Shown one piece after another: positions 1 to 64,000 of a DNA stretch of 64,000 nucleotides (the first letter of the stretch is position 1; each line of letters begins with the position of its first letter). Both the position numbers and the translations under genes were made by a program. Under the pieces are notes generated by a model that was not told where the DNA came from, did no database searches, and saw nothing but the letters and a program-made list of their open reading frames with translations. Source of the stretch: Clostridia bacterium (GTDB taxonomy: Bacteria > Bacillota > Clostridia > Oscillospirales > CAG-272); contig JAFTYE010000016.1 in assembly GCA_017464805.1 (NCBI GenBank), positions 1 to 64,000 of the forward strand, in the 5' to 3' direction.

Positions 1-75
1 ACAAGTTTGATAGGTCGCATGTGTAAGCGCAGTAATGCGTTCAGCTAAGCGATACTAATTGACCGAGGGCTTGAA
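1..75 (+). rRNA. 23S ribosomal RNA, 3' end (partial)
   Basis: The first 75 bases match the conserved 3' end of bacterial 23S rRNA, including the GCTAAGCGATACTAATTGACC block that closes the molecule against its 5' end. The gene enters from the left edge. No 5S rRNA follows within the next 300 bases, so 5S must lie elsewhere or before this operon. The exact 3' end is an estimate. Confidence 0.93.
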
Positions 76-97
76 CTGCTTCCAGCAGTTCTCTTTA
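73..97 (+). terminator. hairpin after 23S rRNA
   Basis: GAACTGC (73-79) pairs with GCAGTTC (85-91), followed by TCTTT. It may terminate or process the rRNA transcript; the T run is short. A second small hairpin, GCAACC-GTA-GGTTGC, lies at about 202-216. Confidence 0.5.
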
Positions 98-286
98 GAG
101 CTTCGTTTCTTTCCTTTGTTCGGTTTTTTATGGGTATTTGTCAGAAGGGAATAAAAACGATGGCGATTTGCGTTTTTAGCAGGTCGCTTTTTTTGATCCC
201 TGCAACCGTAGGTTGCGGAATTGTTGCGCAAGATGTATGGCATTTTTCGAGTGGATGTGCTATCATGAACGTGAAAGGAGGCGCTT

Positions 287-745
287 ATGGCATTTTCCGA
301 AGAACTTTATGCCCTTCGCAAGCAAAAGGGACTTTCACAAGAACAGCTTGCAGAGGAGCTTGGCGTGTCCCGCCAAGCCATCTCCAAATGGGAAAACGGC
401 ACCGCCATGCCCGAAACCGAAACACTCATCGCGCTTTCCCGTTGCTTTGCCGTTTCACTCGATGTATTGGTAGGGAATGCGGTGTCTGAAAATTCCCCTG
501 TTGAAGCTTCAAGTACCCGATCACAGAAATGTGACCGCATCCGGTTTTTAGGGATCGTGCTTTTGGTGGTTGGTGCAATCTGCCTCGCATTATTGCTCGC
601 ATTTCGACTTCTTGCTCCCGATGCCTCGGCCGAGATCGCACAATCCTCAACCGTCATCCTGGATGGGAACGGCATCCTGATGGCCCTCTGCGCGGCCATT
701 CTTGCCTTCGGCGCTTTTCTTTTTTTGAAGCCCCTCAAAAAATAA
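287..745 (+). CDS. XRE-family regulator with C-terminal membrane segments
   Basis: 152 residues. Residues 5-60 form a Cro/C1-type helix-turn-helix (LSQEQLAEELGVSRQAISKWE). After a polar linker come two hydrophobic segments, about 86-110 and 124-147, so the protein probably anchors a DNA-binding domain to the membrane. A GGAGG sits 7 bases before the ATG and a TGCTATCAT extended -10 lies just upstream. It is followed after 14 bases by a small membrane protein, suggesting a two-gene unit. XRE proteins with such tails are common in Clostridia; the signal they sense is unknown. Confidence 0.85.
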   Translation: MAFSEELYALRKQKGLSQEQLAEELGVSRQAISKWENGTAMPETETLIALSRCFAVSLDVLVGNAVSENSPVEASSTRSQKCDRIRFLGIVLLVVGAICLALLLAFRLLAPDASAEIAQSSTVILDGNGILMALCAAILAFGAFLFLKPLKK

Positions 746-759
746 AAAAGGAGCTCTTT

Positions 760-990
760 ATGAGGAAATTGTCCTACCTTTTTAGCATTCTCGTCCTCGT
801 TTTATCGCACGCGATGTTCGCTTTCGTTGCTTATGAGTTCGGTTACCTTACAGCTTGCCGCTGGACCAGCTTTCCCGCCTATACCGCTTTTTTCTATTCT
901 ATCCCGTTTTTAGCTACGATTTTGATCTGCTTGGTATTATCCTTCATGTTTTATAAAAGATCACAAAACAAAAAGGATGGCAAGGCGTAA
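760..990 (+). CDS. small membrane protein, unknown function
   Basis: 76 residues with two predicted transmembrane helices (about 5-30 and 42-66) and a short lysine-rich tail. A strong GGAG lies ahead of the ATG. It is co-transcribed with the membrane-linked XRE regulator 14 bases upstream. I do not recognise a family. The last codons form the left arm of the following terminator. Confidence 0.75.
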   Translation: MRKLSYLFSILVLVLSHAMFAFVAYEFGYLTACRWTSFPAYTAFFYSIPFLATILICLVLSFMFYKRSQNKKDGKA

Positions 991-1007
991 GCCTTGCCAT
1001 CCTTTTT
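970..1007. terminator. bidirectional rho-independent terminator
   Basis: AAAAGGATGGCAAGGC pairs with GCCTTGCCATCCTTTT around a GTAA loop that includes the stop codon of the preceding gene. T runs on both strands serve the convergent genes at 760-990 and 1006-1287. Confidence 0.9.
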
Positions 1008-1287
1008 ATCCCTTACAGCTCTCGCAGAAGGAAGAAAACTTCATCTTTTCCTGCTGTAATTTTTGATCCTCGGCCTGCTCGGTCGGATACCAGCCGCGTT
1101 GGTTCATCTCCGTCCATACCTCGCCCTGCATGCGATGTTCCTCGGCCAAAATGTTGAGCAGGGTGTTTTTAACCTCGGGCGTGGCCGCTTCGTTGATATA
1201 GTTGTTATACTCACCCGTGATAAATTTCTGGCTTGTCAGCGCATCCTCCATGCGCTCCTTGTCCCCCATTTTTGCGTTGCAGTTCAT
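1006..1287 (-). CDS. spore coat protein, Coat F-like
   Basis: 93 residues. The pattern of an N-terminal helix (MEDALTSQKFITGEYNNYINEA) followed by a second helix with LLNILAEEHRMQGEVW resembles the Coat F family (PF07875), ferritin-like helical proteins of spore coats. The start is supported by GGGGAGAAAG upstream. It is the last gene of a three-gene minus-strand cluster of related helical proteins. Family assignment is by pattern; the exact coat role is inferred. Confidence 0.8.
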   Translation of the reverse strand: MNCNAKMGDKERMEDALTSQKFITGEYNNYINEAATPEVKNTLLNILAEEHRMQGEVWTEMNQRGWYPTEQAEDQKLQQEKMKFSSFCESCKG

Positions 1288-1300
1288 TCTCTTTCTCCCC

Positions 1301-1486
1301 TTATTTCAGATTGGTGTACAGCATATCAAAATGCTGCTGGTGCTGTGCCGCCATACGCTCGTATCTTGTTTTCAGAACAGGGTCATCGGTCTGACAGGCG
1401 TAATCCTGATACTTCGTGACGAGCAGCTGCTCGGCGGACATGAGGTCGGACAGGGAAGAGAGCTCTTTGGACGTGATTTGTGCCAT
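1301..1486 (-). CDS. small spore coat-like helical protein
   Basis: 61 residues with the same two-helix plan as its neighbour (LMSAEQLLVTKYQDYA then YERMAAQHQQHFDMLY), which fits a short Coat F-like protein. A GGAG precedes the ATG. It lies 13 bases from each neighbour, so the cluster is surely one operon. Confidence 0.75.
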   Translation of the reverse strand: MAQITSKELSSLSDLMSAEQLLVTKYQDYACQTDDPVLKTRYERMAAQHQQHFDMLYTNLK

Positions 1487-1498
1487 CGGTTTTCTCCT

Positions 1499-1930
1499 TT
1501 ATATATAATTTTGCATACGCTTGACGTTGTTCTGCTCGAAGTCGATCATCTTCTGGCAGATGTCGGCGGCCTCTTCCGTTCCGCGCTGCTCGCGTAAACG
1601 GTTCAGTTGCTTCCGCATGTCGAGGATGCTCATGTTCGAGCCGTTGATCATCAGCTCCGCAATATGCTCGCGTGAGGAATCAAACATCGTGTGCATCATC
1701 ATACCGACGCGCGCGGGAATGTGGCGTACAGTCGGCACCTTTTTGACAGGTTGATTGGCTTTCTTTAATTGTTCCCGTGCCACACGCGCAAAATGACGGT
1801 AGCCGTCCATGTGTAAAACCATGTCGTGATGCAGCTTTTCGTCCTGCACCTTGGGCAGCAGTAGGGTAACGGCATCATAGCCCGTGTCGGTGTTCTTGTA
1901 CAGGTTGCGGTAAAAATCCAGTTCGTTCAT
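1499..1930 (-). CDS. ferritin-like helical protein of the coat cluster
   Basis: 143 residues, all-helical in appearance, with repeated His/Glu/Met-rich helices and two halves that look alike (a DUF2383/ferritin-like layout). It is the first gene of the coat-like operon and is preceded by AGGTGGG and by a sigma-G-like promoter at 1959-1988. The family is not firmly recognised; a role in spores is inferred from neighbours and promoter. Confidence 0.7.
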   Translation of the reverse strand: MNELDFYRNLYKNTDTGYDAVTLLLPKVQDEKLHHDMVLHMDGYRHFARVAREQLKKANQPVKKVPTVRHIPARVGMMMHTMFDSSREHIAELMINGSNMSILDMRKQLNRLREQRGTEEAADICQKMIDFEQNNVKRMQNYI

Positions 1931-1958
1931 CTTCCCACCTCGTCGTATTTGGTGTTTG

Positions 1959-1988
1959 TATTATGAAACGACGGCGCATTTTCTATGC
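1959..1988 (-). promoter_or_regulatory. sigma-G-like promoter of the coat operon
   Basis: On the minus strand GCATA (1984-1988) is followed 18 bases later by CATAATA (1959-1965). This matches the forespore sigma-G consensus GHATR-N18-CATHHTA. It lies about 30 bases before the first coat-like gene. Confidence 0.55.
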
Positions 1989-1996
1989 ACATGACC

Positions 1997-2025
1997 TTGA
2001 TTTTTATAAAAAAATATGCTATACT
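1997..2025 (+). promoter_or_regulatory. sigma-A promoter for the ECF gene
   Basis: TTGATT (1997-2002), 17-base spacer, TATACT (2020-2025). The leader to the ATG at 2074 is only about 40 bases, too short for a typical vitamin riboswitch. Confidence 0.7.
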
Positions 2026-2073
2026 GTGTAAAACTGTAAGAGGAATACATATCATAGTAAAGAAGGGAATTTT

Positions 2074-2604
2074 ATGAAACGCCGTCTACACCTGCAAAAG
2101 CTCATCCTGTGTGCGCTGTTTGCTGCGCTTACCTGCTGTGCCACGCTTGTGGTACAGGTTCCGTCCCCCCTTTCCGGATTTGTGAATCTCGGTGATTGCC
2201 TTGTTCTTTCGTCGGCGTTTTTGCTTGGTCCCGTTTACGGAACGGCGGCGGCAGGCATTGGCTCTTGCCTTGCGGACGTGATTGGTGGATATTTCGTGTA
2301 TGCTCCAGCTACGCTCGTCATCAAGGCCTTGATCGCGCTTGTCGCATGGCTTCTTTATAATCTTCTTCGCCATCCGTTGCCGAATGTCGCTGCACGCCTT
2401 GTCGGCTCGGTAGCAGGCGAGGCCATCATGGTGCTCGGTTATTTCGCTTATGAGTCAACCTTCCTCGGTTACGGTTGGGGGGCTGTCACCGGCATGCCCG
2501 GCAATCTCGTTCAGGCAGCGGTCGGCATTGCCGTTTCCGCCGTGCTCGTCCCCCTTTTGCAAAGGATCCCCTATATTGCCGATATGTCGGCCGAAAGGAA
2601 ATAA
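2074..2604 (+). CDS. ECF transporter S component
   Basis: 176 residues with five to six membrane helices. The opening LQKLILCALFAALTCCATLV and the later VNLGDCLVLSSAFLLGP are typical of substrate-binding S components of energy-coupling factor vitamin transporters (PF12822). No A or T components are nearby, so it probably shares a genome-encoded energising module. The substrate cannot be told from sequence. It has its own promoter and is followed after 10 bases by a flavin reductase-like gene. Confidence 0.85.
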   Translation: MKRRLHLQKLILCALFAALTCCATLVVQVPSPLSGFVNLGDCLVLSSAFLLGPVYGTAAAGIGSCLADVIGGYFVYAPATLVIKALIALVAWLLYNLLRHPLPNVAARLVGSVAGEAIMVLGYFAYESTFLGYGWGAVTGMPGNLVQAAVGIAVSAVLVPLLQRIPYIADMSAERK

Positions 2605-2614
2605 AGGAGATTTT

Positions 2615-3127
2615 ATGTTTCGAAAAATCAAACCCGAAGAGTGGCAGGACAACCCCATTTCCCTGATCGGACAGGATTGGGCATTGCTTACCGCCGTCAA
2701 GCCCGACGGAACCTCTAACCCCATGACCGTATCCTGGGGCGGCGTCGGCGTTCTGTGGCACAAGCCCGTTTGTACCGTGTACATCCGCCCCCAACGCTAT
2801 ACCCACGAATTCAGCGAAGTGGGCAACCGCATCAGCCTCTGCTTCTTTCCTTCCGAGAAAAAAGAAGTTCTCAACTATTGCGGCCGCGTCAGCGGTAGAG
2901 AGGCAGATAAGGTCAAGGAATGCGGCCTTACCCCCGTGTCCGAAAAAGGCCACGTCTATTATGAGGAGGCGCGTGTTGTTCTTCTTTGCCGCAAGATCTA
3001 TGTGGATGGGATCAAGCCCGAGGGCTTTCTTGAAGCCGAGCCGCGCGATCACTATTATCCCGCGAAGGACTACCACACGGTGTACGTGTGTGAGATCGAG
3101 GAAGTTCTCACAAAAGATAAAAAATAA
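2615..3127 (+). CDS. flavin reductase-like FMN-binding protein
   Basis: 170 residues. The segment WALLTAVKPDGTSNPMTVSWGGVGVLW and the later PQRYTHEF match the flavin reductase-like split-barrel family (PF01613) that binds FMN. The ATG at 2615 follows AAAGGAGA; a longer upstream reading is in frame but overlaps the ECF gene without a ribosome site. Substrate unknown. It probably shares a transcript with the ECF S component and smpB. Confidence 0.85.
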   Translation: MFRKIKPEEWQDNPISLIGQDWALLTAVKPDGTSNPMTVSWGGVGVLWHKPVCTVYIRPQRYTHEFSEVGNRISLCFFPSEKKEVLNYCGRVSGREADKVKECGLTPVSEKGHVYYEEARVVLLCRKIYVDGIKPEGFLEAEPRDHYYPAKDYHTVYVCEIEEVLTKDKK

Positions 3128-3139
3128 GGACAAAAAACC

Positions 3140-3616
3140 ATGGCAGAAAAAGAAAAAGCGCGCAAGGTCATCACCGATAACCGAAAAGCGCGTCACGATT
3201 ATTTCGTTTGCGAAACCTATGAGGCGGGCATTGAGCTCTTTGGCACAGAGGTCAAATCCCTGCGCCGCGGCACCGTCAACCTCAAGGATTCCTATTGCAC
3301 GGTGGACGACGGCGAGCTCTTCGCCCACGGCATCCATATCAGCCCCTACGAGCAGGGCAATATCTTCAATCGCGACCCCTTGCGCCCCAAAAGGCTTCTG
3401 ATGCACAAGCGCGAGATATTAAAGCTCATGGGGCTTGTCGCACGGGAGGGTTACACACTCGTTCCTCTGTCCCTGTACTTCTCGGGCGCGCGTGTGAAGG
3501 TCGCCGTCGGACTCTGTAAGGGTAAAAAGCTCTACGACAAGCGTGATGCTGCTGCGGAACGATCTGCCAATCGGCAGATCGAGCGAGTCTCAAAGGGTGA
3601 TCGCTCGGATTTTTGA
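3140..3616 (+). CDS. smpB: SsrA-binding protein SmpB
   Basis: 158 residues, the usual length. It contains the hallmark residues RKARHDYFVCETYEAGI, GTEVKSLR and the basic C-terminal tail that enters the ribosome with tmRNA during trans-translation (GKKLYDKRDA then a lysine/arginine-rich end). Its partner tmRNA is not adjacent, but is present near the right end of the window at 63324-63719. Confidence 0.97.
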   Translation: MAEKEKARKVITDNRKARHDYFVCETYEAGIELFGTEVKSLRRGTVNLKDSYCTVDDGELFAHGIHISPYEQGNIFNRDPLRPKRLLMHKREILKLMGLVAREGYTLVPLSLYFSGARVKVAVGLCKGKKLYDKRDAAAERSANRQIERVSKGDRSDF

Positions 3617-3634
3617 GCTTACATCAACATTTTG

Positions 3635-3674
3635 GCAACCGGCCTTGCCGTTTCGCAAGGTCGGTTGCTTTTTG
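3635..3674 (+). terminator. rho-independent terminator after smpB
   Basis: GCAACCGGCCTTG pairs with CAAGGTCGGTTGC and is followed by TTTTTGTTTT. Confidence 0.9.
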
Positions 3675-3716
3675 TTTTGCACCAACCCTTCTTTGGTGGT
3701 GTAAAATTTATTTTGA

Positions 3717-3745
3717 TTGACTTGCCCAAAAGAACATGTTATACT
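3717..3745 (+). promoter_or_regulatory. promoter of the esterase-like gene
   Basis: TTGACT (3717-3722), 17-base spacer, TATACT (3740-3745). It leaves a leader of about 120 bases before the ATG at 3873, which contains a GGGGGGCC run but no riboswitch that I recognise. Confidence 0.75.
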
Positions 3746-3872
3746 GGAAGTAACGGAAGTTATCCGAATTCATCGGGGGGCCTGTCTTTTCGACCCCTTT
3801 CAGATTATTGTCCTCCGCACCAAATCGGGTTCGGATGACTTCTGTTACCCTGAAGAAAAAACGGAGGTCTTA

Positions 3873-6371
3873 ATGGAAGAACAAAAACTTGGTATGTATA
3901 AAACGGGAAGTCAGGCGGAGCTTGTTTTGCAGGTAAATGCCTTGGAATCGGAGCACCCCATTGATGCGGAAGAAACCCAGCTTCCTTCCTCTTTTTATGA
4001 AAAAATCCTCAGATATATGGATGGAAAGGATGAGCATGGGGTGACCTGCTTCCGCAAGCAGGGGACTTACGGCCCCATCATTCCGAACAGCCCAAAGGCA
4101 CAGCTTCTTTTCTTTGCGGTTGAAAGCAAGAGGGACACGCAGCTTGTCATGTTTACTTATAATGAAAGAAGACATAAATTTTGGTTGAACGGCGAATTCA
4201 TCGGCGTTGATTTTGCAAGATCGTTGTATACACTTTCGCTCCGTGCGGGTAAGAACTGCTTTGTGTTCGAGTATCTGCCAAACGAGGGAGACTCCGAATT
4301 TCAGGTTCGTCTGAATCTCTTGGAAAATGAGATGAAAAACGAATATACCTCCTATGTACGGAACAATTTCTATACACAGTATAATAGGGCGGTTCTTTGG
4401 GAATATGAATATCACTGGAATAAGCCGGATCCGTTCCGTTTTATGCTGACGGCGCAGGATCATCTCCATGTGGATATCGGGCAGATTTGCAAAATAGAAG
4501 TTCTTGAATACGACGACAAAACTCCGATTTACGCAGACAGCGTATCGTTTTATCAACCATATCGGGTGGATATGTCGCGCTTTGCGGGAAATAAGCGACT
4601 TCTGCGCCTGAAGATCTACTATTATGACACAGCGGGTGTTATGTACACGATCACGCGCGTATTCTTCTTTGGTGATGTGGACGCCGCTTCGGATACTCTG
4701 CAGGGAAAATATCACGAAGCACTGGAGGATGCGTCGTATTCCGAGGAAGAGCACTTGTTTTTGCGCCAAGAGCTTACAAGATATTCCGCAAGAAGGGCAC
4801 AAAATCGTCTGACAGGCATGGATGTTTTTATGCTTGCCGATACATACGCCACAGTCGTTTCGAAAAGATATATCAAGCGTCTTTCCTCTCCCGGTTGGGT
4901 TCCGATCTATTACTATTCCAAAATGGATCAAAAACTGCATAACTACGCCGTTTGCTTGCCTCTCGACTTCGACCTGCAAACCTCCTATCCACTGCTGCTT
5001 CGTTATGAAACGCTCAACAATGCTCCCACTACCCCCATGTATGCAATTGGTCTGCGGGGGATGATCGTGGTAGACGTTCCCTTGCGAGGCATCACGCTGG
5101 GGAGCTATTGTGGCGATGCTTCCTTCCGAGAGGTCCTTTTGGATGTGAAGAGGCGCTACCGTATTGACGAAAGCCGTATTTATGCCGCCGGCTACTCCAA
5201 CGGCGCGTACGCCACATGGTCATTGGCGCAAGCGTATCCCTCGGTGTTTGCTGCTATTCTTCCTTATGCGGGCGGTATGGACACCCAAAAGATCAAAAAC
5301 CTGTACAACCTCCCAATCCTTCGTGTGGAATCGGAGGGGGATCATCGGTACCGAAGAGAGGGGAACCGATATACGTCCGGGCTGAAAAGGTGTAAAAGCT
5401 ATCGGTTGGTGAGAGCAGACGCCTGTACGCATCCCTCGCTTGAGTTTATCACACTCAATTCACAGATGCTTCATCTACTGCAAACATTCAAAAAGGAGAA
5501 TTATCCCGATAAAATTCGTTATCGGACGGATAAAAACAGGCACTTGGAGGCTTATTGGATCAAGCTCCATTCCATCGCCCCCTCCAAGGCTTATGCCGAG
5601 GTAAAGGCATCTGTGGAGGATGGCAATATCCGCATAAGTGTTCAAAACGTCACTGGTATCACAGTGAAAATTCCCCCGCAGGCAAATCGAGATCGCGGTT
5701 TTGTGTTCATCAATCGCAAGCCGATTACTCCCCTTTCGGAGATCCGAGAGTCGTACGCTCACTTTGTCAGAACACCACGTGGCTTTGTCAGAACGGAGGA
5801 AGCGGCACCTTGTAAGATTTATCACGGCGCAGGTCTTTTGGATATTTTCATGGATCGGATGCAGATCATCAATTGTGACATCGATCCGACCATGCAAAGG
5901 GTTGCCTCGATGTTCTCCCACCCCCAGATGAATACGTACAAGCACACATTGGATGTGGCATATCCCATTCTGTCCTTGGAGGACGTTGATCCTGCTATGA
6001 TGCAGGAGAGTGACCTTGTGATCGTGGATGCCAACCGAGATGCTCCGCTCCTTCGTCAACTCCGGGAAGGTTGTCCTATTCCAATGGATGCCGAGGGCTT
6101 TCATTATGCAGGTTCCTCTTACAGGGGAAAGTATTGTATTATGCAGATTTTCCAAAATCCCATTTGTCCTCATCATAATATTCTGTATATCAATGCCAAC
6201 GACCCTGCGTTGTACGCAAAGAATCTGTTCACAAGAACCCTTATCATCCCCACCTATACCAACGGACGGCATCCTTTCTTGAATAATGAGGCACTTATTT
6301 TCTTTAATGGAAAGTATTATACCGTCTTTGATGCCGTAGCCAAGGATTCGATGCGTCCGCTCAATGGATAA
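3873..6371 (+). CDS. large multidomain protein with an alpha/beta-hydrolase domain
   Basis: 832 residues, starting at the ATG behind ACGGAGGT. The central part carries an esterase-type nucleophile elbow, G440-Y-S442-N-G444, after a YRIDESRIYAAG strand and before LAQAYPSVFAAILPYAGG, as in feruloyl esterase and PHB-depolymerase-like hydrolases. About 380 residues before it and 270 after it match nothing I know; the N-terminal part looks rich in beta strands. No signal peptide is visible, so it is probably cytoplasmic. It lies directly upstream of the RiPP-type operon and has similar base composition, but its own promoter and the repeat array at 6391-6442 separate it. A role in that pathway is speculative. 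Confidence 0.7.
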   Translation: MEEQKLGMYKTGSQAELVLQVNALESEHPIDAEETQLPSSFYEKILRYMDGKDEHGVTCFRKQGTYGPIIPNSPKAQLLFFAVESKRDTQLVMFTYNERRHKFWLNGEFIGVDFARSLYTLSLRAGKNCFVFEYLPNEGDSEFQVRLNLLENEMKNEYTSYVRNNFYTQYNRAVLWEYEYHWNKPDPFRFMLTAQDHLHVDIGQICKIEVLEYDDKTPIYADSVSFYQPYRVDMSRFAGNKRLLRLKIYYYDTAGVMYTITRVFFFGDVDAASDTLQGKYHEALEDASYSEEEHLFLRQELTRYSARRAQNRLTGMDVFMLADTYATVVSKRYIKRLSSPGWVPIYYYSKMDQKLHNYAVCLPLDFDLQTSYPLLLRYETLNNAPTTPMYAIGLRGMIVVDVPLRGITLGSYCGDASFREVLLDVKRRYRIDESRIYAAGYSNGAYATWSLAQAYPSVFAAILPYAGGMDTQKIKNLYNLPILRVESEGDHRYRREGNRYTSGLKRCKSYRLVRADACTHPSLEFITLNSQMLHLLQTFKKENYPDKIRYRTDKNRHLEAYWIKLHSIAPSKAYAEVKASVEDGNIRISVQNVTGITVKIPPQANRDRGFVFINRKPITPLSEIRESYAHFVRTPRGFVRTEEAAPCKIYHGAGLLDIFMDRMQIINCDIDPTMQRVASMFSHPQMNTYKHTLDVAYPILSLEDVDPAMMQESDLVIVDANRDAPLLRQLREGCPIPMDAEGFHYAGSSYRGKYCIMQIFQNPICPHHNILYINANDPALYAKNLFTRTLIIPTYTNGRHPFLNNEALIFFNGKYYTVFDAVAKDSMRPLNG

Positions 6372-6390
6372 TTATTTTCGTAAAAATCGG

Positions 6391-6442
6391 ATAACAACCC
6401 CAAAATCAACTACCGTTGATAGAAAAACAACCGTTGTTATCT
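6391..6442. promoter_or_regulatory. nested inverted repeats upstream of the XRE regulator
   Basis: GATAACAAC (6391-6399) is the exact reverse complement of GTTGTTATC (6434-6442). Between them lie ATCAAC-TACC-GTTGAT (6406-6421) and AACAAC-C-GTTGTT (6427-6439). The arms overlap, so alternative pairings are possible. Several copies of an AACAAC/GTTGTT-type half-site suggest an operator for the XRE protein at 6495, or alternatively a terminator-like structure after the hydrolase gene. Confidence 0.55.
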
Positions 6443-6494
6443 GTATTTTTGTGTCGAAACATTGTAAAATGTAAGTGAAGAAAGGAAAAATCCT

Positions 6495-6917
6495 ATGGTA
6501 AAAGATTCCATATTGGGATTAAAAATTGCGTATTATCGTCGGCTTTGTGGAATGACACAGGAGGAGCTGGCGGAGCGAATCGGTGTTTCCGCACAAGCCG
6601 TTTCCAAATGGGAGCAACAGGTTAGTTGCCCTGATGTTTTGCTACTGCCTCGTCTGGCAAAGATTTTTGGAACAACTATTGACGAGTTGTTCGGTGTTCT
6701 ATCACCCAAGGAGGCAATATATAGACATCTGAAAGACGTGCCGTGGCAGGATGACGAAAAAATTCGAATTGCCGTATATGATGGACAAAAACTTTTAGAG
6801 CAAAGCTCATATGAGGTAGTGGAAGGCGTGAACGTGATAGATGTACAATTTCATGGCCATCCCTTTAACATCAGCGGTGTTTTCAAAATAGTCTGTACGG
6901 AAAACGGTCAGAATTGA
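6495..6917 (+). CDS. XRE-family regulator heading the RiPP-type cluster
   Basis: 140 residues. Residues 8-65 are a Cro/C1-type helix-turn-helix (MTQEELAERIGVSAQAVSKWE). Residues 80-140 form a small domain of unknown type, perhaps beta-rich (KIRIAVYDGQKLLEQS). The gene has a GAAAGG ribosome site and sits just after an inverted repeat array that could be its operator. A terminator-like hairpin separates it from the biosynthetic genes, so it may set their expression by read-through or by acting on the array. Its ligand is unknown. Confidence 0.85.
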   Translation: MVKDSILGLKIAYYRRLCGMTQEELAERIGVSAQAVSKWEQQVSCPDVLLLPRLAKIFGTTIDELFGVLSPKEAIYRHLKDVPWQDDEKIRIAVYDGQKLLEQSSYEVVEGVNVIDVQFHGHPFNISGVFKIVCTENGQN

Positions 6918-6934
6918 ACTGATGGAACAAACGG

Positions 6935-6976
6935 GTGTATTCCTTTCTTTCAAAGTAGGAATACACTTGTTTTTTT
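6935..6976 (+). terminator. terminator or attenuator before the biosynthetic operon
   Basis: GTGTATTCCT (6935-6944) pairs with AGGAATACAC (6957-6966), followed by TTGTTTTTTT. The next ribosome site, GGAGGT, begins directly after the T run, so downstream genes depend on read-through or on an unseen promoter. Confidence 0.8.
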
Positions 6977-6986
6977 GGAGGTAGAT

Positions 6987-7274
6987 ATGAAATGGATGCA
7001 AAATGAGGCCTTTTTGGCCGAAGAATTTTCGGATGGAGAGTTGCTTCTTTACGACGCAGAACGCGAGGTGTATCATATTTTGAATAGCTCGGCCACCAAG
7101 GCATTTCGCTTGATTGTGGCGAACGGTTATGACAGAGCCAAGGGGGTGTATACCGCGTGGGTCCGTCAAATAGCTCCTAACCTCTCTGCAGAAATTGCGG
7201 CAGAGGATTTTGACGGCATTTTTCATGATCTTACGGAAAAGGCGATCATATTGCAAGGTAATACAACAGTATGA
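6987..7274 (+). CDS. PqqD-like RiPP recognition protein
   Basis: 95 residues. The pattern of an early acidic strand, DGELLLYDAEREVYHILNSSATKAF, followed by helices, matches the PqqD/RRE family (PF05402), stand-alone winged-helix proteins that bind the leader of a precursor peptide and deliver it to modifying enzymes. The ATG at 6987 follows GGAGGT; an in-frame TTG 12 bases upstream would overlap that site. The next gene encodes a probable precursor and the one after it a radical SAM enzyme, the usual clients of PqqD proteins. Confidence 0.88.
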   Translation: MKWMQNEAFLAEEFSDGELLLYDAEREVYHILNSSATKAFRLIVANGYDRAKGVYTAWVRQIAPNLSAEIAAEDFDGIFHDLTEKAIILQGNTTV

Positions 7275-7323
7275 CACCTGTTTTTGCAAATAAAAACATT
7301 CTTCAAGGAAGGGAGGTGAAACG

Positions 7324-7488
7324 ATGGCCTATACCAGACCCACGGTGATGAGCTTCTCCAAGGAAGACGTGAAGAAAAATATTCTCGCTTCTGCTACCTG
7401 TCAGAATGCATACTGCGCAAAAGGTGACACCTTTGTATGCGGTAAGGAAGTTGCATATGTTTCCGCAGCTCCGGATGAAATAATCTAA
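7324..7488 (+). CDS. probable RiPP precursor peptide
   Basis: 54 residues, preceded by GGGAGGTGAAACG, one of the strongest ribosome sites in the block. The N-terminal part has Y3-T-R-P6-T-V8, close to the YxxPxL motif that lasso-type leaders use to dock on recognition domains. It is followed by a charged stretch (SKEDVKKN) and ILASA, a plausible leader end. The C-terminal part holds three cysteines, C26, C31 and C39, and ends in DEII. It sits between the PqqD and radical SAM genes. Peptide and modification are inferred; no homologous family is recognised. Confidence 0.8.
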   Translation: MAYTRPTVMSFSKEDVKKNILASATCQNAYCAKGDTFVCGKEVAYVSAAPDEII

Positions 7489-7534
7489 AAAGCAGATCAG
7501 ACTGTTGTATTACACCAGCCGAGGAAGGGGACGT

Positions 7535-8584
7535 ATGTATAACTTTTCATTTGAAAGCATGTATCTTGAAATTACGTCATTTTGCAATAGAAGCTGCCCG
7601 TATTGCTATAACGACTCCGACTGCACAGGTGACTATTTGCCCAAAAGCGTGATTGCAAAGTTGCTTGCAGAATGCAAGAGTAAGAGTATTGACTATCTCA
7701 CCATATCCGGCGGTGAGCCATTTTGCCACCCGGAAATCAATGAGATACTTGAGGAGCTTGCACGACTTCACATGCGGGCCATGATTATTTCGAATCTGTC
7801 CACGCTCTCGAGAGAGAGGATGAAGGAGCTGCTTGTCGCAGGATACTCTATACAAGCTACATTGGATTCCTGCGATGCGGAGAAAAACGACATCACCCGC
7901 GGACAGGGCAGTCATCAAGCGGTCATGGAGCTGCTCTCCGTGGCACACGAGATCGGGAAGATCAATAAAATAGCCCTTCGGTTTAATATTTCCAAGGATA
8001 ACGTATCGGAAATTGAGGAGATGATCGAATTCGCGATCGCAAGGGGCATGCCGCTTTTGAATCTTGCACTGCTCACGAGGTCGGGGCGTGGCACGAATTT
8101 TGCCGCAGTATACGACTACAATACGGATATTTTGGATCTGGCACGGCTGATGCACCGATTTGTCGAGCTGCAACAGGCCTATGAGGGACGAATACGCTTG
8201 CGATTCCCGGATCTGAAAGAACAAGTGGGCTGTGCGTTGTATGCCGACGGGGAGATCAGCCTGTCGCCCAAGATCTCTCCTGATGGAAATGTGTATTTTT
8301 GTCAGCTGTTTTCGGGTGAAGAAAATTCGCTAGGCAATATCAAGCACCAATCTCTTGCGGATGTTTTGAATTCGGAAAAAGCACACGGTGTTGCCGAGAG
8401 GGTGAGAAAGCGCAAAGACATGCAAAAGGATTGCGTCGGTTGTCAGTTTACGGAATTTTGCATGTGTGGCTGTCCTGCCGTATCGGTCAACCAAACCGGT
8501 AGCCTGTACGAAAAGGACGACCAATGTGCCATGATTAAATTCTTCATGAAAGAAAAGATCAAGCAAATGTGCACGATGCTATGA
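7535..8584 (+). CDS. radical SAM/SPASM peptide-modifying enzyme
   Basis: 349 residues. C17-x3-C21-x2-C24 binds the radical SAM cluster (SFCNRSCPYCYND), ISGGEP is the SAM-binding motif, and the C-terminal end has a SPASM-type set of cysteines (VYFCQLF, KDCVGCQFTEFCMCGCP) for auxiliary iron-sulfur clusters. Such enzymes make thioether or carbon links in ranthipeptides, sactipeptides and related RiPPs. The chosen ATG follows GAGGAAGGGG; an upstream in-frame TTG adds ten residues of low value. Likely substrate: the cysteine-containing peptide 47 bases upstream, presented by PqqD. Confidence 0.92.
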   Translation: MYNFSFESMYLEITSFCNRSCPYCYNDSDCTGDYLPKSVIAKLLAECKSKSIDYLTISGGEPFCHPEINEILEELARLHMRAMIISNLSTLSRERMKELLVAGYSIQATLDSCDAEKNDITRGQGSHQAVMELLSVAHEIGKINKIALRFNISKDNVSEIEEMIEFAIARGMPLLNLALLTRSGRGTNFAAVYDYNTDILDLARLMHRFVELQQAYEGRIRLRFPDLKEQVGCALYADGEISLSPKISPDGNVYFCQLFSGEENSLGNIKHQSLADVLNSEKAHGVAERVRKRKDMQKDCVGCQFTEFCMCGCPAVSVNQTGSLYEKDDQCAMIKFFMKEKIKQMCTML

Positions 8585-9075
8585 ATATGCGGGAAATTGT
8601 ACGGCAGAACAAAAATTCTGACGCCATGCTCACACAGATACGGGCGACCAAGCAGATCTGCCTCGCGGGTGAGAGCATGTTGCCGAGCTTGGATCCCCAA
8701 AGCATACAGACGCTCTTTATCTCGGAGCCGGAGCAATACCGCGTAGGCGATGTTGTGGTGTTTGCCTATGATCGAAGCATCGTGGGGGTGTCGGTACATC
8801 GGATCGTGCGAGTGGACACGGATACCGTTATCACCAAGGGAGATAACAATTTTCGTTGTGATGACGACATCTCCAAGCGTGCGCTCATCGGTAAGGTCGA
8901 AAAGGCGCTTTTGCAGAATTTTCGGGTTGTTGCGGTAGCCTCATCCAAGAGGATTGCCCGCCTTTCCTTATGGGAGGACCGACTGTCGAGAAGGCTCGGT
9001 CGCGGAATGCAGGCGCGACTGCACGCCTTGCTTGTTAAAATGTATTGCCGGATTTTGAAAAAAGGGGATAAGTGA
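8581..9075 (+). CDS. S26/S24-like peptidase, possible leader protease
   Basis: 164 residues. G30-E-S32-M-L-P carries the nucleophilic serine, RVGDVVVFAYD is the next conserved box, and VH73RIVRV followed by TKGDNN places a histidine where the SipW/ER-type signal peptidases have it instead of lysine. There is no membrane anchor, so it is probably cytoplasmic, unlike a true signal peptidase. The ATG overlaps the stop of the radical SAM gene (ATGA); an ATG 12 bases earlier is also possible. Such peptidases recur in RiPP clusters and may remove the leader. Confidence 0.8.
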   Translation: MNMREIVRQNKNSDAMLTQIRATKQICLAGESMLPSLDPQSIQTLFISEPEQYRVGDVVVFAYDRSIVGVSVHRIVRVDTDTVITKGDNNFRCDDDISKRALIGKVEKALLQNFRVVAVASSKRIARLSLWEDRLSRRLGRGMQARLHALLVKMYCRILKKGDK

Positions 9076-9078
9076 GTC

Positions 9079-10878
9079 ATGAGGCGGTGTATCAAAAATA
9101 TTATATCCGGATTGAAATTTCAAATCAGATACACATATTATTCCTTGAAGAAATGGCCCTTTATCATTCTGCTTTATCTGCTTTGTATTGGTTTGCCGGG
9201 AATGCTGGAGCCGGTGGAGGTCTATTTTCAAAAGGAAATCGTTGCAGGCGTGACAAGATATGTTGGTATGGGGGAGATGACCGCCACGCTTCTTTTGTTC
9301 CTTTTGGTCACGGTATTGCTCTCCTTTCAGTCCTATGCTTCCCCCATTGCCCAAAATATTGTAGGCTTGAAGGTTGCCTCCTGGATAGAAGGGAAGATAT
9401 ATCGAAATGTTCATCATCTTCCTCTGGAGTTTTTGGATTCTGCAGACGATCAGGTCAAAATAGACCGCGCCAAGCAATCCATCGTTCACATTTCAAGCGG
9501 CCCCGTGTTTTTGATGTACAGTCTTTCCTATCTGGTTTCTCTGCTGATTCCCACTATTCAACTCATGCAATATCCAATCCTCCTGGTTGCGTACTATGTG
9601 TCCGGGCTGATTGCGGCCGTTGTCGATGTGCGTCAGAAGCAAAAGGCCGAGGAGCTTCGTAAGAGCATCGAGGTGGATAAACGAGCACTGCGATATTTCA
9701 GTAGTCTGCTCGGCTCCAAGGATGTGATGATCGAAAGCAGGGTGCACGGATACGGAGAACACTTTTACCGCAAGTGGGAGAACCTAACACAAACCTTTTT
9801 CGAAAAGCAGATTCGGTTGAAAAAGCAACAGGTGAGGGAAAGCCTTGGTGTGTCCGTTCTCCAACAGCTTATTGGAATTGTGCCGATAGGAATCCTTTAT
9901 TTTTTGATCGTTGACCGCACGGTGGATGTGGCCACGTATACCCTCGTTACGGGAATGGGGGGAATTATCACGCGCTATATAGGATATTTGTTCAATGCAT
10001 ATTCCAAAAGTGCGCAATCCGGCATTTATATCGATGATATGGAAGAGGTTCTGAACTTTGTGCCTCCGAAGAAGCAACAGCTCGTTGCTAACCGGAATCA
10101 TCCCATCGTCAGCATGAATGACGTTTCCTTTCACTATGTAAAGGACAAACCGGTTCTTCGGGATATTCATTTTGAAATAAACGAAAACGAGATCGTAGCT
10201 ATCGTGGGGGAAAACGGATCGGGTAAAACAACGCTTTCTCTGCTTGCGCTCGGACTGTATAAGCCTAAAGCAGGTACGGTCGCGGTGTACGGTCATGACA
10301 TAACAGGTGAAGAATTCGACCTGCGCGGCATCATAAGCCCTGTCTTTCAGGATTATACAAGATATGAGTTCACGGTCAGAGAAAATATCGGCTATGGAGA
10401 TCTTGATGCCATCCGGGATGATGACAGGCTTGAGGGTGCTATGCTTTCCGGTGGATTTAAGGGTATATATGATAAACGCGGTATGACGCCGGAAACCTTT
10501 TTGGGCAAACAATATGAAACGGACGGAGAAGAGCTATCCGGTGGTGAATGGCAGCGTGTTGCGATCAGCCGCGGCATTTTTGGCAATGCGGGGCTTATCG
10601 TGCTGGACGAGCCCACCGCTTCGCTTGACCCTATCAGCGAGATCCGTCTGTTTACCCATATCAAAAACAGCCTGCACGGTCGAGCCGCCGTTATTGTTTC
10701 TCACCGTATCGGTATCTGTAAATTGGCCGATAGGATCGTTTTCATGAAACAAGGAAGAGTTGTGGAAAGTGGCACGCATGCGGAGCTGTATACCATGAAG
10801 GGCGAATATTATCGCTTTTTCATGGAGCAATCAAAATGGTATGATTGGAGCGATACGGATGAAAAAGGCGAAGCCTGA
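9079..10878 (+). CDS. ABC exporter half-transporter (permease-ATPase) 1
   Basis: 599 residues. An N-terminal membrane domain (about 1-320, six helices) is fused to an ATPase with Walker A GENGSGKTT, signature LSGGEWQRVAISRG and Walker B LIVLDEPTASLDP, followed by a switch histidine in VSHRIG. There is no peptidase C39 domain, so leader removal must be done by another protein. It overlaps the second half-transporter by 20 bases; the two probably form a heterodimer that exports the product. Confidence 0.93.
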   Translation: MRRCIKNIISGLKFQIRYTYYSLKKWPFIILLYLLCIGLPGMLEPVEVYFQKEIVAGVTRYVGMGEMTATLLLFLLVTVLLSFQSYASPIAQNIVGLKVASWIEGKIYRNVHHLPLEFLDSADDQVKIDRAKQSIVHISSGPVFLMYSLSYLVSLLIPTIQLMQYPILLVAYYVSGLIAAVVDVRQKQKAEELRKSIEVDKRALRYFSSLLGSKDVMIESRVHGYGEHFYRKWENLTQTFFEKQIRLKKQQVRESLGVSVLQQLIGIVPIGILYFLIVDRTVDVATYTLVTGMGGIITRYIGYLFNAYSKSAQSGIYIDDMEEVLNFVPPKKQQLVANRNHPIVSMNDVSFHYVKDKPVLRDIHFEINENEIVAIVGENGSGKTTLSLLALGLYKPKAGTVAVYGHDITGEEFDLRGIISPVFQDYTRYEFTVRENIGYGDLDAIRDDDRLEGAMLSGGFKGIYDKRGMTPETFLGKQYETDGEELSGGEWQRVAISRGIFGNAGLIVLDEPTASLDPISEIRLFTHIKNSLHGRAAVIVSHRIGICKLADRIVFMKQGRVVESGTHAELYTMKGEYYRFFMEQSKWYDWSDTDEKGEA

Positions 10879-12634
10879 TCGTCGGGCCATCAAGGCCCTG
10901 CTGAAAATCGGAAAAGGCGAGAAAACAAGGGGCAGAATCCTTGTCTTCTTTCTCGCTGCTGCTGTGGCAACTCTTGTTTCTCCGGTTCTCTCGTATCTGT
11001 CGAAGCTGATCGTGGATATGTTAAGCGACACCTATATCTCGGGTAGCACGGAACACAGCACGGCACTTTTTGCGGTGGCGATTGCAATCATGGTCTTGGC
11101 GATTCTGTCCTTTGCCTTCCATAAGGTCAAAGAGATGGAAATGATCTATATCAATCATGAGACCACAAAACGGATCAATACGTACATCTACGATAAATTA
11201 AGCAGAATACGCTGCGAGTATTACGAGGATGCCAAAACCTACGATACGATCACGCGTGTTTCGGCCAATTGCCCCGGCATCTATTCGATCCTGAATTCTC
11301 TTATCACACTGGCAATGGCCGTGGTATCGACTGTATCCTACGGCTTGTTGCTCGGTTCGATTCGTTGGTATTTCATCCTGCTGATCCTGTTCCCCAATGC
11401 TCTCTATGTTTGGCTGGAATCCAAAAATTTGTTTGACCGTTATTTTATGGAGATCGGACAGACAAAGGATAAGAGAAGACTGAATTATATGCATACCCTC
11501 TTTCGGGACAAAAAAACCAACAAGGAGATCCGCGCCTTCGGTCTTTCGGATTTTCTGATCGCCAAATATGAGGCGCTGCGTATCAAGCTTCACAAGCAGG
11601 GCACTCGCCTGCTGATGAAGCAATCCATCCTTTCTTTTTGTCTTGTGGTCTTGTCCAAGATCGGCCTCTTCGCTTGCCTGTTCATCGTGTGTGTGAACTG
11701 TATGCAAGGGACTGCCTCTGTCGGAGATATCACCCTGGTGATCAGCGCGGGTGCGGCCTTCGCCGCTTCCTTCGGGAACATTTTCGCACAGGTAAACAGC
11801 ATCACGGGAAAGGCCGTGTACTCCAATGATTTCGCGGCATTCGAGGCAATGAAATGTGAGGAGAGCGACAAGGCGGATATGCCCCTCTTTGAGACGCTTC
11901 GCTTTCGTGATGTTTCCTATCGGTATCCCAATGCCAAGGAGTTGGCTCTTGAGGGCGTATCCTGTGAGATTAAAAAAGGAATGACGGTCGCCTTGGTGGG
12001 AGAGAACGGATCCGGAAAAACGACCTTTACCAAACTCATGCTGGGAGCCTTGCATCCATCCGAAGGGGAGATTGCCGTCAATGGAGAGCTCCTGTCTGCA
12101 CTTTTGCACGGCTTCCGTCAGCGCATCTCATATATCCCGCAGAGCTACGGAACCTTCAAAATGACGCTGGAGGACAATCTGAGGCTGGGCAAGAACGATA
12201 TTGATCTCGAACAATATGAGCCGCGTTTCATCAATTTCCACGATAAGCTGCCCGAAGGGTATGCCACCCCCTTGGGCAACGTGTATACGGGCGGTGTTGA
12301 CCTGTCCGGCGGAGAATGGCAAAGGATTTCCATTGAAAGGGCTTTGATCCGTAATGGCTCGGAAATTTACGTTATGGACGAGCCGGCGGCATCCCTTGAT
12401 CCGCTTATGGAATCCGAACTCTATGAGTACTTTATGAAGATCTTGAAGGGGAAGACTCTGGTCATCACCTCGCATCGCTTGGGGGCATGCTCTTTGGCCG
12501 ACCATATATTCGTTTTTGATCAAGGCAAGATCGTGGAGCAGGGCTCGCACGATAGCTTGATGAAAATGCGAGGAAAGTATTACGAGATGTACACCGCACA
12601 AAGAAGCCTCTACGAAAGGAAAGCTGCCTCATGA
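10859..12634 (+). CDS. ABC exporter half-transporter (permease-ATPase) 2
   Basis: 591 residues with the same plan: six membrane helices, Walker A GENGSGKTT, signature LSGGEWQRISIERA, Walker B IYVMDEPAASLDP. The ATG at 10859 has GGAG eight bases upstream; an ATG at 10841 is in frame but worse placed. The partner half-transporter is directly upstream. The stop overlaps the next start (ATGA), so expression is translationally coupled. Confidence 0.93.
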   Translation: MKKAKPDRRAIKALLKIGKGEKTRGRILVFFLAAAVATLVSPVLSYLSKLIVDMLSDTYISGSTEHSTALFAVAIAIMVLAILSFAFHKVKEMEMIYINHETTKRINTYIYDKLSRIRCEYYEDAKTYDTITRVSANCPGIYSILNSLITLAMAVVSTVSYGLLLGSIRWYFILLILFPNALYVWLESKNLFDRYFMEIGQTKDKRRLNYMHTLFRDKKTNKEIRAFGLSDFLIAKYEALRIKLHKQGTRLLMKQSILSFCLVVLSKIGLFACLFIVCVNCMQGTASVGDITLVISAGAAFAASFGNIFAQVNSITGKAVYSNDFAAFEAMKCEESDKADMPLFETLRFRDVSYRYPNAKELALEGVSCEIKKGMTVALVGENGSGKTTFTKLMLGALHPSEGEIAVNGELLSALLHGFRQRISYIPQSYGTFKMTLEDNLRLGKNDIDLEQYEPRFINFHDKLPEGYATPLGNVYTGGVDLSGGEWQRISIERALIRNGSEIYVMDEPAASLDPLMESELYEYFMKILKGKTLVITSHRLGACSLADHIFVFDQGKIVEQGSHDSLMKMRGKYYEMYTAQRSLYERKAAS

Positions 12635-13464
12635 TCGGTTTTAAGATGTACAGCCCGTGTTGCCGTTGGTACTTGGAAATACGTACGGATTGCGGCGAGG
12701 TTGCCCGACTTATAGAAGGTCTCTTCGGGGGCTTTCTCGTGTCCGAAAAGCCCCATCGGGAAGACATCGAGGCTCTGCATGTCTTGATCATAAAGGAAGG
12801 GGACGGGTATTTGATGATGGGGCGGAATAAAACCTACACCATAAAAAACTTACCGAGTGTGGGATTTTATATATACGCCGTTATCGATAAGCTTATTGAG
12901 GGACATATGGACGATCGCTTTTGCGTGTTTCATGGCGGTGTGATTGCCCGTGACGGGGCGGCTCTTTGTATCTTGGCACCCACCATGACGGGGAAATCTA
13001 CTATGATTGCCCATTTTTCGCTCAACGGCTACGATTATCTCGCAGATGATTATATCTTTATTGACAGAAGCCGAAAAACCATATGCCCTGTACCCATGCC
13101 GGTGGCATTGAGGAGCACGGCCTTTTTGGGAGATTCTCTCAACGGGCACTTTCTGACCTCGGGCTTCAATGAGCTGCGAGGTGAGGATATCACCCTGCTC
13201 AATTTGTTTGATGAAGAAAGCCAGAATGGCTGCGAGTATATCGCGCAAAATGTATTGCTGATTCATCGCACGGATGAGAACAAGCTGCTCGAAATGAGCC
13301 GGGGAGAAACCTATAAGGAGCTCCTGTTCAATATGAAGCGGGCTGTTGATTTTGAAAGAGATGCGCGAGCTATCGGCGGCTATGCCAACGAGTTTTCGGG
13401 CTACAGACTGTTGTATAGCAGCTTTGCGTATGCCGCAGAATGCTTGGAACAAATCCTTTTTTAG
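12631..13464 (+). CDS. HPr kinase-like P-loop protein
   Basis: 277 residues. The Walker A is A116-PTMTGKS-123, with FHGGVIARDG before it and LADDYIFID after it, the layout of HPr kinase/phosphorylase C-domains (PF07475) in their stand-alone RiPP-cluster form. In paeninodin-type lasso clusters such kinases phosphorylate the C-terminal residue of the peptide. Here the peptide ends in Ile and no lasso cyclase is present, so the target is unclear; S47 of the precursor is one option. The gene is coupled to the exporter by an ATGA overlap. Confidence 0.8.
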   Translation: MIGFKMYSPCCRWYLEIRTDCGEVARLIEGLFGGFLVSEKPHREDIEALHVLIIKEGDGYLMMGRNKTYTIKNLPSVGFYIYAVIDKLIEGHMDDRFCVFHGGVIARDGAALCILAPTMTGKSTMIAHFSLNGYDYLADDYIFIDRSRKTICPVPMPVALRSTAFLGDSLNGHFLTSGFNELRGEDITLLNLFDEESQNGCEYIAQNVLLIHRTDENKLLEMSRGETYKELLFNMKRAVDFERDARAIGGYANEFSGYRLLYSSFAYAAECLEQILF

Positions 13465-13490
13465 GGTTAACGGCCATGAGGAAATAGATC

Positions 13491-14390
13491 ATGCTTGCAC
13501 ACGAGCTTTACACAACAGAGAGAAAAATACTGTATAAAGAAATCGAGTCGATCTCCGGGGATCTTTGTGCCGTCCCGTATGCGGTCATCAAGGGGGAAGC
13601 TCTTTCACAGCAGATATACGGTGTAACGGACAGGCGACGCTCCGGTGATATAGATATTCTGATCGACAAAAGCAACGTAAAAGCCCTTGAAGAATTTTTG
13701 CAAAAAAACGGCTTTAGGCAACAGGTACCACAGCGTTCGGGTGGCGAAAGACTCCACAGAATTCTTTGTATGGCCTATTCTCATCAGATTCCGTCCTATC
13801 ACAAGGATAAGCTCGGCTTTCACCTCAATGTCGATGTCAACTACGATATATTTTGGGGCGAATATGAGGGGCAGAGATGCTCTATGGCGGAATTCTTGTG
13901 CGATACCGAGGAGACGTATATTTACGGCGTTCGCGTCAAAACGCTTTCCTTGGAAAAAGCCTTTTTGCAGTTGATCTTGCATCACTATAAGGAAATGAAT
14001 TCGCTTTATCATCTGCATCACTATAACTGTATTCGAACCGACCTGTTTCGGGATATTCACGACATGCTGATTCTCCGAAAGGAGTGCTTGACAGTGAAAA
14101 CAGTCGTGGCTCTTGCTCACAAATATGCAATCGGTGGGATTATGTATTATATGCTTTTTTACACAGATCGCGTATTCCCGGGAGAGCTGGATGCGTATCT
14201 TCTTGCGTTGGAGGATAAGCGGGAGGAGGCGATCATGGATAGCTTCGGCCTTTGCTCCAAGGAGCGAAAGGTATGGAGAATTCCGTTTGAAAAACGCCTC
14301 GATAACGATGAAATATGGTCGCACGTCAAGGATGAATTGACCGAAGCGGATCTGCGAAAGGTCGAACGCAATGCCTATGTGTTTACGTAA
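13491..14390 (+). CDS. uncharacterised nucleotidyltransferase family protein
   Basis: 299 residues. The segment VIKGEALSQQIYG followed by RRSGDIDILID is the signature of the PF14907-type nucleotidyltransferases (G-S/G-x9-DxD), with the acidic pair binding metal. These proteins accompany HprK-like kinases and S24/S26 peptidases in lasso-like RiPP clusters; their reaction is not known to me. The start at 13491 has only a weak ribosome site (GAGGAAAT). Confidence 0.8.
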   Translation: MLAHELYTTERKILYKEIESISGDLCAVPYAVIKGEALSQQIYGVTDRRRSGDIDILIDKSNVKALEEFLQKNGFRQQVPQRSGGERLHRILCMAYSHQIPSYHKDKLGFHLNVDVNYDIFWGEYEGQRCSMAEFLCDTEETYIYGVRVKTLSLEKAFLQLILHHYKEMNSLYHLHHYNCIRTDLFRDIHDMLILRKECLTVKTVVALAHKYAIGGIMYYMLFYTDRVFPGELDAYLLALEDKREEAIMDSFGLCSKERKVWRIPFEKRLDNDEIWSHVKDELTEADLRKVERNAYVFT

Positions 14391-14399
14391 AGGGGAAGC

Positions 14400-14954
14400 A
14401 TGGACGAGCTGTTAAATATCCGAACGGAAGGTTATATGAATGTCGGCAATCCTGTGGGCTATGCCGAATACGATGCAACGCCGTATTCAATCCTTGAAAA
14501 AATGGTACAAGCTTATCCGTTTGCCCCCGAGGATTGCTTTGTCGATTTCGGTTGCGGAAAGGGGCGGGTGATCTGCTTCGCTGCCAATCACGGCTGTCAA
14601 AATGTGATCGGTGTAGAGTATAACGATCAGATATATCAAGCACTGTCCGAAAATGTGGTCGGGAGTCGGCAACGGGCGCATATTCGCATTGTTCACGGAA
14701 GAGCGGAAACGTTGGAAATCGACCAAAGGCTCAATAAGTGCTTTTTTTACAACCCCTTTTATCTGAAGTATTTCATCAAGATATATAACAATATCATGAA
14801 TTTCTCCCGCGCAAAGAGCGTGCTGCTGTTTATGTACGATGCTGCCGAAGAATATCGGCGGTTTTTGAATCGACAGAAGAATGCTGTGTGCGAGAGCCGT
14901 ATCCGGGACCGTGACAGCATGCGAGAATTGCTGGTTTATCGCGTAAGCAGGTGA
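14400..14954 (+). CDS. class I SAM-dependent methyltransferase
   Basis: 184 residues. Motif I is V48-DFGCGKGR-56 and motif II VIGVEYND, with YNPFY near the position of a catalytic motif. The fold is that of class I (Rossmann) methyltransferases; N-, O- or peptide substrate cannot be told. It starts 9 bases after the nucleotidyltransferase, with GGGGAAGC upstream, and is followed four bases on by a VOC gene, so it belongs to the operon. Confidence 0.85.
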   Translation: MDELLNIRTEGYMNVGNPVGYAEYDATPYSILEKMVQAYPFAPEDCFVDFGCGKGRVICFAANHGCQNVIGVEYNDQIYQALSENVVGSRQRAHIRIVHGRAETLEIDQRLNKCFFYNPFYLKYFIKIYNNIMNFSRAKSVLLFMYDAAEEYRRFLNRQKNAVCESRIRDRDSMRELLVYRVSR

Positions 14955-14958
14955 TGAA

Positions 14959-15336
14959 GTGAAGCTGCATCATATGGGAATTATTGTAAAGGACATCCAG
15001 AAAGCCATCGCCATGTATCGCGCTATGGGATATACATTGGAAAAAGGCCCTGTGCTCGATCACATTCAAAACAATGTGATTGCGTTCTTGTGCGGGCCCT
15101 CCCCACGTATGGAATTGATCGAACCTTTGGGAGAACAATCCAGCGTGTATCACTTCAAGGCGGGGTATCATCACATGTGTTACGAGGCTGAGGAGGGAGA
15201 ACATATCCTGCAGGCATTTCGCTCGATGCAGGTCGGCAAAATCTTCACGCCTCCGATCGTCGCGCCGGCACTTGGCGGAAGAGAGGTCGCGTTCGCCTGC
15301 CTGCAAAATGGGACGTTTGTGGAATTCATATTGTGA
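14959..15336 (+). CDS. VOC (glyoxalase/epimerase) family protein
   Basis: 125 residues. The HHMGIIVKDIQKAI opening, YHHMCYE in the middle and GTFVEFIL at the end give the His/His/Glu metal ligands of a vicinal oxygen chelate fold, nearest to methylmalonyl-CoA epimerase-like members. The start is GTG at 14959. It stands directly before an acyl carrier protein and an FkbH-type enzyme; VOC, ACP and FkbH genes travel together in some glyceryl-ACP systems, so it may act on a carrier-bound three-carbon unit. That role is inferred. Confidence 0.8.
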   Translation: MKLHHMGIIVKDIQKAIAMYRAMGYTLEKGPVLDHIQNNVIAFLCGPSPRMELIEPLGEQSSVYHFKAGYHHMCYEAEEGEHILQAFRSMQVGKIFTPPIVAPALGGREVAFACLQNGTFVEFIL

Positions 15337-15348
15337 CAGGGAGACAAA

Positions 15349-15606
15349 ATGATGGAAGCCATGGAAGAGAAGATATTGAAAATATTGAATGATATGGAGG
15401 GGCTTTCGGTTTCTTCCGATCAAAGGGATGAGAATTTGCTGGATCTGGGCATGGACTCGATTATGTTCATTCAGATCATCGTGGCACTGGAGGACGAATT
15501 CCACTGTGAAATTCCCGATGAAAAGCTGCTAGTAACAGAGATGGATACGCTGCAAAAGATGTTGGATGTGCTTTGCGCATCGCTTCAGGTGCAGGCCGTT
15601 TCGTAA
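15349..15606 (+). CDS. acyl carrier protein
   Basis: 85 residues, acidic and helical, with the phosphopantetheine attachment motif LDLGMDS37IMF. GGGAG precedes the ATG; a second ATG three bases on would also work. It lies just upstream of an FkbH-type enzyme, which in other clusters loads a phosphoglycerate-derived glyceryl group onto such a carrier. It is not the fatty-acid ACP judging by its place and sequence. Confidence 0.9.
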   Translation: MMEAMEEKILKILNDMEGLSVSSDQRDENLLDLGMDSIMFIQIIVALEDEFHCEIPDEKLLVTEMDTLQKMLDVLCASLQVQAVS

Positions 15607-15626
15607 AGCAGGGAAGGGAGACGAAT

Positions 15627-17162
15627 GTGGGCGATAAAATCGTATTGATCTCAAATATAGCGTTGGAACCGTTTTTACGCAAGCGTCCGATCATATCCTC
15701 CGATGTTGCATTCGTATTCGTTCCGTACGAGGAACTCGAAGCATCGTATGATGTATTTCAAAATGCAGATATGGTGGTTTTTTTCCTAAATTTTGATGCC
15801 CTATATCCGAACGCCATCAACGAAATGCTCTCCAAAAGACTGGAGGTAGAGGATATTGCAACGGATGCCCTAACAAGGTATCGCACGCTTCTGTCTTCCG
15901 TGAAAACCGCAACCAACGCAAAGATCATATGGTTCGGCTTTGAGGATTATGGCTATGATACCGATATCGTATGCGGCCATGTCCCGGTGTTGGATGGTAT
16001 CGTGGATCGGGTCAACGGTCTGATAAAAGAGGAACTTTCCGGAGAGGATGTGTACCTGGATCTTAAATCCATGATCGCTGAAAACGGTATCTCCAAGGCG
16101 TACAGTCGGAAAAATAAGCATCGGTGGGGCGTGCCATATTCACAGGAGTTCGTCACACAAATCGCCGTGGAGCTCGACAAGCAATATTCGATCCATCACG
16201 GAAAAACGAAGAAATGTCTGGTACTGGATTGCGACAATGTTCTTTGGGGAGGCATCCTGTCAGAGGACAAAATCGGCGGAATAAATCTTGGCAGCTCCGG
16301 AACCGGGAGAGAATTTCAGGATTTTCAGCGTTTTTTGGTGACGCTGTATTATCACGGCGTCATTCTCGCTGTATGCAGCAAAAATGACGAAGCAGACGTT
16401 TTGCGGGTTTTTCGTGAGCATAGCGGTATGCTTCTGCGTGAGGAGCATATTGCATGCTTTTTGTGCAATTGGCGTGATAAGCCTCACAACATTCGTGCTA
16501 TTGCGGATAAGCTCAATATCGGAACGGAAAGCATGGTTTTTGTTGACGATTCTCCCTTCGAGATAGAAGGGGTCAAGGCACTGTTGCCGGAGGTGGAGGC
16601 CGTCCTGTATGACCGGGATTCTGTTTTTGAAGGATTGCGCTGCTTTTGCTTGAGATCGGGGGGAAACAATGCCCCTTCTTCCCATCGAACGGAAATATAT
16701 AAAACAAATGAAAAGCGAGAGGCATTGCGGGTGAGCTGCTCTTCCTTGGAGGAGTATATCGCTTCGCTGCATATGAAGCTGGATATACATGTCGGAAAAG
16801 AATCGGAGCTCGGTAGGCTCTCCGAGCTCACGCAACGAACCAACAGGTGTACGAACGGAAAACGATATACACGAGAACAGCTCCGTGACAAGCTCTGCGC
16901 TTCGCCCTATAAGCTTTATTCGGTGTCCTTGTCCGATAGATTTTCCGATTTTGGCATTGTAGGGGTGATCGGCCTGTGCGAAAAAAATGTGGATCTCTTT
17001 TCGCTTTCCTGTCGAGCCCTTGGCAGAAAAATAGAAGATGATATGATCGGATTTTCCAAGGCAAACGGTGCCGAGTCGATTTCCTTTTTCGCAACCTCCA
17101 AAAATGCAGCGCTCTGCGAAATGCTGGAAGCATACGGCCTGACAGTCAATGCTTTTGTCTAA
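15627..17162 (+). CDS. FkbH-like HAD-IIIC enzyme (glyceryl-ACP type)
   Basis: 511 residues from a GTG behind GGGAG. The central HAD domain has D201-x-D203 (VLDCDNVLWGGILSED), AVCSKNDEADV, NWRDKPHNIRAIA and FVDDSPFE, the FkbH signature set. The N-terminal 190 residues form a partial SGNH-like domain and the C-terminal part (ELTQRTNRCTNGKRY) the usual FkbH tail. FkbH enzymes remove phosphate from 1,3-bisphosphoglycerate and load D-glyceryl onto an ACP. The expected ACP is next door, but no ketosynthase, dehydrogenase or acyltransferase is present to use it. Confidence 0.88.
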   Translation: MGDKIVLISNIALEPFLRKRPIISSDVAFVFVPYEELEASYDVFQNADMVVFFLNFDALYPNAINEMLSKRLEVEDIATDALTRYRTLLSSVKTATNAKIIWFGFEDYGYDTDIVCGHVPVLDGIVDRVNGLIKEELSGEDVYLDLKSMIAENGISKAYSRKNKHRWGVPYSQEFVTQIAVELDKQYSIHHGKTKKCLVLDCDNVLWGGILSEDKIGGINLGSSGTGREFQDFQRFLVTLYYHGVILAVCSKNDEADVLRVFREHSGMLLREEHIACFLCNWRDKPHNIRAIADKLNIGTESMVFVDDSPFEIEGVKALLPEVEAVLYDRDSVFEGLRCFCLRSGGNNAPSSHRTEIYKTNEKREALRVSCSSLEEYIASLHMKLDIHVGKESELGRLSELTQRTNRCTNGKRYTREQLRDKLCASPYKLYSVSLSDRFSDFGIVGVIGLCEKNVDLFSLSCRALGRKIEDDMIGFSKANGAESISFFATSKNAALCEMLEAYGLTVNAFV

Positions 17163-17211
17163 ACAGCAGGATAAGAAACGTGTTTTTTAGTCAATACACT
17201 ATGTGTTTATG

Positions 17212-17247
17212 AAAGCCATAAGGCAGTGCCTTTTGGCTTTTTTTTCA
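17212..17247 (+). terminator. terminator closing the RiPP-type operon
   Basis: AAAGCCATAAGGC pairs with GCCTTTTGGCTTT, followed by TTTTT. It marks the end of the operon that begins at 6987. Confidence 0.88.
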
Positions 17248-17335
17248 TGCTTCTTGTCGAATTCCGGGTACGCCTTGTTTCTATTGTCGGATGTAGATGA
17301 TAAAATTTTCTCCGTTTGTGTTTGGAAGGAATTGT

Positions 17336-17605
17336 ATGCGAAATAAAATAGAACGGATATTAAAACAGGAACTTCGGATACTCACATTGAGAACGAGGGA
17401 ACGAAAGAATCTTACACAAAAGGAGATGTCGGAACTTTTGTCCATGAATGAAAAATCTTATTCGGATATTGAAACAGGGATGTATAAGTGTGGAACGGTA
17501 ACATGCATTTTGTTATTGATGATGCAGGACGACCCGAATGCTTTTTTGAAAGAGTTAAAAGAAAAATTCGAAAAATTATATCATAAGGAGATGCAACTGA
17601 TATGA
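17336..17605 (+). CDS. small XRE-type helix-turn-helix protein
   Basis: 89 residues. LTQKEMSELLSMNEKSYSDIETG (about 30-54) is a Cro/C1-type helix-turn-helix, flanked by basic and then acidic/basic helices. The ATG follows GGAAGGAATTG; an earlier in-frame ATG lacks a ribosome site. It overlaps the next gene by ATGA. This looks like a compact two-gene cassette inserted between two terminators. Confidence 0.8.
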   Translation: MRNKIERILKQELRILTLRTRERKNLTQKEMSELLSMNEKSYSDIETGMYKCGTVTCILLLMMQDDPNAFLKELKEKFEKLYHKEMQLI

Positions 17606-17838
17606 GTTGGGTAACGTATGGAGTTTCCGAAGAGGTATATACATCGGCAACGAATAGAAGAACATCTTATGGCATCGTTGCTTATGCGGAAGATGAATCT
17701 ATAAGTACCATCGTGGCTTCGTTTCGGGACGTATCCTCGGATAAGGAAAAGGTAGAGCAATTCGTTGGATTATGCAATCGGATGAAGCTTTCTCTGGATC
17801 ATTTTTCCGATGCCGTTGAGGATTTTATAGCGAAATAA
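17602..17838 (+). CDS. DUF6514-family protein
   Basis: 78 residues. The pattern SYGIVAYAEDESISTIVASFRDVSSDKEKVEQFVGLCNRMKLS followed by HFSDAVEDFI matches DUF6514, small proteins of unknown function in Clostridia. It is translationally coupled to the upstream XRE gene. Confidence 0.7.
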   Translation: MSWVTYGVSEEVYTSATNRRTSYGIVAYAEDESISTIVASFRDVSSDKEKVEQFVGLCNRMKLSLDHFSDAVEDFIAK

Positions 17839-17909
17839 TATTTTGATAAAAAGCGAGAAGAGAAAATTTAATAAATGAAAGGCAAACCAAACACAAACGA
17901 CCTTGCTTT

Positions 17910-17938
17910 CCTCCGAAGGATCTCTTTCGGAGGTTTTG
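17910..17938 (+). terminator. terminator after the DUF6514 gene
   Basis: CCTCCGAA pairs with TTCGGAGG, followed by TTTT. Confidence 0.8.
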
Positions 17939-17993
17939 CTATCGGTGCCATTGAATCATGTTGAAACGATGTTTTCGTGTGCACGGATGTACA

Positions 17994-18022
17994 TAAAAAC
18001 GGCAGAGATGCGATCTCTGCCG
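17994..18022 (-). terminator. terminator of the membrane protein gene
   Basis: On the minus strand CGGCAGAGAT-CGC-ATCTCTGCCG is followed by TTTTT, just past the stop at 18037. Confidence 0.85.
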
Positions 18023-18036
18023 AAATCTATGTTTGT

Positions 18037-18756
18037 TTATTGCAAGACCTTTGCCAGTCTTGGGAACAAAGGCGAGGGCTCGAACAGTCGGTCAACCAGC
18101 TTGCCCATCAAGGTGATCAGCGGAGAATTGATCGCCGTGGTGACCAGTGTGCCAAGCCCGATGCTGTGGAAGCAGGAGTACCCGATTGTCGACCATTCAA
18201 AGCTGCCCGCGTCGCCAAAGAGCGTTAGTGCCAGCGTTACCGAAATGACGAGCAGGATAAAGTCAAAGGTCCATTTAGTCTTGCTGATGTTCAGTTTGAA
18301 GCGACTTGCCAACTCCGCAACGAACAGCTCGTAGACCTGAAGCGGCATGTAGGTACGGAAGAAGCAAGCCACGCCGAACGCGATGGTTACGTCTCCGACG
18401 ATCAGCATCACCCAGCGCAGTGCCACGGTGTCAAAGGAAACACCGCCAAGTAGCCACAAAAAGAAATTCAGGGTGTATCCGTAAAGCACCGCCACTCCAA
18501 AGGCAAGCAGATACTGCCACCGAAAGCGACGAATGACCAGGCAAAGGAGGACGAGAAGCAGCCCCTGAATGACGTATTCCGTCACCCCCACGCTGAAGCC
18601 GCTCCATAGAGGTAGGATCGCTTCTGACAGGATAAAGGCAGGCGCGGCAATCATCGAAACGCCAAGGTCAGCCTTGCTGCAAATGGCAACACCGAGTGCC
18701 ACGAATAGGATGCCGAACAGCCATAAAAGCTCGGAAGTGCGTTGCATTTTTCTCAT
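18037..18756 (-). CDS. YczE/YitT-like integral membrane protein (DUF6198)
   Basis: 239 residues with five to six membrane helices. The opening LWLFGILFVALGVAICSKADLGVSMIAAPAFIL, with the SKADLG turn after the first helix, is typical of the DUF6198/YczE group. Function unknown; relatives are thought of as transporters or membrane regulators. The ATG at 18756 follows GGGGACGACG; the longer reading upstream overlaps the promoter. Confidence 0.78.
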   Translation of the reverse strand: MRKMQRTSELLWLFGILFVALGVAICSKADLGVSMIAAPAFILSEAILPLWSGFSVGVTEYVIQGLLLVLLCLVIRRFRWQYLLAFGVAVLYGYTLNFFLWLLGGVSFDTVALRWVMLIVGDVTIAFGVACFFRTYMPLQVYELFVAELASRFKLNISKTKWTFDFILLVISVTLALTLFGDAGSFEWSTIGYSCFHSIGLGTLVTTAINSPLITLMGKLVDRLFEPSPLFPRLAKVLQ

Positions 18757-18831
18757 TTGACGTCGTCCCCTGTCGCAAAATAAAAATAATAGCCCTCGCC
18801 GTTTGATAAAGAAACGGCAAAAGCTATGAGT

Positions 18832-18860
18832 ATTATAACATGCCGCCATCAAAAAATCAA
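18832..18860 (-). promoter_or_regulatory. promoter of the membrane protein gene
   Basis: On the minus strand TTGATT (18855-18860), 17-base spacer, TATAAT (18832-18837). Confidence 0.75.
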
Positions 18861-18887
18861 CCTATTTTGTCAAATTGTGCAAAAAAC

Positions 18888-18911
18888 AGAGCCGACCGTA
18901 CGGTCGGCTCT
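18888..18911 (-). terminator. perfect 24-base palindrome, terminator of the aldo/keto reductase gene
   Basis: AGAGCCGACCGT is followed by its exact reverse complement ACGGTCGGCTCT. On the minus strand it is followed by GTTTTTT. Confidence 0.88.
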
Positions 18912-18931
18912 TGACGTGGAGAGTACCAATC

Positions 18932-20065
18932 TTATTTTTTCAGTTTTTCGGTAAAATCGCGCATCATCTCGCTGATCGTAATGTTCTGCGGGCAAACCTC
19001 CTCGCAGGCGCGACAGCCAATGCAGACCGAGGGTCTCTTTTCCTCGGGCATCCCACCAATCGCCAGCGACACAAGGAATAAGCCGCCCGAGCAGGAAAGC
19101 TCGTTGTAAAGCTCGATGATCCGCGGAATGTCCAGCCCCTTCGGGCAATAGGTCGTGCAGTAGCGGCAGGCGGTGCAGGGAAGGGCAGTCTTTTCCGTCA
19201 TGTCTCGCGCGATCCCCAGCAAAGCCTCTTTTTCTGCTTCGCCCAAAGGCTTTTCTTCTTCAAAGGTCACCACGTTCTCGCGCAACTGATCCATGTTCGA
19301 CATGCCCGAAAGCGTGACACACACGTCGGGGAAAGTCTGTAAAAAGCGCAACGCCCACTCTACCGCTGTGGCATCCGGTCGAAACGCACGGAGTCGCTCC
19401 TCATACTCGGGCGCAAGCGTGGCAAGCGCGCCGCCACGCACAGGCTCCATCACCCAGATCGGCAGACCGTACTCACGCAAAAGATCAACTTTGCCCTTGG
19501 CATCCTGTAGTGTCCAGTCCAGCCAGTTCAATTGGATCTGGCAGAACTCCATGTGCTTACCGTAAGCGTCAAGAAAACGCCGCATCGTGTCGATCGTGCC
19601 ATGGGCGGAAAAACCGAGGTGGCGGATACGCCCCTCTGCCTTTTGCCTTAAAAGATAGTCGAGAATTCCAAATTTCGGATCGAGATACAGATCCACGTTC
19701 TTCTCGGAAAGATTATGGAATAAGTAAAAATCAAAGTATTCCACGCCGCACTTTTTAAGCTGCGCCTCGAAGATCTCCTCGACCTTTCCCATGTTGCTTA
19801 CGTCATATCCCGGGAACTTGGTCGCGAGATAATAGCTTTCGCGCGGATACTCGCCCAGCACCTCGCCCATCACCGTCTCGGAGCAGCCGTTGTGGTAGCC
19901 CCACGCGGTGTCAAAGTAGTTGATACCCTTTTCCATGGCGTATGCCACCATCTCACGCACAGCGTCTTTGTTGATCTTGCCGGAGCTATCCTCGCAAACG
20001 GGCAACCGCATGCACCCAAGCCCAAGCGCGGACAACCGGATATCCTGAAAATTCTTGTAGATCAT
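18932..20065 (-). CDS. aldo/keto reductase with C-terminal 4Fe-4S domain
   Basis: 377 residues. Residues 1-290 form an aldo/keto reductase barrel (LGLGCMRLP, INYFDTAWGYHNG with the catalytic tyrosine). The C-terminal part has two ferredoxin-type clusters, CTACRYCTTYCPKG and CIGCRACEEVCPQN. Such fusions are frequent in anaerobes and may couple the reductase to ferredoxin rather than to NADPH alone. Substrate unknown. The ATG at 20065 follows AAAGGAA; it has a strong promoter and its own terminator. Confidence 0.92.
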   Translation of the reverse strand: MIYKNFQDIRLSALGLGCMRLPVCEDSSGKINKDAVREMVAYAMEKGINYFDTAWGYHNGCSETVMGEVLGEYPRESYYLATKFPGYDVSNMGKVEEIFEAQLKKCGVEYFDFYLFHNLSEKNVDLYLDPKFGILDYLLRQKAEGRIRHLGFSAHGTIDTMRRFLDAYGKHMEFCQIQLNWLDWTLQDAKGKVDLLREYGLPIWVMEPVRGGALATLAPEYEERLRAFRPDATAVEWALRFLQTFPDVCVTLSGMSNMDQLRENVVTFEEEKPLGEAEKEALLGIARDMTEKTALPCTACRYCTTYCPKGLDIPRIIELYNELSCSGGLFLVSLAIGGMPEEKRPSVCIGCRACEEVCPQNITISEMMRDFTEKLKK

Positions 20066-20110
20066 AAGGCATTCCTTTCCTTGACAAAATGAAAAACTTT
20101 TATCAAAAAC

Positions 20111-20139
20111 ATTATACCACAGAGAAAAAGAGGTGTCAA
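20111..20139 (-). promoter_or_regulatory. promoter of the aldo/keto reductase gene
   Basis: On the minus strand TTGACA (20134-20139), 17-base spacer, TATAAT (20111-20116): a full consensus match. Confidence 0.85.
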
Positions 20140-20202
20140 CGGGAAAGCATTCTATCGTGTTGTGAATGCGTGTTTTATTTTTCAAAAAAAATGAAAAAAC
20201 TC

Positions 20203-20231
20203 TTGCAAAGCGCTATTTCTTGTGTTATAAT
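20203..20231 (+). promoter_or_regulatory. promoter of tRNA-Ser
   Basis: TTGCAA (20203-20208), 17-base spacer, TATAAT (20226-20231), ending 15 bases before the tRNA. Confidence 0.8.
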
Positions 20232-20246
20232 ACCGATGTTGTACAC

Positions 20247-20335
20247 GCAGAGGTATCGAAGTGGTCATAACGGGGCTGACTCGAAATCAGTTTGTGCGAA
20301 AGCACACGAGGGTTCGAATCCCTCCCTCTGCGCCA
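20247..20335 (+). tRNA. tRNA-Ser (anticodon CGA)
   Basis: 89 bases, a class II tRNA. GCAGAGG pairs with CCTCTGC, then discriminator G and an encoded CCA. The anticodon loop has CGA flanked by T and AA. The long variable arm is TGTGCGAAAGCACA and the T arm GAGGGTTCGAATCCCTC. It reads UCG codons. Confidence 0.95.
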
Positions 20336-20381
20336 TAAAAAAAGGCGGCATATGCCGTCTTTTTTTATGGCGCAGAGGGAG
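20322..20381 (+). repeat. 60-base palindrome built on the tRNA-Ser 3' end
   Basis: The last 14 bases of the tRNA plus the following bases (20322-20351) are repeated in reverse complement at 20352-20381 with one mismatch in 30. The centre, GGCGGCATATGCCGTC with A and T runs, works as the tRNA terminator, but the pairing continues through the tRNA acceptor strand, far more than termination needs. Confidence 0.85.
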
Positions 20382-20519
20382 ATAGAATTGGCTCTCCTTT
20401 TGCGAAGCAAAATAGGGTTCGATTTCCCCACCCGAAGATCGACAAGCTCGCTTGTCAGGCGCAGGGTGAGGGTATCCTCGCCTTAAGCGAGTATCCCGTG
20501 CCAATCTCTGCGCCATAAA
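20366..20519. repeat. small element with tRNA-derived terminal repeats
   Basis: The stretch starts TGGCGCAGAG...AATTGGC and ends GCCAATCTCTGCGCCA, so its ends are imperfect inverted copies of each other and of the tRNA-Ser acceptor strand. Inside are a T-arm-like GGTTCGATTTCCCC and two short hairpins around 20440-20495. No gene. It may be a MITE-like or decayed tRNA-derived element. Confidence 0.5.
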
Positions 20520-20549
20520 AAGCGAGTGTCTTGGGCCACTCGCTTTTTT
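20517..20549 (+). terminator. rho-independent terminator
   Basis: AAAAAGCGAGTG pairs with CACTCGCTTTTTT around an eight-base loop. It follows the repeat element, so read-through from tRNA-Ser may end here. Confidence 0.8.
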
Positions 20550-20676
20550 ATATTCAAGGGGATTCGAAGCGACGCGTGGGTGAATGACATTCCGGTGGCA
20601 TGTCAGAGCCTCGGCGTGTCCGAGCCCGCAGGCGAGAGAGACATCCGTGAAATTTGCTACATTCTACGCGTGCCCC

Positions 20677-20706
20677 TTGACTTTTTCCTATCTGTTATAG
20701 TATAAT
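20677..20706 (+). promoter_or_regulatory. promoter of the NusG-II/Gx/ApbE operon
   Basis: TTGACT (20677-20682), 18-base spacer, TATAAT (20701-20706). Confidence 0.75.
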
Positions 20707-20744
20707 ATATTTTGTAGTATTATGGGCAAACGGAGGAGAAAACG

Positions 20745-21125
20745 GTGAAAAAAACACGCTCTCTGTTGTCTTGCCTGCGTCCGGCGGATGCCGTGGTTTG
20801 TCTGCTCGTCTTTGCGCTTGCCGTGGTGCTTCTTTGCATGCCGCTTTTACGCGGCGCAGGCGAGGAGCTTGTTATCACCGTGGGCGGGACATCGACCCGT
20901 TATTCCCTTGCCGATAATCGGGAATTGACCCTTACGAATGGCGGCTACATCCTCACCGTCTGCATTGCAAACGGCGAGGCGTGGGTCAGCGAATCCGATT
21001 GCCCCGAAGGGGTCTGCCGCCGCACGGGAAAAATATCCCGCGCGGGGGAGAGCATCCTGTGTAGCCGCGCGGATATCCTTCTGCGTATTCCGGGAGAGGG
21101 GGGATACGATGCCGTTGCCGGTTAG
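20745..21125 (+). CDS. NusG domain II-containing membrane-anchored protein
   Basis: 126 residues from a GTG behind GGAGGAG. One membrane helix (about 14-36) is followed by an extracellular beta domain with the CPEGVC motif (SDCPEGVCRRTGKIS) typical of PF07009. These proteins stand next to Gx transporter and ApbE genes in many Clostridia, as here, and are linked to surface flavoprotein electron transfer; their own role is not established. Confidence 0.85.
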   Translation: MKKTRSLLSCLRPADAVVCLLVFALAVVLLCMPLLRGAGEELVITVGGTSTRYSLADNRELTLTNGGYILTVCIANGEAWVSESDCPEGVCRRTGKISRAGESILCSRADILLRIPGEGGYDAVAG

Positions 21126-21627
21126 ATCCCGCACGCGCCGCCTGACGGTGGCCGCCATGACCCTTGCCTGTGCGCTCATCCTTTCCTACCTCGAAAGCCT
21201 TGTGCCGCTGTCCTTCGCCCTGCCGGGGATGAAGCTCGGCCTTGCAAATGTGGCGATCATGTTTGCCTTTTTCCGTCTTGGCCGAACCACGGCACTTGTG
21301 GTATCTCTCTGCCGTGTACTCGTCACCGCCTTGCTGTTCGGACAGGCGTCATCCTTCTTCTTTGCTTTGCTTGGGGCACTGTTTTCGTTTTTTGTCTTGC
21401 TTTTTCTATCACATTTGGGGGATCGCATCAGTCGTATCGGCATCTCCGTTGCCTGTGCAGCCGCGCACGGCGTCGGACAGATCACCGCTGCCACGATTCT
21501 GTACGGCACATTTGCCATGATCTCCTATCTGCCGTTTTTGCTTTTCGCTGCTCTGCCGTTCGGGGCGTTGTGCGGATTTTTGCTCATCCTGTGTGAGAGG
21601 GCTGTTCCGGGGGAGGTGACAGATTGA
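21109..21627 (+). CDS. Gx transporter family / heptaprenyl diphosphate synthase component I-like membrane protein
   Basis: 172 residues with five helices. LESLVPLSFALPGMKLGLANVAIMFAFF is the signature of PF07456. Despite the old family name it is probably a small ECF-like membrane protein. The ATG at 21109 follows GGGAGAGGGGGG and lies inside the end of the previous gene. It overlaps the next start by one base. Confidence 0.85.
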   Translation: MPLPVRSRTRRLTVAAMTLACALILSYLESLVPLSFALPGMKLGLANVAIMFAFFRLGRTTALVVSLCRVLVTALLFGQASSFFFALLGALFSFFVLLFLSHLGDRISRIGISVACAAAHGVGQITAATILYGTFAMISYLPFLLFAALPFGALCGFLLILCERAVPGEVTD

Positions 21628-22619
21628 TGCGCCGCGTGCTTTCCCTTGTACTAATCGTGTTCCTTTTCGTTCTCCTGCTTGTGGCCTGTACTCCCGCGCC
21701 GTACTCGGCCGTGTTGTGCGGGAAAATGAACACCGACGTGCTCATCACCCTCTACTCGAACGGCGCGGACAAGTCAGCTGACGAACTGATCGCCGCCTGT
21801 GAAGATCTGCTTGATGAGGCCGAGCAAGCTCTTTCGCGCACCGATGCCGCCGCCGAGCTTGCCCGTGTGAATGCAAACATGGAAACGACCGTTACCCTGT
21901 CCGACACCCTTGCCGATATGCTGCGCCTCTCGCTTTCACTTTCACGCGAAACGAGCGGTGCCTTTGATCCGACTGCCGGTGCGCTCTCCGTGCTCTACGA
22001 TATCACGGGGGACACCCATCTGCCGCCCGACCCCGATGCACTTGCCGCGGCGAAGGCTACGGTGGACTACACCGCGCTTGCCTTGGAAGGGAACACCCTT
22101 TCCCGTCCCGTCGGAACCGTACTGGACTTCGGCGCGATTGCCAAAGGACACCTTGCCGCCGTTTTGGTGGATTATCTCTTGGCAGAGGGTGTTTCGGGCG
22201 GTGTGCTCTCGCTTGGCGGGAATGTTGCCGTGTTCGGTGAGAAGCCGAACGGCAAGCCCTTCCGTGTTGCCGTTCGCGCACCCGAGGGCGGCTATCTCGG
22301 AGAGCTCGCTCTGTCGGGAAACACCTACGTGTCTACTTCCGGTGCTTATGAACGCTTTCGTGTCGGCACGGATGGTGTGACCTATCACCACATTTTTGAC
22401 CCCGCAACGGGCAAGCCAGCCGACTCCGGCCTTGCCTCGGTCACTGTCGTGAGCCGTGACGGCGCGCGGGCGGATGCCTTGTCCACCGCCCTGTACGTCA
22501 TGGGCTATGATGCCGCTATTTCCTTCTGGGAAAAGGCGGGCCGCAATTTTGATATGATTCTCGTTCGAGAGGACGGAGAGGTGTTCGTCACCCCCGACCT
22601 CACCTTCGAGGCTGCATAG
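21627..22619 (+). CDS. apbE: FAD:protein FMN transferase (ApbE), lipoprotein
   Basis: 330 residues. A lipoprotein signal ends at LLLVAC21. The ApbE core shows SGAFDPTAGAL, VLDFGAIAKGHLAA, LSLGGNVAVFG, and HHIFDPATGKPA followed by DGARADALSTALYVMG. It transfers FMN from FAD onto threonine residues of membrane or surface flavoproteins such as RNF or NQR subunits. The ATG at 21627 overlaps the previous stop (TGATG) with GGGGGAGG upstream. No flavinylated target is encoded nearby. Confidence 0.93.
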   Translation: MRRVLSLVLIVFLFVLLLVACTPAPYSAVLCGKMNTDVLITLYSNGADKSADELIAACEDLLDEAEQALSRTDAAAELARVNANMETTVTLSDTLADMLRLSLSLSRETSGAFDPTAGALSVLYDITGDTHLPPDPDALAAAKATVDYTALALEGNTLSRPVGTVLDFGAIAKGHLAAVLVDYLLAEGVSGGVLSLGGNVAVFGEKPNGKPFRVAVRAPEGGYLGELALSGNTYVSTSGAYERFRVGTDGVTYHHIFDPATGKPADSGLASVTVVSRDGARADALSTALYVMGYDAAISFWEKAGRNFDMILVREDGEVFVTPDLTFEAA

Positions 22620-22629
22620 AAAGGACCCT

Positions 22630-24030
22630 ATGGATATTCGGGAAAATCAAGAAATACAGGCCTCCATTGCGTGGGTGCGTGCGGAGAACGCGCGCATGAG
22701 TGGAGAGGGAAAGCACCGCTTCGTGTACGTGCAGACCTTCGGCTGTCAGCAAAATGAGGCGGACAGTGAAAAGCTCATAGGTCTTTCCGAGGAGATGGGC
22801 TACACCCCTACGTCCGACCCCAAGGAGGCCGACCTTATCCTTATCAACACCTGCGCCGTGCGTGAGCACGCGGAGCTTCGCGCCCTATCTGCCATCGGCA
22901 ACTGCAAGCGTCTGCGTGAAAGCAACCCTGATCTGATCGTCGGCGTTTGCGGTTGTATGACCGCGCGCGGGGAACGGGTAGAAAAACTCAAAAAGGGGTA
23001 TCCTTACGTCAGCTTCACGCTCGAGCCGCCGACGCTCCACCGCATGCCCGTTCAGCTGGCCGCCGTGATGCGCGAACGCCGCCGCCGCGTTGCTCTTTCT
23101 GAGGATAACGGTGAGATCGCCGAGGGTCTGCCCATTTTCCGCACGCGCCGTCACCGCGCCTACGTCAGCATCATGTACGGCTGTAACAACTTCTGCACCT
23201 ACTGCATTGTCCCCTACACCCGTGGACGGGAGCGTAGCCGCGAAAGCGATGCCGTGGCCGACGAGGTGCGAGATCTGGTTGCACACGGATGCCGCGATAT
23301 CACTCTGCTCGGGCAGAACGTCAACTCCTACAAAAGCGATACCGACTTCGCGGGTCTGCTGGCGCGCCTTTGCGAAATCGAAGGGGACTTCATCTTGCGC
23401 TTTATGACCAGTCACCCAAAAGATGTGTCCGACCGCCTCATCGAGGTGATCGGAAAAAACGTCGGCAAGATCGAGCCGCACTTCCACCTGCCCCTGCAAT
23501 CGGGCAGTGACCGTATCCTATCCGAAATGAACCGCCATTATACCGCCGGGCATTACCTTGGCATCGTGGACAAGCTCCGCGCCGCTGTGCCGGACATCTC
23601 CCTCACTTCGGATATTATCGTAGGCTTTCCCGGCGAGACCGACGAGGATTTTGAAAACACCTTAAAAATTCTGCGGCAGGTCCGTTTCGATATGGTCTAT
23701 TCCTTCATTTACTCTCCACGCACGGGAACTCCTGCCGCCGAAAAGGAAAAAATCGATGCCGTACCCGAGGAGATCAAGGGAGAGCGCATGCGCCGCCTGC
23801 TGGCCCTTGCGGATGAGATCGCCTTTGCCGCCAACGAGCGATTGGTGGGCAAGCAACTCCGCGTACTGTGTGACGCCGTCAGCCGCACAAAGGGCGACAT
23901 GTACAGTGGCCGCACCGACGCGGGAAAGCTGGTACACTTTGCCGCTACCCCCGAGCACGTCGGGAAATTCGTTTATGTGAAGATCGACCGTGCCGATCCC
24001 TACGCCCTGCACGGAAGTATAACCGAATAA
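22630..24030 (+). CDS. miaB: tRNA-2-methylthio-N6-dimethylallyladenosine synthase MiaB
   Basis: 466 residues. The N-terminal methylthiotransferase domain begins VQTFGCQQNEADSE. The radical SAM cluster ligands are C185, C189 and C192 (CNNFCTYCIVPYTRG), and a TRAM domain ends the protein. It adds the methylthio group at A37 of tRNAs that read UNN codons. It starts 10 bases after apbE and continues into ylbF, mutS and mutL. Confidence 0.97.
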   Translation: MDIRENQEIQASIAWVRAENARMSGEGKHRFVYVQTFGCQQNEADSEKLIGLSEEMGYTPTSDPKEADLILINTCAVREHAELRALSAIGNCKRLRESNPDLIVGVCGCMTARGERVEKLKKGYPYVSFTLEPPTLHRMPVQLAAVMRERRRRVALSEDNGEIAEGLPIFRTRRHRAYVSIMYGCNNFCTYCIVPYTRGRERSRESDAVADEVRDLVAHGCRDITLLGQNVNSYKSDTDFAGLLARLCEIEGDFILRFMTSHPKDVSDRLIEVIGKNVGKIEPHFHLPLQSGSDRILSEMNRHYTAGHYLGIVDKLRAAVPDISLTSDIIVGFPGETDEDFENTLKILRQVRFDMVYSFIYSPRTGTPAAEKEKIDAVPEEIKGERMRRLLALADEIAFAANERLVGKQLRVLCDAVSRTKGDMYSGRTDAGKLVHFAATPEHVGKFVYVKIDRADPYALHGSITE

Positions 24031-24053
24031 AAACCGAAAGGAAATCAATAAAA

Positions 24054-24446
24054 ATGGATGTTATGCAGCTTGCCAAGGCCCTTGGAGAGGGCATCAAAAA
24101 CCACCCCACCCTGCTTGCCTATGACGAGGCAAAGGCAGCCTTTGATGCGGACACCGAGCTTGCCGCACAGATGAATGAATACAATGCCGACCGCTCCTGC
24201 CTTGCCGAGGAGTTCAACAAGGACTTCGCCATGCAGGACAAGGACGTGATCGAAAGCCTGAAGGCCAAGATGGACGAGCTGGCCGCCGTGATCAACAAGA
24301 ACGAGCACTACGTCGCCTTCGCCGCTGCTCAAGGAGAGGTCAATACCCTGATGCAGAGCATCAATGAGGAGATCACCTTCTATGCCTTCGGCGTCCGTCC
24401 GAATCATTGCACACATGACTGCTCCTCTTGCAGCGGTTGCCACTAA
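24054..24446 (+). CDS. YlbF/YmcA-family protein with Cys-rich tail
   Basis: 130 residues. A helical core (LAKALGEGIKNHPTLLAYDEAKAAFDAD) matches the YlbF/YmcA family (PF06133), parts of the RNase Y specificity complex. The C-terminal HCTHDCSSCSGCH could hold an iron-sulfur cluster, as seen in B. subtilis YlbF/YmcA complexes. It lies between miaB and mutS, a common clostridial order. Confidence 0.88.
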   Translation: MDVMQLAKALGEGIKNHPTLLAYDEAKAAFDADTELAAQMNEYNADRSCLAEEFNKDFAMQDKDVIESLKAKMDELAAVINKNEHYVAFAAAQGEVNTLMQSINEEITFYAFGVRPNHCTHDCSSCSGCH

Positions 24447-24484
24447 ACTCCCAAAGTCTGACTACTTGAAACGGAGAAAACACC

Positions 24485-27124
24485 ATGTCTGAATTGGTAA
24501 CAGATGCAAGGTCCCTGCCTTCCGTTACTCCCATGATGCAGCAGTATCTGGACATCAAGGCGCAGTATGAGGGGCATATCCTTCTGTACCGCCTCGGTGA
24601 CTTTTTTGAAATGTTCTTCTCGGATGCTGTGGAGGCATCCCGCGCGCTGGAGCTGACCCTGACGGGCCGCGATTGCGGAAACGGCAATCGCGCCGCCATG
24701 TGCGGCGTCCCCTTCCATAAGGCAGACGTCTACATCGGTCGCCTTGTCGAGAAGGGATACAAAGTTGCTGTCTGTGAGCAGACGGAGGACCCCGCCACCG
24801 CCAAAGGACTTGTGCGCCGTGAGATCGTGCGTGTCATCACGCCCGGCACCGTCACGGACGGTAGCCTGCTGGCCGAGACCAAGAACAACTACCTCGCCGC
24901 CATCTTCTACGCCAAAAGCGGCGTAGGCCTTGGCTTTGCCGATATCTCCACGGGGCAGGTTTCTGTCACGGTGCTGGACGGTGCGGATCTGCTCTCACGC
25001 ATGGAAAACGAACTGGGCATCTTTGCCCCGCGAGAGGTCATCCTCAATGTGTCCGAAAATGCCTGCCGCGAGGTGTGCGAGTTCCTTCGTGCCCGCTTCG
25101 ATACCTTCATCACCGAGGGAAGAGAAGACCTCTTTGACGAGTATGCCGCACGAACCCTTGTCGGTGCACAGTTTGCGGACACCGCCCATGGCCTGGACAC
25201 CGTTGCCACCTGTGCGGTCGGGGCCCTGCTTTCCTATATCCGCGAAACGCAAAAGACCGCCGTGTCCTTTGCGCGTGAGCTGACCGTCTATGCGGACGGA
25301 CAGGCCATGGAGATCGATATCAGCACCCGACGCAACCTGGAGTTGACCGAGTCCATGCGAAACAAGGAGAAAAAGGGCTCGCTTCTGTGGGTGCTCGATA
25401 AGACCCAGACCTCCATGGGCGCGCGCATGCTCCGTTCCTGGATTCTGCGCCCCTTGATCAACCCCGCCCCCATCACCGCACGTCAGCAGGCGGTTTCCGA
25501 GCTTCTTTCGGACTATATGACCCGCGCCGAGATCAGAGAGCTTTTTGCCTCGGTGCTCGACCTCGAACGCCTGACCGCCAAGGCGGTCTACGGTACCGCG
25601 AACGCCAAGGATCTACGTGCCATCTGCCAGAGCCTTGCCGTCCTGCCCGCTTTGCGCGCCCATTTGCAAAAATTTACGGGTCAGCGTCTGCGCGAGTTGT
25701 ACGATCATATCGACACCCTTGAGGATCTGTGCACCCTGCTGGACAACGCGATTTCGCCGGAGCCGCCCTTTTCCCTGCGCGATGGCGGCCTGATTCGCGA
25801 CGGCTACGACCGTGACGTGGATTATTTGCGCTCCATCCTTGCAAACGGTCAGGGCTGGATCGAGGAGATCGAGGTACAGGAGCGTGAGGCCACGGGCATC
25901 AAAAACCTGAAGGTCAGCTATAACAAGGTCTTCGGCTACTACATTGAGGTTACCAAATCCCAGATCTCGATGGTGCCCGACCGCTACATTCGTAAGCAAA
26001 CGCTTGCCAACTGCGAGCGATACATCACCCAGGAGCTCAAGGAAATGGAATCCACCGTGCTCGGCGCGGCGGATAAGCTTACGGCCCTGGAATACTCTTT
26101 GTTCGTTTCCGTGCGCGACTCTGCCGCCGCCGCCGCTTCCCGTATTCAGGTGGCCGCCGCCACCGTGGCGGAGGTGGACGTGTACCTGTCGCTTGCGGAG
26201 GTCGCCTCCAAGAACAACTATGTCTGCCCAGAGGTCGATACCTCCGAGGTGCTGGAAATCACGGACGGCAGACACCCCGTGGTCGAGAAGTTCGTCACAA
26301 GTAGCTACTTCGTGCCGAACGATACGAAAATGGATACCGCAGGAAATCGCCTGCTTCTGATCACCGGCCCGAATATGGCCGGTAAATCCACCTACATGCG
26401 CCAGGTGGCCCTTATCGCTGTCATGGCACAAATCGGCTCCTTCGTTCCAGCAAAGGCCGCCCGCATCGGTATTGTGGACAAGCTCTTTACCCGCGTCGGT
26501 GCGTCAGACGACCTCGCATCCGGACAATCCACTTTCATGCTGGAAATGAACGAGGTCGCCAATATCCTGCAAAAGGCAACGCGCCGCTCGCTCGTCATTT
26601 ACGATGAGGTTGGACGCGGCACCAGCACGTATGACGGCATGAGCATCGCCCGTGCCGTCGCGGAATATACCGCCGGCCGTAAGCTTGGTGCGCGCACCCT
26701 GTTCGCCACACACTACCATGAATTGACGGCCCTTGAGGATGAGCTTGACGGCGTGGTCAACTACAACATCGCCGCCAAAAAGCATGGCGACAGCATCACC
26801 TTCCTGCGCAAGATTGTGCGCGGTGCGACCGACGACAGCTACGGTATCGAGGTCGCCAAGCTCGCAGGCGTGCCGAATGAGGTCGTTCGCCGTGCCAAAG
26901 AGATCCTTTCGGGCATCGAATCGGGGGACGCCGCCTCGGTCCACCGGGTGAAAAAGGAGACCGCCCCCGCCGCCCCCGATATGCTCACCTCGCTTGCCGA
27001 TATGGAAGCGCGTGAGGCGGCAGAGAAGATCCGCCGCATCGACATCAATACCATCACGCCCATTGAGGCCATGAACTTTATCTTCGAGCTGAAAAAGCTC
27101 GTTTCCACCGACCCCAATACTTGA
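24485..27124 (+). CDS. mutS: DNA mismatch repair protein MutS
   Basis: 879 residues, full length. The N-terminal mismatch-reading motif is present (DFFEMFFSDA, the GDFFE-type Phe-x-Glu), as are the Walker A G628-PNMAGKST, the ABC-type signature and YDEVGRGTSTYDG. It recognises mismatches and recruits MutL, encoded 26 bases downstream. A poorly conserved stretch lies near residues 830-850, ahead of the C-terminal dimerisation tail. Confidence 0.98.
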   Translation: MSELVTDARSLPSVTPMMQQYLDIKAQYEGHILLYRLGDFFEMFFSDAVEASRALELTLTGRDCGNGNRAAMCGVPFHKADVYIGRLVEKGYKVAVCEQTEDPATAKGLVRREIVRVITPGTVTDGSLLAETKNNYLAAIFYAKSGVGLGFADISTGQVSVTVLDGADLLSRMENELGIFAPREVILNVSENACREVCEFLRARFDTFITEGREDLFDEYAARTLVGAQFADTAHGLDTVATCAVGALLSYIRETQKTAVSFARELTVYADGQAMEIDISTRRNLELTESMRNKEKKGSLLWVLDKTQTSMGARMLRSWILRPLINPAPITARQQAVSELLSDYMTRAEIRELFASVLDLERLTAKAVYGTANAKDLRAICQSLAVLPALRAHLQKFTGQRLRELYDHIDTLEDLCTLLDNAISPEPPFSLRDGGLIRDGYDRDVDYLRSILANGQGWIEEIEVQEREATGIKNLKVSYNKVFGYYIEVTKSQISMVPDRYIRKQTLANCERYITQELKEMESTVLGAADKLTALEYSLFVSVRDSAAAAASRIQVAAATVAEVDVYLSLAEVASKNNYVCPEVDTSEVLEITDGRHPVVEKFVTSSYFVPNDTKMDTAGNRLLLITGPNMAGKSTYMRQVALIAVMAQIGSFVPAKAARIGIVDKLFTRVGASDDLASGQSTFMLEMNEVANILQKATRRSLVIYDEVGRGTSTYDGMSIARAVAEYTAGRKLGARTLFATHYHELTALEDELDGVVNYNIAAKKHGDSITFLRKIVRGATDDSYGIEVAKLAGVPNEVVRRAKEILSGIESGDAASVHRVKKETAPAAPDMLTSLADMEAREAAEKIRRIDINTITPIEAMNFIFELKKLVSTDPNT

Positions 27125-27150
27125 TTCTAAAACAAAAGAAAGGATACGCC

Positions 27151-29172
27151 ATGGCAAACATTCACGTCCTCGGTTTTGAAATCGCCAACCTCATCGCCGC
27201 AGGCGAGGTGGTCGACCGCCCTGCCTCGGTTCTGAAGGAGCTTCTGGAAAACGCCATTGACGCAGGTGCCACCCGCATCACCGCGGAGATCCGCCGCGGC
27301 GGCGTGGCGATGATCCGCGTGTCGGATAACGGTTGTGGCATGGCGGCAGAGGATCTGCCCGTGGCGATCCGCCGCCACGCGACCAGCAAGATCCGCACCG
27401 CCGACGACCTTGCCGCTATCGGTACGCTCGGCTTCCGCGGTGAGGCTCTTGCTGCTATTTCCGCCGTCTCCGAGATTCGTATTCTTTCCAAAACGAAGGA
27501 TGCCGATAGCGGCGTGATGCTCACCGCCTCGGGCGGCACGGTCGTGGACGTGTCGGAGGTCGGCGCAGCCGACGGCACCACCGTGGTGGTGGAAAACCTC
27601 TTTGAAAACGTGCCCGCCCGCCGTAAATTCCTCAAAAAGGATGCCACCGAAACCATGGCTAGCGCCGCCGTGGTCGAAAAGATCGCATTGTCCCGTCCCG
27701 ATATCTCCTTCGAGTTGATCACGGACGGTACCACGCGCTTCAAGACCGCCGGTGACGGCGACCTGAAAAGCACTCTCTATGCCCTATATGGCAAAGAGTA
27801 TGCCTCGCGCCTGCTTTCCGTTCGCGGCGGCGTGGGTGGGGTACAGGTGTCGGGCTATATCGGCACCTCGGACAACGTTCGCCAAAACCGTAACCACCAG
27901 AATATGTTCATCAACGGCCGCTACGTCAAAAGCAAGACTGTCATGGCCGCGCTCGAGAAGGCCTATACCTCTTACATAGCACTCGAGCGTTTTCCCATCT
28001 GCGCCCTGTTCCTTGACGTGCATCCTACCTCCGTGGATGTGAATGTCCACCCCGCCAAGCTGGAGGTCAAATTCTCCGACGAGCGCGTGGTCTTTGAGGC
28101 GGTCTATTATGCCGTACGCTCTGCATTGGAGGAGAATGTGTCCCGCCCCGAGTGGCAGTTTTCTGAGGGCAAAAAACAGAAAAATCCGCTGGCTGCCTTC
28201 GTCCCGATCGGGGAAGAAAAGGCGCGTCAGATTGCCGCAAACACAGACCTCTTGACAAAAATGCCGATAAAAACAGAGACAGAAGCCAAACCTCTCCCTA
28301 CGCCACCCGTGACAACCTCCGCGCCCGTACGCCCTGCCCCCGTAGGGGGGCGTGGCACGGTCAGCGAGGCACTTGCTAACCTGCGCGCCTTCCGAGAGGA
28401 GTCTGCTTCGATATCGATCCCTGCATCGCAGCCTGCCGCAACCGCCTTCTTTGCCGCCAATACCAACCTCTCAACGAGAGAGGAGATTGCGGCGCGTGAT
28501 CGCGTGGCCGAGCAGCCGGTCGTCACACAGCCGTCCCGCCCCACCGTTGAGGAGAAAAGGGAAGACTTGACTACCGAGGAAGCCCCCTATCGCATCGTCG
28601 GTGAGGTTTTTTCCTGCTATGTGATCGTGGAGTGTGAAAATGAGCTCCTGCTCATTGATAAGCATGCCGCGCACGAACGCATTTTGTTTGAGCAACTGAA
28701 GGCGCGCCAAAAGAAGGACGGACGTATCGGCTCGCAAAGCCTGCTTGTACCCCTGTCGGTCACCCCGACACCCGAGGAGCTTGCCGCCGCAGAGGAATTC
28801 CGCACGGAGCTGGAGGCCGTCGGCTTTTCCTATAAAACCGATCCCGCCGCCCACCGTGCCGACATTCTCGCTGTTCCCGATGCCATCGCCCTGCCGAACG
28901 CGCAGGAGCTGTTCATTCGTATGCTGGCGGAGCTTTCGGAGGGCGCGGGCAACCCCGCCCTCACCGAAGCCATGCGCCGCGAGCGCGCGCTGTATCGCGT
29001 GGCCTGCCGCGCCGCCATCAAGGGTGGTAAGATGTCCGACATGGCACAGATCGAGTGGCTTGTCCGCGAGGTGATGCGCCTGCCCGATATCACCGTCTGC
29101 CCGCACGGCAGACCCGTGGCCATCCGCATGACAAAAACCGGACTTGATAAGCAATTTGACCGAATTATGTAA
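27151..29172 (+). CDS. mutL: DNA mismatch repair protein MutL
   Basis: 673 residues. The GHKL ATPase domain has ELLENAIDAG, DNGCGM and RHATSKI followed by GFRGEAL. The C-terminal endonuclease part shows IDKHAAHERILFE (the DQHA-type metal motif), ACRAAIKGG and CPHGRP, so it is a nicking-competent MutL. Its linker (about 360-470) is Pro/Thr/Ala-rich. The ATG at 27151 follows GAAAGG; the upstream in-frame TTG overlaps mutS and lacks a site. Confidence 0.97.
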   Translation: MANIHVLGFEIANLIAAGEVVDRPASVLKELLENAIDAGATRITAEIRRGGVAMIRVSDNGCGMAAEDLPVAIRRHATSKIRTADDLAAIGTLGFRGEALAAISAVSEIRILSKTKDADSGVMLTASGGTVVDVSEVGAADGTTVVVENLFENVPARRKFLKKDATETMASAAVVEKIALSRPDISFELITDGTTRFKTAGDGDLKSTLYALYGKEYASRLLSVRGGVGGVQVSGYIGTSDNVRQNRNHQNMFINGRYVKSKTVMAALEKAYTSYIALERFPICALFLDVHPTSVDVNVHPAKLEVKFSDERVVFEAVYYAVRSALEENVSRPEWQFSEGKKQKNPLAAFVPIGEEKARQIAANTDLLTKMPIKTETEAKPLPTPPVTTSAPVRPAPVGGRGTVSEALANLRAFREESASISIPASQPAATAFFAANTNLSTREEIAARDRVAEQPVVTQPSRPTVEEKREDLTTEEAPYRIVGEVFSCYVIVECENELLLIDKHAAHERILFEQLKARQKKDGRIGSQSLLVPLSVTPTPEELAAAEEFRTELEAVGFSYKTDPAAHRADILAVPDAIALPNAQELFIRMLAELSEGAGNPALTEAMRRERALYRVACRAAIKGGKMSDMAQIEWLVREVMRLPDITVCPHGRPVAIRMTKTGLDKQFDRIM

Positions 29173-29184
29173 AAAGAGGATAGC

Positions 29185-30321
29185 ATGTTTACCGTACTGA
29201 AAACCGAAGGAAAAGCACGCCGCGGCCGTATGACCACCATTCACGGCGTCATCGAGACCCCCGTCTTTATGAATGTCGGCACCAGTGCCGCCATCAAGGG
29301 CGGCGTGTCCACCGATGACCTGCGTGAGATCAACTGCCAGGTCGAGCTCTCCAATACCTACCACCTGCACATCCGCCCGGGCGATGATCTCATCTATCGT
29401 CTCGGCGGCCTGCATAAATTCTTTAATTGGGATAAGCCTATTCTGACCGACAGCGGCGGATTCCAGGTCTTCTCGCTCGCCAAGCTTCGCAAGATCCGTG
29501 AGGAGGGCGTGACCTTCAATTCCCACATGGACGGCAAGCGCATCTTCATGGGGCCGGAGGAGAGCATGCGTATCCAGTCCCACCTCGGTTCTACCATTGC
29601 TATGGCCTTTGACGAGTGCATCGAAAACCCCGCCGAATACAAGTACACCCAGAAATCCATCGCCCGCACTACGCGTTGGCTCGCGCGTTGCCGCGCGGAA
29701 ATGGATCGACTCAATTCTCTGGAAGAAACCGTCAACCGCAACCAGATGCTCTTCGGCATCAACCAGGGTAGTACCTACGCCGACCTGCGTATTGAGCACA
29801 TGAAACAGATCCGCGAGATCGAATGTGCCGGCTACGCCATCGGCGGCCTCGCCGTCGGCGAGGAGGCGGAGGAAATGTACGCCACCATCGAGGCGGTGGA
29901 GCCCTATATGCCGACCGATAAGCCCCGCTATCTGATGGGCGTCGGCACGCCCCAAAACATCCTGGAAGCGGTCTATCGCGGCGTGGACTTCTTTGATTGC
30001 GTCATGCCCAGCCGCAACGCCCGCCACGGTAACCTTTTTACCTGGGAAGGGAAGCTTAACATCAATAACGAAAAATACTTCGCCGACGACCGTCCCATCT
30101 CTCCATGTTGCAATTGCCCCGCCTGTCGCAGGTATAGCCGCGCCTATATCCGCCATCTGTTTAAGGCGCGAGAGGCACTCGGTATGCGCCTGTGCGTGCT
30201 CCATAACCTCTACTTCTACAACGAGTTGATGCAGCACATCCGCGACGCGTTGGATAACGGTTGCTTTGAACAGTTTTATCACGCGCATGTTGATCTACTT
30301 GCATCCCGCGTAGACGATTAA
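29185..30321 (+). CDS. tgt: queuine tRNA-ribosyltransferase
   Basis: 378 residues. DSGGFQVFSL holds the catalytic aspartate, MGVGTPQNI and DCVMPSRNARHG follow, and the zinc site is CCNCPACRRYSRAYIRHLF. It exchanges G34 of GUN-anticodon tRNAs for queuine or its precursor. It is the last gene of the miaB-mutS-mutL run and ends at a strong terminator. Confidence 0.97.
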   Translation: MFTVLKTEGKARRGRMTTIHGVIETPVFMNVGTSAAIKGGVSTDDLREINCQVELSNTYHLHIRPGDDLIYRLGGLHKFFNWDKPILTDSGGFQVFSLAKLRKIREEGVTFNSHMDGKRIFMGPEESMRIQSHLGSTIAMAFDECIENPAEYKYTQKSIARTTRWLARCRAEMDRLNSLEETVNRNQMLFGINQGSTYADLRIEHMKQIREIECAGYAIGGLAVGEEAEEMYATIEAVEPYMPTDKPRYLMGVGTPQNILEAVYRGVDFFDCVMPSRNARHGNLFTWEGKLNINNEKYFADDRPISPCCNCPACRRYSRAYIRHLFKAREALGMRLCVLHNLYFYNELMQHIRDALDNGCFEQFYHAHVDLLASRVDD

Positions 30322-30329
30322 AATGAAAA

Positions 30330-30365
30330 GAAGCCCCAAGGCAACACCTTGGGGCTTCGGTTTTT
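30330..30365. terminator. bidirectional terminator between tgt and dxs
   Basis: GAAGCCCCAAGG pairs with CCTTGGGGCTTC, with T runs on both sides. Confidence 0.9.
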
Positions 30366-32238
30366 ATACCAATTTTTCTAAAATATCTTCACTCGAAATG
30401 CCGCAGTAGCGGTATAGGTTGCACGGCTCGCTCGGCGAGGCAAAATGATCGCGGATGGCCAAAATGTGAGTGTGCGATGGGAAGTTCTCCCGCATCTCGC
30501 GCCCAAGTGCCAGCAGGGTACAGGCCGCCGCACTGCCGCTCTCGATCCCCTCTTCCAGGAACAGAAGATTGGTGTCACGCCGCAGATAAGGGGCAAGCCT
30601 TTTCGCCGCCTCCTCATATGGTTTTAATTCTTCCATAAGCAAAATACCAAGCCGATCACGGCCACAGGCCTCTTGTGCATAAAGAGCCTCACTTGCGATG
30701 CTGCCGTAGGTTATCACCACATTTTTGGGAGCTTTTTGCGGATCGAAGTCGGCGCGAACGCCGAAGTTTTCAAAATCTCCGTTGGGATAAAAGTGAGGGG
30801 CGATTCGCGCATCCTCGCCGCCCTTTGCATACCGCAGGGCGGCAGGGCCGGGCAGGGCAAGCATGTGCCTCATAGCGGTGCGCATCGAGCCGTAGCAGGC
30901 AGGCGCGTACAGATGCAGGTTCGGGATGCCCGACAGATAACTCACGTCAAAAATCCCGTGGTGCGTTGCACCGTCGCCTGTCGCAAGACCTGCGCGGTCG
31001 ATAAAGAACTTCACAGGCAGGTTTTGCAATGCCACATCGTGCAGGACGTTATCATAGGCGCGTTGCAAAAAGGTCGAGTAGACCGCAAAGCAGGGAAGAG
31101 AGCCGTTTGCTGCCATACCTGCCGCAAAGGTCGTGGCATGCTCCTCCGCGATCCCCACGTCAAAGAAGCGTTCGGGGAATTCTCGTCGGAAGCCCTCCAG
31201 CCCACAGCCAAGCCCCATCGCCGCCGTGATGGCCGTGATACGCTTGTCCTCTTTCGCAAGCTTAGTCAGCTCCTCTCCGAAGACGGAGTGGAAGGTCGGC
31301 CCCTTCGCTTCGCCGTGATAGCCACTCATACTGTGATAGGCGCACGGATTTTCTTCTGCCGGAGAATATCCCATGCCTTTTTGTGTTTTCACGTGTACCA
31401 CAACCGCACCGCCGCGCTCCTTTGCGTGCAAGAGGGCACGCTCCACACGGTCGTAGTTGTGTCCGTCGATTGGTCCTAAATACAAGAACCCAAGATCCTC
31501 AAAATAGTTGCTCTTGTAAATGAGTCGCTTGGTAAATTTGATCGTGGCGCGCATTGCGCGATACAGGGCGTTGCCCAAAAGAGGTATCCGTTTCAGAAAT
31601 GCCGCCGTGCGTAGCCGCGCCCGCTTATAAGGACGGGAGGCACGAATGCGCGCGATATAACCCGCAAAGGCCCCTGTGTTGCGGGAGATGGACATTTCAT
31701 TTTCATTCAGCACCAGGATTAGAGGCAGATTGGGCGGGCAGTTGTTGATCGCCTCGTGTATCATGCCGCCCGTGTAAGCACCGTCCCCCACCACCGCCAC
31801 CGTGTAGGCATTCTTGCCCGAAAGACGGTCGGCCTCGGCAAAGCCGAGCGCGGCGGAAACAGACGTGCTGCTGTGTCCCGCGCCAAAGGGATCGTATTCG
31901 CTCTCGCGTCGGCTGGTAAAGCCGGAAAGACCTCCTACCTGTCGTAGCGTGTCAAAGCGGTCGGCTCGCCCTGTCAGGATCTTGTGTACATAGCTCTGAT
32001 GGCCTACATCCCAAATGATGTGATCAGTGGGGGTGTCAAAAACACGGTGCAGGGCAAGCGTCAGCTCCACCACACCAAGGTTGGAGGCAAGGTGCCCCCC
32101 GCTTTTTCCGACCTTCTCAATGAGAAATTCGCGTATCTCACGCGCAAGGTCGGGCATGGCGGAGCGCGGAAGCGCACGCAGATCGGCAGGGCTGTGGATG
32201 CCCGCGAGATAATTCGTTTTTGTATGGTTCTGCCTCAC
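30364..32238 (-). CDS. dxs: 1-deoxy-D-xylulose-5-phosphate synthase
   Basis: 624 residues from a GTG behind GGAGGGGGCGA. DVGHQSYVHKILTGR, GAGHSSTSVSAALG, the thiamine diphosphate motif GDGAYTGGM and DVGIAEEHA are all present. It condenses pyruvate and glyceraldehyde 3-phosphate in the MEP isoprenoid pathway. A longer in-frame reading exists but crosses the promoter at 32279-32307. Confidence 0.97.
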   Translation of the reverse strand: MRQNHTKTNYLAGIHSPADLRALPRSAMPDLAREIREFLIEKVGKSGGHLASNLGVVELTLALHRVFDTPTDHIIWDVGHQSYVHKILTGRADRFDTLRQVGGLSGFTSRRESEYDPFGAGHSSTSVSAALGFAEADRLSGKNAYTVAVVGDGAYTGGMIHEAINNCPPNLPLILVLNENEMSISRNTGAFAGYIARIRASRPYKRARLRTAAFLKRIPLLGNALYRAMRATIKFTKRLIYKSNYFEDLGFLYLGPIDGHNYDRVERALLHAKERGGAVVVHVKTQKGMGYSPAEENPCAYHSMSGYHGEAKGPTFHSVFGEELTKLAKEDKRITAITAAMGLGCGLEGFRREFPERFFDVGIAEEHATTFAAGMAANGSLPCFAVYSTFLQRAYDNVLHDVALQNLPVKFFIDRAGLATGDGATHHGIFDVSYLSGIPNLHLYAPACYGSMRTAMRHMLALPGPAALRYAKGGEDARIAPHFYPNGDFENFGVRADFDPQKAPKNVVITYGSIASEALYAQEACGRDRLGILLMEELKPYEEAAKRLAPYLRRDTNLLFLEEGIESGSAAACTLLALGREMRENFPSHTHILAIRDHFASPSEPCNLYRYCGISSEDILEKLV

Positions 32239-32278
32239 ACTCGCCCCCTCCTTTAGCGGGATCTTTTTCACTTTTGTT

Positions 32279-32307
32279 AGTATAACACATCTGCGCCTAA
32301 AAATCAA
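32279..32307 (-). promoter_or_regulatory. promoter of dxs
   Basis: On the minus strand TTGATT (32302-32307), 17-base spacer, TATACT (32279-32284). Confidence 0.75.
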
Positions 32308-32313
32308 GCAAAG

Positions 32314-32340
32314 AAAAAGCCCCGTGTCGGGGGCTTTTTT
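32314..32340 (-). terminator. terminator of the transglutaminase lipoprotein gene
   Basis: AAAAAGCCCC-GTGT-CGGGGGCTTTTTT, T runs on both strands; it separates the upstream minus-strand gene from the dxs promoter. Confidence 0.88.
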
Positions 32341-33353
32341 CATGCAGGCGTATAACTTTTCTCCGCAAGCACGGGGGCGGTAAAGGGATCGTGATCCCCT
32401 TCAGAAAACTTTCCGCTCGGCACATGTGTTTCAAGGAACTCGGACTCGGTCGATCCGACGAGAAAATACTGTCTGCCCGCCGTGTGTCCGAGGTCATCCC
32501 AGGTAGTGTCCACCGCGTACCACAGCCCGTCTTCCATCTGTACGTAGTTCCAGGCATGCGGCTCGCTTTTTCCGTTTTGATTGGCCACTCCTGCCAAGAT
32601 CACGCAAGGGATGCCCTCGCGATCGCACAGGAGCTTAAACGCCTTGGCATATCCGTCGCATACTGCCCGCCCGTCAATCAGCGCACCTGCCGAGCAGTGG
32701 GGGCGCACTCCCTCCGCATCGTAAACAACCGCTGCGGCAAGCCCTCGATGAATGGAAAGCAAACGCTCGTAGCGACTTTCGCCCTCCACAGTGAAATGCT
32801 CGATTGCCGTTTGCAGGTTGGCGATCTCCTCCGACAGCGTTCGGGTCGGCAGAATGTTTTCGGTACGCAGGTAAAAAATCAGCTTCCGCATGTATACGGT
32901 CGCACCGCCTTCCTTCTGCTTCTCACGGCGATGAATGATGCTGAAGCTGGAACTATCCTCGCCGCCCATTCGCACGTAAAAAAATGCGGGATGGTCATAC
33001 AACAGGGCATCGATGGCGGGCTGCGTGATGCCGATCACCCTTTCAGTGATCCTTCCCTGCACGCTCTCATCGTCTTCTCCCTCGACAATCGTCAAGGAGA
33101 GGGTTGTCGGGAGAATGATCTCCACTCCCTCCTCGCTTGTCGGGTTCTTGTAGATGGTGCGATAGACCGCCTTTGATTCCTCAGATAACTGGTCATAGTA
33201 GTAGCCGTAGGAGGTAAGATCCTCCTCGTAGGTGTACAGATCCTCGGGATTGGGCAGCTCGGTTGACTCGCGCAATAAGATCGTCAGGATTGAGCAGCCC
33301 GACAGGGAAAGGCATACAAGCAGGGAACAGAAAAGGCAGAGTATTCTCTTCAT
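32340..33353 (-). CDS. lipoprotein with transglutaminase-like domain
   Basis: 337 residues. The signal ends in the lipobox LSLSGC20. The C-terminal half has the Cys-His-Asp set of transglutaminase-like proteases, in GRAVCDGYAKAFKLLC, EPHAWNYVQM and WYAVDTTWDD. The N-terminal half has no recognised domain. It is exported, lipid-anchored and probably acts on wall-linked peptide; substrate unknown. Confidence 0.88.
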   Translation of the reverse strand: MKRILCLFCSLLVCLSLSGCSILTILLRESTELPNPEDLYTYEEDLTSYGYYYDQLSEESKAVYRTIYKNPTSEEGVEIILPTTLSLTIVEGEDDESVQGRITERVIGITQPAIDALLYDHPAFFYVRMGGEDSSSFSIIHRREKQKEGGATVYMRKLIFYLRTENILPTRTLSEEIANLQTAIEHFTVEGESRYERLLSIHRGLAAAVVYDAEGVRPHCSAGALIDGRAVCDGYAKAFKLLCDREGIPCVILAGVANQNGKSEPHAWNYVQMEDGLWYAVDTTWDDLGHTAGRQYFLVGSTESEFLETHVPSGKFSEGDHDPFTAPVLAEKSYTPA

Positions 33354-33371
33354 ATATTCGCTTTCGTGAAA

Positions 33372-34646
33372 TTATTCAAACTTTTTGCCGCACTCGGGAC
33401 AGAATTTGAAGGGTGCGTCTGCACGGTAGCCGCAGGAGCAGGTGTAGCTCTCGGGCTTCTTTGCACCGCATCCGGAGCAGAACTTGCCCGTACAGGACTT
33501 GCCGCACGCAGGACATGCCCACTCGCCTGCCGCAACGAATTTTTCGCCGCATGCAGGGCAGAACTTTCCGTCAAATTTCTCACCGCAGGCGGCACAGGTG
33601 TGCTTGCCGCTTTCGTTCTTCGCCTTCTCTTCGGAAAGCTTCTTGGCATTCTCCATCAGGTTGCCCTGTGCGGCGGCACCGCCCATGGCATTCGTCGCCA
33701 TGCCCATGCCCACAAAGCCGTTCATGGCACCGCCCGAATTCTTCGCGGCGTCCTTCATGGCTTTCATCTGGGCGTAGGCCAAACCGCCCGTCATGGCGGT
33801 TGGATCGGCGTGCATCATACCCGAATCGAATTCCTCGATGCGCTCGCGGCTTTTTTCATCGGGGGTGACCTTCGCCAGTGCGACGGAGGCAACCTCCATG
33901 CCACGGGAGGTGCGCCACTCCTCGTCAAGAGTTTTGCTCATATACTTTGCGATCTCGCGTTGCTTCGTGGGCAACTGGGAGAACTTGATGCCGTCCGCGG
34001 CACACATGGCAAGCGCGGTATCCAGCGCGGTCATGAACTCGTCGGTACAGGTGGATACCAGCTCCTCGCGTGTGTAGGTGTCCTTGACGTTACCCGCAAT
34101 GGCGGCAAAGAAGGCTACAGGATCGGTGATTTTGAAGGAATATTGACCGAAGTAACGGATATACAGGGCCGTGCGGTAGTAGGGATCGTCGTAGGGCATC
34201 GGGGTCGTGGTACCAAAACGGTTGCCAAGGATCTCCTTGACATTGACGTAGTAAACGCGTTGCTGTGAGCCCGCATCACCTCCAAAGGTAAAGCGGTAGC
34301 CGATGCGCTTAAAGGATTCTACCATACCCTTAAAAAAGTCACCGCCGAACAGAGAAGGCTCGGTGGAGGCATCCCACTGAAATTTACCGGGCTCGGCACA
34401 GAACTCCACGATCTTGCCGTTGTCCACGATCAGGGCGACCTGTCCCTCGTTCACCACGAATACAGAGCCGTTTGTGATGATGTCGGTGGTACCCTTGTTA
34501 CGGCGGAAAAAGCCCTTGCCCTCGGTCTGCTTAACACCCTTGGCCACCAGCACATCGTTGGAAAGGGAATCGCAGGTGAAAAATTCTCTCCACTGATCAG
34601 CGGCTACGGTGTTCGCCGCCGCAGCAATAGCGCGGATAAGTCCCAT
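33372..34646 (-). CDS. SPFH-domain protein with C-terminal zinc ribbons (YdjI-like)
   Basis: 424 residues. The N-terminal two thirds follow the virion core/SPFH-type YdjI family (IITNGSVFVVNEGQVALIVDNGKIVEF, then PGKFQWDAS). After a Gly/Ala/Met-rich linker (about 290-340) the tail has at least four CxxC-type zinc-ribbon knuckles (CAACGEKF, CPACGEKF, CPACGKSC, CSGCGAKK, CPECGKKF). Relatives take part in membrane stress responses with a TM-domain partner, which is not seen here. Confidence 0.85.
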   Translation of the reverse strand: MGLIRAIAAAANTVAADQWREFFTCDSLSNDVLVAKGVKQTEGKGFFRRNKGTTDIITNGSVFVVNEGQVALIVDNGKIVEFCAEPGKFQWDASTEPSLFGGDFFKGMVESFKRIGYRFTFGGDAGSQQRVYYVNVKEILGNRFGTTTPMPYDDPYYRTALYIRYFGQYSFKITDPVAFFAAIAGNVKDTYTREELVSTCTDEFMTALDTALAMCAADGIKFSQLPTKQREIAKYMSKTLDEEWRTSRGMEVASVALAKVTPDEKSRERIEEFDSGMMHADPTAMTGGLAYAQMKAMKDAAKNSGGAMNGFVGMGMATNAMGGAAAQGNLMENAKKLSEEKAKNESGKHTCAACGEKFDGKFCPACGEKFVAAGEWACPACGKSCTGKFCSGCGAKKPESYTCSCGYRADAPFKFCPECGKKFE

Positions 34647-34683
34647 TTTATGTATCTCCTTGTTCTTGAATTTTCATTTGAGT

Positions 34684-34862
34684 AAAAAGAAATCCCGCCA
34701 AGCCGTGTAGAGCAAGTATTTAACCCTGCTTGTGCAGGTAGGTGTCCTCTCGATCATTTTGTGCTCCCAGCGTCCGACGTGGGCGGCAAAAGCGGCGCAC
34801 GTCGGGAGGTCTGCATACCCATTTCTCGAAGGTCGGACTCCTCTAAATATCTTGTAGGTCCA
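34684..34862 (-). ncRNA. ssrS: probable 6S RNA
   Basis: On the minus strand an extended -10 (TGATAGGGT, near 34869-34876) precedes about 180 bases that can form one long hairpin. CAAGATATTTA near the 5' end pairs with TAAATACTTG near the 3' end. The tip contains GACGTG/CACGTC with CCTCC/GGGAG. The 3' strand carries ACACCTACCTGCACAAGCAGGGTT, a small CCTGC-ACAA-GCAGG hairpin typical of the 6S central bubble. It ends in TTTCTTTTT. Size, shape and the lack of any reading frame fit 6S RNA, which binds RNA polymerase holoenzyme. A covariance search is needed for certainty. Confidence 0.6.
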
Positions 34863-34914
34863 AAACTAACCCTATCACGAACTAAGCAGGACGAAAATCT
34901 TGTTTATTGGATGC

Positions 34915-35217
34915 CTATTCAGCGTCGTAATCGATCTCCGAGAATAACTCGTCATCGAAGAACTCCGCTACACGGTCGAACTCGTCGTCATCCTCAATGG
35001 TTATCAGATTGACCTCGTCGCCGTCTTCCTCCGCGCGCAGGATCACATATTCCTCAGAATCCTCGCCAAGCGGAGCCATGGCATAATAGGTGTTACCGTC
35101 CAGCTCACAGGTACCGAGAAGCTCGAACTCGTATTCCTTGCCATCCTCATCGGTCAGCGTGTAGGTATAAACCTCATCCTCGTTCAGCTCTTCGTTATGA
35201 TTCAATGCATCCGTCAT
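34915..35217 (-). CDS. DUF1292-family protein
   Basis: 100 residues, strongly acidic. YTLTDEDGKEYEFELLGTCELDGNTYYAMAPL followed by EYVILRAEEDGDEVNLITIEDDDEFDRVAEFFDD is typical of DUF1292, small Firmicutes proteins of unknown function often near tRNA-modification genes. It is a single gene with its own ribosome site region and no recognised partner here. Confidence 0.9.
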   Translation of the reverse strand: MTDALNHNEELNEDEVYTYTLTDEDGKEYEFELLGTCELDGNTYYAMAPLGEDSEEYVILRAEEDGDEVNLITIEDDDEFDRVAEFFDDELFSEIDYDAE

Positions 35218-35332
35218 GTCTCATATCGGCGCGTCGCGCCTCTCCTTTTGTGTAGTATATGCTCTTCTTCTCTATTTTATCAAGAAACGGCTCGTCTGTC
35301 AATAGATTTTTTCGGGAAAAATCGACCTCATC

Positions 35333-36469
35333 TTACATTTCGTCCAGAATTTCGCGCAAAATACCGTTTGAGACGGACATACCCGCCTTGGTCAGCGCGT
35401 AGCGGCCGTTTTGCAGGACCATCAGCCCTCGGGACAGAAAGGGGGCGATCCGCTTTCCGTACTTCTCGGCGAATCCGTGCCCGAATTCGGCAGTGAATGC
35501 CGCATCCTCGACCCCGTCGGCGGTTCGAAGTGCAAGCATCAGGGCTTCATATTCCCGCATGGCAGGGGAGAGAAGCTCCTCCTCTTCCGCAATACCCAAC
35601 GGGTCGTGTATGTAGGTCGACAGCCCACCTCCGTTGAAGAAGCGGTGATCCCCAATCAGCGAATGTGCCGACACGCCGAAGCCGCGGTAATCCTGCATGC
35701 GCCAATAGCGCAGATTGTGGCGGCACTCCATGCCGTCCCTTGCAAAGTTGCTGATCTCGTAGCGGCGGTATCCCGATCTCTCCGCCGTGCGATATAGAAG
35801 CTCCGCCATCTCGCTCTCCTCCTCCTCGCTCGGCAGGGAAAGGAAGGTGCGTCTTTCGTAAAAGGGTGTGCCTTCTTCAATCTGTAAAGAGTAAACGGAC
35901 AAATGCTCCGGCGACATGGAAAGCGCGGCCTCCAGGCTGGTGGCAAAGGTCTCTTTCGTCTGCTCGGGAATGCCAAACATCAGGTCCAGGTTGATGTTGT
36001 CAAAGCCTGCACGCCGCGCCATTTCCACCGAGGTGAAAACATCCTCGTTGCGGTGTACGCGTCCAAGGGCCGAAAGCTCGCCCGCATTTGCGCTCTGCAT
36101 GCCGATGCTCAAACGGTTGATCCCCGCCTCCCGCATCGCCGTCAATTTTTCATCGTCAAGGGTTGCGGGATTGGCCTCACTCGTGAATTCGAGAGAGGGA
36201 ACAACACGGTAATTCTCAAAAACCGCTTTTGAAATGTGCAGATATTCCTCGGCAGATAACAATGATGGTGTTCCACCGCCGAAAAACATCGTATCTACGA
36301 GGTAGTCGGTCAGTATGGGTGCGGCTTCGCGTATCTCGCGGCAAAGGGCCGCCACATACGCTGAGCGCATCTCCTCGGCTACCGCAGGATAGGAGCAGAA
36401 ATCGCAGTATAGGCACTTTTGCAAGCAAAACGGTATGTGGATATACAAACCAAGCGACTTGTCTGCCAC
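35333..36469 (-). CDS. hemW: radical SAM heme chaperone HemW
   Basis: 378 residues from a GTG behind GGAGGG. The cluster ligands are C15, C19 and C22 (PFCLQKCLYCDFC), followed by FFGGGTPSLL and INLDLMFGIPEQT. HemW proteins carry heme and have often been annotated as coproporphyrinogen oxidases. Placement after lepA is the classic Firmicutes order. Confidence 0.93.
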   Translation of the reverse strand: MADKSLGLYIHIPFCLQKCLYCDFCSYPAVAEEMRSAYVAALCREIREAAPILTDYLVDTMFFGGGTPSLLSAEEYLHISKAVFENYRVVPSLEFTSEANPATLDDEKLTAMREAGINRLSIGMQSANAGELSALGRVHRNEDVFTSVEMARRAGFDNINLDLMFGIPEQTKETFATSLEAALSMSPEHLSVYSLQIEEGTPFYERRTFLSLPSEEEESEMAELLYRTAERSGYRRYEISNFARDGMECRHNLRYWRMQDYRGFGVSAHSLIGDHRFFNGGGLSTYIHDPLGIAEEEELLSPAMREYEALMLALRTADGVEDAAFTAEFGHGFAEKYGKRIAPFLSRGLMVLQNGRYALTKAGMSVSNGILREILDEM

Positions 36470-36489
36470 GTCGCATCCCTCCTTTTTTG

Positions 36490-36518
36490 AAAGCCGCCCC
36501 ACGGCACGGGGCGGCTTT
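36490..36518. terminator. strong hairpin between lepA and hemW
   Basis: AAAGCCGCCCC pairs with GGGGCGGCTTTT. On the minus strand it follows the lepA stop and is followed only by TTTC, so it may weaken rather than stop transcription into hemW. Confidence 0.7.
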
Positions 36519-36520
36519 TC

Positions 36521-38332
36521 TTATTCGTCGTTGAGCTTGAGAACTGCCATAAACGCTTCGGGTGTTACCTCGACGGAGCCGAGGCGGCGCATCTTCTTCT
36601 TGCCCTCCTTCTGCTTCTCCAGCAGCTTCTTTTTACGGGTAATGTCACCACCATAGCACTTGGCAAGCACGTCCTTGCGCATTGCCTTGACGGTTTCTCT
36701 TGCAATGATTTTGGAGCCGATCGCGGCCTGGATCGGGATCTCGAACAGCTGACGCGGGATGTTCTCCTTCAGCTTTTCCGCGATGCGGCGCGCGCGGCCA
36801 TAGGCCTTCTCCTCGTGCACGATGAAGGACAGCGCATCCACAGGATCGCCGTTGAGCAAAAAGTCCAGCTTGACCAGCTTGCTTGGACGGTAGCCGTCCA
36901 GCTCGTAGTCCAGCGAAGCATAACCTTTGCTACGGCTTTTCAGCGCGTCAAAAAAGTCGTAGATGATTTCGTTCAGGGGCAGGGTATAATGCAGCTCCGC
37001 ACGTCCCGCGTCCAGATACTTCATATCGTGATACTCGCCGCGTCGCTCCTGACACAGCTCCATCAGCCCTCCGATGTACTCGGTCGGGGTGATCAGGCTC
37101 GCCCGCACCACAGGCTCCTCCGCTACCTCGATTTCATCCTGTGCCGGGTAGTTGGAGGGGTTTTCGATCCATGCCAGCTCGCCGCCGCGCTTGTGGATCT
37201 TGTAGATCACGCTGGGGGCGGTGGTGATGAGGTCGAGATTGAACTCGCGCTCCAGTCGCTCCTCGATGATCTCCATATGGAGAAGCCCAAGGAACCCGCA
37301 ACGGAAGCCAAAGCCCAACGCGACCGAGGTCTCCGGCTCAAAGGAAAGCGCGGCGTCGTTAAGCTGGAGCTTTTCCAGCGCGTCACGCAAATCACCGTAG
37401 CGTGCGCCGTCCGCGGGATAGATGCCCGCAAAGACCATCGGTCGTGCCTCGCGGAAGCCGGGCAGGGCCTCGGAAGCACCGTCCGCGGCGGTGGTCACCG
37501 TGTCACCCACACGCGTCTCGGATACGTTCTTGATGCTGGCGGTTAGGTAGCCCACGTCACCGGGAAGCAGACATTCGGTCGCTCGCAGGCCAAAGGCATC
37601 CATCGCGCCGACCTCCACCACGTCAAACTCCGCGCCGTTGCTCATCAGACGGATGCGCTGGCCCGCACGCAGGCTACCGTCCATCACGCGCACGCAGACC
37701 ACCACGCCCAGATAACTGTCGTAGTAGGAATCGAAGATCAGGGCGCGCAGAGGCTTGTCCTCGTCTCCCTCGGGGGCCGGGATGTCCGTGATGACCTTTT
37801 CCATGATATCCACGATGTTCTGTCCCGTTTTTGCAGAAACCGCGGGACAATCCTCGGCAGGAATGCCGATTACATCCTCAATCTCCCCACGTACGCGCTC
37901 GATGTCGGCCGAGGGCAGATCGATCTTGTTAATAACGGGAATGATCTCCAGATCGCTGTCGATCGCCAGGTAGGCATTGGCCAGCGTCTGCGCCTCCACT
38001 CCCTGTGTCGCGTCCACAACGAGAAGGGCCCCGTCGCAGGCCTTGAGGGAGCGCGATACCTCGTAGTTGAAGTCCACGTGCCCCGGGGTGTCGATGAGGT
38101 TGAAGGTATATTCCTCGCCGTTCTTGGCAGGGTAGAAGAGGCGCACAGCGCGTGCCTTGATGGTAATGCCGCGCTCCTTTTCCAGATCCATGTTGTCCAG
38201 GATTTGCTCCTCCATCTCGTGCGCGCCAACGGTCCGCGTCAGCTCCAGAATACGGTCTGCGAGCGTGGATTTTCCGTGGTCGATATGTGCGATGATCGAA
38301 AAATTTCGGATATGCTTCTGTCTTTCGGTCAC
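36521..38332 (-). CDS. lepA: elongation factor 4 (LepA)
   Basis: 603 residues from a GTG. The GTPase domain has [21 protein letters not shown] and NKIDLPSA, and the LepA-specific C-terminal domain ends with [21 protein letters not shown]. It back-translocates or remodels ribosomes. The start overlaps the end of the HD-domain gene by four bases. A longer reading would bury most of that gene and lacks a ribosome site. Confidence 0.97.
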
Positions 38333-38850
38333 GGTCTTGTGTCCTTTCGTCTTATGTAGGAAGGCTTTTGGAAGCCGCGGAAGAATTCCCGCATGGCACA
38401 GTACTTGTCCGCCCAGCTTACGATCCTTCCTTCTCTCGTGCGGGGCAGGTGAAGGGTAAGCGGCCACATGTGGTGACAGATGATGTCGCGCCCCACCTCG
38501 GTAAAGGGATACAGCTCCCTTGCGTTTTCCCAGGCAATCACGGGATGCCGCACCCAAGGAAAACGGGGGGCATCGCCTCGCTCGGAGTCAAAATAGAACA
38601 GATCGTGCAAAAGGGCGGCGTGACATACCTCCTCCACGGCAAGCCCCTGCTCACGGCAGATATGATAGGCAAGGTAGGCCACGCTTGTCACGTGCTGTAA
38701 GCGATCCGTGCTCATGTGGTGGCGGTAGGTGGAAAGGATGTGTACCGCAGGGTGGTGAAGCAGGGGACGGACGATCGCAAGAAAGGCGCGCCCGTCCTCT
38801 GTGTTTTCAAGGTAAAAGGATTCTCGGTATATCTCGTTGATGGATTTCAT
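38329..38850 (-). CDS. HD-domain phosphohydrolase-like protein
   Basis: 173 residues. H-x(n)-HD-x(n)-D ligands are seen in [30 protein letters not shown] and VSWADKYC, the metal site of HD hydrolases (PF01966). The protein lies between phosphoglucomutase and lepA and overlaps the lepA start. Substrate unknown. Confidence 0.85.
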
Positions 38851-38859
38851 GGCTTCCCG

Positions 38860-40584
38860 TCAATTGGCAAATTTTTGGCTGTCCGCCAGGTAGGCATTGA
38901 TCTTTTTGGCAAGCTCCTCTTGGCTCTCCCCATGCGCCAGGATATAGATCTTGACCTTCGGCTCTGTGCCGGAGGGGCGAACCAGGATCTTGTCGCCCAC
39001 GGCCGTCTCAAAGGAAAGAACGTCGCTTGTCGGCAGTCCCGTCGGAGTTACGTCCCCGTTTGCAAGGTCGGTCATGGTGCCGGCCAGATAGTCGCCCACG
39101 CGCACCACCTTGTAGCCGCCAAGGCTCTGCGGCATCCTCTCTCGCAAACTCGTCATCATGCGGCGGCGACGCTCAATGCCGTCAAGCCCTTCCATATAGA
39201 TGTCATGGGTAAGGTCGCGGTAGTATCCGTACCGCTCGAAAAGATCGGCAAGCGCGTCCGAAAGGGTCAGACCCCGCTTGCGATAGTAGGCGGTCATCTC
39301 GCAGATCAGCATGGTGGCCGAAACGGCGTCCTTGTCGCGCGCATAGCCGCCGAACAGATAGCCGTAGCTCTCCTCAAAGCCCATGAGGAATTCACCGGGC
39401 TCGCCGCCCTCCTCGTGGTTTTTGATGACCTCGCCGATGAACTTAAAGCCTGTCAGTACGTCAAAGAGCGTGACCCCCTGCACCTCGCAGATGCGCTTAG
39501 CCAGCTCTGTGGACACGATGGTCTTGACGGCATAAGGGAGAGGGGGCATCTTGCCCGCGGCTCGCCGTGCGGTGATCACGTAATCGAGAAGAAGGGCACC
39601 CATCTGGTTGCCCGTGATGCACACAAACTTGCCGCTCCTGTCGCGGCTCATCACCCCGACGCGGTCTGCATCGGGGTCGGTGGCAATCACCAGGTCGGAG
39701 CCGACCTTCTCCGCCAGCGCAATGCCAAGCGTAAAGGCCTCGGGAATCTCGGGATTCGGCTTTTTCACAGTAGGGAAGTTGCCGTCGGGGATCATCTGCT
39801 CCTCTACGGTATAGAGGTTGGAAAGCCCCAGCTCGCGTATCACACGCGGCACAAGGATGCGGCCTGTGCCGTGCAGAGGCGTGTATACGATCCGGAGATC
39901 GTCGGCCACCTCGCGCACAACCTCGGGGAAAATGGCAGTCGCCTTGACTGCCTGCATATAGCGATCATCCATGTCGTTCGAGAGTAGGGTGATTCTGCCT
40001 GTGTGTACTGCCTCGTCGTAATCGGCAAACTCGGCACCCTCGAACATATCGATCTTGGCGATCTCGGCACTCACGGTCGCGGCATGGTCGGGGGGCAACT
40101 GTGCGCCGTCTTCCCAGTAAGCCTTATAGCCGTTGTATTCCTTCGGGTTGTGCGAGGCGGTGATGTTGATGCCCGCCTGGCAGGAAAGTGCTCGAATCGC
40201 AAAGGATAGCTCGGGGGTCGGGCGCGGTCCGTCAAACAGGTACACGCGCACGCCGTTTGCCGCCAGCACACACGCGGCAATGCGTGCAAACTCGGCGGAG
40301 TTGTTTCTTGTGTCGTAGGCAACGGCCACGCCTCGCGCGTGACCGCCCTCGCGGCAGATGAGATTGGCAAGGCCTTGTGTTGCTTGTGCAACAGTAAAAA
40401 CATTCATACAGCCGGGGCCGAGTGCCATAATGCCGCGCAGACCCGCCGTGCCGAAGGTAAGGGAAGAGCCGAAGCGCAGGGCAAGCAGCTCTTCGTTCTT
40501 TTCAACGGCATGAAGCTCCTTTTGCATCTCTGCCGTCATTTTTGTGCTGTTTTTCCAAGATAAAAATTGTTCTTTGCAGTTCAT
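38860..40584 (-). CDS. phospho-sugar mutase (phosphoglucomutase type)
   Basis: 574 residues. The catalytic serine is S144 in TASHNPKEYNGYK, the metal loop is DPDADRVGV, and the sugar and phosphate loops are GFEESYGYL and RPSGTEPKVKIY. The length fits the large PgcA-type alpha-phosphoglucomutases of Firmicutes that interconvert glucose 1- and 6-phosphate. It is followed 9 bases on by the HD gene. Confidence 0.93.
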   Translation of the reverse strand: MNCKEQFLSWKNSTKMTAEMQKELHAVEKNEELLALRFGSSLTFGTAGLRGIMALGPGCMNVFTVAQATQGLANLICREGGHARGVAVAYDTRNNSAEFARIAACVLAANGVRVYLFDGPRPTPELSFAIRALSCQAGINITASHNPKEYNGYKAYWEDGAQLPPDHAATVSAEIAKIDMFEGAEFADYDEAVHTGRITLLSNDMDDRYMQAVKATAIFPEVVREVADDLRIVYTPLHGTGRILVPRVIRELGLSNLYTVEEQMIPDGNFPTVKKPNPEIPEAFTLGIALAEKVGSDLVIATDPDADRVGVMSRDRSGKFVCITGNQMGALLLDYVITARRAAGKMPPLPYAVKTIVSTELAKRICEVQGVTLFDVLTGFKFIGEVIKNHEEGGEPGEFLMGFEESYGYLFGGYARDKDAVSATMLICEMTAYYRKRGLTLSDALADLFERYGYYRDLTHDIYMEGLDGIERRRRMMTSLRERMPQSLGGYKVVRVGDYLAGTMTDLANGDVTPTGLPTSDVLSFETAVGDKILVRPSGTEPKVKIYILAHGESQEELAKKINAYLADSQKFAN

Positions 40585-40618
40585 GTGGGTGCCTTTCTGG
40601 GTATCGAAAAATTGCTTT

Positions 40619-40879
40619 TTATGCGTCGGCCAGTGCCTTTTCCAGTGCCTGTGCCAGCTGATCGGGGCAGGAGGTCGGGCGCATGCCGCATCGCGTACCT
40701 TTCAGCCGTTCGATCACGTCAGCCGCCTTCATGCCGACAACAAGTGAGGAAATGCCGTTTGTGTTGCCGGAGCAACCGCCAAGAAAACGTACGCTTTTGA
40801 TCACGCCGTTTTCATCAAGATTGACCTCAATGGCGCGGGAGCAGGTGCCGCGTGTTTGATGAACGATTTGCTTTTTCAT
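40619..40879 (-). CDS. TSCPD-domain protein (TIGR03905 type)
   Basis: 86 residues. GTCSRAIEVNLDENGVIKSVRFLGGCSGN and the closing RPTSCPDQLAQAL are the marks of the TSCPD family, also found at the end of some ribonucleotide reductases. Function unknown. The ATG at 40879 follows AGGAGAAAG and overlaps the upstream gene (ATGA). A paralogue lies at 53489-53764. Confidence 0.88.
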   Translation of the reverse strand: MKKQIVHQTRGTCSRAIEVNLDENGVIKSVRFLGGCSGNTNGISSLVVGMKAADVIERLKGTRCGMRPTSCPDQLAQALEKALADA

Positions 40880-41805
40880 AATTCTTTCTCCTTGTGTAAG
40901 CCGCACACGACGCATCCCCGTACAAAAATGGTCAGATAGGTCAAAAACGGCAATAGTGTCTTTTTAGGAACCGAGGCCGTGACAAAGGCGCGCATTGGGT
41001 TTGCCTCCTCCTCGCTCTCCTCGGCGCGTATGCGCTTGGCCTTTACCGAAAAGGCACTCATGGCCGCATGATGGCGCGCAGGCACGTCCTCCTCCGTATA
41101 CGGGAAACGATAGTCAAGCGTACAAGTTGCCTCCGCGTCCTGTGCAAGAAAGACCCTGCCGTACAACGCGTAGTGTGTCACGTCCGTGCCTTCAGCGTGG
41201 AACACGCGACAGCTATCCGTGCGGCAAAGCGCGTATCGCTCGATCAGCGCGTCGGTGGTGGATAGGTATCCACTCGCATTTTCGTAAGGCAGAATGCAAA
41301 AATCCGCCTCTCCCGCCGCTACCTCCTCACAGGCGGCACGGTAGGAGTCGGTATATCCCGCCGTCGGGGAGGGAAGCGAAGTGCAAAGTGCCTCGTAAGC
41401 CTCATCCGCGTAAGGGTTTTTCATATAGGCCACTCTCGCCGACTGTGCGCGGGAAATCGGCAGAAAGTCCGAAAGGGTCAGCTCTGCGCCCCCCTCGCGG
41501 CAGGTGCGGATCATGGCACTTACATAGGCGGGCAAAAGAGCTTCCGTCCCGCAGGACAGGGCAAGGGAAAGCATCGTGCGGTGCTCTGCCAGGTGAGAGG
41601 TGTGCGGCTCGGTCGGTGGAAGACTCGGACAAAGGGTGCGCAAGATCGGCGCGGCCTCTCCCTCACGCATGCAAAGGAGCGCACCGTCAGCCGTCCCCAG
41701 CTCCGCAAGAAAGGCAAGGGCCTTTTCCTGCTGGCGGGACACTCGCTCGCTCAAAGCACGCAGATTTTCGGAAATGGTGGCGGTAGGCTGTTGCATATCC
41801 GACAT
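40876..41805 (-). CDS. prephenate dehydratase-like protein, divergent
   Basis: 309 residues from the ATG behind GAGGGGACG. Residues 1-60 form a helix that could be a relic chorismate mutase. Residues 125-230 resemble a prephenate dehydratase lobe (VAYMKNPYADEAYEALC, then AAGEADFCILPYENASGYLSTTDALIERY), but the usual TRF catalytic triplet is not evident and the C-terminal ACT domain is missing. It ends in a hydrophobic, Cys-containing tail. It may be a sensor or a relic rather than an active enzyme. It is coupled to the TSCPD gene. Confidence 0.6.
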   Translation of the reverse strand: MSDMQQPTATISENLRALSERVSRQQEKALAFLAELGTADGALLCMREGEAAPILRTLCPSLPPTEPHTSHLAEHRTMLSLALSCGTEALLPAYVSAMIRTCREGGAELTLSDFLPISRAQSARVAYMKNPYADEAYEALCTSLPSPTAGYTDSYRAACEEVAAGEADFCILPYENASGYLSTTDALIERYALCRTDSCRVFHAEGTDVTHYALYGRVFLAQDAEATCTLDYRFPYTEEDVPARHHAAMSAFSVKAKRIRAEESEEEANPMRAFVTASVPKKTLLPFLTYLTIFVRGCVVCGLHKEKEL

Positions 41806-41843
41806 AAGCGTCCCCTCTGTTCCCCGTATGATATATAGATATA

Positions 41844-41872
41844 TTATAAATGATTTATGCATAAGATGCAAT
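41844..41872 (-). promoter_or_regulatory. promoter of the dehydratase-like/TSCPD operon
   Basis: On the minus strand TTGCAT (41867-41872), 17-base spacer, TATAAT (41844-41849). Confidence 0.75.
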
Positions 41873-41936
41873 CCCTTTTTGTATATTTTTGTAAAATTCC
41901 CACAGAAAAATTCTGTCAACTTTTCTCACAAAAACC

Positions 41937-41965
41937 TTGTAAAGTGTTACTTTTTATGTTACAAT
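41937..41965 (+). promoter_or_regulatory. promoter of the DUF4838 gene
   Basis: TTGTAA (41937-41942), 17-base spacer, TACAAT (41960-41965). A small inverted repeat, ACAGAA/TTCTGT, lies at 41912-41926. Confidence 0.7.
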
Positions 41966-41990
41966 CAAGCCAAACGAGAGGAGGATTGCT

Positions 41991-43862
41991 ATGATCCGTA
42001 TTGTATGCCTTTTTGAAAATCCGACCGTTCAACTCGCCGCGCGTGAGTTGGACCGCTATCTTACCGCCATGGGCTACCAAGGTGAATGGGAGCTGCAGCT
42101 CGGCAGCTATGCCGAATTCGGCCTTGAAGCAGTCGGTACCGACCCGACCTTGGACGATGAATTTGCTATTGAGTTTCACGGCGGTCGCGGCTATATCGCA
42201 GGCTCCAATCCCCGTAGCATTCTCTTCGGTGCCTACCGCTTCCTGGAAGTCTGCGGTGCCCGCTGGGTGCGCCCCGGTAAGGACGGTAACTATCTGCAGC
42301 AAATTTCCTGTCTGCCTGAAAATATCTCTATAAAAACCGAAGCAAAAAAGCGCTTCCGCGCCATCTGTATCGAGGGTACCGTCGGTGTCGAGCATGTGCT
42401 TGACCTCATTGAATGGATGCCAAAGGTCGGCTTTAACGGCTATTATACCCAGTTCCGCGACGGTTTTATCTTCTTTGATCGCTGGTACTCCCACCGCGGC
42501 AGTCCCGTCAAAAAGCCCGAACCCTTTTCGGTCGAGACATCGTATGAATACGTCGCCCGCATACAGGCGGCCACCAAGGAACGCGGCCTTATGCTTCATG
42601 CCGTCGGTCACGGCTGGACCTGCGAGCCCTTCGGCGTTGCCAACCACGGCTGGGACGAGGTAAAGGCCGAGGATATCCCCGATTCCTATCGTGAGGTCTG
42701 CGCTCTCGTTGACGGTAAGCGCGACGTGTGGATGGGTATGCCGCTTGCCACCCAGCTTTGCTATTCGCGCCCCGATGTACAAACCGCCATGGTGGAGAGC
42801 GTGGTCGATTATCTGAAGCAAAATCCGATGACCGACATCCTGCATTTCTGGCTCGGTGATTACTTCAACAACACCTGCGAATGCGAAGAATGCCGCAAAT
42901 ATCCCCCGGCAGATTACTACGTGCGCATTCTCAATCAGCTGGATGCACGCCTCATGGAAGAAAAGATCGATGCCCGCGTCGTCTTCCTCATCTACTATGA
43001 TCTTCTGCCACCCCCCATTAAGGAACGCCTTGAAAATCCCGACCGCTTCATCCTGATGTTCGCCCCCATTACTCGTAATTATAAGGAGTCCTTCCCGCAC
43101 GGCTTCGCCGTCAAGGAAGCACCCGCCTATAAGCTCAATAAGCTGGACCTCCCCTCCTCGGTCGATGAAAACCTCGCCTATCTCTGGCAGTGGGAACAGC
43201 TCTTCTCGGGGGACACCTTCGTCTTCGATTACCACCTGATGTGGGATCACTTGTTTGATGCGGGCGGGGAAAAGATCTCCCGCGTTCTGTACGACGATAT
43301 CCGAAACTACGATTCGCTTGGCCTTGGCGGCCTTGTCAGTTGTCAGCTCCAGCGTAACGCCTTCCCGACTTCCCTTGCCATGACCACCATGGGCCGCACC
43401 CTGTGGGATACGGACGTCGACTTCGATACGCTCCGCCGTGACCTCTACGCTGCCACCTACGGAAAAGAGCATGCAGAGGCGGTAGGGAAGTATCTTGCCA
43501 CCCTGTCGCGTTGCTTCGATACGGGTGCCATCCGTTTCAAAATGCCCCTGCCAGAGGGACAGCTCGAGATCCTTCTCCGTGAGGCGGTCGCTGCGATCGA
43601 CACCTTCGTCCCCACGATCAAGGCCAATCGGAATGCCTGCGATCCCTGCCACAAAAAGTCCTGGGAGTTGTTGGATATCCACGCGCGCATCTACAAAAAC
43701 GTTGCCCTTTCTCTCCTTGCAAAACTTGAAAAACAGGAAGAAAAAGCGAAGCAGATCATGGATGAAGCCTGCCGCATCGCTTGGAAAGAGGAAGATTCCC
43801 TTTCCGATGTCCTCGACTGCCACTTCTTCGATGACGTGATGCATAAGCGTCCGCAGCTTTGA
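41991..43862 (+). CDS. DUF4838-domain protein, putative glycoside hydrolase
   Basis: 623 residues. The N-terminal part resembles the alpha-glucuronidase N-domain (AARELDRYLTAMGY, then GGRGYIAGSNPRSILFGAYRFLE). The middle has the DUF4838 pattern (HFWLGDYFNNTCECEECRKYPPADYYVRI), with Asp and Glu residues that could be catalytic. There is no signal peptide, so it would act on imported oligosaccharide. It is preceded by GAGGAGG and ends at a terminator shared with the convergent oxidoreductase gene. Activity is inferred from family only. Confidence 0.8.
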   Translation: MIRIVCLFENPTVQLAARELDRYLTAMGYQGEWELQLGSYAEFGLEAVGTDPTLDDEFAIEFHGGRGYIAGSNPRSILFGAYRFLEVCGARWVRPGKDGNYLQQISCLPENISIKTEAKKRFRAICIEGTVGVEHVLDLIEWMPKVGFNGYYTQFRDGFIFFDRWYSHRGSPVKKPEPFSVETSYEYVARIQAATKERGLMLHAVGHGWTCEPFGVANHGWDEVKAEDIPDSYREVCALVDGKRDVWMGMPLATQLCYSRPDVQTAMVESVVDYLKQNPMTDILHFWLGDYFNNTCECEECRKYPPADYYVRILNQLDARLMEEKIDARVVFLIYYDLLPPPIKERLENPDRFILMFAPITRNYKESFPHGFAVKEAPAYKLNKLDLPSSVDENLAYLWQWEQLFSGDTFVFDYHLMWDHLFDAGGEKISRVLYDDIRNYDSLGLGGLVSCQLQRNAFPTSLAMTTMGRTLWDTDVDFDTLRRDLYAATYGKEHAEAVGKYLATLSRCFDTGAIRFKMPLPEGQLEILLREAVAAIDTFVPTIKANRNACDPCHKKSWELLDIHARIYKNVALSLLAKLEKQEEKAKQIMDEACRIAWKEEDSLSDVLDCHFFDDVMHKRPQL

Positions 43863-43872
43863 AAAATGCAAC

Positions 43873-43902
43873 AAAAAAGCCAGCACCGAGTGCTGGCTTT
43901 TT
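43873..43902. terminator. bidirectional terminator
   Basis: AAAAAGCCAGCAC-CGA-GTGCTGGCTTTTT between convergent genes. Confidence 0.9.
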
Positions 43903-43909
43903 GTTTTCC

Positions 43910-44929
43910 TTAATATACGATCGGCTCGGGCTTGCCGCTCTCGGTAGAACGGATGATCGCCTCACAGATGGCAACGGCCTTCGCGCCTTCCTCGGCGGGA
44001 ATGGTGGGCTCACGACCCTCGATGATGGAGTCGCAGAATTCATTGATCTCGGAAGCGAAGTTGTGGCTGGCTACGTCCACAGGCAGGATGTGCCCCACTT
44101 CGCGCATCTTGGTCCCGCACAGGGAGGTCTCCTCGCCCAGCTTGTCTACGTACAGGGTCATCGTGGAGGACTGGTTGTCTGCGATGATGGTACCCTTAGT
44201 GCCATAGATAACCGTACGCATGCTGTAGTATCTCTTGCATCCGACGGATACGTATACCTTTGCGGACAGGGAATCGTCAAATTTGATCAAGCTGATGGTG
44301 GAGTCGTCGCAGGGCCAATCCTTCAGCGTCTCATGCGTGCCGTAAGCGAACGCCTCGGCCGCTTCCTTGCCGGCCAGCCAACGAACCAGGTCGATGGGGT
44401 GACAGCCGCCGCCCGTAACGGGGTGACGCTTCATCTCGGGATCCATACGCCAGCCCTTGATGTCCACGTAGTCGTGTGCATACTCGGACTCGATGAAGTA
44501 CAGATCTCCGATCATCCCCGAATCTACGATCGCCTTCGCCTTCACAAAGGCAGGGGCAACGCGGCACACCTGACCGACCATTAGGATCTTGCCCGTTTCC
44601 TCGGAAACACGGATCATGTCCTTGCACTCGTCGGAGTGCAGGGCAAAGGGCTTCTCACACATCACGTGCTTGCCGGCACGCAGGGTTTCAATAACCATTT
44701 CATGATGCAGGTTGTCGGGAGTCGCCACCACGATGCCGTCCAGAGTAGGATCCTTCAGCATGTCGCGGTAATCGGTGTAGGTATCCGCATTCGGGAAACG
44801 CTCCTTGCCCTTGGCAAGGGTTTCCTCGTTGGTGTCGCAGATGGCGGCCAGTTCTGCCTTCCCGCAAATTTTAACAGCGTCTGCGTGCCGCATGCCGACA
44901 CGAAGACCGATAACGCCAAGTCTGATCAT
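43910..44929 (-). CDS. Gfo/Idh/MocA-family oxidoreductase
   Basis: 339 residues. A Rossmann start (LGVIGLRVGMRHAD), the EKP motif (VMCEKPFA) and GGGCHPIDLVRWL of the C-terminal domain place it among NAD(P)-dependent sugar or inositol dehydrogenases. Substrate not determinable; neighbours (DUF4838 enzyme, PocR-AraC regulator) suggest a sugar or sugar acid. Confidence 0.92.
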   Translation of the reverse strand: MIRLGVIGLRVGMRHADAVKICGKAELAAICDTNEETLAKGKERFPNADTYTDYRDMLKDPTLDGIVVATPDNLHHEMVIETLRAGKHVMCEKPFALHSDECKDMIRVSEETGKILMVGQVCRVAPAFVKAKAIVDSGMIGDLYFIESEYAHDYVDIKGWRMDPEMKRHPVTGGGCHPIDLVRWLAGKEAAEAFAYGTHETLKDWPCDDSTISLIKFDDSLSAKVYVSVGCKRYYSMRTVIYGTKGTIIADNQSSTMTLYVDKLGEETSLCGTKMREVGHILPVDVASHNFASEINEFCDSIIEGREPTIPAEEGAKAVAICEAIIRSTESGKPEPIVY

Positions 44930-44966
44930 AAGTGAATCTCCTCGTAAGTATTTTTAGGACAAAACT

Positions 44967-44995
44967 ATTGTAACATGAGCGACTCTTCTTTTCAA
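44967..44995 (-). promoter_or_regulatory. promoter of the oxidoreductase gene
   Basis: On the minus strand TTGAAA (44990-44995), 17-base spacer, TACAAT (44967-44972). Confidence 0.7.
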
Positions 44996-45002
44996 TGCAG
45001 TA

Positions 45003-45049
45003 TACATAAGAAAATTTGAAAAATCCATAAGAAAATTTTGAAAATTCTT
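45003..45049. promoter_or_regulatory. direct repeats in the divergent promoter region
   Basis: Two near-identical copies of CATAAGAAAATTTTGAAAA (one with a T missing) lie at about 45005-45023 and 45026-45045, between the divergent oxidoreductase and AraC-type genes. The 21-22 base spacing suits an AraC-family operator. Confidence 0.55.
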
Positions 45050-45076
45050 GTTTTTTTATGGATTTTATGGTATACT
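45048..45076 (+). promoter_or_regulatory. promoter of the PocR-AraC gene
   Basis: TTGTTT (45048-45053), 17-base spacer, TATACT (45071-45076). Confidence 0.7.
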
Positions 45077-45105
45077 GGTCGCATCACAGAGAAAGGTGAA
45101 GCGGC

Positions 45106-45993
45106 ATGTATACCGAAAATACCAAAAAACTACTCAACGCCTTTTCGGTCATCTCGGGGACCAAGATCGCCCTCTTTGACAGGCACTACCACTGCCTTGT
45201 GCAAAGCGCGGACGAGGTACCTACCTACTGCTCCGAGCTGCACCGTAGTAAAAAATGTCGTGACTGTTGTAAGCAGTCGGACATCCTCGCCTTTCGGCGT
45301 GCGGAGCGCACGGGTAAGGTCTATTGGTACAAATGCCCCTTCGGTCTGCACGAGGCGGTCGCTCCCGTCCTTGCAAACGATACGGTCGTCGGATACCTGA
45401 TCCTCGGTCCTGTCAATACCCGTTCAACGGGGCAGGATTCGCATATTCTGGAGCGCGCCCAAAAAGCGGACGAAACCCTGAACATGGAGCATCTTGGCAA
45501 ATATATTCGAGAGCTTCCGCGTTACAGCGAAAAGACCTTCGCCGCGTACAGCGAGCTACTCTCCGCCCTTGCCACTCATGTCGGCAGCACCGTGCGGGAT
45601 GACGAGCAGACAAAGACCGTCGGCCAGCTGATCAAGGCCTACCTTGCCAAAAACCTGCACCGCAAGATCACGCTCGCAGAACTCGGCATGCATCTACATT
45701 GCTCCACCGTTACCCTGACCGAGAACTTTCATCGGGAATACGGCATCACCATCATGCAATACCTGCAAAAGAAACGGCTCGACCTTGCCGAGCAGCTGCT
45801 CACCGAAACGGCCATTCCGATCACCGCCGTGGCGGAACAGTGCGGCTTCTCGGATGTTGCCTATTTTTCCCGTTGTTTCAAGGCCGCGAAAGGAGACTCT
45901 CCAAGCGATTTTCGCCGTCAGCACGGCGCGGTGGAGAATACCCCCGCGCGCCTGAATTTCGAATGGAAGATCAGCGATGGAGAGGGCTGCTGA
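45106..45993 (+). CDS. PocR-type ligand domain/AraC-family regulator
   Basis: 295 residues. The N-terminal domain has the cysteine set of PocR sensory domains (YCSELHRSKKCRDCCKQSD, YKCPFGLHEAVAPV). The C-terminal 100 residues are two AraC helix-turn-helices (TLAELGMHLHCSTVTLTENFHRE, AVAEQCGFSDVAYFSRCFKAAKG). Divergent from the oxidoreductase, with direct repeats between them, so it probably controls that gene in response to a metabolite. Confidence 0.92.
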   Translation: MYTENTKKLLNAFSVISGTKIALFDRHYHCLVQSADEVPTYCSELHRSKKCRDCCKQSDILAFRRAERTGKVYWYKCPFGLHEAVAPVLANDTVVGYLILGPVNTRSTGQDSHILERAQKADETLNMEHLGKYIRELPRYSEKTFAAYSELLSALATHVGSTVRDDEQTKTVGQLIKAYLAKNLHRKITLAELGMHLHCSTVTLTENFHREYGITIMQYLQKKRLDLAEQLLTETAIPITAVAEQCGFSDVAYFSRCFKAAKGDSPSDFRRQHGAVENTPARLNFEWKISDGEGC

Positions 45994-46022
45994 CACTTTC
46001 TTTTTCATTTCGCAAAAAGCCC

Positions 46023-46051
46023 TTGACAAATCTGAGAAAAAGTATTACAAT
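46023..46051 (+). promoter_or_regulatory. promoter of the antiporter gene
   Basis: TTGACA (46023-46028), 17-base spacer, TACAAT (46046-46051). Confidence 0.8.
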
Positions 46052-46115
46052 CGGTTAGGTTGAAAGAAAGAAGACGACGCCCAAACGATAACACGACGCC
46101 GCCGAAAGAGATGCT

Positions 46116-47387
46116 ATGGAAATTCTGTTTAGTTTGTCGATCGCCCTGTTCGCGGGGCTTATGCTTTCCCGTCTGGCCAAGCTGTGTAAGCTTCCCGCCG
46201 TCACCGCCTATCTGATCGCGGGTGTCTTGCTCGGCCCCTTCTGTCTCGGTGCCTTCCATGTTAACGGACTCGGTTTTATCAGCATGGAAAATATCAAGTC
46301 CCTGTCCCTTATCTCGGATGTGGCCCTCGGCTTTATCGCCTTTTCCATTGGTAACGAGTTCCGCCTCTCCCAGCTGAAAAGCATCGGCCGTCAGGCAACA
46401 CTCATCGGTATTTTGCAGGCAGTCTTTACAACGATTGCCGTGGACGCCGCCCTCATCGGTTTGCATTTCCTCATCCCCGATAAGCTCTCCCTACCTGCTG
46501 CCATCGTGCTAGGTGCCGTCGCTTCGGCTACCGCCCCTGCCGCCACACTCATGGTCGTTCGGCAGTATAAGGCCAAGGGCCCGTTGACCGACACCCTGTT
46601 GCCCGTCGTTGCTCTCGATGATGCCGTCGGTCTTATCCTGTTCTCGGTATCCTTCGGCGTGGCCAAGGGCATGATCTCGGGCGAGGTGAGTCCCGTTTCC
46701 GTGATTGTGGAGCCGTTGCTTGAGGTCATCCTCTCTCTGGCACTAGGCGCAGCCATGGGTTACCTCTTCACCTACTTCGAAAAGTTCTTCCATTCGCGCT
46801 CCAAACGCCTTTCCATGTCGGTCGCCTTTGTGCTTCTGACGCTCGCGCTTTCGATGATGAAATTCACCCTGCCGATCTTCGGTGGGATTCATATCGCTTT
46901 CTCCTCTCTCCTTACCTGCATGATGCTCGGTACCATCTTCTGCAATATTTGCGACTTTTCCGAGGAGCTGATGGACCGCCTTGATCGTTGGACAGCCCCT
47001 ATCTTCATCTTGTTTTTCGTATTAAGCGGCGCAGAGCTTGAGCTTTCCGTGTTCGGCGACCTCACTATCGTCCTGATCGGCGTTGTGTACATCGCCTTCC
47101 GTTGCCTCGGTAAATATTTCGGCGCACGCATCAGTGCCACGTGGGCAGGAAGCAACGAAAACATCCGCAAATATCTCGGTATCACGCTCTTTCCACAAGC
47201 GGGCGTGGCACTCGGCATGGCCATCAAGGCTGAGGCACTCGGCCCGACAGGTGCCGTAGTCGCCAACATTACCCTCTTTTCCGTCCTTATCTACGAGCTG
47301 GTGGGCCCATATCTGACTAAGGTGGCACTCATCAAGGCAGGTGAGGTAGACCCCGAAGGGAAGACCAGTGCCCGTAAAAAGGCGTAA
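46116..47387 (+). CDS. cation:proton antiporter (CPA2 type)
   Basis: 423 residues, about 12 membrane helices. LAGLMLSRLAKLCKLPAVTAYLIAGVLLGP is the typical opening of the Na+/H+ exchanger family PF00999, and ALDDAVGLILFS and GSNENIRKYLGITLFPQAGVALGMA carry the usual charged ion-path residues. There is no TrkA-N domain. Ion preference unknown. Single-gene unit with promoter and terminator. Confidence 0.92.
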   Translation: MEILFSLSIALFAGLMLSRLAKLCKLPAVTAYLIAGVLLGPFCLGAFHVNGLGFISMENIKSLSLISDVALGFIAFSIGNEFRLSQLKSIGRQATLIGILQAVFTTIAVDAALIGLHFLIPDKLSLPAAIVLGAVASATAPAATLMVVRQYKAKGPLTDTLLPVVALDDAVGLILFSVSFGVAKGMISGEVSPVSVIVEPLLEVILSLALGAAMGYLFTYFEKFFHSRSKRLSMSVAFVLLTLALSMMKFTLPIFGGIHIAFSSLLTCMMLGTIFCNICDFSEELMDRLDRWTAPIFILFFVLSGAELELSVFGDLTIVLIGVVYIAFRCLGKYFGARISATWAGSNENIRKYLGITLFPQAGVALGMAIKAEALGPTGAVVANITLFSVLIYELVGPYLTKVALIKAGEVDPEGKTSARKKA

Positions 47388-47394
47388 AACCGCA

Positions 47395-47431
47395 AAAGAA
47401 GCCGAACGGCCACGCCGTTCGGCTTCTTTTT
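47395..47431. terminator. bidirectional terminator
   Basis: AAAAGAAGCCGAACGGC-CAC-GCCGTTCGGCTTCTTTT between convergent genes. Confidence 0.9.
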
Positions 47432-47438
47432 ATTCAAA

Positions 47439-48548
47439 TTATTCAAATGCAAAGTCGGAGATCCAGGAGGATCTGTACCCGTGCTCCACGCACCAACGAA
47501 CTCCCTCGAAAACGCGCTCACGGTAGTCGGGGCAGTACATTTCAAAGTGCGGGTAAAAATACTGCTCGTGGATCAGTAGATACATAAAGGCGCGGTCTTG
47601 CCGCTCAAGAAACGCGTCAAGGAAGGGGGCAATATCCTTTGGCTCGTGTGCGTCCAGCACGACGTCGTCCTTCACGAATATAATATCCTCCTTCGTGTCG
47701 ACCCAAAAATCACGCGTTGCCGCATGTTTCGTTTGCTCTACATCAAGGTAATAGGATACCCGCGGTCGCCCCTCGCTGTCAAAGACAAAATAGCCGTCTA
47801 GCACTGAAAAGCCGAGATCGCGGAAGGCCCGCGTTCCCGGTAGGGCAGAGTCCGCAAAATGCTGGGAGGTCACGTGATCCATCACCGCTGCCCCTGCGAA
47901 GCGTAGGATCTCTCGTTCCACTGCGCGACCTTCGGCCATCACCTGCTTGTAGCTTGCATTTTTATACGGGCTGAACGGTCGGTCGGCACGGGCATGAAAC
48001 GAAAAACGGAGCCAGTCGGCGTTCTGCCTGAATTCATCCTTGTATTTTTCGGGGAACATTGAAAGGTTGAAGGACTTGTCTACCGTTTCGTAGTAAATAT
48101 GCATGTGTACATGAGTGCCGTATGTGTTGTGCACGTCATGGAACAGAGAGAGGAAGGGATCGTCAAAGATCGAGGTATACGTGTCCTTATTTTTGGCAAC
48201 GTTTTCAAGACACAATATCACGTCGTCCACGCCAAGCCGGTAGGTGTGATATCCCTTGCGGAACCAAAAAAGCGTAATAGTCTGCTCCTCACCCGTTTCG
48301 CGGCAGAATGCCGTGACGGTGTTTTTGTAACCGCGCAGGGGAACGCGGACGGTGTATTCTCCCGGCTTTTCCTCACTTGCGGGGATGCCGTTTACCGTTA
48401 CGGTTGCTCCCGCTTTGGCAAAAAGGCTGATGGGGACGTGCAGTACCTCCCCCTCCCGCGTGCCGTCGATCTCCTCAAAGAGAACGTCGCCGTCGATGGG
48501 CGAGAGAAAGGTGAGCGTGTTTTTTTCGTCTGATACAGAAATAAGCAT
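47439..48548 (-). CDS. uncharacterised protein, deacetylase-like C-terminal part
   Basis: 369 residues. An N-terminal beta-rich part (1-105) is followed by a domain with LGVDDVILCLENVA, YGTHVHMHIYYE and a closing LIHEQYFYPHFEMYCPDY. The acidic and histidine clusters resemble polysaccharide-deacetylase-like or related barrel proteins, but the match is loose. No signal peptide. It sits back to back with a kinase/nucleoside hydrolase operon. Function not assigned. Confidence 0.6.
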   Translation of the reverse strand: MLISVSDEKNTLTFLSPIDGDVLFEEIDGTREGEVLHVPISLFAKAGATVTVNGIPASEEKPGEYTVRVPLRGYKNTVTAFCRETGEEQTITLFWFRKGYHTYRLGVDDVILCLENVAKNKDTYTSIFDDPFLSLFHDVHNTYGTHVHMHIYYETVDKSFNLSMFPEKYKDEFRQNADWLRFSFHARADRPFSPYKNASYKQVMAEGRAVEREILRFAGAAVMDHVTSQHFADSALPGTRAFRDLGFSVLDGYFVFDSEGRPRVSYYLDVEQTKHAATRDFWVDTKEDIIFVKDDVVLDAHEPKDIAPFLDAFLERQDRAFMYLLIHEQYFYPHFEMYCPDYRERVFEGVRWCVEHGYRSSWISDFAFE

Positions 48549-48567
48549 CGTAACCTCTCGTGTCTAG

Positions 48568-48605
48568 AATACTGGTATTGTAGCATAAAACGCCTGCAAA
48601 GTCAA
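48568..48605 (-). promoter_or_regulatory. promoter with inverted repeat
   Basis: On the minus strand TTGACT (48600-48605), 17-base spacer, TACAAT (48577-48582). AATAC-TG-GTATT (48568-48579) overlaps the start-site side and could be an operator. Confidence 0.7.
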
Positions 48606-48651
48606 GCACACGGGATCTTGCGTTTGGTCAGTTTTTTGCAAAAAAAAGTAC

Positions 48652-48679
48652 TTGTTTGCATGCCGTCATATGGTATAAT
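48652..48679 (+). promoter_or_regulatory. promoter of the kinase/nucleoside hydrolase operon
   Basis: TTGTTT (48652-48657), 16-base spacer, TATAAT (48674-48679), 22 bases before the ATG. Confidence 0.7.
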
Positions 48680-48701
48680 GAAGAAAAAGGAGGGAAAAAG
48701 G

Positions 48702-49940
48702 ATGAAAATTCTGAACTTCGGCTCTGCCAACGTTGATTACGTCTACTCGCTCGACCACATCGTCACGGTCGGGGAAACCGAAAATTCACAGGAGCTTTCG
48801 ATCTTCCCCGGCGGTAAGGGACTGAACCAATCCATCGCCCTCGCACGTGCGGATGCACAGGTCTTTCATGCAGGCTGTATCGGCGCGGACGGCGAGATCC
48901 TTTCAAATATCTTGGCCGAGTCAGGCGTGGATATCTCCTTCGTCCGCTTTGTACCCGAAAAGAACGGTCACGCCATTATTCAGGTCAGCCGCGAGGGAGA
49001 GAACGCCATCTTCCTCCATGCAGGCTCCAACGCCATGATCGCGCACGAGCATGTGGATGAGGTCCTTTCGCATTTCGGTGAGGGGGATCTGCTCCTGTTG
49101 CAAAACGAGATAAGCAACCTCGACTATATTGTAAAAGGTGCCGCAGCGATCGGCATGCGGATCCTACTAAACCCCTCTCCCTATAATGAAAGGATCGAGT
49201 CTCTCGACCTATCGCTCATCTCCTACCTTATTCTCAACGAGGTGGAGGGAAGAGCCATCACAGGCGAGGAAGAAACCGAAAAGATGCTCGATTGGTTTTT
49301 CGCGCATTTTCCGCATCTTGCCGTCATGCTCACGCTCGGCAAGCAAGGCTGTGTCCTTTCACATGAGGGTGAACGACTGCGCCACCCGGCTTACCTCGTA
49401 GACGCGGTGGATACCACCGCCGCAGGAGACACGTTTACGGGGTATTTCGTGGCAGGTCTTGCCGCAGAGGAGGATCTTCGCACGATCCTAAAAAACGCCT
49501 CTTGTGCCTCGGCAATCGCCGTGTCCCGCAACGGTGCTGCTCCCTCTATCCCCGTTCGGGAAGAGGTGCTCGCGAAGCGTGACGCTTTGTGTCTTCGCAC
49601 CGAAAACAGGGAAGAGCACATTCGTGAAAGGACCGAAAAATATATAGCCGCCAATCTGCAAACGGCCACCCTGTCCGGCCTTGCCGCCACGCTTGGTTAT
49701 TCCGATGTTTATGCGGGTAGCCTCGTGAAAAAGAGCACAGGCTGCTCCTTCAAGGAGTTGTTGCAAAAACGGCGGCTTGCCGTCTTCGCCCGTGCGCTCA
49801 CCGAAACAGATGCGCCGATCGAGGTACTCATCAAGCAGGTTGGCTATGAAAACGGGGGTTTCTTCCGTCGCGTTTTCTTTGAAAAATACGGCAAAAATCC
49901 GCTGGAATACCGAAAAACCGTGAGAGGAGAAAGAACATGA
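48702..49940 (+). CDS. PfkB-family carbohydrate kinase fused to an AraC-type DNA-binding domain
   Basis: 412 residues from the ATG behind GGAGGG. Residues 1-300 are a ribokinase-like kinase: NFGSANVDYVYSLDHIV, the FPGGKGLNQS glycine motif, and DTTAAGDTFTGYF with the catalytic Asp and anion hole. Residues 310-412 are an AraC-type double helix-turn-helix (TLSGLAATLGYSDVYAGSLVKKSTG, then IEVLIKQVGYENGGFFRRVFFEKYGKNPLEYRK). The protein may phosphorylate ribose and control transcription itself. The stop overlaps the nucleoside hydrolase start (ATGA). Confidence 0.9.
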   Translation: MKILNFGSANVDYVYSLDHIVTVGETENSQELSIFPGGKGLNQSIALARADAQVFHAGCIGADGEILSNILAESGVDISFVRFVPEKNGHAIIQVSREGENAIFLHAGSNAMIAHEHVDEVLSHFGEGDLLLLQNEISNLDYIVKGAAAIGMRILLNPSPYNERIESLDLSLISYLILNEVEGRAITGEEETEKMLDWFFAHFPHLAVMLTLGKQGCVLSHEGERLRHPAYLVDAVDTTAAGDTFTGYFVAGLAAEEDLRTILKNASCASAIAVSRNGAAPSIPVREEVLAKRDALCLRTENREEHIRERTEKYIAANLQTATLSGLAATLGYSDVYAGSLVKKSTGCSFKELLQKRRLAVFARALTETDAPIEVLIKQVGYENGGFFRRVFFEKYGKNPLEYRKTVRGERT

Positions 49941-50845
49941 CAAACGAGCAAAGAATGAAAAATCTCAACGTTCCGCAGGGGATCGTGGACGCGGTGCTGG
50001 ATACCGATGCCTACAATGAGGTGGACGATCAGTTTGCCTTTGCTTACCTTTTGCGCTCGTCCGAGCGCGCGTGCGTCAAGGCGATCTACGCTGCTCCTTT
50101 CCATAATAAGCGATCTGACAGCCCGCGGGACGGCATGGAAAAAAGCTACCGTGAGATCAAAAAGCTCCTCGCCCTCGCGGGGGAGGAGAGGGACGTCTAC
50201 CGCGGCTCTCCCACGTACCTGCCGAATGAAATGACCCCCGTAGATTCGCCAGCCGCGCGTGATCTCGTCGAGCGAGCCAAACGCTACTCGCCCGAAAATC
50301 CGCTGTACATCGTTGCCATCGGCGCGATCACCAATATTGCCTCGGCGATCCTTCTTGAGCCTGCCGTGGCCGAGAATGTCGTTCTCGTCTGGCTCGGCGG
50401 CCACGCACATCACTTTGCCGATACCAAGGAATTCAACATGATGCAGGATGTCGCTGCCGCGCGTGTCGTCTTTTCCTCGGGCGTGCCGTTGATACAGCTC
50501 CCCTGTCGCGGTGTGGTCAGCCATTTTACCATTTCAAAGCCCGAGCTGGAATATTGGTTTGCGGGCAAAAATCCCCTGTCGGATTACCTCGCCAAAAATG
50601 CCATCGAGGAAGCCGACAGCTACGCCGCAGGTAAGCCCTGGACGCGCATCATCTGGGATGTTCTTGCCGTCGCCTGGCTGTTCAATGATAACGATCGCTT
50701 TATGATGAGCCGAATTCTTCCGACCCCCGAGCTCACCTACGATCATCAATACATTCACCACAAGCAGGAAACACCCATGCGCTACGTTTATTTTATCAAG
50801 CGTGACGTTGTTCTCGAAGACCTTATCAAAAAGATCACCGCCTGA
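49937..50845 (+). CDS. nucleoside hydrolase (IunH family)
   Basis: 302 residues. DTDAYNEVDDQFA is the calcium-binding DTDxxxDDQ motif, and IVAIGAITNIASAI and EFNMMQDVAAARVVF fit the family (PF01156). It splits ribonucleosides into base and ribose; the coupled kinase would then capture ribose as ribose 5-phosphate. Substrate range not predictable. Confidence 0.92.
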   Translation: MTNEQRMKNLNVPQGIVDAVLDTDAYNEVDDQFAFAYLLRSSERACVKAIYAAPFHNKRSDSPRDGMEKSYREIKKLLALAGEERDVYRGSPTYLPNEMTPVDSPAARDLVERAKRYSPENPLYIVAIGAITNIASAILLEPAVAENVVLVWLGGHAHHFADTKEFNMMQDVAAARVVFSSGVPLIQLPCRGVVSHFTISKPELEYWFAGKNPLSDYLAKNAIEEADSYAAGKPWTRIIWDVLAVAWLFNDNDRFMMSRILPTPELTYDHQYIHHKQETPMRYVYFIKRDVVLEDLIKKITA

Positions 50846-50846
50846 C

Positions 50847-50884
50847 AAAAGGCCGCCGATCGAAGAACGGCGGCCTTTTGTTTT
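50847..50884 (+). terminator. terminator of the kinase/nucleoside hydrolase operon
   Basis: AAAAGGCCGCCG pairs with CGGCGGCCTTTT, followed by GTTTT. Confidence 0.9.
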
Positions 50885-50936
50885 GATTGCCGTATTGCCG
50901 CTTACCGTTAAAAAACGACCGCTTGTGAAAAAAGAC

Positions 50937-50965
50937 TTGCATTTTTTTTACTGCAAGTGTACAAT
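50937..50965 (+). promoter_or_regulatory. promoter of the ABC-2 exporter operon
   Basis: TTGCAT (50937-50942), 17-base spacer, TACAAT (50960-50965). CTTGCA and TGCAAG form a short inverted repeat over the spacer. Confidence 0.75.
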
Positions 50966-50990
50966 AAAGCCAAAGAAAAGGAGGTGCGAT

Positions 50991-51905
50991 ATGAGCGATA
51001 TGATCGAAATTCGCAACTTGAATAAGCACTTCGGCAACGTACATGCCGTGCAGGATCTCTCCTTTCGCGTCAAGCAAGGGGAGCTCTTTGCCTTCCTCGG
51101 CGTCAACGGTGCCGGAAAGTCCACCACCATCCATATCCTTTCGGGTCAACTGGCAAAGGACAGTGGCACCGTCATGATTGACGGCACCGACCTTGACCGT
51201 GACGTGGATGCTGTCAAGCGGGACCTCGGCGTCGTTTTCCAAAGCTCAGTCCTCGATGTGGCGCTCTCTGTTCGGGATAACCTCGAAAGTCGCGCCGCTC
51301 TCTACGGCATCTGCGGAGAGGCGTTTCGCCGCCGCCTTTCGGAGCTCGCCGACCTTCTCGATTTTGCTGATCTGCTTTCCCGCGCGGTGGGGAAGCTCTC
51401 CGGCGGGCAGCGTCGCCGCATCGACATCGCACGCGCTCTGCTCCATAAGCCGAAACTCCTGATCCTTGACGAACCGACCACGGGGCTCGACCCCCAAACG
51501 CGTAAGACCCTTTGGTCAGTCATTTCCGAGCTCCGCAGGACCGAGGGCATGACGGTCTTCCTCACAACCCACTATATGGAGGAGGCGGCAGATGCCGACT
51601 ACGTCGTCATCCTCGACAACGGCCGCATCGCCGCCGAGGGAACGCCTCTTTCTTTAAAAAATACCTATACAGGCGATTTTATCACCCTCTACGGTGTGGA
51701 TGAGGGAACCGTGAAAATGCTCGGCCGAGACTACGAGCCAATCCGCGATGCCTTTCGCTTGTCCGTGTCGAATACTGCCGCCGCAACCGAGCTCATCCTT
51801 TCGTACCCCGCGGTTTTTTCGGATTACGAAATCACCAAAGGAAAAATGGATGACGTGTTCCTCGCCGTCACAGGCAAAAAGCTCACGGGAGGTGAAGAGA
51901 AGTGA
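50991..51905 (+). CDS. ABC transporter ATP-binding protein (drug/lipid export type)
   Basis: 304 residues. Walker A GVNGAGKSTT, signature LSGGQRRRIDIARA, Walker B LLILDEPTTGLDP, and the DrrA-like C-terminal extension. The ATG follows GGAGGTGCG. It pairs with the permease gene that overlaps its stop (GTGA). Substrate unknown. Confidence 0.93.
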   Translation: MSDMIEIRNLNKHFGNVHAVQDLSFRVKQGELFAFLGVNGAGKSTTIHILSGQLAKDSGTVMIDGTDLDRDVDAVKRDLGVVFQSSVLDVALSVRDNLESRAALYGICGEAFRRRLSELADLLDFADLLSRAVGKLSGGQRRRIDIARALLHKPKLLILDEPTTGLDPQTRKTLWSVISELRRTEGMTVFLTTHYMEEAADADYVVILDNGRIAAEGTPLSLKNTYTGDFITLYGVDEGTVKMLGRDYEPIRDAFRLSVSNTAAATELILSYPAVFSDYEITKGKMDDVFLAVTGKKLTGGEEK

Positions 51906-52795
51906 AAACCACGCTCCTTCTCATCAAGCGAAACGTCAAACTCTTCTTCCGTGATAAAGGCATGTTCTTTACCGCCCTCATCACCCCGGCCATCCTGCTC
52001 GTGCTCTACGCAACCTTCCTCGGGAATGTCTATCGGGACAGCTTCACTTCTGGTCTGCCGCAGAATAACCTGCCAAAAGAGTTGATCGACGGACTCGTCG
52101 GCGGTCAGCTGATCTCCTCGATTCTCGCCGTTTCTTGCATCACGGTTGCCTTCTGCTCCAATTTTCTCATGGTACAGGATAAGGCAAACGGCAGTATCCG
52201 TGACTTCCGTATTGCCCCTGTGAAAAGCGCGACTCTGTCGCTTTCCTATTACGCCGCCACCCTCATTTCCACGCTCCTTATCTGCCTCGTGGCAAGTGGG
52301 ATCTGCCTTGCCTATGTGGCTGCCGTGGGATGGTATATGTCCGTCTCGGATGTTCTTCTCCTGTTACTTGACGTGCTTCTCCTGGTGCTCTTCGGTACAG
52401 CCCTCTCCTCGGTGATCAATTTTTTCCTCTCCTCACAGGGGCAGATCTCCGCCGTCGGCACGATTGTCAGCTCGGGCTACGGCTTCATTTGCGGCGCGTA
52501 TATGCCCATCTCCTCCTTCGGAGAAAGCCTGCAATCGGTCATCTCCTTCCTGCCGGGAACCTATGGTACCTCCCTCGTCCGCAATCACGCCATGCGCGGT
52601 GTGCTCGCAGAAATGGAGGAGGAGGGAATATCCGCCGCGGCGATTGATGAGTTGCGCGACGTCCTGGACTGTAACCTCTACTTCTTCGGCGAGCGTGTGG
52701 AGGAGGCTTCCATGTACCTTGTCCTCGCCTCGTCCATCCTTCTCCTTGTCGGCGTGTACATCTTCCTCAATGCTTTAAGGAAAAAGGAAAAATAA
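51902..52795 (+). CDS. ABC-2 type transporter permease
   Basis: 297 residues from a GTG, with six membrane helices (DKGMFFTALITPAILLVLYATFLGNVY first) and a large loop between helices 1 and 2. The ABC-2 pattern SSQGQISAVGTIVSSGYGFICGAYMPIS is clear. It forms the exporter with the upstream ATPase. Confidence 0.9.
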   Translation: MKTTLLLIKRNVKLFFRDKGMFFTALITPAILLVLYATFLGNVYRDSFTSGLPQNNLPKELIDGLVGGQLISSILAVSCITVAFCSNFLMVQDKANGSIRDFRIAPVKSATLSLSYYAATLISTLLICLVASGICLAYVAAVGWYMSVSDVLLLLLDVLLLVLFGTALSSVINFFLSSQGQISAVGTIVSSGYGFICGAYMPISSFGESLQSVISFLPGTYGTSLVRNHAMRGVLAEMEEEGISAAAIDELRDVLDCNLYFFGERVEEASMYLVLASSILLLVGVYIFLNALRKKEK

Positions 52796-52799
52796 ATTC

Positions 52800-52836
52800 A
52801 AAAAGGACCGTTCGTCGAACGGCCCTTTTTGTTTTT
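52800..52836 (+). terminator. terminator of the ABC-2 operon
   Basis: AAAAGGACCGTTC-GTC-GAACGGCCCTTTTT followed by GTTTTT. Confidence 0.88.
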
Positions 52837-52874
52837 GATGCAGCTGTGTTGAATATCTTTTTCGAGATATACTA

Positions 52875-52919
52875 TTGACAAATCACGTTTTACGTGTTAC
52901 AATTGATTGAGCTCAATTG
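52875..52919 (+). promoter_or_regulatory. promoter and palindromic operator of the peroxidase gene
   Basis: TTGACA (52875-52880), 17-base spacer, TACAAT (52898-52903). A perfect 12-base palindrome, ATTGAGCTCAAT (52906-52917), within CAATTGA...TCAATTG, lies at the start site. It is a plausible binding site for the OhrR/MarR protein encoded downstream. Confidence 0.75.
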
Positions 52920-52949
52920 AATTGGGCTACACTATTCGGGAGGTGCGAC

Positions 52950-53489
52950 ATGAACGCATACGATTTTCAGGTAAAAGCAATGGACGGCAGTGAGGTATCT
53001 CTTGAGAAGTATAAGGGCAAGATTTTGCTCGTGGTCAATACGGCAACCGGGTGCGGCTTTACACCGCAGTACGACGAGCTGCAAGATCTTTATGATGAGT
53101 TTTTCGCACGCGGCTTCGAAATTTTGGATTTTCCTTGCAACCAGTTCGGGGAGCAGGCACCCGGAAGCGATGAGGAAATCCACTCCTTCTGCACGGATCG
53201 CTACGGCATCACGTTCCCACAGTTTGCCAAGGTAGATGTCAACGGCGAGGATGCCATTCCGCTTTACAAATGGCTGACCGAAAACACCAAATTCGGCGGA
53301 TTTGGTAAGTCCCCGATGGCTCTGGTCCTGTCGGGCGTGGTAAAAAAGACCGATAAAGACTACAAGAATAATGGCAAGATCAAATGGAACTTTACCAAAT
53401 TTCTCATCGACCGAAACGGCGAGATCGTCGCCCGCTTTGAGCCTACCGACATGAAGGGGTTAAAAAAGGCGATCGAGGAGTGCCTCTGA
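52950..53489 (+). CDS. glutathione peroxidase-family thiol peroxidase
   Basis: 179 residues from the ATG behind GGGAGGTGCG. The peroxidatic cysteine is C35 (NTATGCGFTPQY), in place of selenocysteine. FPCNQFGEQ has the family Gln and a second Cys, and KWNFTKFLIDRNG completes the site. Such bacterial enzymes usually take electrons from thioredoxin. It shares a transcript with a TSCPD gene and lies upstream of an OhrR regulator. Confidence 0.94.
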   Translation: MNAYDFQVKAMDGSEVSLEKYKGKILLVVNTATGCGFTPQYDELQDLYDEFFARGFEILDFPCNQFGEQAPGSDEEIHSFCTDRYGITFPQFAKVDVNGEDAIPLYKWLTENTKFGGFGKSPMALVLSGVVKKTDKDYKNNGKIKWNFTKFLIDRNGEIVARFEPTDMKGLKKAIEECL

Positions 53490-53764
53490 TGCGTCACGAG
53501 TATAAAACCGAAAACACCTGCGCGCAGATCATTTCCTTTGAGCTTGATGGAAACATCGTCAAGAACATCGAGTTTTACGGCGGCTGTAATGGAAATCTCA
53601 AAGCCATCTCCAAGCTCCTGGAGGGGGCAACGGTGGAAAAGATCGAAAAAGAGCTGCTCGGCAACACCTGCGGCCGCCGTCCTACCTCTTGCACCGATCA
53701 GCTGGCGAAGGCCGTCCGTGCCGCCTATGAGAAGGAACAGCAAAGCGCAAAAAATCCTTGCTAA
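53489..53764 (+). CDS. TSCPD-domain protein (TIGR03905 type), second copy
   Basis: 91 residues. ENTCAQIISFELDGNIVKNIEFYGGCNGN and RRPTSCTDQLAKAV match the family. The start overlaps the peroxidase stop by one base (TGATG). Function unknown; being coupled to a peroxidase hints at a redox role for the conserved cysteines. Confidence 0.88.
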   Translation: MRHEYKTENTCAQIISFELDGNIVKNIEFYGGCNGNLKAISKLLEGATVEKIEKELLGNTCGRRPTSCTDQLAKAVRAAYEKEQQSAKNPC

Positions 53765-53786
53765 TGCAGACGAACCGTGCTATAAT
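53758..53786 (+). promoter_or_regulatory. promoter of the OhrR gene
   Basis: TTGCTA (53758-53763), 17-base spacer, TATAAT (53781-53786), so the regulator can be expressed apart from the peroxidase. Confidence 0.75.
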
Positions 53787-53811
53787 GGTATAAACGGCTC
53801 GGAGGTGTCCT

Positions 53812-54246
53812 ATGCGTGAAATGAACTACGATATGCTTAAGCTCGAAAACCAGATATGCTTTCCGCTTTACGCCGCCGCGCGTGAGGTGGTCAAGCGCTA
53901 TCGCCCGCATCTGGATGCGCTCGACCTCACCTACACGCAATATATCACGATGATGCTTTTGTGGGAGCATGAGGAAATCTCCGTGAAGGCTCTGGGGAAA
54001 CGGCTCTTTCTCGATTCGGGCACGATGACCCCCGTCTTAAAAAGCCTGGAAACCAAGGGCTACGTTACCCGTGCGCGCAGCACAAGCGATGAACGCTCCG
54101 TCAATATAAGAATCACCGCGAAAGGGGAGGAGCTCAAAAGATCCGCCGCCGAGATCCCCGCCAAGGTGGCAGGTTGCGTGGCCCTTGAACCGAACGAGGC
54201 CATTCAGCTCTATACACTGCTTTATAAGATCCTGCGTGAGGAATAA
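53812..54246 (+). CDS. OhrR-like MarR-family peroxide-sensing repressor
   Basis: 144 residues behind GGAGGTG. The N-terminal KLENQICFPLYAAAREVVKRY carries the redox cysteine (C16) of OhrR at the right place, and LDSGTMTPVLKSLETKGYVTRARSTSDERSV is the winged helix. OhrR proteins release DNA when organic peroxide oxidises the cysteine. No ohr gene is nearby; the peroxidase operon is the likely target. Confidence 0.9.
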   Translation: MREMNYDMLKLENQICFPLYAAAREVVKRYRPHLDALDLTYTQYITMMLLWEHEEISVKALGKRLFLDSGTMTPVLKSLETKGYVTRARSTSDERSVNIRITAKGEELKRSAAEIPAKVAGCVALEPNEAIQLYTLLYKILREE

Positions 54247-54257
54247 AGAAAAAAACT

Positions 54258-54286
54258 AGCGTGTTATCCTTAACGGAGAACACGCT
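54258..54286 (+). terminator. hairpin after the OhrR gene
   Basis: AGCGTGTT pairs with AACACGCT, followed by AAAACT only, so termination is uncertain. Confidence 0.5.
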
Positions 54287-54293
54287 AAAACTC

Positions 54294-54460
54294 AGTTTGC
54301 CCTACGGGCAAGTGAAGTTATCTTCGATAGTGAAGTTCACTTCGTGAGTGAAGTTTCGCCTGCGGCGAAGTGATGGGCAAACTTAACTTCACTGCGAGCG
54401 TAAGCTACGCAACTTCACTGTGCATAGCACAACTTCACTTTTGTGTCAGCAAAAACTTCA
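54294..54460. repeat. element built of AGTGAAGTT repeats in both orientations
   Basis: AGTTTGCCC (54294-54302) and GGGCAAACT (54375-54383) are perfect inverted arms. Between them AGTGAAGTT occurs three times; beyond them its reverse complement AACTTCACT occurs three more times, separated by small hairpins such as GCGAGCGTAAGCTACGC. No gene. It resembles intergenic MITE-like repeats of gut Clostridia. Confidence 0.75.
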
Positions 54461-54463
54461 CCA

Positions 54464-54519
54464 ACAGAAAAAGAGAGGACATTTCGGCTACTACGAACCG
54501 ATTTGTTCTCTCTTTCTGT
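54464..54519. repeat. long imperfect hairpin
   Basis: ACAGAAA-AAGAGAGGACA (54464-54481) pairs with TGTTCTCTC-TTTCTGT (54504-54519), with two extra A on one side and one G-T pair; TTTCGG/CCGA pair inside. Confidence 0.75.
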
Positions 54520-54660
54520 CGTTATAAGGGTTTGGGCTTAGCCCAATTAGCATTTGTCCAGACAAATGCGATGCTTGCACTTTTGTCAAAGTGTAAATAC
54601 TCCGCTAAGAACATCACCCATTTTTTGTCGTTTTTTTGTTGTCCATACCTCTATTGCAGG
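54520..54660. repeat. cluster of short perfect hairpins
   Basis: GGGCTTAGCCC, GCATTTGTC-CA-GACAAATGC and CACTTTTGTCAAAGTG follow one another. Together with the two entries before it this makes a repeat field of about 400 bases with no coding sense. Confidence 0.6.
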
Positions 54661-54670
54661 ATCAATCGAT

Positions 54671-54907
54671 TCAGATAAGCGACTCCTCGTCAAGGTTGAG
54701 CACATCTGCCTCGCCAAAGCGGAAGTCGGGCTTGCCGTCCTCAAGACGGATAGCAAGAAAATCCTTTCCCTTGAACAAGATCTTGTGTCCGGCCTGGTCA
54801 AACTCGGTTTCCGGGGGATTAAAGAGATATGTCGCACCGCTTGTGGTCACGATTACGCTTCCGTCCCGGATACGGAGCGTGTCGCGATCTGCTTTTCTGC
54901 GGAAAAG
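54671..54907 (-). pseudogene. possible gene remnant
   Basis: About 78 residues read plausibly as protein (DGSVIVTTSGATYLFNPPETEFDQ, then LEDGKPDFRFGEADVLNLDEE), but there is no ribosome site or clear start, and the upstream residues of the same frame are Cys/Arg-rich and unlike protein. Probably the C-terminal end of a decayed gene beside the repeat field. From 54908 to 55082 I see nothing else. Confidence 0.3.
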
Positions 54908-55082
54908 CCACGGCGGAAAAATGCCTTCACCGTTTTTTGGACAATCCTTCCGCCTTAGTGGTCGCATCCTATCGCTTGCGCATGCTCGGCTTTGCATACT
55001 CCCTTGCGGTGTTACTCTCTTCGCAAAAACTTCTCTGATGTTTTTGGTTGTTCCCCTTTCAAGCCCCTTACGATCAATCATA

Positions 55083-55122
55083 AAAAACACAGGGGGTGAC
55101 AGATGTCACCCCCTGTGTTTTT
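55083..55122 (-). terminator. terminator of tRNA-Leu
   Basis: AAAAACACAGGGGGTGAC-AGAT-GTCACCCCCTGTGTTTTT, a very stable hairpin with T runs on both strands. Confidence 0.92.
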
Positions 55123-55207
55123 GGTGCCGGTGGCGGGACTTGAACCCGCACGCTGTCGCCAGCAATGGATTTTGAGTCCACCTCGTCTGCCATTCCAACA
55201 CACCGGC
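55122..55207 (-). tRNA. tRNA-Leu (anticodon CAA)
   Basis: 86 bases, class II. GCCGGTG pairs with CACCGGC, discriminator A, encoded CCA. The anticodon stem-loop TGGACTCAAAATCCA has CAA; the variable arm is about TGCTGGCGACAGC and the T arm GCGGGTTCAAGTCCCGC. It reads UUG codons. Confidence 0.95.
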
Positions 55208-55307
55208 AAGGAACATGGGTATTATACCACGCTGTGCCGGGAAAATCAAGAGGGAAACACAAAAAAATCCACGAAAACGAAAAAAATGCCCTGCGCGTAA
55301 AAAAATA

Positions 55308-55336
55308 TTGCGCTTGCGCCCTTTTCGTGGTACAAT
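55308..55336 (+). promoter_or_regulatory. promoter of the cdd-pdp operon
   Basis: TTGCGC (55308-55313), 17-base spacer, TACAAT (55331-55336). Confidence 0.65.
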
Positions 55337-55360
55337 AAGAAAAAAGAGAGGAGTTGTGAT

Positions 55361-55765
55361 ATGACAGATCAAGAGCTTCTTTTGCTCGCAGAGCAGGCAA
55401 GAGAGAACGCCTATGCCCCCTATTCCCGATTTCTCGTCGGCGCGGCACTCCTTGCCGCAGACGGCCGTGTGTTTCTTGGTGCAAACGTGGAGAACGCTTC
55501 CTTCGGCGCGACGAACTGTGCGGAACGGAGCGCGATCTTTGCCGCCGTGTCGGCGGGCGTGCGTGATTTTGTCGCTATCGCCATCTGCGGCGCGAAGCAG
55601 GGCGGACGCGGAACGATTTGCACGCCTTGTGGGATCTGCCGTCAAGTATTATCCGAATTTTGCAATTCGAAGCTCCGCGTCCTGCTTGGCAACTCCGAGG
55701 AATATCGTGAATATACCCTCGCCGAGCTACTGCCGCACTCCTTCGGAGATGAGGTGAAGGCATGA
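55361..55765 (+). CDS. cdd: cytidine deaminase
   Basis: 134 residues. The zinc site is NCAERSAI plus CTPCGICRQVL, with VGAALLAADG and GANVENASFG before it. It turns (deoxy)cytidine into (deoxy)uridine. It overlaps the pyrimidine nucleoside phosphorylase start by ATGA, so the product passes to phosphorolysis. Confidence 0.96.
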   Translation: MTDQELLLLAEQARENAYAPYSRFLVGAALLAADGRVFLGANVENASFGATNCAERSAIFAAVSAGVRDFVAIAICGAKQGGRGTICTPCGICRQVLSEFCNSKLRVLLGNSEEYREYTLAELLPHSFGDEVKA

Positions 55766-57063
55766 GAATGTACGACATCATTCGCCGCAAGCGCGACGGT
55801 GAGATCCTTTCCGAAAAGGAAATTCAATTCTTTGTCCGTGGCTACGCCTCTGGCGAAATTCCCGACTATCAGGCATCTGCCCTCTGCATGGCCATCTACT
55901 TTCGCGGTATGACGGTCGAGGAGACCACTGCCCTCACCCTCGCCATCCGCGACTCGGGCGACCGCTTGGATTTTTCCAACATAAACGGCCTGCGTGTGGA
56001 TAAGCACTCCACGGGTGGCGTGGGGGATAAGACCAGCCTCGTCGTTGCCCCCATCGTTGCCTCTCTCGGTATCAAGGTCGCCAAAATGAGCGGCCGAGGT
56101 CTGGGGCATACGGGTGGCACGATCGATAAGCTCGAGGCCATCCCGGGCTTTTGCACCGATATTCCGACCGCCGAATTCGAGGAAATCGTCAACCGCATCG
56201 GTATTGCCATCGTAGGTCAAACGGCGACCCTTGCGCCTGCCGACAAGAGCCTGTACGCCTTGCGTGACGTGACCGCCACCGTAGACAGTATGCCCCTCAT
56301 CGCCTCCAGCATCATGGGAAAAAAGCTTGCCGCCGATGACGATTGCATCGTTCTGGACGTCAAAACCGGCAGTGGCTCCTTTATGAAGACCGAAGAAGCA
56401 AGCGAGGAGCTTGCTCGCTTGATGGTGGGCATCGGTAAGCAGGCAGGGAAGAAGATCTGCGCGCTACTGACCGACATGGACAAACCGCTCGGTAATGCCG
56501 TCGGCAACGCCATTGAGGTTTGGGAGGCTGTTCGCACCTTGCAGGGGGAGGGACCGGAGGACCTCGTCGAGCTGTGTATCGCCCTCGCTGCACACATGCT
56601 GTACCTTGCGGATAAGGGTGATCTTGGTGCCTGCGAGCGCATGGCAAAGGAAGCGATCGGAAGCGGTCGTGCTCTTGCTACCCTTATCGAAATGGTTCGC
56701 GCCCAAGGCGGGGATGTGTCCTATATCGAAACCCCCGACAAGCTGCTTGCGGCGAAGCATTCTTTGGACGTGACTGCTCCGAAAGACGGCTATATCCATT
56801 GCGTGGATACGGAAGGTTATGGCGTTGCAGCCCTTCTTCTCGGAGCGGGCAGAAACAAAAAGGATGATGTGATCGACCATTGTGCCGGCATTCAGCTTCA
56901 TGCAAAAACAGGTGATTTTATCAAGGCAGGCGACAAAATTGCCACCCTGTATACCAATTCCGAGGCAACTCTGCAAGTGGCACGCGATCGCCTGCTCGCC
57001 GCCACCTTCCTCTCGAATAATGCCCCCGCCCCTCGCCCCCTTATTTATAAGGTCATCGAATAA
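55762..57063 (+). CDS. pdp: pyrimidine-nucleoside phosphorylase
   Basis: 433 residues. The family signature KMSGRGLGHTGGTIDKLE and the phosphate site KHSTGGVGDKTSL are present, with the C-terminal beta domain (FIKAGDKIATLYTNSEA). It splits uridine and thymidine with phosphate to give base and (deoxy)ribose 1-phosphate. Confidence 0.96.
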   Translation: MRMYDIIRRKRDGEILSEKEIQFFVRGYASGEIPDYQASALCMAIYFRGMTVEETTALTLAIRDSGDRLDFSNINGLRVDKHSTGGVGDKTSLVVAPIVASLGIKVAKMSGRGLGHTGGTIDKLEAIPGFCTDIPTAEFEEIVNRIGIAIVGQTATLAPADKSLYALRDVTATVDSMPLIASSIMGKKLAADDDCIVLDVKTGSGSFMKTEEASEELARLMVGIGKQAGKKICALLTDMDKPLGNAVGNAIEVWEAVRTLQGEGPEDLVELCIALAAHMLYLADKGDLGACERMAKEAIGSGRALATLIEMVRAQGGDVSYIETPDKLLAAKHSLDVTAPKDGYIHCVDTEGYGVAALLLGAGRNKKDDVIDHCAGIQLHAKTGDFIKAGDKIATLYTNSEATLQVARDRLLAATFLSNNAPAPRPLIYKVIE

Positions 57064-57128
57064 CGCAAAATCCCCCTTGCATAGCATTTGCAAGGGGGAA
57101 AATTTTTTGAAAAAATATCCTTTTCCTA

Positions 57129-57157
57129 TTGACAACACCGCTTTTCTGTGCTATCAT
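57129..57157 (+). promoter_or_regulatory. promoter of the metal-efflux operon
   Basis: TTGACA (57129-57134), 17-base spacer, TATCAT (57152-57157). Confidence 0.8.
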
Positions 57158-57163
57158 ATGAAC

Positions 57164-57192
57164 AATCATTCAAATGAATGGCCATTCATGTG
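57164..57192 (+). promoter_or_regulatory. ArsR/CadC-type operator
   Basis: ATTCA-AA-TGAAT (57168-57179) overlaps a perfect 16-base palindrome ATGAATGGCCATTCAT (57174-57189). The TGAA/TTCA half-sites fit SmtB/CadC operators and the site covers the transcription start. Confidence 0.75.
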
Positions 57193-57209
57193 ATAGAAAG
57201 GAGAGATCC

Positions 57210-57551
57210 ATGAAACCGAAGCACGACCACGCGGCTCTTTTGGCCGCGGTAGAGCAGGGACTGCCGTCCGACGATTTTCTCTGTGACCTCGCCGATCTTT
57301 TTCGCGTGTTCGGCGACACCACGCGCGTGCGCATTTTGTGCGCCCTTCTCGACTCGGAGCTATGCGTGTGTGCGATCTCCGAGTTACTCGGCATGACCCA
57401 GTCTGCCATCTCTCACCAGCTCAAGGTGCTGAAGGATGCCAACCTCGTGGGATGTCGCAGAGAAGGAAAAACCGTATATTATTTTTTGGCAGATGACCAC
57501 GTCCGTGGCATTTTGGCACTCGGATGCGAGCATCTCGCAGAAAAGGAGTAA
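57210..57551 (+). CDS. ArsR/SmtB-family metal-sensing repressor (CadC-like)
   Basis: 113 residues behind GAAAGGAGAG. The winged helix is ISELLGMTQSAISHQLKVLKDANLV. E50-L-C52-V-C54 is the alpha3 metal-binding motif of Cd/Pb/Zn sensors. It would repress its own operon until metal binds. Head of a three-gene operon with a metal-binding protein and a P-type ATPase. Confidence 0.92.
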   Translation: MKPKHDHAALLAAVEQGLPSDDFLCDLADLFRVFGDTTRVRILCALLDSELCVCAISELLGMTQSAISHQLKVLKDANLVGCRREGKTVYYFLADDHVRGILALGCEHLAEKE

Positions 57552-57556
57552 TCGCT

Positions 57557-57775
57557 ATGAAAAAAACTTGGGTACTTGAGGATCTGGACTGCGCGCACTG
57601 TGCCATGAAAATGGAACAGGGCATTTCGAAAATCCAGGGGGTCGTATCAGCCTCCGTTAACTATCTTTCTGCTCGCCTGACCATTGAGGCGGAAGAAGCC
57701 GATCTTGATCGCATTATCAAGGAAGCGGTAAAGATCTGCAAAAAGATCGAGCCTGACTGCCGAATCATTCTGTGA
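57557..57775 (+). CDS. heavy-metal-associated (HMA) domain protein
   Basis: 72 residues with the metal motif LDCAHCAMKME in a ferredoxin-like fold. It stands alone where many CadA/ZntA pumps carry the same domain at their N-terminus; the pump eight bases downstream lacks one, so this is probably its detached metal donor. Confidence 0.9.
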   Translation: MKKTWVLEDLDCAHCAMKMEQGISKIQGVVSASVNYLSARLTIEAEEADLDRIIKEAVKICKKIEPDCRIIL

Positions 57776-57782
57776 GGCCGAT

Positions 57783-59633
57783 ATGAATCGTAAGCAAAAA
57801 AAGAATCTTATCCGCATTCTCGTCGCCGCCGTTCTAACTGTCGCGGCGATTCTTGTGCCACATGATCTGTTGCCGCCCTTGTGGGGAATAGATCTTGTGC
57901 GCCTTGTCACGTTCCTTGTTCCTTATTTGGTAGTCGGTTGGGATGTGCTGCGCGGCGCACTTTCCAATATCTTTGCCGCTCGCTTTTTGGATGAAAAATT
58001 TCTCATGGCGATCGCCACCGTGGGTGCTTTTGCCCTCGGGGAATATATTGAGGGCGTTGCCGTCATGCTCCTCTTTCAGGTAGGCGAGCTGTTTGAGTCG
58101 ATCGCTGTCGGCCGTAGCCGCAAAAGCATCGCCGCCCTCATGAACATCCGCCCCGATACCGCCACCGTCCTGCGCGACGGCGAATGGGTGCACCTCTCTC
58201 CCGAAGAGGTCGCGGTCGGAGAAGCGATCCTGATCCTTCCGGGGGAAAGGATCCCGCTTGACGGCACCGTTACCGAAGGAGAAAGTGAAATGAACACCGC
58301 CGCTTTGACAGGGGAGAGCGTTCCGCGTGCCGTCGGCATCGGCGATGCCGTCGTCAGCGGTGCCGTGAACGTAAGCGGTCGTCTGACTGTCCTTGTTCGT
58401 GCGCCCTACGCGGAAAGCACCGTCTCCAAAATTCTGGCCATGGTCGAAAGTGCCTCCGAGCGCAAATCCCGCGTGGAAGGAGTTATCACGCGCTTTGCGC
58501 GCTGGTACACTCCTGTCGTGGTTGGCTTTGCGGCCTTTCTCGCAATTCTGCCGCCGATTTTCGTCGGAGATTTTGCAAGCTGGCTGGAACGTGCCCTCGT
58601 CTTTTTGGTCGTTTCTTGTCCCTGTGCCCTCGTGATCTCCGTACCACTCTCCTTCTTCTCGGGGATCGGCGGCGCATCCCGCCGTGGTATCCTCATTAAG
58701 GGGGCGGAATATCTGGAGCTACTCGCCTCCGTTCATACCGTTGCCTTCGATAAAACGGGAACCTTGACCGAGGGACGCTTCCGCGTGGTCGAGATCTGCC
58801 CCACAGAGGGAAAAACAGAAGAAGAGCTGCTCGCCCTGGCCGCCACCGCCGAAAGCGGATCAAACCATCCCCTTGCAACTGCGATATTGGAAGCCGCCTT
58901 GCCCACCGTCATGCCGGATCGGCTTCAGGAGCATGCCGGCCGTGGTATTGAGGCTTGGATAGGGGACACTCGTATCCTGGTCGGGAATGCGCGCCTCTTG
59001 CGGGAAAACGACATTTCCTTTATCCCGTCGGAAGCAAACGGCACCGTCCTCTACATATCGGAAAACGAGTGTTATGGCGGTTATCTCGTCCTCGCCGATA
59101 CCCCGAAGTCGGATGCATACGAAGCAATCGCATCCCTGCGTTCTTTGGGAATAGAACGCACCGTTATGCTCACAGGCGACCGCCCCGCCATCGGTAAAGC
59201 TGTGGCACGGGAGCTTGGGCTTGATGAGGTAAAAAGCGAGCTTCTGCCGAACGATAAAGTGTCAGAATTTGAAAAACTGCTCTCCGGTCGACTCGGCACC
59301 GCCTACGTGGGGGACGGAATCAACGATGCCCCCGTGCTCTCCCGCGCGGATGTCGGTATCGCCATGGGAGCTCTCGGCTCGGATGCCGCCATCGAGGCGG
59401 CCGATGTTGTCCTCATGGACGACCACCTGTCCTCTCTCCCCACCGTTGTGCGCCATGCGCGCCGTACCATGCGGATCGTGCGGCAGAACATTGTCTTCGC
59501 CATCGGTGTCAAACTCACTGTCCTCGTGCTCACCACGATTGGCTACGGTAATATGTGGATTGCCATCTTCGCCGACGTCGGTGTTTTGGTTCTCGCTATT
59601 CTCAATGCCATGCGCGCCGCGCGTGTCAAATAA
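57783..59633 (+). CDS. Zn/Cd/Pb-transporting P1B-type ATPase
   Basis: 616 residues. The ion site C279-P-C281 in the sixth helix, phosphorylation D323-KTGT, the HP motif in ESGSNHPLATAI, and G510-DGINDAP are all present. CPC plus the DxG-like late helix (IFADVGVLVL) marks the Zn/Cd/Pb group rather than copper. There is no N-terminal HMA domain. Its operon is under the CadC-like repressor. Confidence 0.95.
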   Translation: MNRKQKKNLIRILVAAVLTVAAILVPHDLLPPLWGIDLVRLVTFLVPYLVVGWDVLRGALSNIFAARFLDEKFLMAIATVGAFALGEYIEGVAVMLLFQVGELFESIAVGRSRKSIAALMNIRPDTATVLRDGEWVHLSPEEVAVGEAILILPGERIPLDGTVTEGESEMNTAALTGESVPRAVGIGDAVVSGAVNVSGRLTVLVRAPYAESTVSKILAMVESASERKSRVEGVITRFARWYTPVVVGFAAFLAILPPIFVGDFASWLERALVFLVVSCPCALVISVPLSFFSGIGGASRRGILIKGAEYLELLASVHTVAFDKTGTLTEGRFRVVEICPTEGKTEEELLALAATAESGSNHPLATAILEAALPTVMPDRLQEHAGRGIEAWIGDTRILVGNARLLRENDISFIPSEANGTVLYISENECYGGYLVLADTPKSDAYEAIASLRSLGIERTVMLTGDRPAIGKAVARELGLDEVKSELLPNDKVSEFEKLLSGRLGTAYVGDGINDAPVLSRADVGIAMGALGSDAAIEAADVVLMDDHLSSLPTVVRHARRTMRIVRQNIVFAIGVKLTVLVLTTIGYGNMWIAIFADVGVLVLAILNAMRAARVK

Positions 59634-59634
59634 G

Positions 59635-59673
59635 CAAAAAAGGGGGAAGCACCTTGGTGCTTCCCCCTTTTTT
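59635..59673. terminator. bidirectional terminator
   Basis: AAAAAGGGGGAAGCACC-TT-GGTGCTTCCCCCTTTTT between convergent genes. Confidence 0.92.
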
Positions 59674-59675
59674 TA

Positions 59676-61382
59676 TTATTCTTCTTTGGCAAACGCCTTG
59701 AATTTCTCGGCTACCGTAAAATACGCTGCCTTTGGCTTGCGGTACTCGGAAAGAAGTCCCTTGTTGTTGAAGCTCCTTGCACGTCCAAGCCCCATCTCCT
59801 CCGACGTGCGGATGTCACAATACTGCCAGATGAAGCAGCCAGCAACCATGGGATCACTGTGAAATACATCAAGACAATGCCCGATCAGCTTTGCTTGATA
59901 CTCCTCGCTCCACTTCACACAGTCAAAGGTATGATTGCCGTAGATGGCCGCCGCGCCAAACTCGCTGATGATGACGGGCTTTTGGTCAAATCCCAGTTCA
60001 CTTCTGCGCGCGCGGAATTTGTCCATCGCGCCCTGCCATGCCTCGATATTGCCGCCGTACCAGCCGTGATACAGGTTCAGGCAGATCACGTCGCAAAATT
60101 CAAAGCAGATGTCCACATGCGGCGTGTGCGAAGCGTAGACAACCAGGCGGTTGCCGCCCTTTTCCTTCAACAACCCATAACAGAGCCTCGAAAGCCCGTA
60201 TGCGTTCTGCGTACCCGAGGGAATTTCATTGTGCATGCCGAAAATCACAATTGAAGGATGATTGTAGTAGTATTTTACCATCTCCGTATGCATCGCCATC
60301 GTTCGCTCGATCACAAGCGCATCGCCCAGCGTCTCCTCCGAGAAGCCGCAGCCCCAGATCGGGATCTCGCTCCAGAACAAAATGCCGCGCTCGTCCAGCA
60401 TATCCACAAAGCAGCGGCTGTTCGGATAGTGCGAGCCGCGAATGGCATTCGCTCCCATTTCCGTGATGATGTCAATATCCCGCTTCATCAGCGAAGCAGG
60501 AAATGCAAAGCCGAAATCGGGATGCTCCTCGTGACGGTTCACGCCACGCAACTCGATCGCCCTGCTGTTGAGCAGGATCTGCCCGTCCTTAACCTCGATT
60601 TTTCGGAATCCAACGCGGTCGTACAGGTCGTAGGTGTCGCTTTCGATCCTCACTGTGTACAGGTACGGATCGCACGTGTCCCACAAATGTACGTCCGTGA
60701 TCGTAAAGCGCGGCGTTACGAGTAGCCGTTCCTCACCGCACGCAAGCGTCACTGCCTCCTCGAAAACAACCTGGTCACCAAGTGCCACCGTCAGGCGGGA
60801 GCTACATTCCTGTTGCTCTGCGTTGTACAGTGTGAGCTCAAATGTTCCCTCCGCCGTCTGCAAATTGTTCGAAAGCTCATACACAAAATGCTCGCCCAGC
60901 ACGCAAATACCCGAAAGCATCTCATAGGACACCGAGCGCGTGATGCCACCGTAGTGGAACCAGTCTACCTTCGCCTGCGGAATGGAATGCTCGTCAAAGC
61001 GGTTGTCCGCGCGCACGGTTAGGCGATGCTCGCCTGCCTCGGCGTATACCAAACGCTCGAATTGACAAAAGCCGCCGTAGTGTCCTTCCATGCGCACCCC
61101 GTCAAACCAGATGTCCGCCTGCGTCATCACCGCCTCAAAGGTCAGGCGCATCACGCCTTCATCAGGGCAGTAAAAGGTCTTTTCATACCAACCGCATCCT
61201 TCGTAGGTGAGCAAGGAAAGGTCGGTGTTCCACACAGAAGGAACGGAAACGCTTTCGCCGTTGGGAATGCCGTTTTGCCACCCCTCCGCCTCGCCCTTGT
61301 CCTCGGGGTCGATGTGGAATTTCCAAGTGCCGTCAAGAGAATATACCCTCTGCTTTTTATGCTCGTTAAACAACCTGGCCAT
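59676..61382 (-). CDS. beta-glucuronidase-like GH2 glycoside hydrolase
   Basis: 568 residues. A sugar-binding domain (LDGTWKFHIDPED), Ig-like domain and barrel follow the GH2 plan. MHNEIPSG holds the acid/base glutamate and VIISEFGAAA the nucleophile. RSFNNKGLLSEYRKPK gives the Asn-x-Lys motif that selects glucuronate in beta-glucuronidases. No signal peptide, so cytoplasmic. GGAGGG precedes the ATG. Confidence 0.9.
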   Translation of the reverse strand: MARLFNEHKKQRVYSLDGTWKFHIDPEDKGEAEGWQNGIPNGESVSVPSVWNTDLSLLTYEGCGWYEKTFYCPDEGVMRLTFEAVMTQADIWFDGVRMEGHYGGFCQFERLVYAEAGEHRLTVRADNRFDEHSIPQAKVDWFHYGGITRSVSYEMLSGICVLGEHFVYELSNNLQTAEGTFELTLYNAEQQECSSRLTVALGDQVVFEEAVTLACGEERLLVTPRFTITDVHLWDTCDPYLYTVRIESDTYDLYDRVGFRKIEVKDGQILLNSRAIELRGVNRHEEHPDFGFAFPASLMKRDIDIITEMGANAIRGSHYPNSRCFVDMLDERGILFWSEIPIWGCGFSEETLGDALVIERTMAMHTEMVKYYYNHPSIVIFGMHNEIPSGTQNAYGLSRLCYGLLKEKGGNRLVVYASHTPHVDICFEFCDVICLNLYHGWYGGNIEAWQGAMDKFRARRSELGFDQKPVIISEFGAAAIYGNHTFDCVKWSEEYQAKLIGHCLDVFHSDPMVAGCFIWQYCDIRTSEEMGLGRARSFNNKGLLSEYRKPKAAYFTVAEKFKAFAKEE

Positions 61383-61412
61383 GGTAGCCCTCCTGTATAG
61401 CTTGATGCTTTT

Positions 61413-61441
61413 ATTCTAACCAATAAAAGTGAAAAAGTCAA
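61413..61441 (-). promoter_or_regulatory. promoter of the GH2 gene
   Basis: On the minus strand TTGACT (61436-61441), 17-base spacer, TAGAAT (61413-61418). Confidence 0.75.
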
Positions 61442-61543
61442 CCACAATTATGATCGATGCTTGTAGGATTTTGACGAAACGGTAAAATGAAAGGCAGAAA
61501 AGGCTGTGGTTGTACATCTGCGGCTTACACCCGCGCAATTTTG

Positions 61544-61600
61544 TAGGGCGGGGATTTCTCCCACCGTCCTTGTAGGGGCGCGCATTGCTCATCCGTCTAT
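61544..61600. repeat. interspersed TGTAGGG(GC)G-type repeat remnant
   Basis: TTGTAGGGCGGGGATTTCTCCC is followed by CCTTGTAGGGGCGCGCATTGCTC, two diverged copies of a G-rich intergenic repeat seen in many Clostridia. No gene; the stretch 61442-61543 shows nothing recognisable. Confidence 0.5.
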
Positions 61601-61626
61601 TTTTCTACCGCGTGCAGATTTTTTGC

Positions 61627-61655
61627 TTGACAAAACGCATTTGCTGTGTTAGAAT
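61627..61655 (+). promoter_or_regulatory. promoter of the structured RNA
   Basis: TTGACA (61627-61632), 17-base spacer, TAGAAT (61650-61655). The expected start, near 61662, coincides with the first base of the long stem. Confidence 0.8.
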
Positions 61656-61661
61656 GAAAGA

Positions 61662-61885
61662 GCCAAACAAACTGAATATATACAGAGCCATGGGTGTATT
61701 TTCTTTTTTTCTAAAGAAGGGATACGTATACCCTTTTTTGGTCATGCTTCCGCTGTGGAGAATTTGATAAAATGCAAATTCCGTACACGGTGGAAGTATG
61801 AATATACCCATTCTGTATACAGTTTGTTTGGCGACGACTGGAATTTGCGTTTTTGTGCGCTGATTTCGGTCAGCGCACTTTTTTA
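61662..61885 (+). ncRNA. candidate structured RNA or leader, unknown class
   Basis: GCCAAACAAACTG (61662-61674) pairs perfectly with 61820-61832. After a four-base bulge TATACAGA (61679-61686) pairs with 61812-61819, and ATGGGTGTATT (61690-61700) pairs with AATATACCCAT (61801-61811) with one G-T. The closed stem of about 32 pairs holds two hairpins: AAAGAAGGG/CCCTTTTTT (61713-61739) and CATGCTTCC/GGAAGTATG (61743-61800), the latter with an inner GAATTTG/CAAATTC. A terminator follows at 61855-61885. I do not recognise the class; it is not a T-box or a known riboswitch to my eye. Confidence 0.65.
61855..61885 (+). terminator. terminator between the RNA and the membrane protein gene
   Basis: GTGCGCTGA-TTTCGG-TCAGCGCAC followed by TTTTTTATTTTATTTT. 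It is 26 bases before the next ATG, so that gene either depends on read-through (attenuation) or has another promoter in the A/T-rich stretch. Confidence 0.9.
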
Positions 61886-61911
61886 TTTTATTTTAATTTT
61901 AGGAGGACAAA

Positions 61912-62862
61912 ATGGGTGAGGTAATTGAATCCACGGAAAAACTGAAGAAAAACGTGGCAAGTTTGTACGAGATGGAGATGAATAATTATCTAATGACGCG
62001 GCTAATAGACAAAATGGATTCGACCATTAACGGTTTGTGTGTTTCAAGGCGATTTGAAGCTCCTAAAATGGGACAAACGAAACAAAGGCTATCCGCAACA
62101 GGGAATGGAGCTTTGCTTGGTGGATTTGCCGGTGTCCTGCTTGGAGTTTTTGTTGGTTGCTCAAATTCATCCGGTATATTTACTGCCATTGATAATCTTG
62201 TGATGGGCTTTTTATTGGGGGCATTGTTTGGCCTGATGATAGGCGGGGTCATCGGATATCTTATAGACATGAATGCTGTTGAAGAAGAGAAGAATGAATT
62301 GCAAAAGAAATATGACGCTGCGTATCAGCTGTACAAGAGAAATATGGATGAAGACAGCAAACGAGTGAATAGGGAGGAAAAGTTTAGAGAGGCCTTGATT
62401 GCAGAGCGCGATGAGTTAGTGAAAAAAAGAAAAGATTCTCTTCTTCTTTTGGGGTCTATGTATGAAATTATGGGGATTGATAGAGGTTTTCGATCTCTGG
62501 TTGCTGTTGGTTACATGAATGAGTTTCTTAGATTGGGAATTGCTACAAAACTAGAAGGAATTGACGGGCTATATTATCTTATACAACAGAGAATCCAATT
62601 TTCAGTATTGAATGCCACGATGCAAGAGATTTCGAGCAAACTCGATACAATTATCAATAACCAAGATAGAATCTACTATGAATTGCAGGAAATGAATGGG
62701 AAATTTGATAAGATGATTGCCGGTGTTTTTGAGGCAGTTAAAGTAGGTGTTGATAATGGAAAGAGACTGGAAGAGATTCAAAACAATACAGGCATTGCTG
62801 CATATAATGCAGAACGTATGCGGCGCGAATACGAATATAGAAATCTTGTCGGATGGGATTAA
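61912..62862 (+). CDS. glycine-zipper/coiled-coil membrane protein, unknown function
   Basis: 316 residues behind AGGAGG. Residues 62-122 hold two hydrophobic helices rich in spaced glycines (GNGALLGGFAGVLLGVFVG and FLLGALFGLMIGGVIGYLI), a glycine-zipper hairpin. Residues 125-185 and 230-290 look like coiled coils (EEEKNELQKKYDAAYQLYKR; EISSKLDTIINNQDRIYYELQEMNGKFDKM). A+T-rich codons differ from the nearby housekeeping genes, a sign of transfer. No known family; it could be a pore-forming, stress or defence protein, but nothing proves it. Confidence 0.75.
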   Translation: MGEVIESTEKLKKNVASLYEMEMNNYLMTRLIDKMDSTINGLCVSRRFEAPKMGQTKQRLSATGNGALLGGFAGVLLGVFVGCSNSSGIFTAIDNLVMGFLLGALFGLMIGGVIGYLIDMNAVEEEKNELQKKYDAAYQLYKRNMDEDSKRVNREEKFREALIAERDELVKKRKDSLLLLGSMYEIMGIDRGFRSLVAVGYMNEFLRLGIATKLEGIDGLYYLIQQRIQFSVLNATMQEISSKLDTIINNQDRIYYELQEMNGKFDKMIAGVFEAVKVGVDNGKRLEEIQNNTGIAAYNAERMRREYEYRNLVGWD

Positions 62863-62869
62863 TGATTGT

Positions 62870-63215
62870 GTAGGGAGGCCTGTTCCCACGGTTTCAAAAT
62901 GACGAGAAGAACGCCTACGGCGGGATCCTTGCTCCTTGTCGCCGGCAAGCAAGCTCCCCAACGGCTATGGTGCGGCTGCGAACCCGATTCGTGCGTTGCG
63001 CGAGCATTATCTCCGCATACCGAGTCGGTTATTTCTGCCTTCCCTGGTGGGGGAAGGGGGACCGCGTAGCGGTGGATGAGGCGTCAAACGGGACAACGGG
63101 AAGACGCCTTCGGCTGAATTCACTCCTCGATGCTTACAAGCAAGCTTGACGCATCTTCGGGTGAATGCTATCGCACGCCGAGTCGGCTATCAGCGAGGTT
63201 TCTGCTATGACCCAC
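62870..63215. repeat. decayed intergenic repeats
   Basis: No gene. CCTTCCCTGGTGGGGGAAGGGGGACCGCGTAGCGGTGGATGAGG-like wording at about 63040-63080 is a common interspersed repeat of gut Clostridia. CGCATACCGAGTCGGTTAT (near 63017) and CGCACGCCGAGTCGGCTAT (near 63173) are diverged direct copies. Small hairpins such as GACGCCTTCGGC also occur. Confidence 0.55.
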
Positions 63216-63253
63216 GGGCACAAAATGTACCCACTGGGTACATTTTGTTGCCC
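63216..63253. repeat. long inverted repeat
   Basis: GGGCACAAAATGTACC and GGTACATTTTGTTGCCC pair over 16 positions with one mismatch around a short loop. Confidence 0.8.
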
Positions 63254-63279
63254 TTTCGATTCCCCCCATTCAATCGATA

Positions 63280-63322
63280 AAGCCAATGGCGGCAAGAAAA
63301 ATCCCTTGCCGCCATTGGCTTT
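63280..63322 (-). terminator. terminator of tmRNA
   Basis: AAGCCAATGGCGGCAAG pairs with CTTGCCGCCATTGGCTT. On the minus strand it follows the tmRNA end directly. Confidence 0.9.
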
Positions 63323-63323
63323 A

Positions 63324-63719
63324 TGGTGGAGATGACGGGAATCGAACCCGTGTCCAAAAACCTCTTGACATGACCTTCTCCGTGGGCAGCCGTTTTTCGT
63401 TATTTCCCCCGTCGGCAAGCCAAACGGCAGCCTCGCCTACGGGGTAGCCCTTTTCTGCTTGATCGGCTCAAGGGCGAAAGACCGATGCAAGTTCACCGCT
63501 GAATTGACGCTCAGCCTTGGGGCGCGGTATTCCCAAGGGGAACGGGCGGTACAAAAGACCGCGGCACTGCCAAACGGCTATCCCTTAACGGGATAGGCGT
63601 TTAGGCAGCCATTGCAACACGATTATTGTCGTTTACATTTAAGGTTGGCCATGTTACGGTTTAGCCGGCCCGCCACGCTTATCATACCTCAAAATCCCTG
63701 TCGAGACCATTGCATCCCC
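63324..63719 (-). ncRNA. ssrA: transfer-messenger RNA
   Basis: 396 bases. On the minus strand the 5' end GGGGATGCAATGGTCTCGACAGGG and the 3' end GGGTTCGATTCCCGTCATCTCCACCA form the tRNA-like part; GGGGATG pairs with CATCTCC and CCA is encoded. The tag reading frame ends NDNNRVAMAA-stop (stop at 63601-63603). Aligning TTAAAT-GTA-AAC-GAC with the E. coli TTAGTC-GCA-AAC-GAC makes GTA (63634-63636) the likely resume codon, giving A-VNDNNRVAMAA. It rescues stalled ribosomes with SmpB (3140-3616). Confidence 0.96.
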
Positions 63720-63736
63720 AAATGTGTTGCCCTATT

Positions 63737-63765
63737 ATTATACTGTATTCTTCGCCTGTTGTCAA
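63737..63765 (-). promoter_or_regulatory. promoter of tmRNA
   Basis: On the minus strand TTGACA (63760-63765), 17-base spacer, TATAAT (63737-63742): a perfect consensus promoter. Confidence 0.9.
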
Positions 63766-63783
63766 TCCGTTCTGCCCGAAAAT

Positions 63784-64000
63784 TTATGACAAAAACAAAA
63801 GCTTTACGTGGTTTTCCTCGCACATCCGACAGATCTCCTCGGACGGACGCTTATCCGTGACCAGCATATCAAAATCCGAAAGCCCCGCAAAGCGGTAGGT
63901 CCGCATCCGCCCCAGCTTGCTTCCGTCTGCGATTAGGATACGGCGGGTTGAATGACGCATCATCGTGGCCTTGATCTCTCCCTCGGTGACCGACTCGTAT
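63784..64000 (-). CDS. DeoR-family transcriptional regulator, C-terminal end (partial)
   Basis: The last 71 residues of a gene that enters from the right edge on the minus strand. VTEGEIKATMMRHSTRRILIADGSKLGRMRTYRFAGLSDFDMLVTDKRP is the C-terminal sugar-phosphate-sensing part of DeoR/GlpR proteins (VTEAEIK...ADSSKF...ITD). The helix-turn-helix is outside the window, so target genes are unknown. Confidence 0.88.
   Translation of the reverse strand, partial: YESVTEGEIKATMMRHSTRRILIADGSKLGRMRTYRFAGLSDFDMLVTDKRPSEEICRMCEENHVKLLFLS

Follow-up and report, generated by a model that had tools for sequence, protein, structure and literature searches.

The genes at positions 6987-17162 of the window probably direct the synthesis of a ribosomal peptide (estimated probability about 0.6), in which a PqqD-like protein and a radical SAM enzyme would join the cysteines of the precursor by thioethers, and FkbH would charge a dedicated acyl carrier protein (ACP) with a glyceryl unit for transfer to the peptide. 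The window is a 64,000-nucleotide stretch of contig JAFTYE010000016.1 from a Clostridia bacterium of CAG-272 (GCA_017464805.1), and all coordinates are those of the whole stretch.

Gene content and flanking regulators

Twelve close-set genes, all on the plus strand, were identified from open reading frames, Pfam and NCBIfam. The features of the region are:

6495..6917, plus: XRE-family regulator, upstream of the twelve-gene run (HTH_3, 57.5 bits)
6987..7274, plus: PqqD-like stand-alone RiPP recognition element, 95 aa
7324..7488, plus: precursor peptide, 54 residues (homologs P0174-P0177)
7535..8584, plus: radical SAM/SPASM enzyme, 349 aa (CNRSCPYC at 17-24; PF04055 81.5 bits, PF13186 37.3 bits)
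8587..9075, plus: S26/S24-like serine peptidase, candidate leader peptidase (GESMLP at 28, VHRI at 70, KGDN at 84)
9079..10878, plus: ABC half-exporter 1 (NCBIfam; Walker A and LSGG)
10841..12634, plus: ABC half-exporter 2 (PF00005 84.5 bits, PF00664 56.1 bits)
12631..13464, plus: HprK-like kinase, candidate peptide kinase (His101, Lys122, Asp139, Asp140)
13491..14390, plus: PF14907 nucleotidyltransferase-like protein (71.3 bits, cut-off 31.2; D53-x-D55)
14400..14954, plus: class I SAM methyltransferase (Pfam; DFGCG, NPFY)
14959..15336, plus: VOC protein, glyoxalase family, distantly like methylmalonyl-CoA epimerase (PF13669 48.8 bits, cut-off 27)
15349..15606, plus: ACP (PF00550 49.4 bits, cut-off 20.8; GMDS attachment site, DSI at 36)
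15627..17162, plus: FkbH (HAD-IIIC), 511 aa (TIGR01686 231.5 bits, cut-off 146.65; LDCDN at 200-204)
17220..17232, plus: terminator-like hairpin 3' of FkbH (terminator scan)
17297..17838, plus: XRE gene and DUF6514 gene with a 4-base overlap (PF20124 39.8 bits)

From the PqqD-like gene to the FkbH gene the intergenic gaps are 49, 46, 2, 3, -20, -4, 26, 9, 4, 12 and 20 bases; for the second ABC gene these values assume the later ATG (10859), which is the likelier start. The twelve genes most likely work as one operon. The contiguous plus-strand gene set described in the earlier note is real, as every gene named there is present on this strand. However, the range given for it began at 6495, and positions 6495-6917 encode the XRE regulator, the PqqD-like gene starting at 6987 after a hairpin. 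This 9-bp hairpin with a T run (6935-6976), read from the sequence, separates the regulator from the operon; its loop of 14 bases is longer than the terminator scan allows. The scan found 23 terminator-like sites versus 11.2 expected in the scanned stretch. The DUF6514 match downstream of the operon is the sole one in the genome, and in the family sample such a match lies at most 10 kb from six of the seven clusters of this kind. The XRE and DUF6514 genes are probably a cluster-associated regulator pair. Of the family names assigned earlier, radical SAM/SPASM, PF14907, VOC, ACP and FkbH are firm, whereas PqqD, S26-like and HprK-like are weaker than stated.

Precursor and peptide-modifying enzymes

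The precursor, whose homologs P0174-P0177 were found at 67-69%, contains three cysteines in total (positions 26, 31 and 39) and ends with Ile-Ile. Residues 1-24 are the predicted leader and the core is predicted to begin at T25; the S26-like peptidase would cleave after A22-S23-A24, leaving a core of 30 residues. In nine aligned precursors the second and third cysteines are invariant; the first is conserved too, its spacing being 4 or 6. The Phe/Tyr two positions before Cys39 is kept as well, and so is Ser47. The radical SAM enzyme would work on the pattern C-x4-C-x5-[FY]-x-C.

Judging by its predicted fold, the PqqD-like protein may bind and hold the leader. It has no Pfam or NCBIfam match, and searches of PDB sequences with its profile gave nothing useful. 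The predicted fold resembles that of lasso B1 proteins, while hhalign of the PqqD-like trio against S26-PqqD fusions gave a weak result (probability 55%). The link to lasso peptides drawn in the earlier note is thus borne out for the recognition protein, and locus L268, considered below, adds lasso-type features.

The radical SAM enzyme falls in family A1; its PF04055 and PF13186 matches are both over the cut-off, the radical SAM match beginning at residue 12. The best solved relative of its profile is 5wgg/5why (E 5.7e-18), presumably CteB, and the title of 5why names a thioether maturase. The top NCBIfam score is that of a sactipeptide maturase, far under the cut-off (101.1 of 625). Both observations, together with the retention of the cysteines in the nine precursors, favour thioethers over a different outcome of the same pathway, in which the glyceryl branch acts as proposed and the link is a side-chain carbon-carbon or ether bond, or a single residue is changed. 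This outcome seems unlikely to us, although PqqE 6c8v is also among the matches of the profile, PqqE, which likewise has a stand-alone PqqD, forms a carbon-carbon bond (an excerpt of PMC8326336), and the Phe/Tyr before Cys39 is a possible partner. Viral contigs and plasmids yielded distant radical SAM proteins only.

The roles of the peptidase, the kinase and the PF14907 protein are proposed by analogy. The motif residues of the S26-like peptidase are conserved in five relatives (TIGR02228 45.2 bits, below the cut-off of 51.85). The H-K-D-D residues of the kinase are invariant across six aligned proteins, and D53 and D55 of the PF14907 protein across seven; PDB sequence searches with the HprK and PF14907 profiles gave nothing useful. 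The H-K-D-D residues, in a kinase scoring below its NCBIfam cut-off (TIGR04352 46.3 bits of 200), and the PF14907 domain together correspond to the kinase-nucleotidyltransferase pair of lasso tailoring. By this analogy the kinase may transfer a phosphate to a serine or threonine, for which Ser47 is a candidate; the PF14907 protein might then extend this phosphate, as is the case with PsmN and pseudomycoidin. Lasso kinases also carry the H-K-D-D residues, and their target is a C-terminal serine (from a portion of PMC9266682); the Ile-Ile end of the precursor is at odds with the kinase analogy. Export of the product would fall to the pair of ABC half-transporters.

The FkbH branch and its recurrence

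FkbH enzymes form glyceryl-ACP, among the fates of which are hydroxymalonyl-ACP and tetronates (sections of PMC7489565), and a peptide assembly line with FkbH-derived glycerate is described in a part of PMC10099666. From the function of the family, FkbH and the ACP would convert glycolytic phosphoglycerate to glyceryl-S-ACP, and a putative transferase would pass the unit to an amine or hydroxyl of the core. The genome (92% complete) gave no PF14399 (BtrH-type) match. Next to FkbH, L145, L146 and L152 encode proteins of 317-355 aa, for which a BtrH-like acyltransferase identity is not supported (hhalign 0.8% against the L117 protein). The L117 protein alone exceeds the PF14399 cut-off among those scanned; L200 and L177 have sub-cut-off matches.

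The weakest step of the scheme is that the VOC protein might epimerise, and the methyltransferase methylate, the glyceryl unit or the peptide. In PDB the VOC protein matches 2qh0, named lactoylglutathione lyase (E 1.9e-14), and MMCE 3rmu (E 7.4e-6); its TIGR03081 score (44.8 bits) is below the cut-off of 114.95. The methyltransferase and VOC genes, which the earlier note counted with the branch, did not accompany it in any of the 111 further loci where they were looked for. A VOC gene does adjoin FkbH in L149, L271 and L264, but these FkbH proteins lie outside the cluster-associated clade described below. Their presence here, and the known fates of glyceryl-ACP, would suit a pathway that elaborates glyceryl-ACP into a hydroxymalonyl or tetronate-like unit, so that a larger acyl group reaches the peptide. 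However, no dehydrogenases or FabH-like enzyme of the methoxymalonyl and tetronate pathways were found among the operon proteins with Pfam and NCBIfam, and we consider such elongation very improbable.

In a tblastn survey, with reference proteins partly drawn from the clusters themselves, FkbH lay no more than 12 kb away in 9 of the 16 loci that have HprK-like and S26-like genes, versus 0 of 90 loci without them (one-sided Fisher P 3.5e-9 assuming independent loci, and the loci are not fully independent). On this count a chance neighbourhood was rejected. The loci from named genomes were the best 80 of 182, and 12 of the 20 places found outside the own genome in the class search were retrieved. 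Among loci flanked by 8 kb or more on each side the counts are 7/9 and 0/36. A coarser gene finder gave 9/15 versus 0/91 in the same survey; since it missed some short or overlapping genes (VOC and ACP of the window, FkbH in L270), the survey was redone with tblastn, and the recount shifted L115 into the group with HprK-like and S26-like genes. The seven loci of this group lacking FkbH are L115, L176, L178, L202, L010, L011 and L018, some of them short contigs.

The check proposed in the earlier note, recurrence of the gene set, speaks in its favour: an FkbH gene adjoining radical SAM, HprK-like, S26-like and PqqD genes also occurs across further genera and families of the order, and outside the order in a single genome of the same class (L200). 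The contrary case, FkbH always standing apart from the PqqD and radical SAM genes, is contradicted by these neighbourhoods, and no characterised cluster with the same gene set was found in the open-licence PMC literature. A search from the FkbH side gave further radical SAM clusters with FkbH, L268, L269 and L270. The order PF14907-ACP-FkbH is the same in L147, L200, L268, L269 and the window, where the methyltransferase and VOC genes lie in between. L268 encodes radical SAM, PF14907, ACP, FkbH and a weakly matched HprK-like protein, as well as a protein with a sub-cut-off match to GATase_7 (21.1 of 25 bits), a domain carried by asparagine synthetases. The longest contig is of 14,982 bases for each of precursor P0174 (69%), radical SAM P0003 (60%) and FkbH P0145 (50%); from the equal size only, we infer that they are linked on one metagenomic contig.

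In the FkbH tree one clade unites 12 cluster-embedded and 3 partial loci, including the window, and 40 other loci fall outside it. P0145 was counted as cluster-embedded solely on its contig size, L152 and L177 are near-copies, and 23 of the 40 other rows were judged from flanks of about 1.5 kb. This large tree was built quickly and contains some long branches; a careful 37-row tree agrees with it. The large tree excludes 2 of the 26 family FkbH places (G132:C16, G023:C27) and 8 of 40 further FkbH places without a locus; L247 and L251 were omitted because they duplicate the genes of L271 and L270. Eight database FkbH proteins of unknown neighbourhood also belong to the clade in the 37-row tree, so its devotion to such clusters is a candidate only.

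The tree and the survey argue against a role of the branch outside the peptide pathway, for instance in acylating a surface glycan or lipid, with no more than adjacency to the peptide genes or shared transcription. Such a separate role would fit the frequency of FkbH in the family, where 24 of 146 genomes have it, and the VOC gene adjoining FkbH in the polysaccharide-type locus L149. However, the 40 FkbH loci without such clusters are outside the clade, and in L152 and its near-copy L177 a fused ACP-FkbH lies inside a kinase-peptidase-radical SAM-PF14907 run. A separate role therefore appears improbable.

Tentatively, and at somewhat less than even odds, the cluster may represent a new RiPP class across Clostridia-type bacteria, in which a peptide-dedicated FkbH clade would deliver glycolytic glyceryl via its own carrier to a peptide that bears radical-formed crosslinks, a phosphate and a nucleotidyl or sugar tag, so that lasso-type tailoring, radical chemistry and carrier acyl chemistry are joined. 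If the proposed pathway is right, ribosomal peptides would have an FkbH line of their own, by which a short acyl group from glycolysis is attached to a peptide crosslinked by radical chemistry. No paper on this combination was found in open-licence PMC. The substrate is defined (54 residues, a predicted cut site, a cysteine motif) and the small enzyme set could be tested in E. coli. The FkbH, PF14907 and HprK genes could serve as entry points in genome mining for related clusters, which a search limited to one class would break up.

Comparison with known systems

Ranthipeptides and sactipeptides (CteB/SCIFF, thuricin, ruminococcin C) likewise have a radical SAM/SPASM maturase near 5wgg/5why, a cysteine-bearing precursor and a recognition fold. 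Unlike their usual, though not universal, arrangement with the recognition element fused to the maturase N-terminus, here it is a separate 95-aa protein, and the kinase, PF14907 protein, S26 peptidase and FkbH-ACP are additional. A SCIFF assignment was rejected, as it requires six cysteines in forty-five residues and here there are three in 54.

The Firmicute lasso peptides paeninodin and pseudomycoidin share a B1-like recognition protein, an HprK-type kinase with H-K-D-D and a nucleotidyltransferase-family protein (PsmN, likened by function and not by Pfam family). In contrast to them, a radical SAM enzyme stands here in place of the cyclase, and the precursor has no C-terminal serine. No asparagine-synthetase cyclase or B2 protease was found among the operon proteins (ABC 1 and FkbH covered by NCBIfam only, ABC 2 and ACP by Pfam only). 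A plain lasso cluster was rejected, as no cyclase was seen in the operon.

As in the FkbH-ACP glycerate pathways (methoxymalonyl-ACP, tetronates, vioprolide and corramycin), FkbH exceeds the curated cut-off and adjoins an ACP. However, PKS and NRPS, as well as the dehydrogenases and FabH-like enzyme, are absent from the operon, and the partners are RiPP enzymes. Goadvionins and lipolanthines are carrier-acylated RiPPs with a long-chain acyl group from PKS or FAS. The predicted pathway resembles them in joining a carrier-bound acyl group to a ribosomal peptide, whereas the unit predicted here is a C3 one supplied by FkbH.

Layout of the probable operon and recurrence of FkbH

Twelve plus-strand genes occupy positions 6987-17162 of the window; neighbours lie no more than 49 bases apart, and two pairs overlap.

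Features of the locus
6495-6917, XRE-family regulator gene upstream of the cluster; a hairpin with a T run, read in the sequence, lies between
6987-17162, + strand, first half: PqqD-like protein, 54-residue peptide, radical SAM/SPASM enzyme, S26-like peptidase, two ABC half-transporters
Second half, + strand: HprK-like kinase, PF14907 protein, methyltransferase, VOC (glyoxalase-family) protein, acyl carrier protein (ACP), FkbH
17220, terminator-like hairpin downstream of FkbH
17297-17838, XRE/DUF6514 gene pair beyond this hairpin, the XRE gene overlapping the DUF6514 gene

The DUF6514 gene is the sole match to this family in its genome. Among 146 sampled genomes DUF6514 is present in 90, and lies within 10 kb of six of the seven radical SAM/HprK/S26 clusters, locus L115 being the exception. 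Overlapping XRE and DUF6514 genes were also observed in L111, L116, L117, L152, L175, L176, L177 and L178. The XRE gene at 6495 is immediately preceded by a gene for an 884-aa protein (3717-6371) with a weak prolyl-oligopeptidase/esterase match. A separate PqqD gene (G000:C1:7180-7389, locus L001; PF05402, 61.7 bits) is present in the same genome, distant from the window.

The survey took in 106 loci, each built around a relative of the radical SAM enzyme: the best 80 of 182 from named genomes, 25 from whole genomes, plus the window itself. In 16 loci, tblastn places an HprK-like and an S26-like gene together within 12 kb. FkbH is found within 12 kb in nine of these (window, L111, L113, L116, L117, L152, L175, L177, L200; L152 and L177 are near-copies), versus 0/90 of the others; the seven that lack it are L115, L176, L178, L202, L010, L011 and L018. 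With at least 8 kb on both flanks, the proportions are 7/9 and 0/36. A search from the FkbH side gave matches in 37 of 216 genomes of the order; of four places read, L268, L269 and L270 adjoin radical SAM genes and L271 does not. The recurrence sought by the earlier note is borne out: FkbH lies near radical SAM, HprK-like and S26-like genes in the eight such loci other than the window, and beside radical SAM genes in L268-L270. Its grouping of FkbH, ACP and VOC with the radical SAM genes holds for FkbH, but VOC and methyltransferase genes were found in none of the 111 other loci searched with both. A YcaO gene is also present in L200, which belongs to a different order of the class, and L268 carries a protein with a GATase_7 match below cut-off.

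A tree built from 57 FkbH proteins joins those of 12 cluster-embedded loci, the database relatives P0145 and P0052, and the partial clusters L145-L147 in one branch (SH-aLRT 95) and sets 40 other loci on the opposite side, a single label change (0/500 shuffles as low). An earlier 37-row tree concurs on the loci (branch 100/95); it also places inside this branch eight database FkbH proteins whose neighbourhoods are not known. The precursor homolog P0174, the radical SAM relative P0003 and P0145 (69%, 60% and 50% identity to the window proteins) all have a longest source contig of 14,982, and further precursor-radical SAM pairs share values of 3,947 and 2,130. Because of these equal sizes, the linkage very probably extends to close kin of the window cluster. 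Outside the cluster-associated clade, VOC genes adjoin FkbH in L149, with polysaccharide-type neighbours, and in L271 and L264, judged on short flanks, hinting that FkbH-VOC is a pair in its own right.

Precursor peptides and the proposed pathway

Three precursor queries (window, L002, L114) against 5.8 billion proteins gave 15 candidates. Nine of them have E up to 1: the window precursor itself, near-copies of the L002 and L114 queries, and six others. P0174-P0177, with 67-69% identity to the window precursor, share ILASATCQNAYCxKGD[TS][FY]xCG, keep the position of Ser47 and end in PDEII. All nine retain three cysteines and place an aromatic residue two positions ahead of the third; 7 residues separate the second cysteine from the third, and the first from the second is separated by 4 residues in seven proteins and by 6 in P0178 and P0179. 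The first core cysteine is preceded by ASA or AGA in 8/9 and by SAS in P0171, residues that presumably fit a signal-peptidase-like site.

The H-K-D-D residues of the HprK-like kinase are invariant in six aligned proteins, as is D53-x-D55 of the PF14907 protein in seven. The nearest solved structures to the radical SAM profile are 5wgg/5why. The kinase and the S26-like peptidase score below curated cut-offs, and the lasso-B1-like predicted fold of the PqqD-like protein is evidence of fold, not function. According to PMC9266682, lasso kinases use H-K-D-D to phosphorylate a C-terminal Ser, and in pseudomycoidin the placing of hexoses on the phosphate requires PsmN, a protein with a nucleotidyltransferase annotation. 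From these precedents, the conserved residues and the relatedness to 5wgg/5why, a pathway may be proposed in which the leader is bound, the three cysteines are cross-linked by radical chemistry, the peptide is phosphorylated and another group added to the phosphate, a glyceryl unit is loaded and transferred, the leader is cut off after ASA, and the product is exported.

PF14907, ACP and FkbH remain together in L147, L200, L268 and L269, and FkbH adjoins PF14907 in L111, L113, L117, L152, L175, L177 and L270 (apart in L116); the PF14907 protein is therefore a candidate acyltransferase. Since VOC aligns distantly with methylmalonyl-CoA epimerase, one guess is that it might epimerise a carrier-bound unit. 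A BtrH-type domain found near L117 has no match in the window's own genome.

Short peptides and other genes in related loci

Eight peptides of 36-39 residues from sister loci align with the precursors over the leader.

Short peptides
L112 3634-3753
L113 11663-11773
L116 3168-3287
L146 1164-1280
L152 15040-15159
L176 6562-6672
L177 13087-13203
L178 5642-5752

They have K.W..P in the leader, then AAA, ASA or VAA before [WYK]-S, a single core cysteine and a C-terminal Arg. A regulator gene of about 350 aa adjoins 7/8 (HTH_20 in the one scanned). These peptides resemble signalling peptides or RiPP precursors accompanied by a dedicated regulator.

MutS domain V proteins lie beside related clusters in L200 (12981-14486), L269 (990-4197, two adjacent) and L112 (4967-6418); the neighbours of those in L200 and L112 look alike by eye. 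A single protein in L113 (3654-5273) combines a weak S24/S26-like match with a radical SAM domain; L269, with its FkbH-ACP cluster, lies next to it on that contig. In L147, a decayed-looking cluster (4173-8920) retains FkbH, ACP, PF14907 and ABC genes; no radical SAM match was found in it, and a short ORF (8744-8920) resembles by eye the start of an S26 gene.

Relation to described pathways

No open-licence paper was found for FkbH with radical SAM and RiPP, nor for HprK with nucleotidyltransferase and lasso peptide; PF14907 or NTP_transf_5 is named in none found. Among open-licence papers, no title for FkbH and 'ribosomally synthesized' concerned such a pathway, and FkbH with lasso peptide yielded one paper, a genome survey. 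The RRE-Finder paper (PMC7470986) describes recognition proteins of the lasso type next to radical SAM enzymes; its main text contains none of the terms kinase, nucleotidyltransferase, acyl carrier or FkbH. We call the window cluster, whose FkbH/radical SAM/RiPP combination is absent from the open-licence papers searched, a variant within the RiPP kind.
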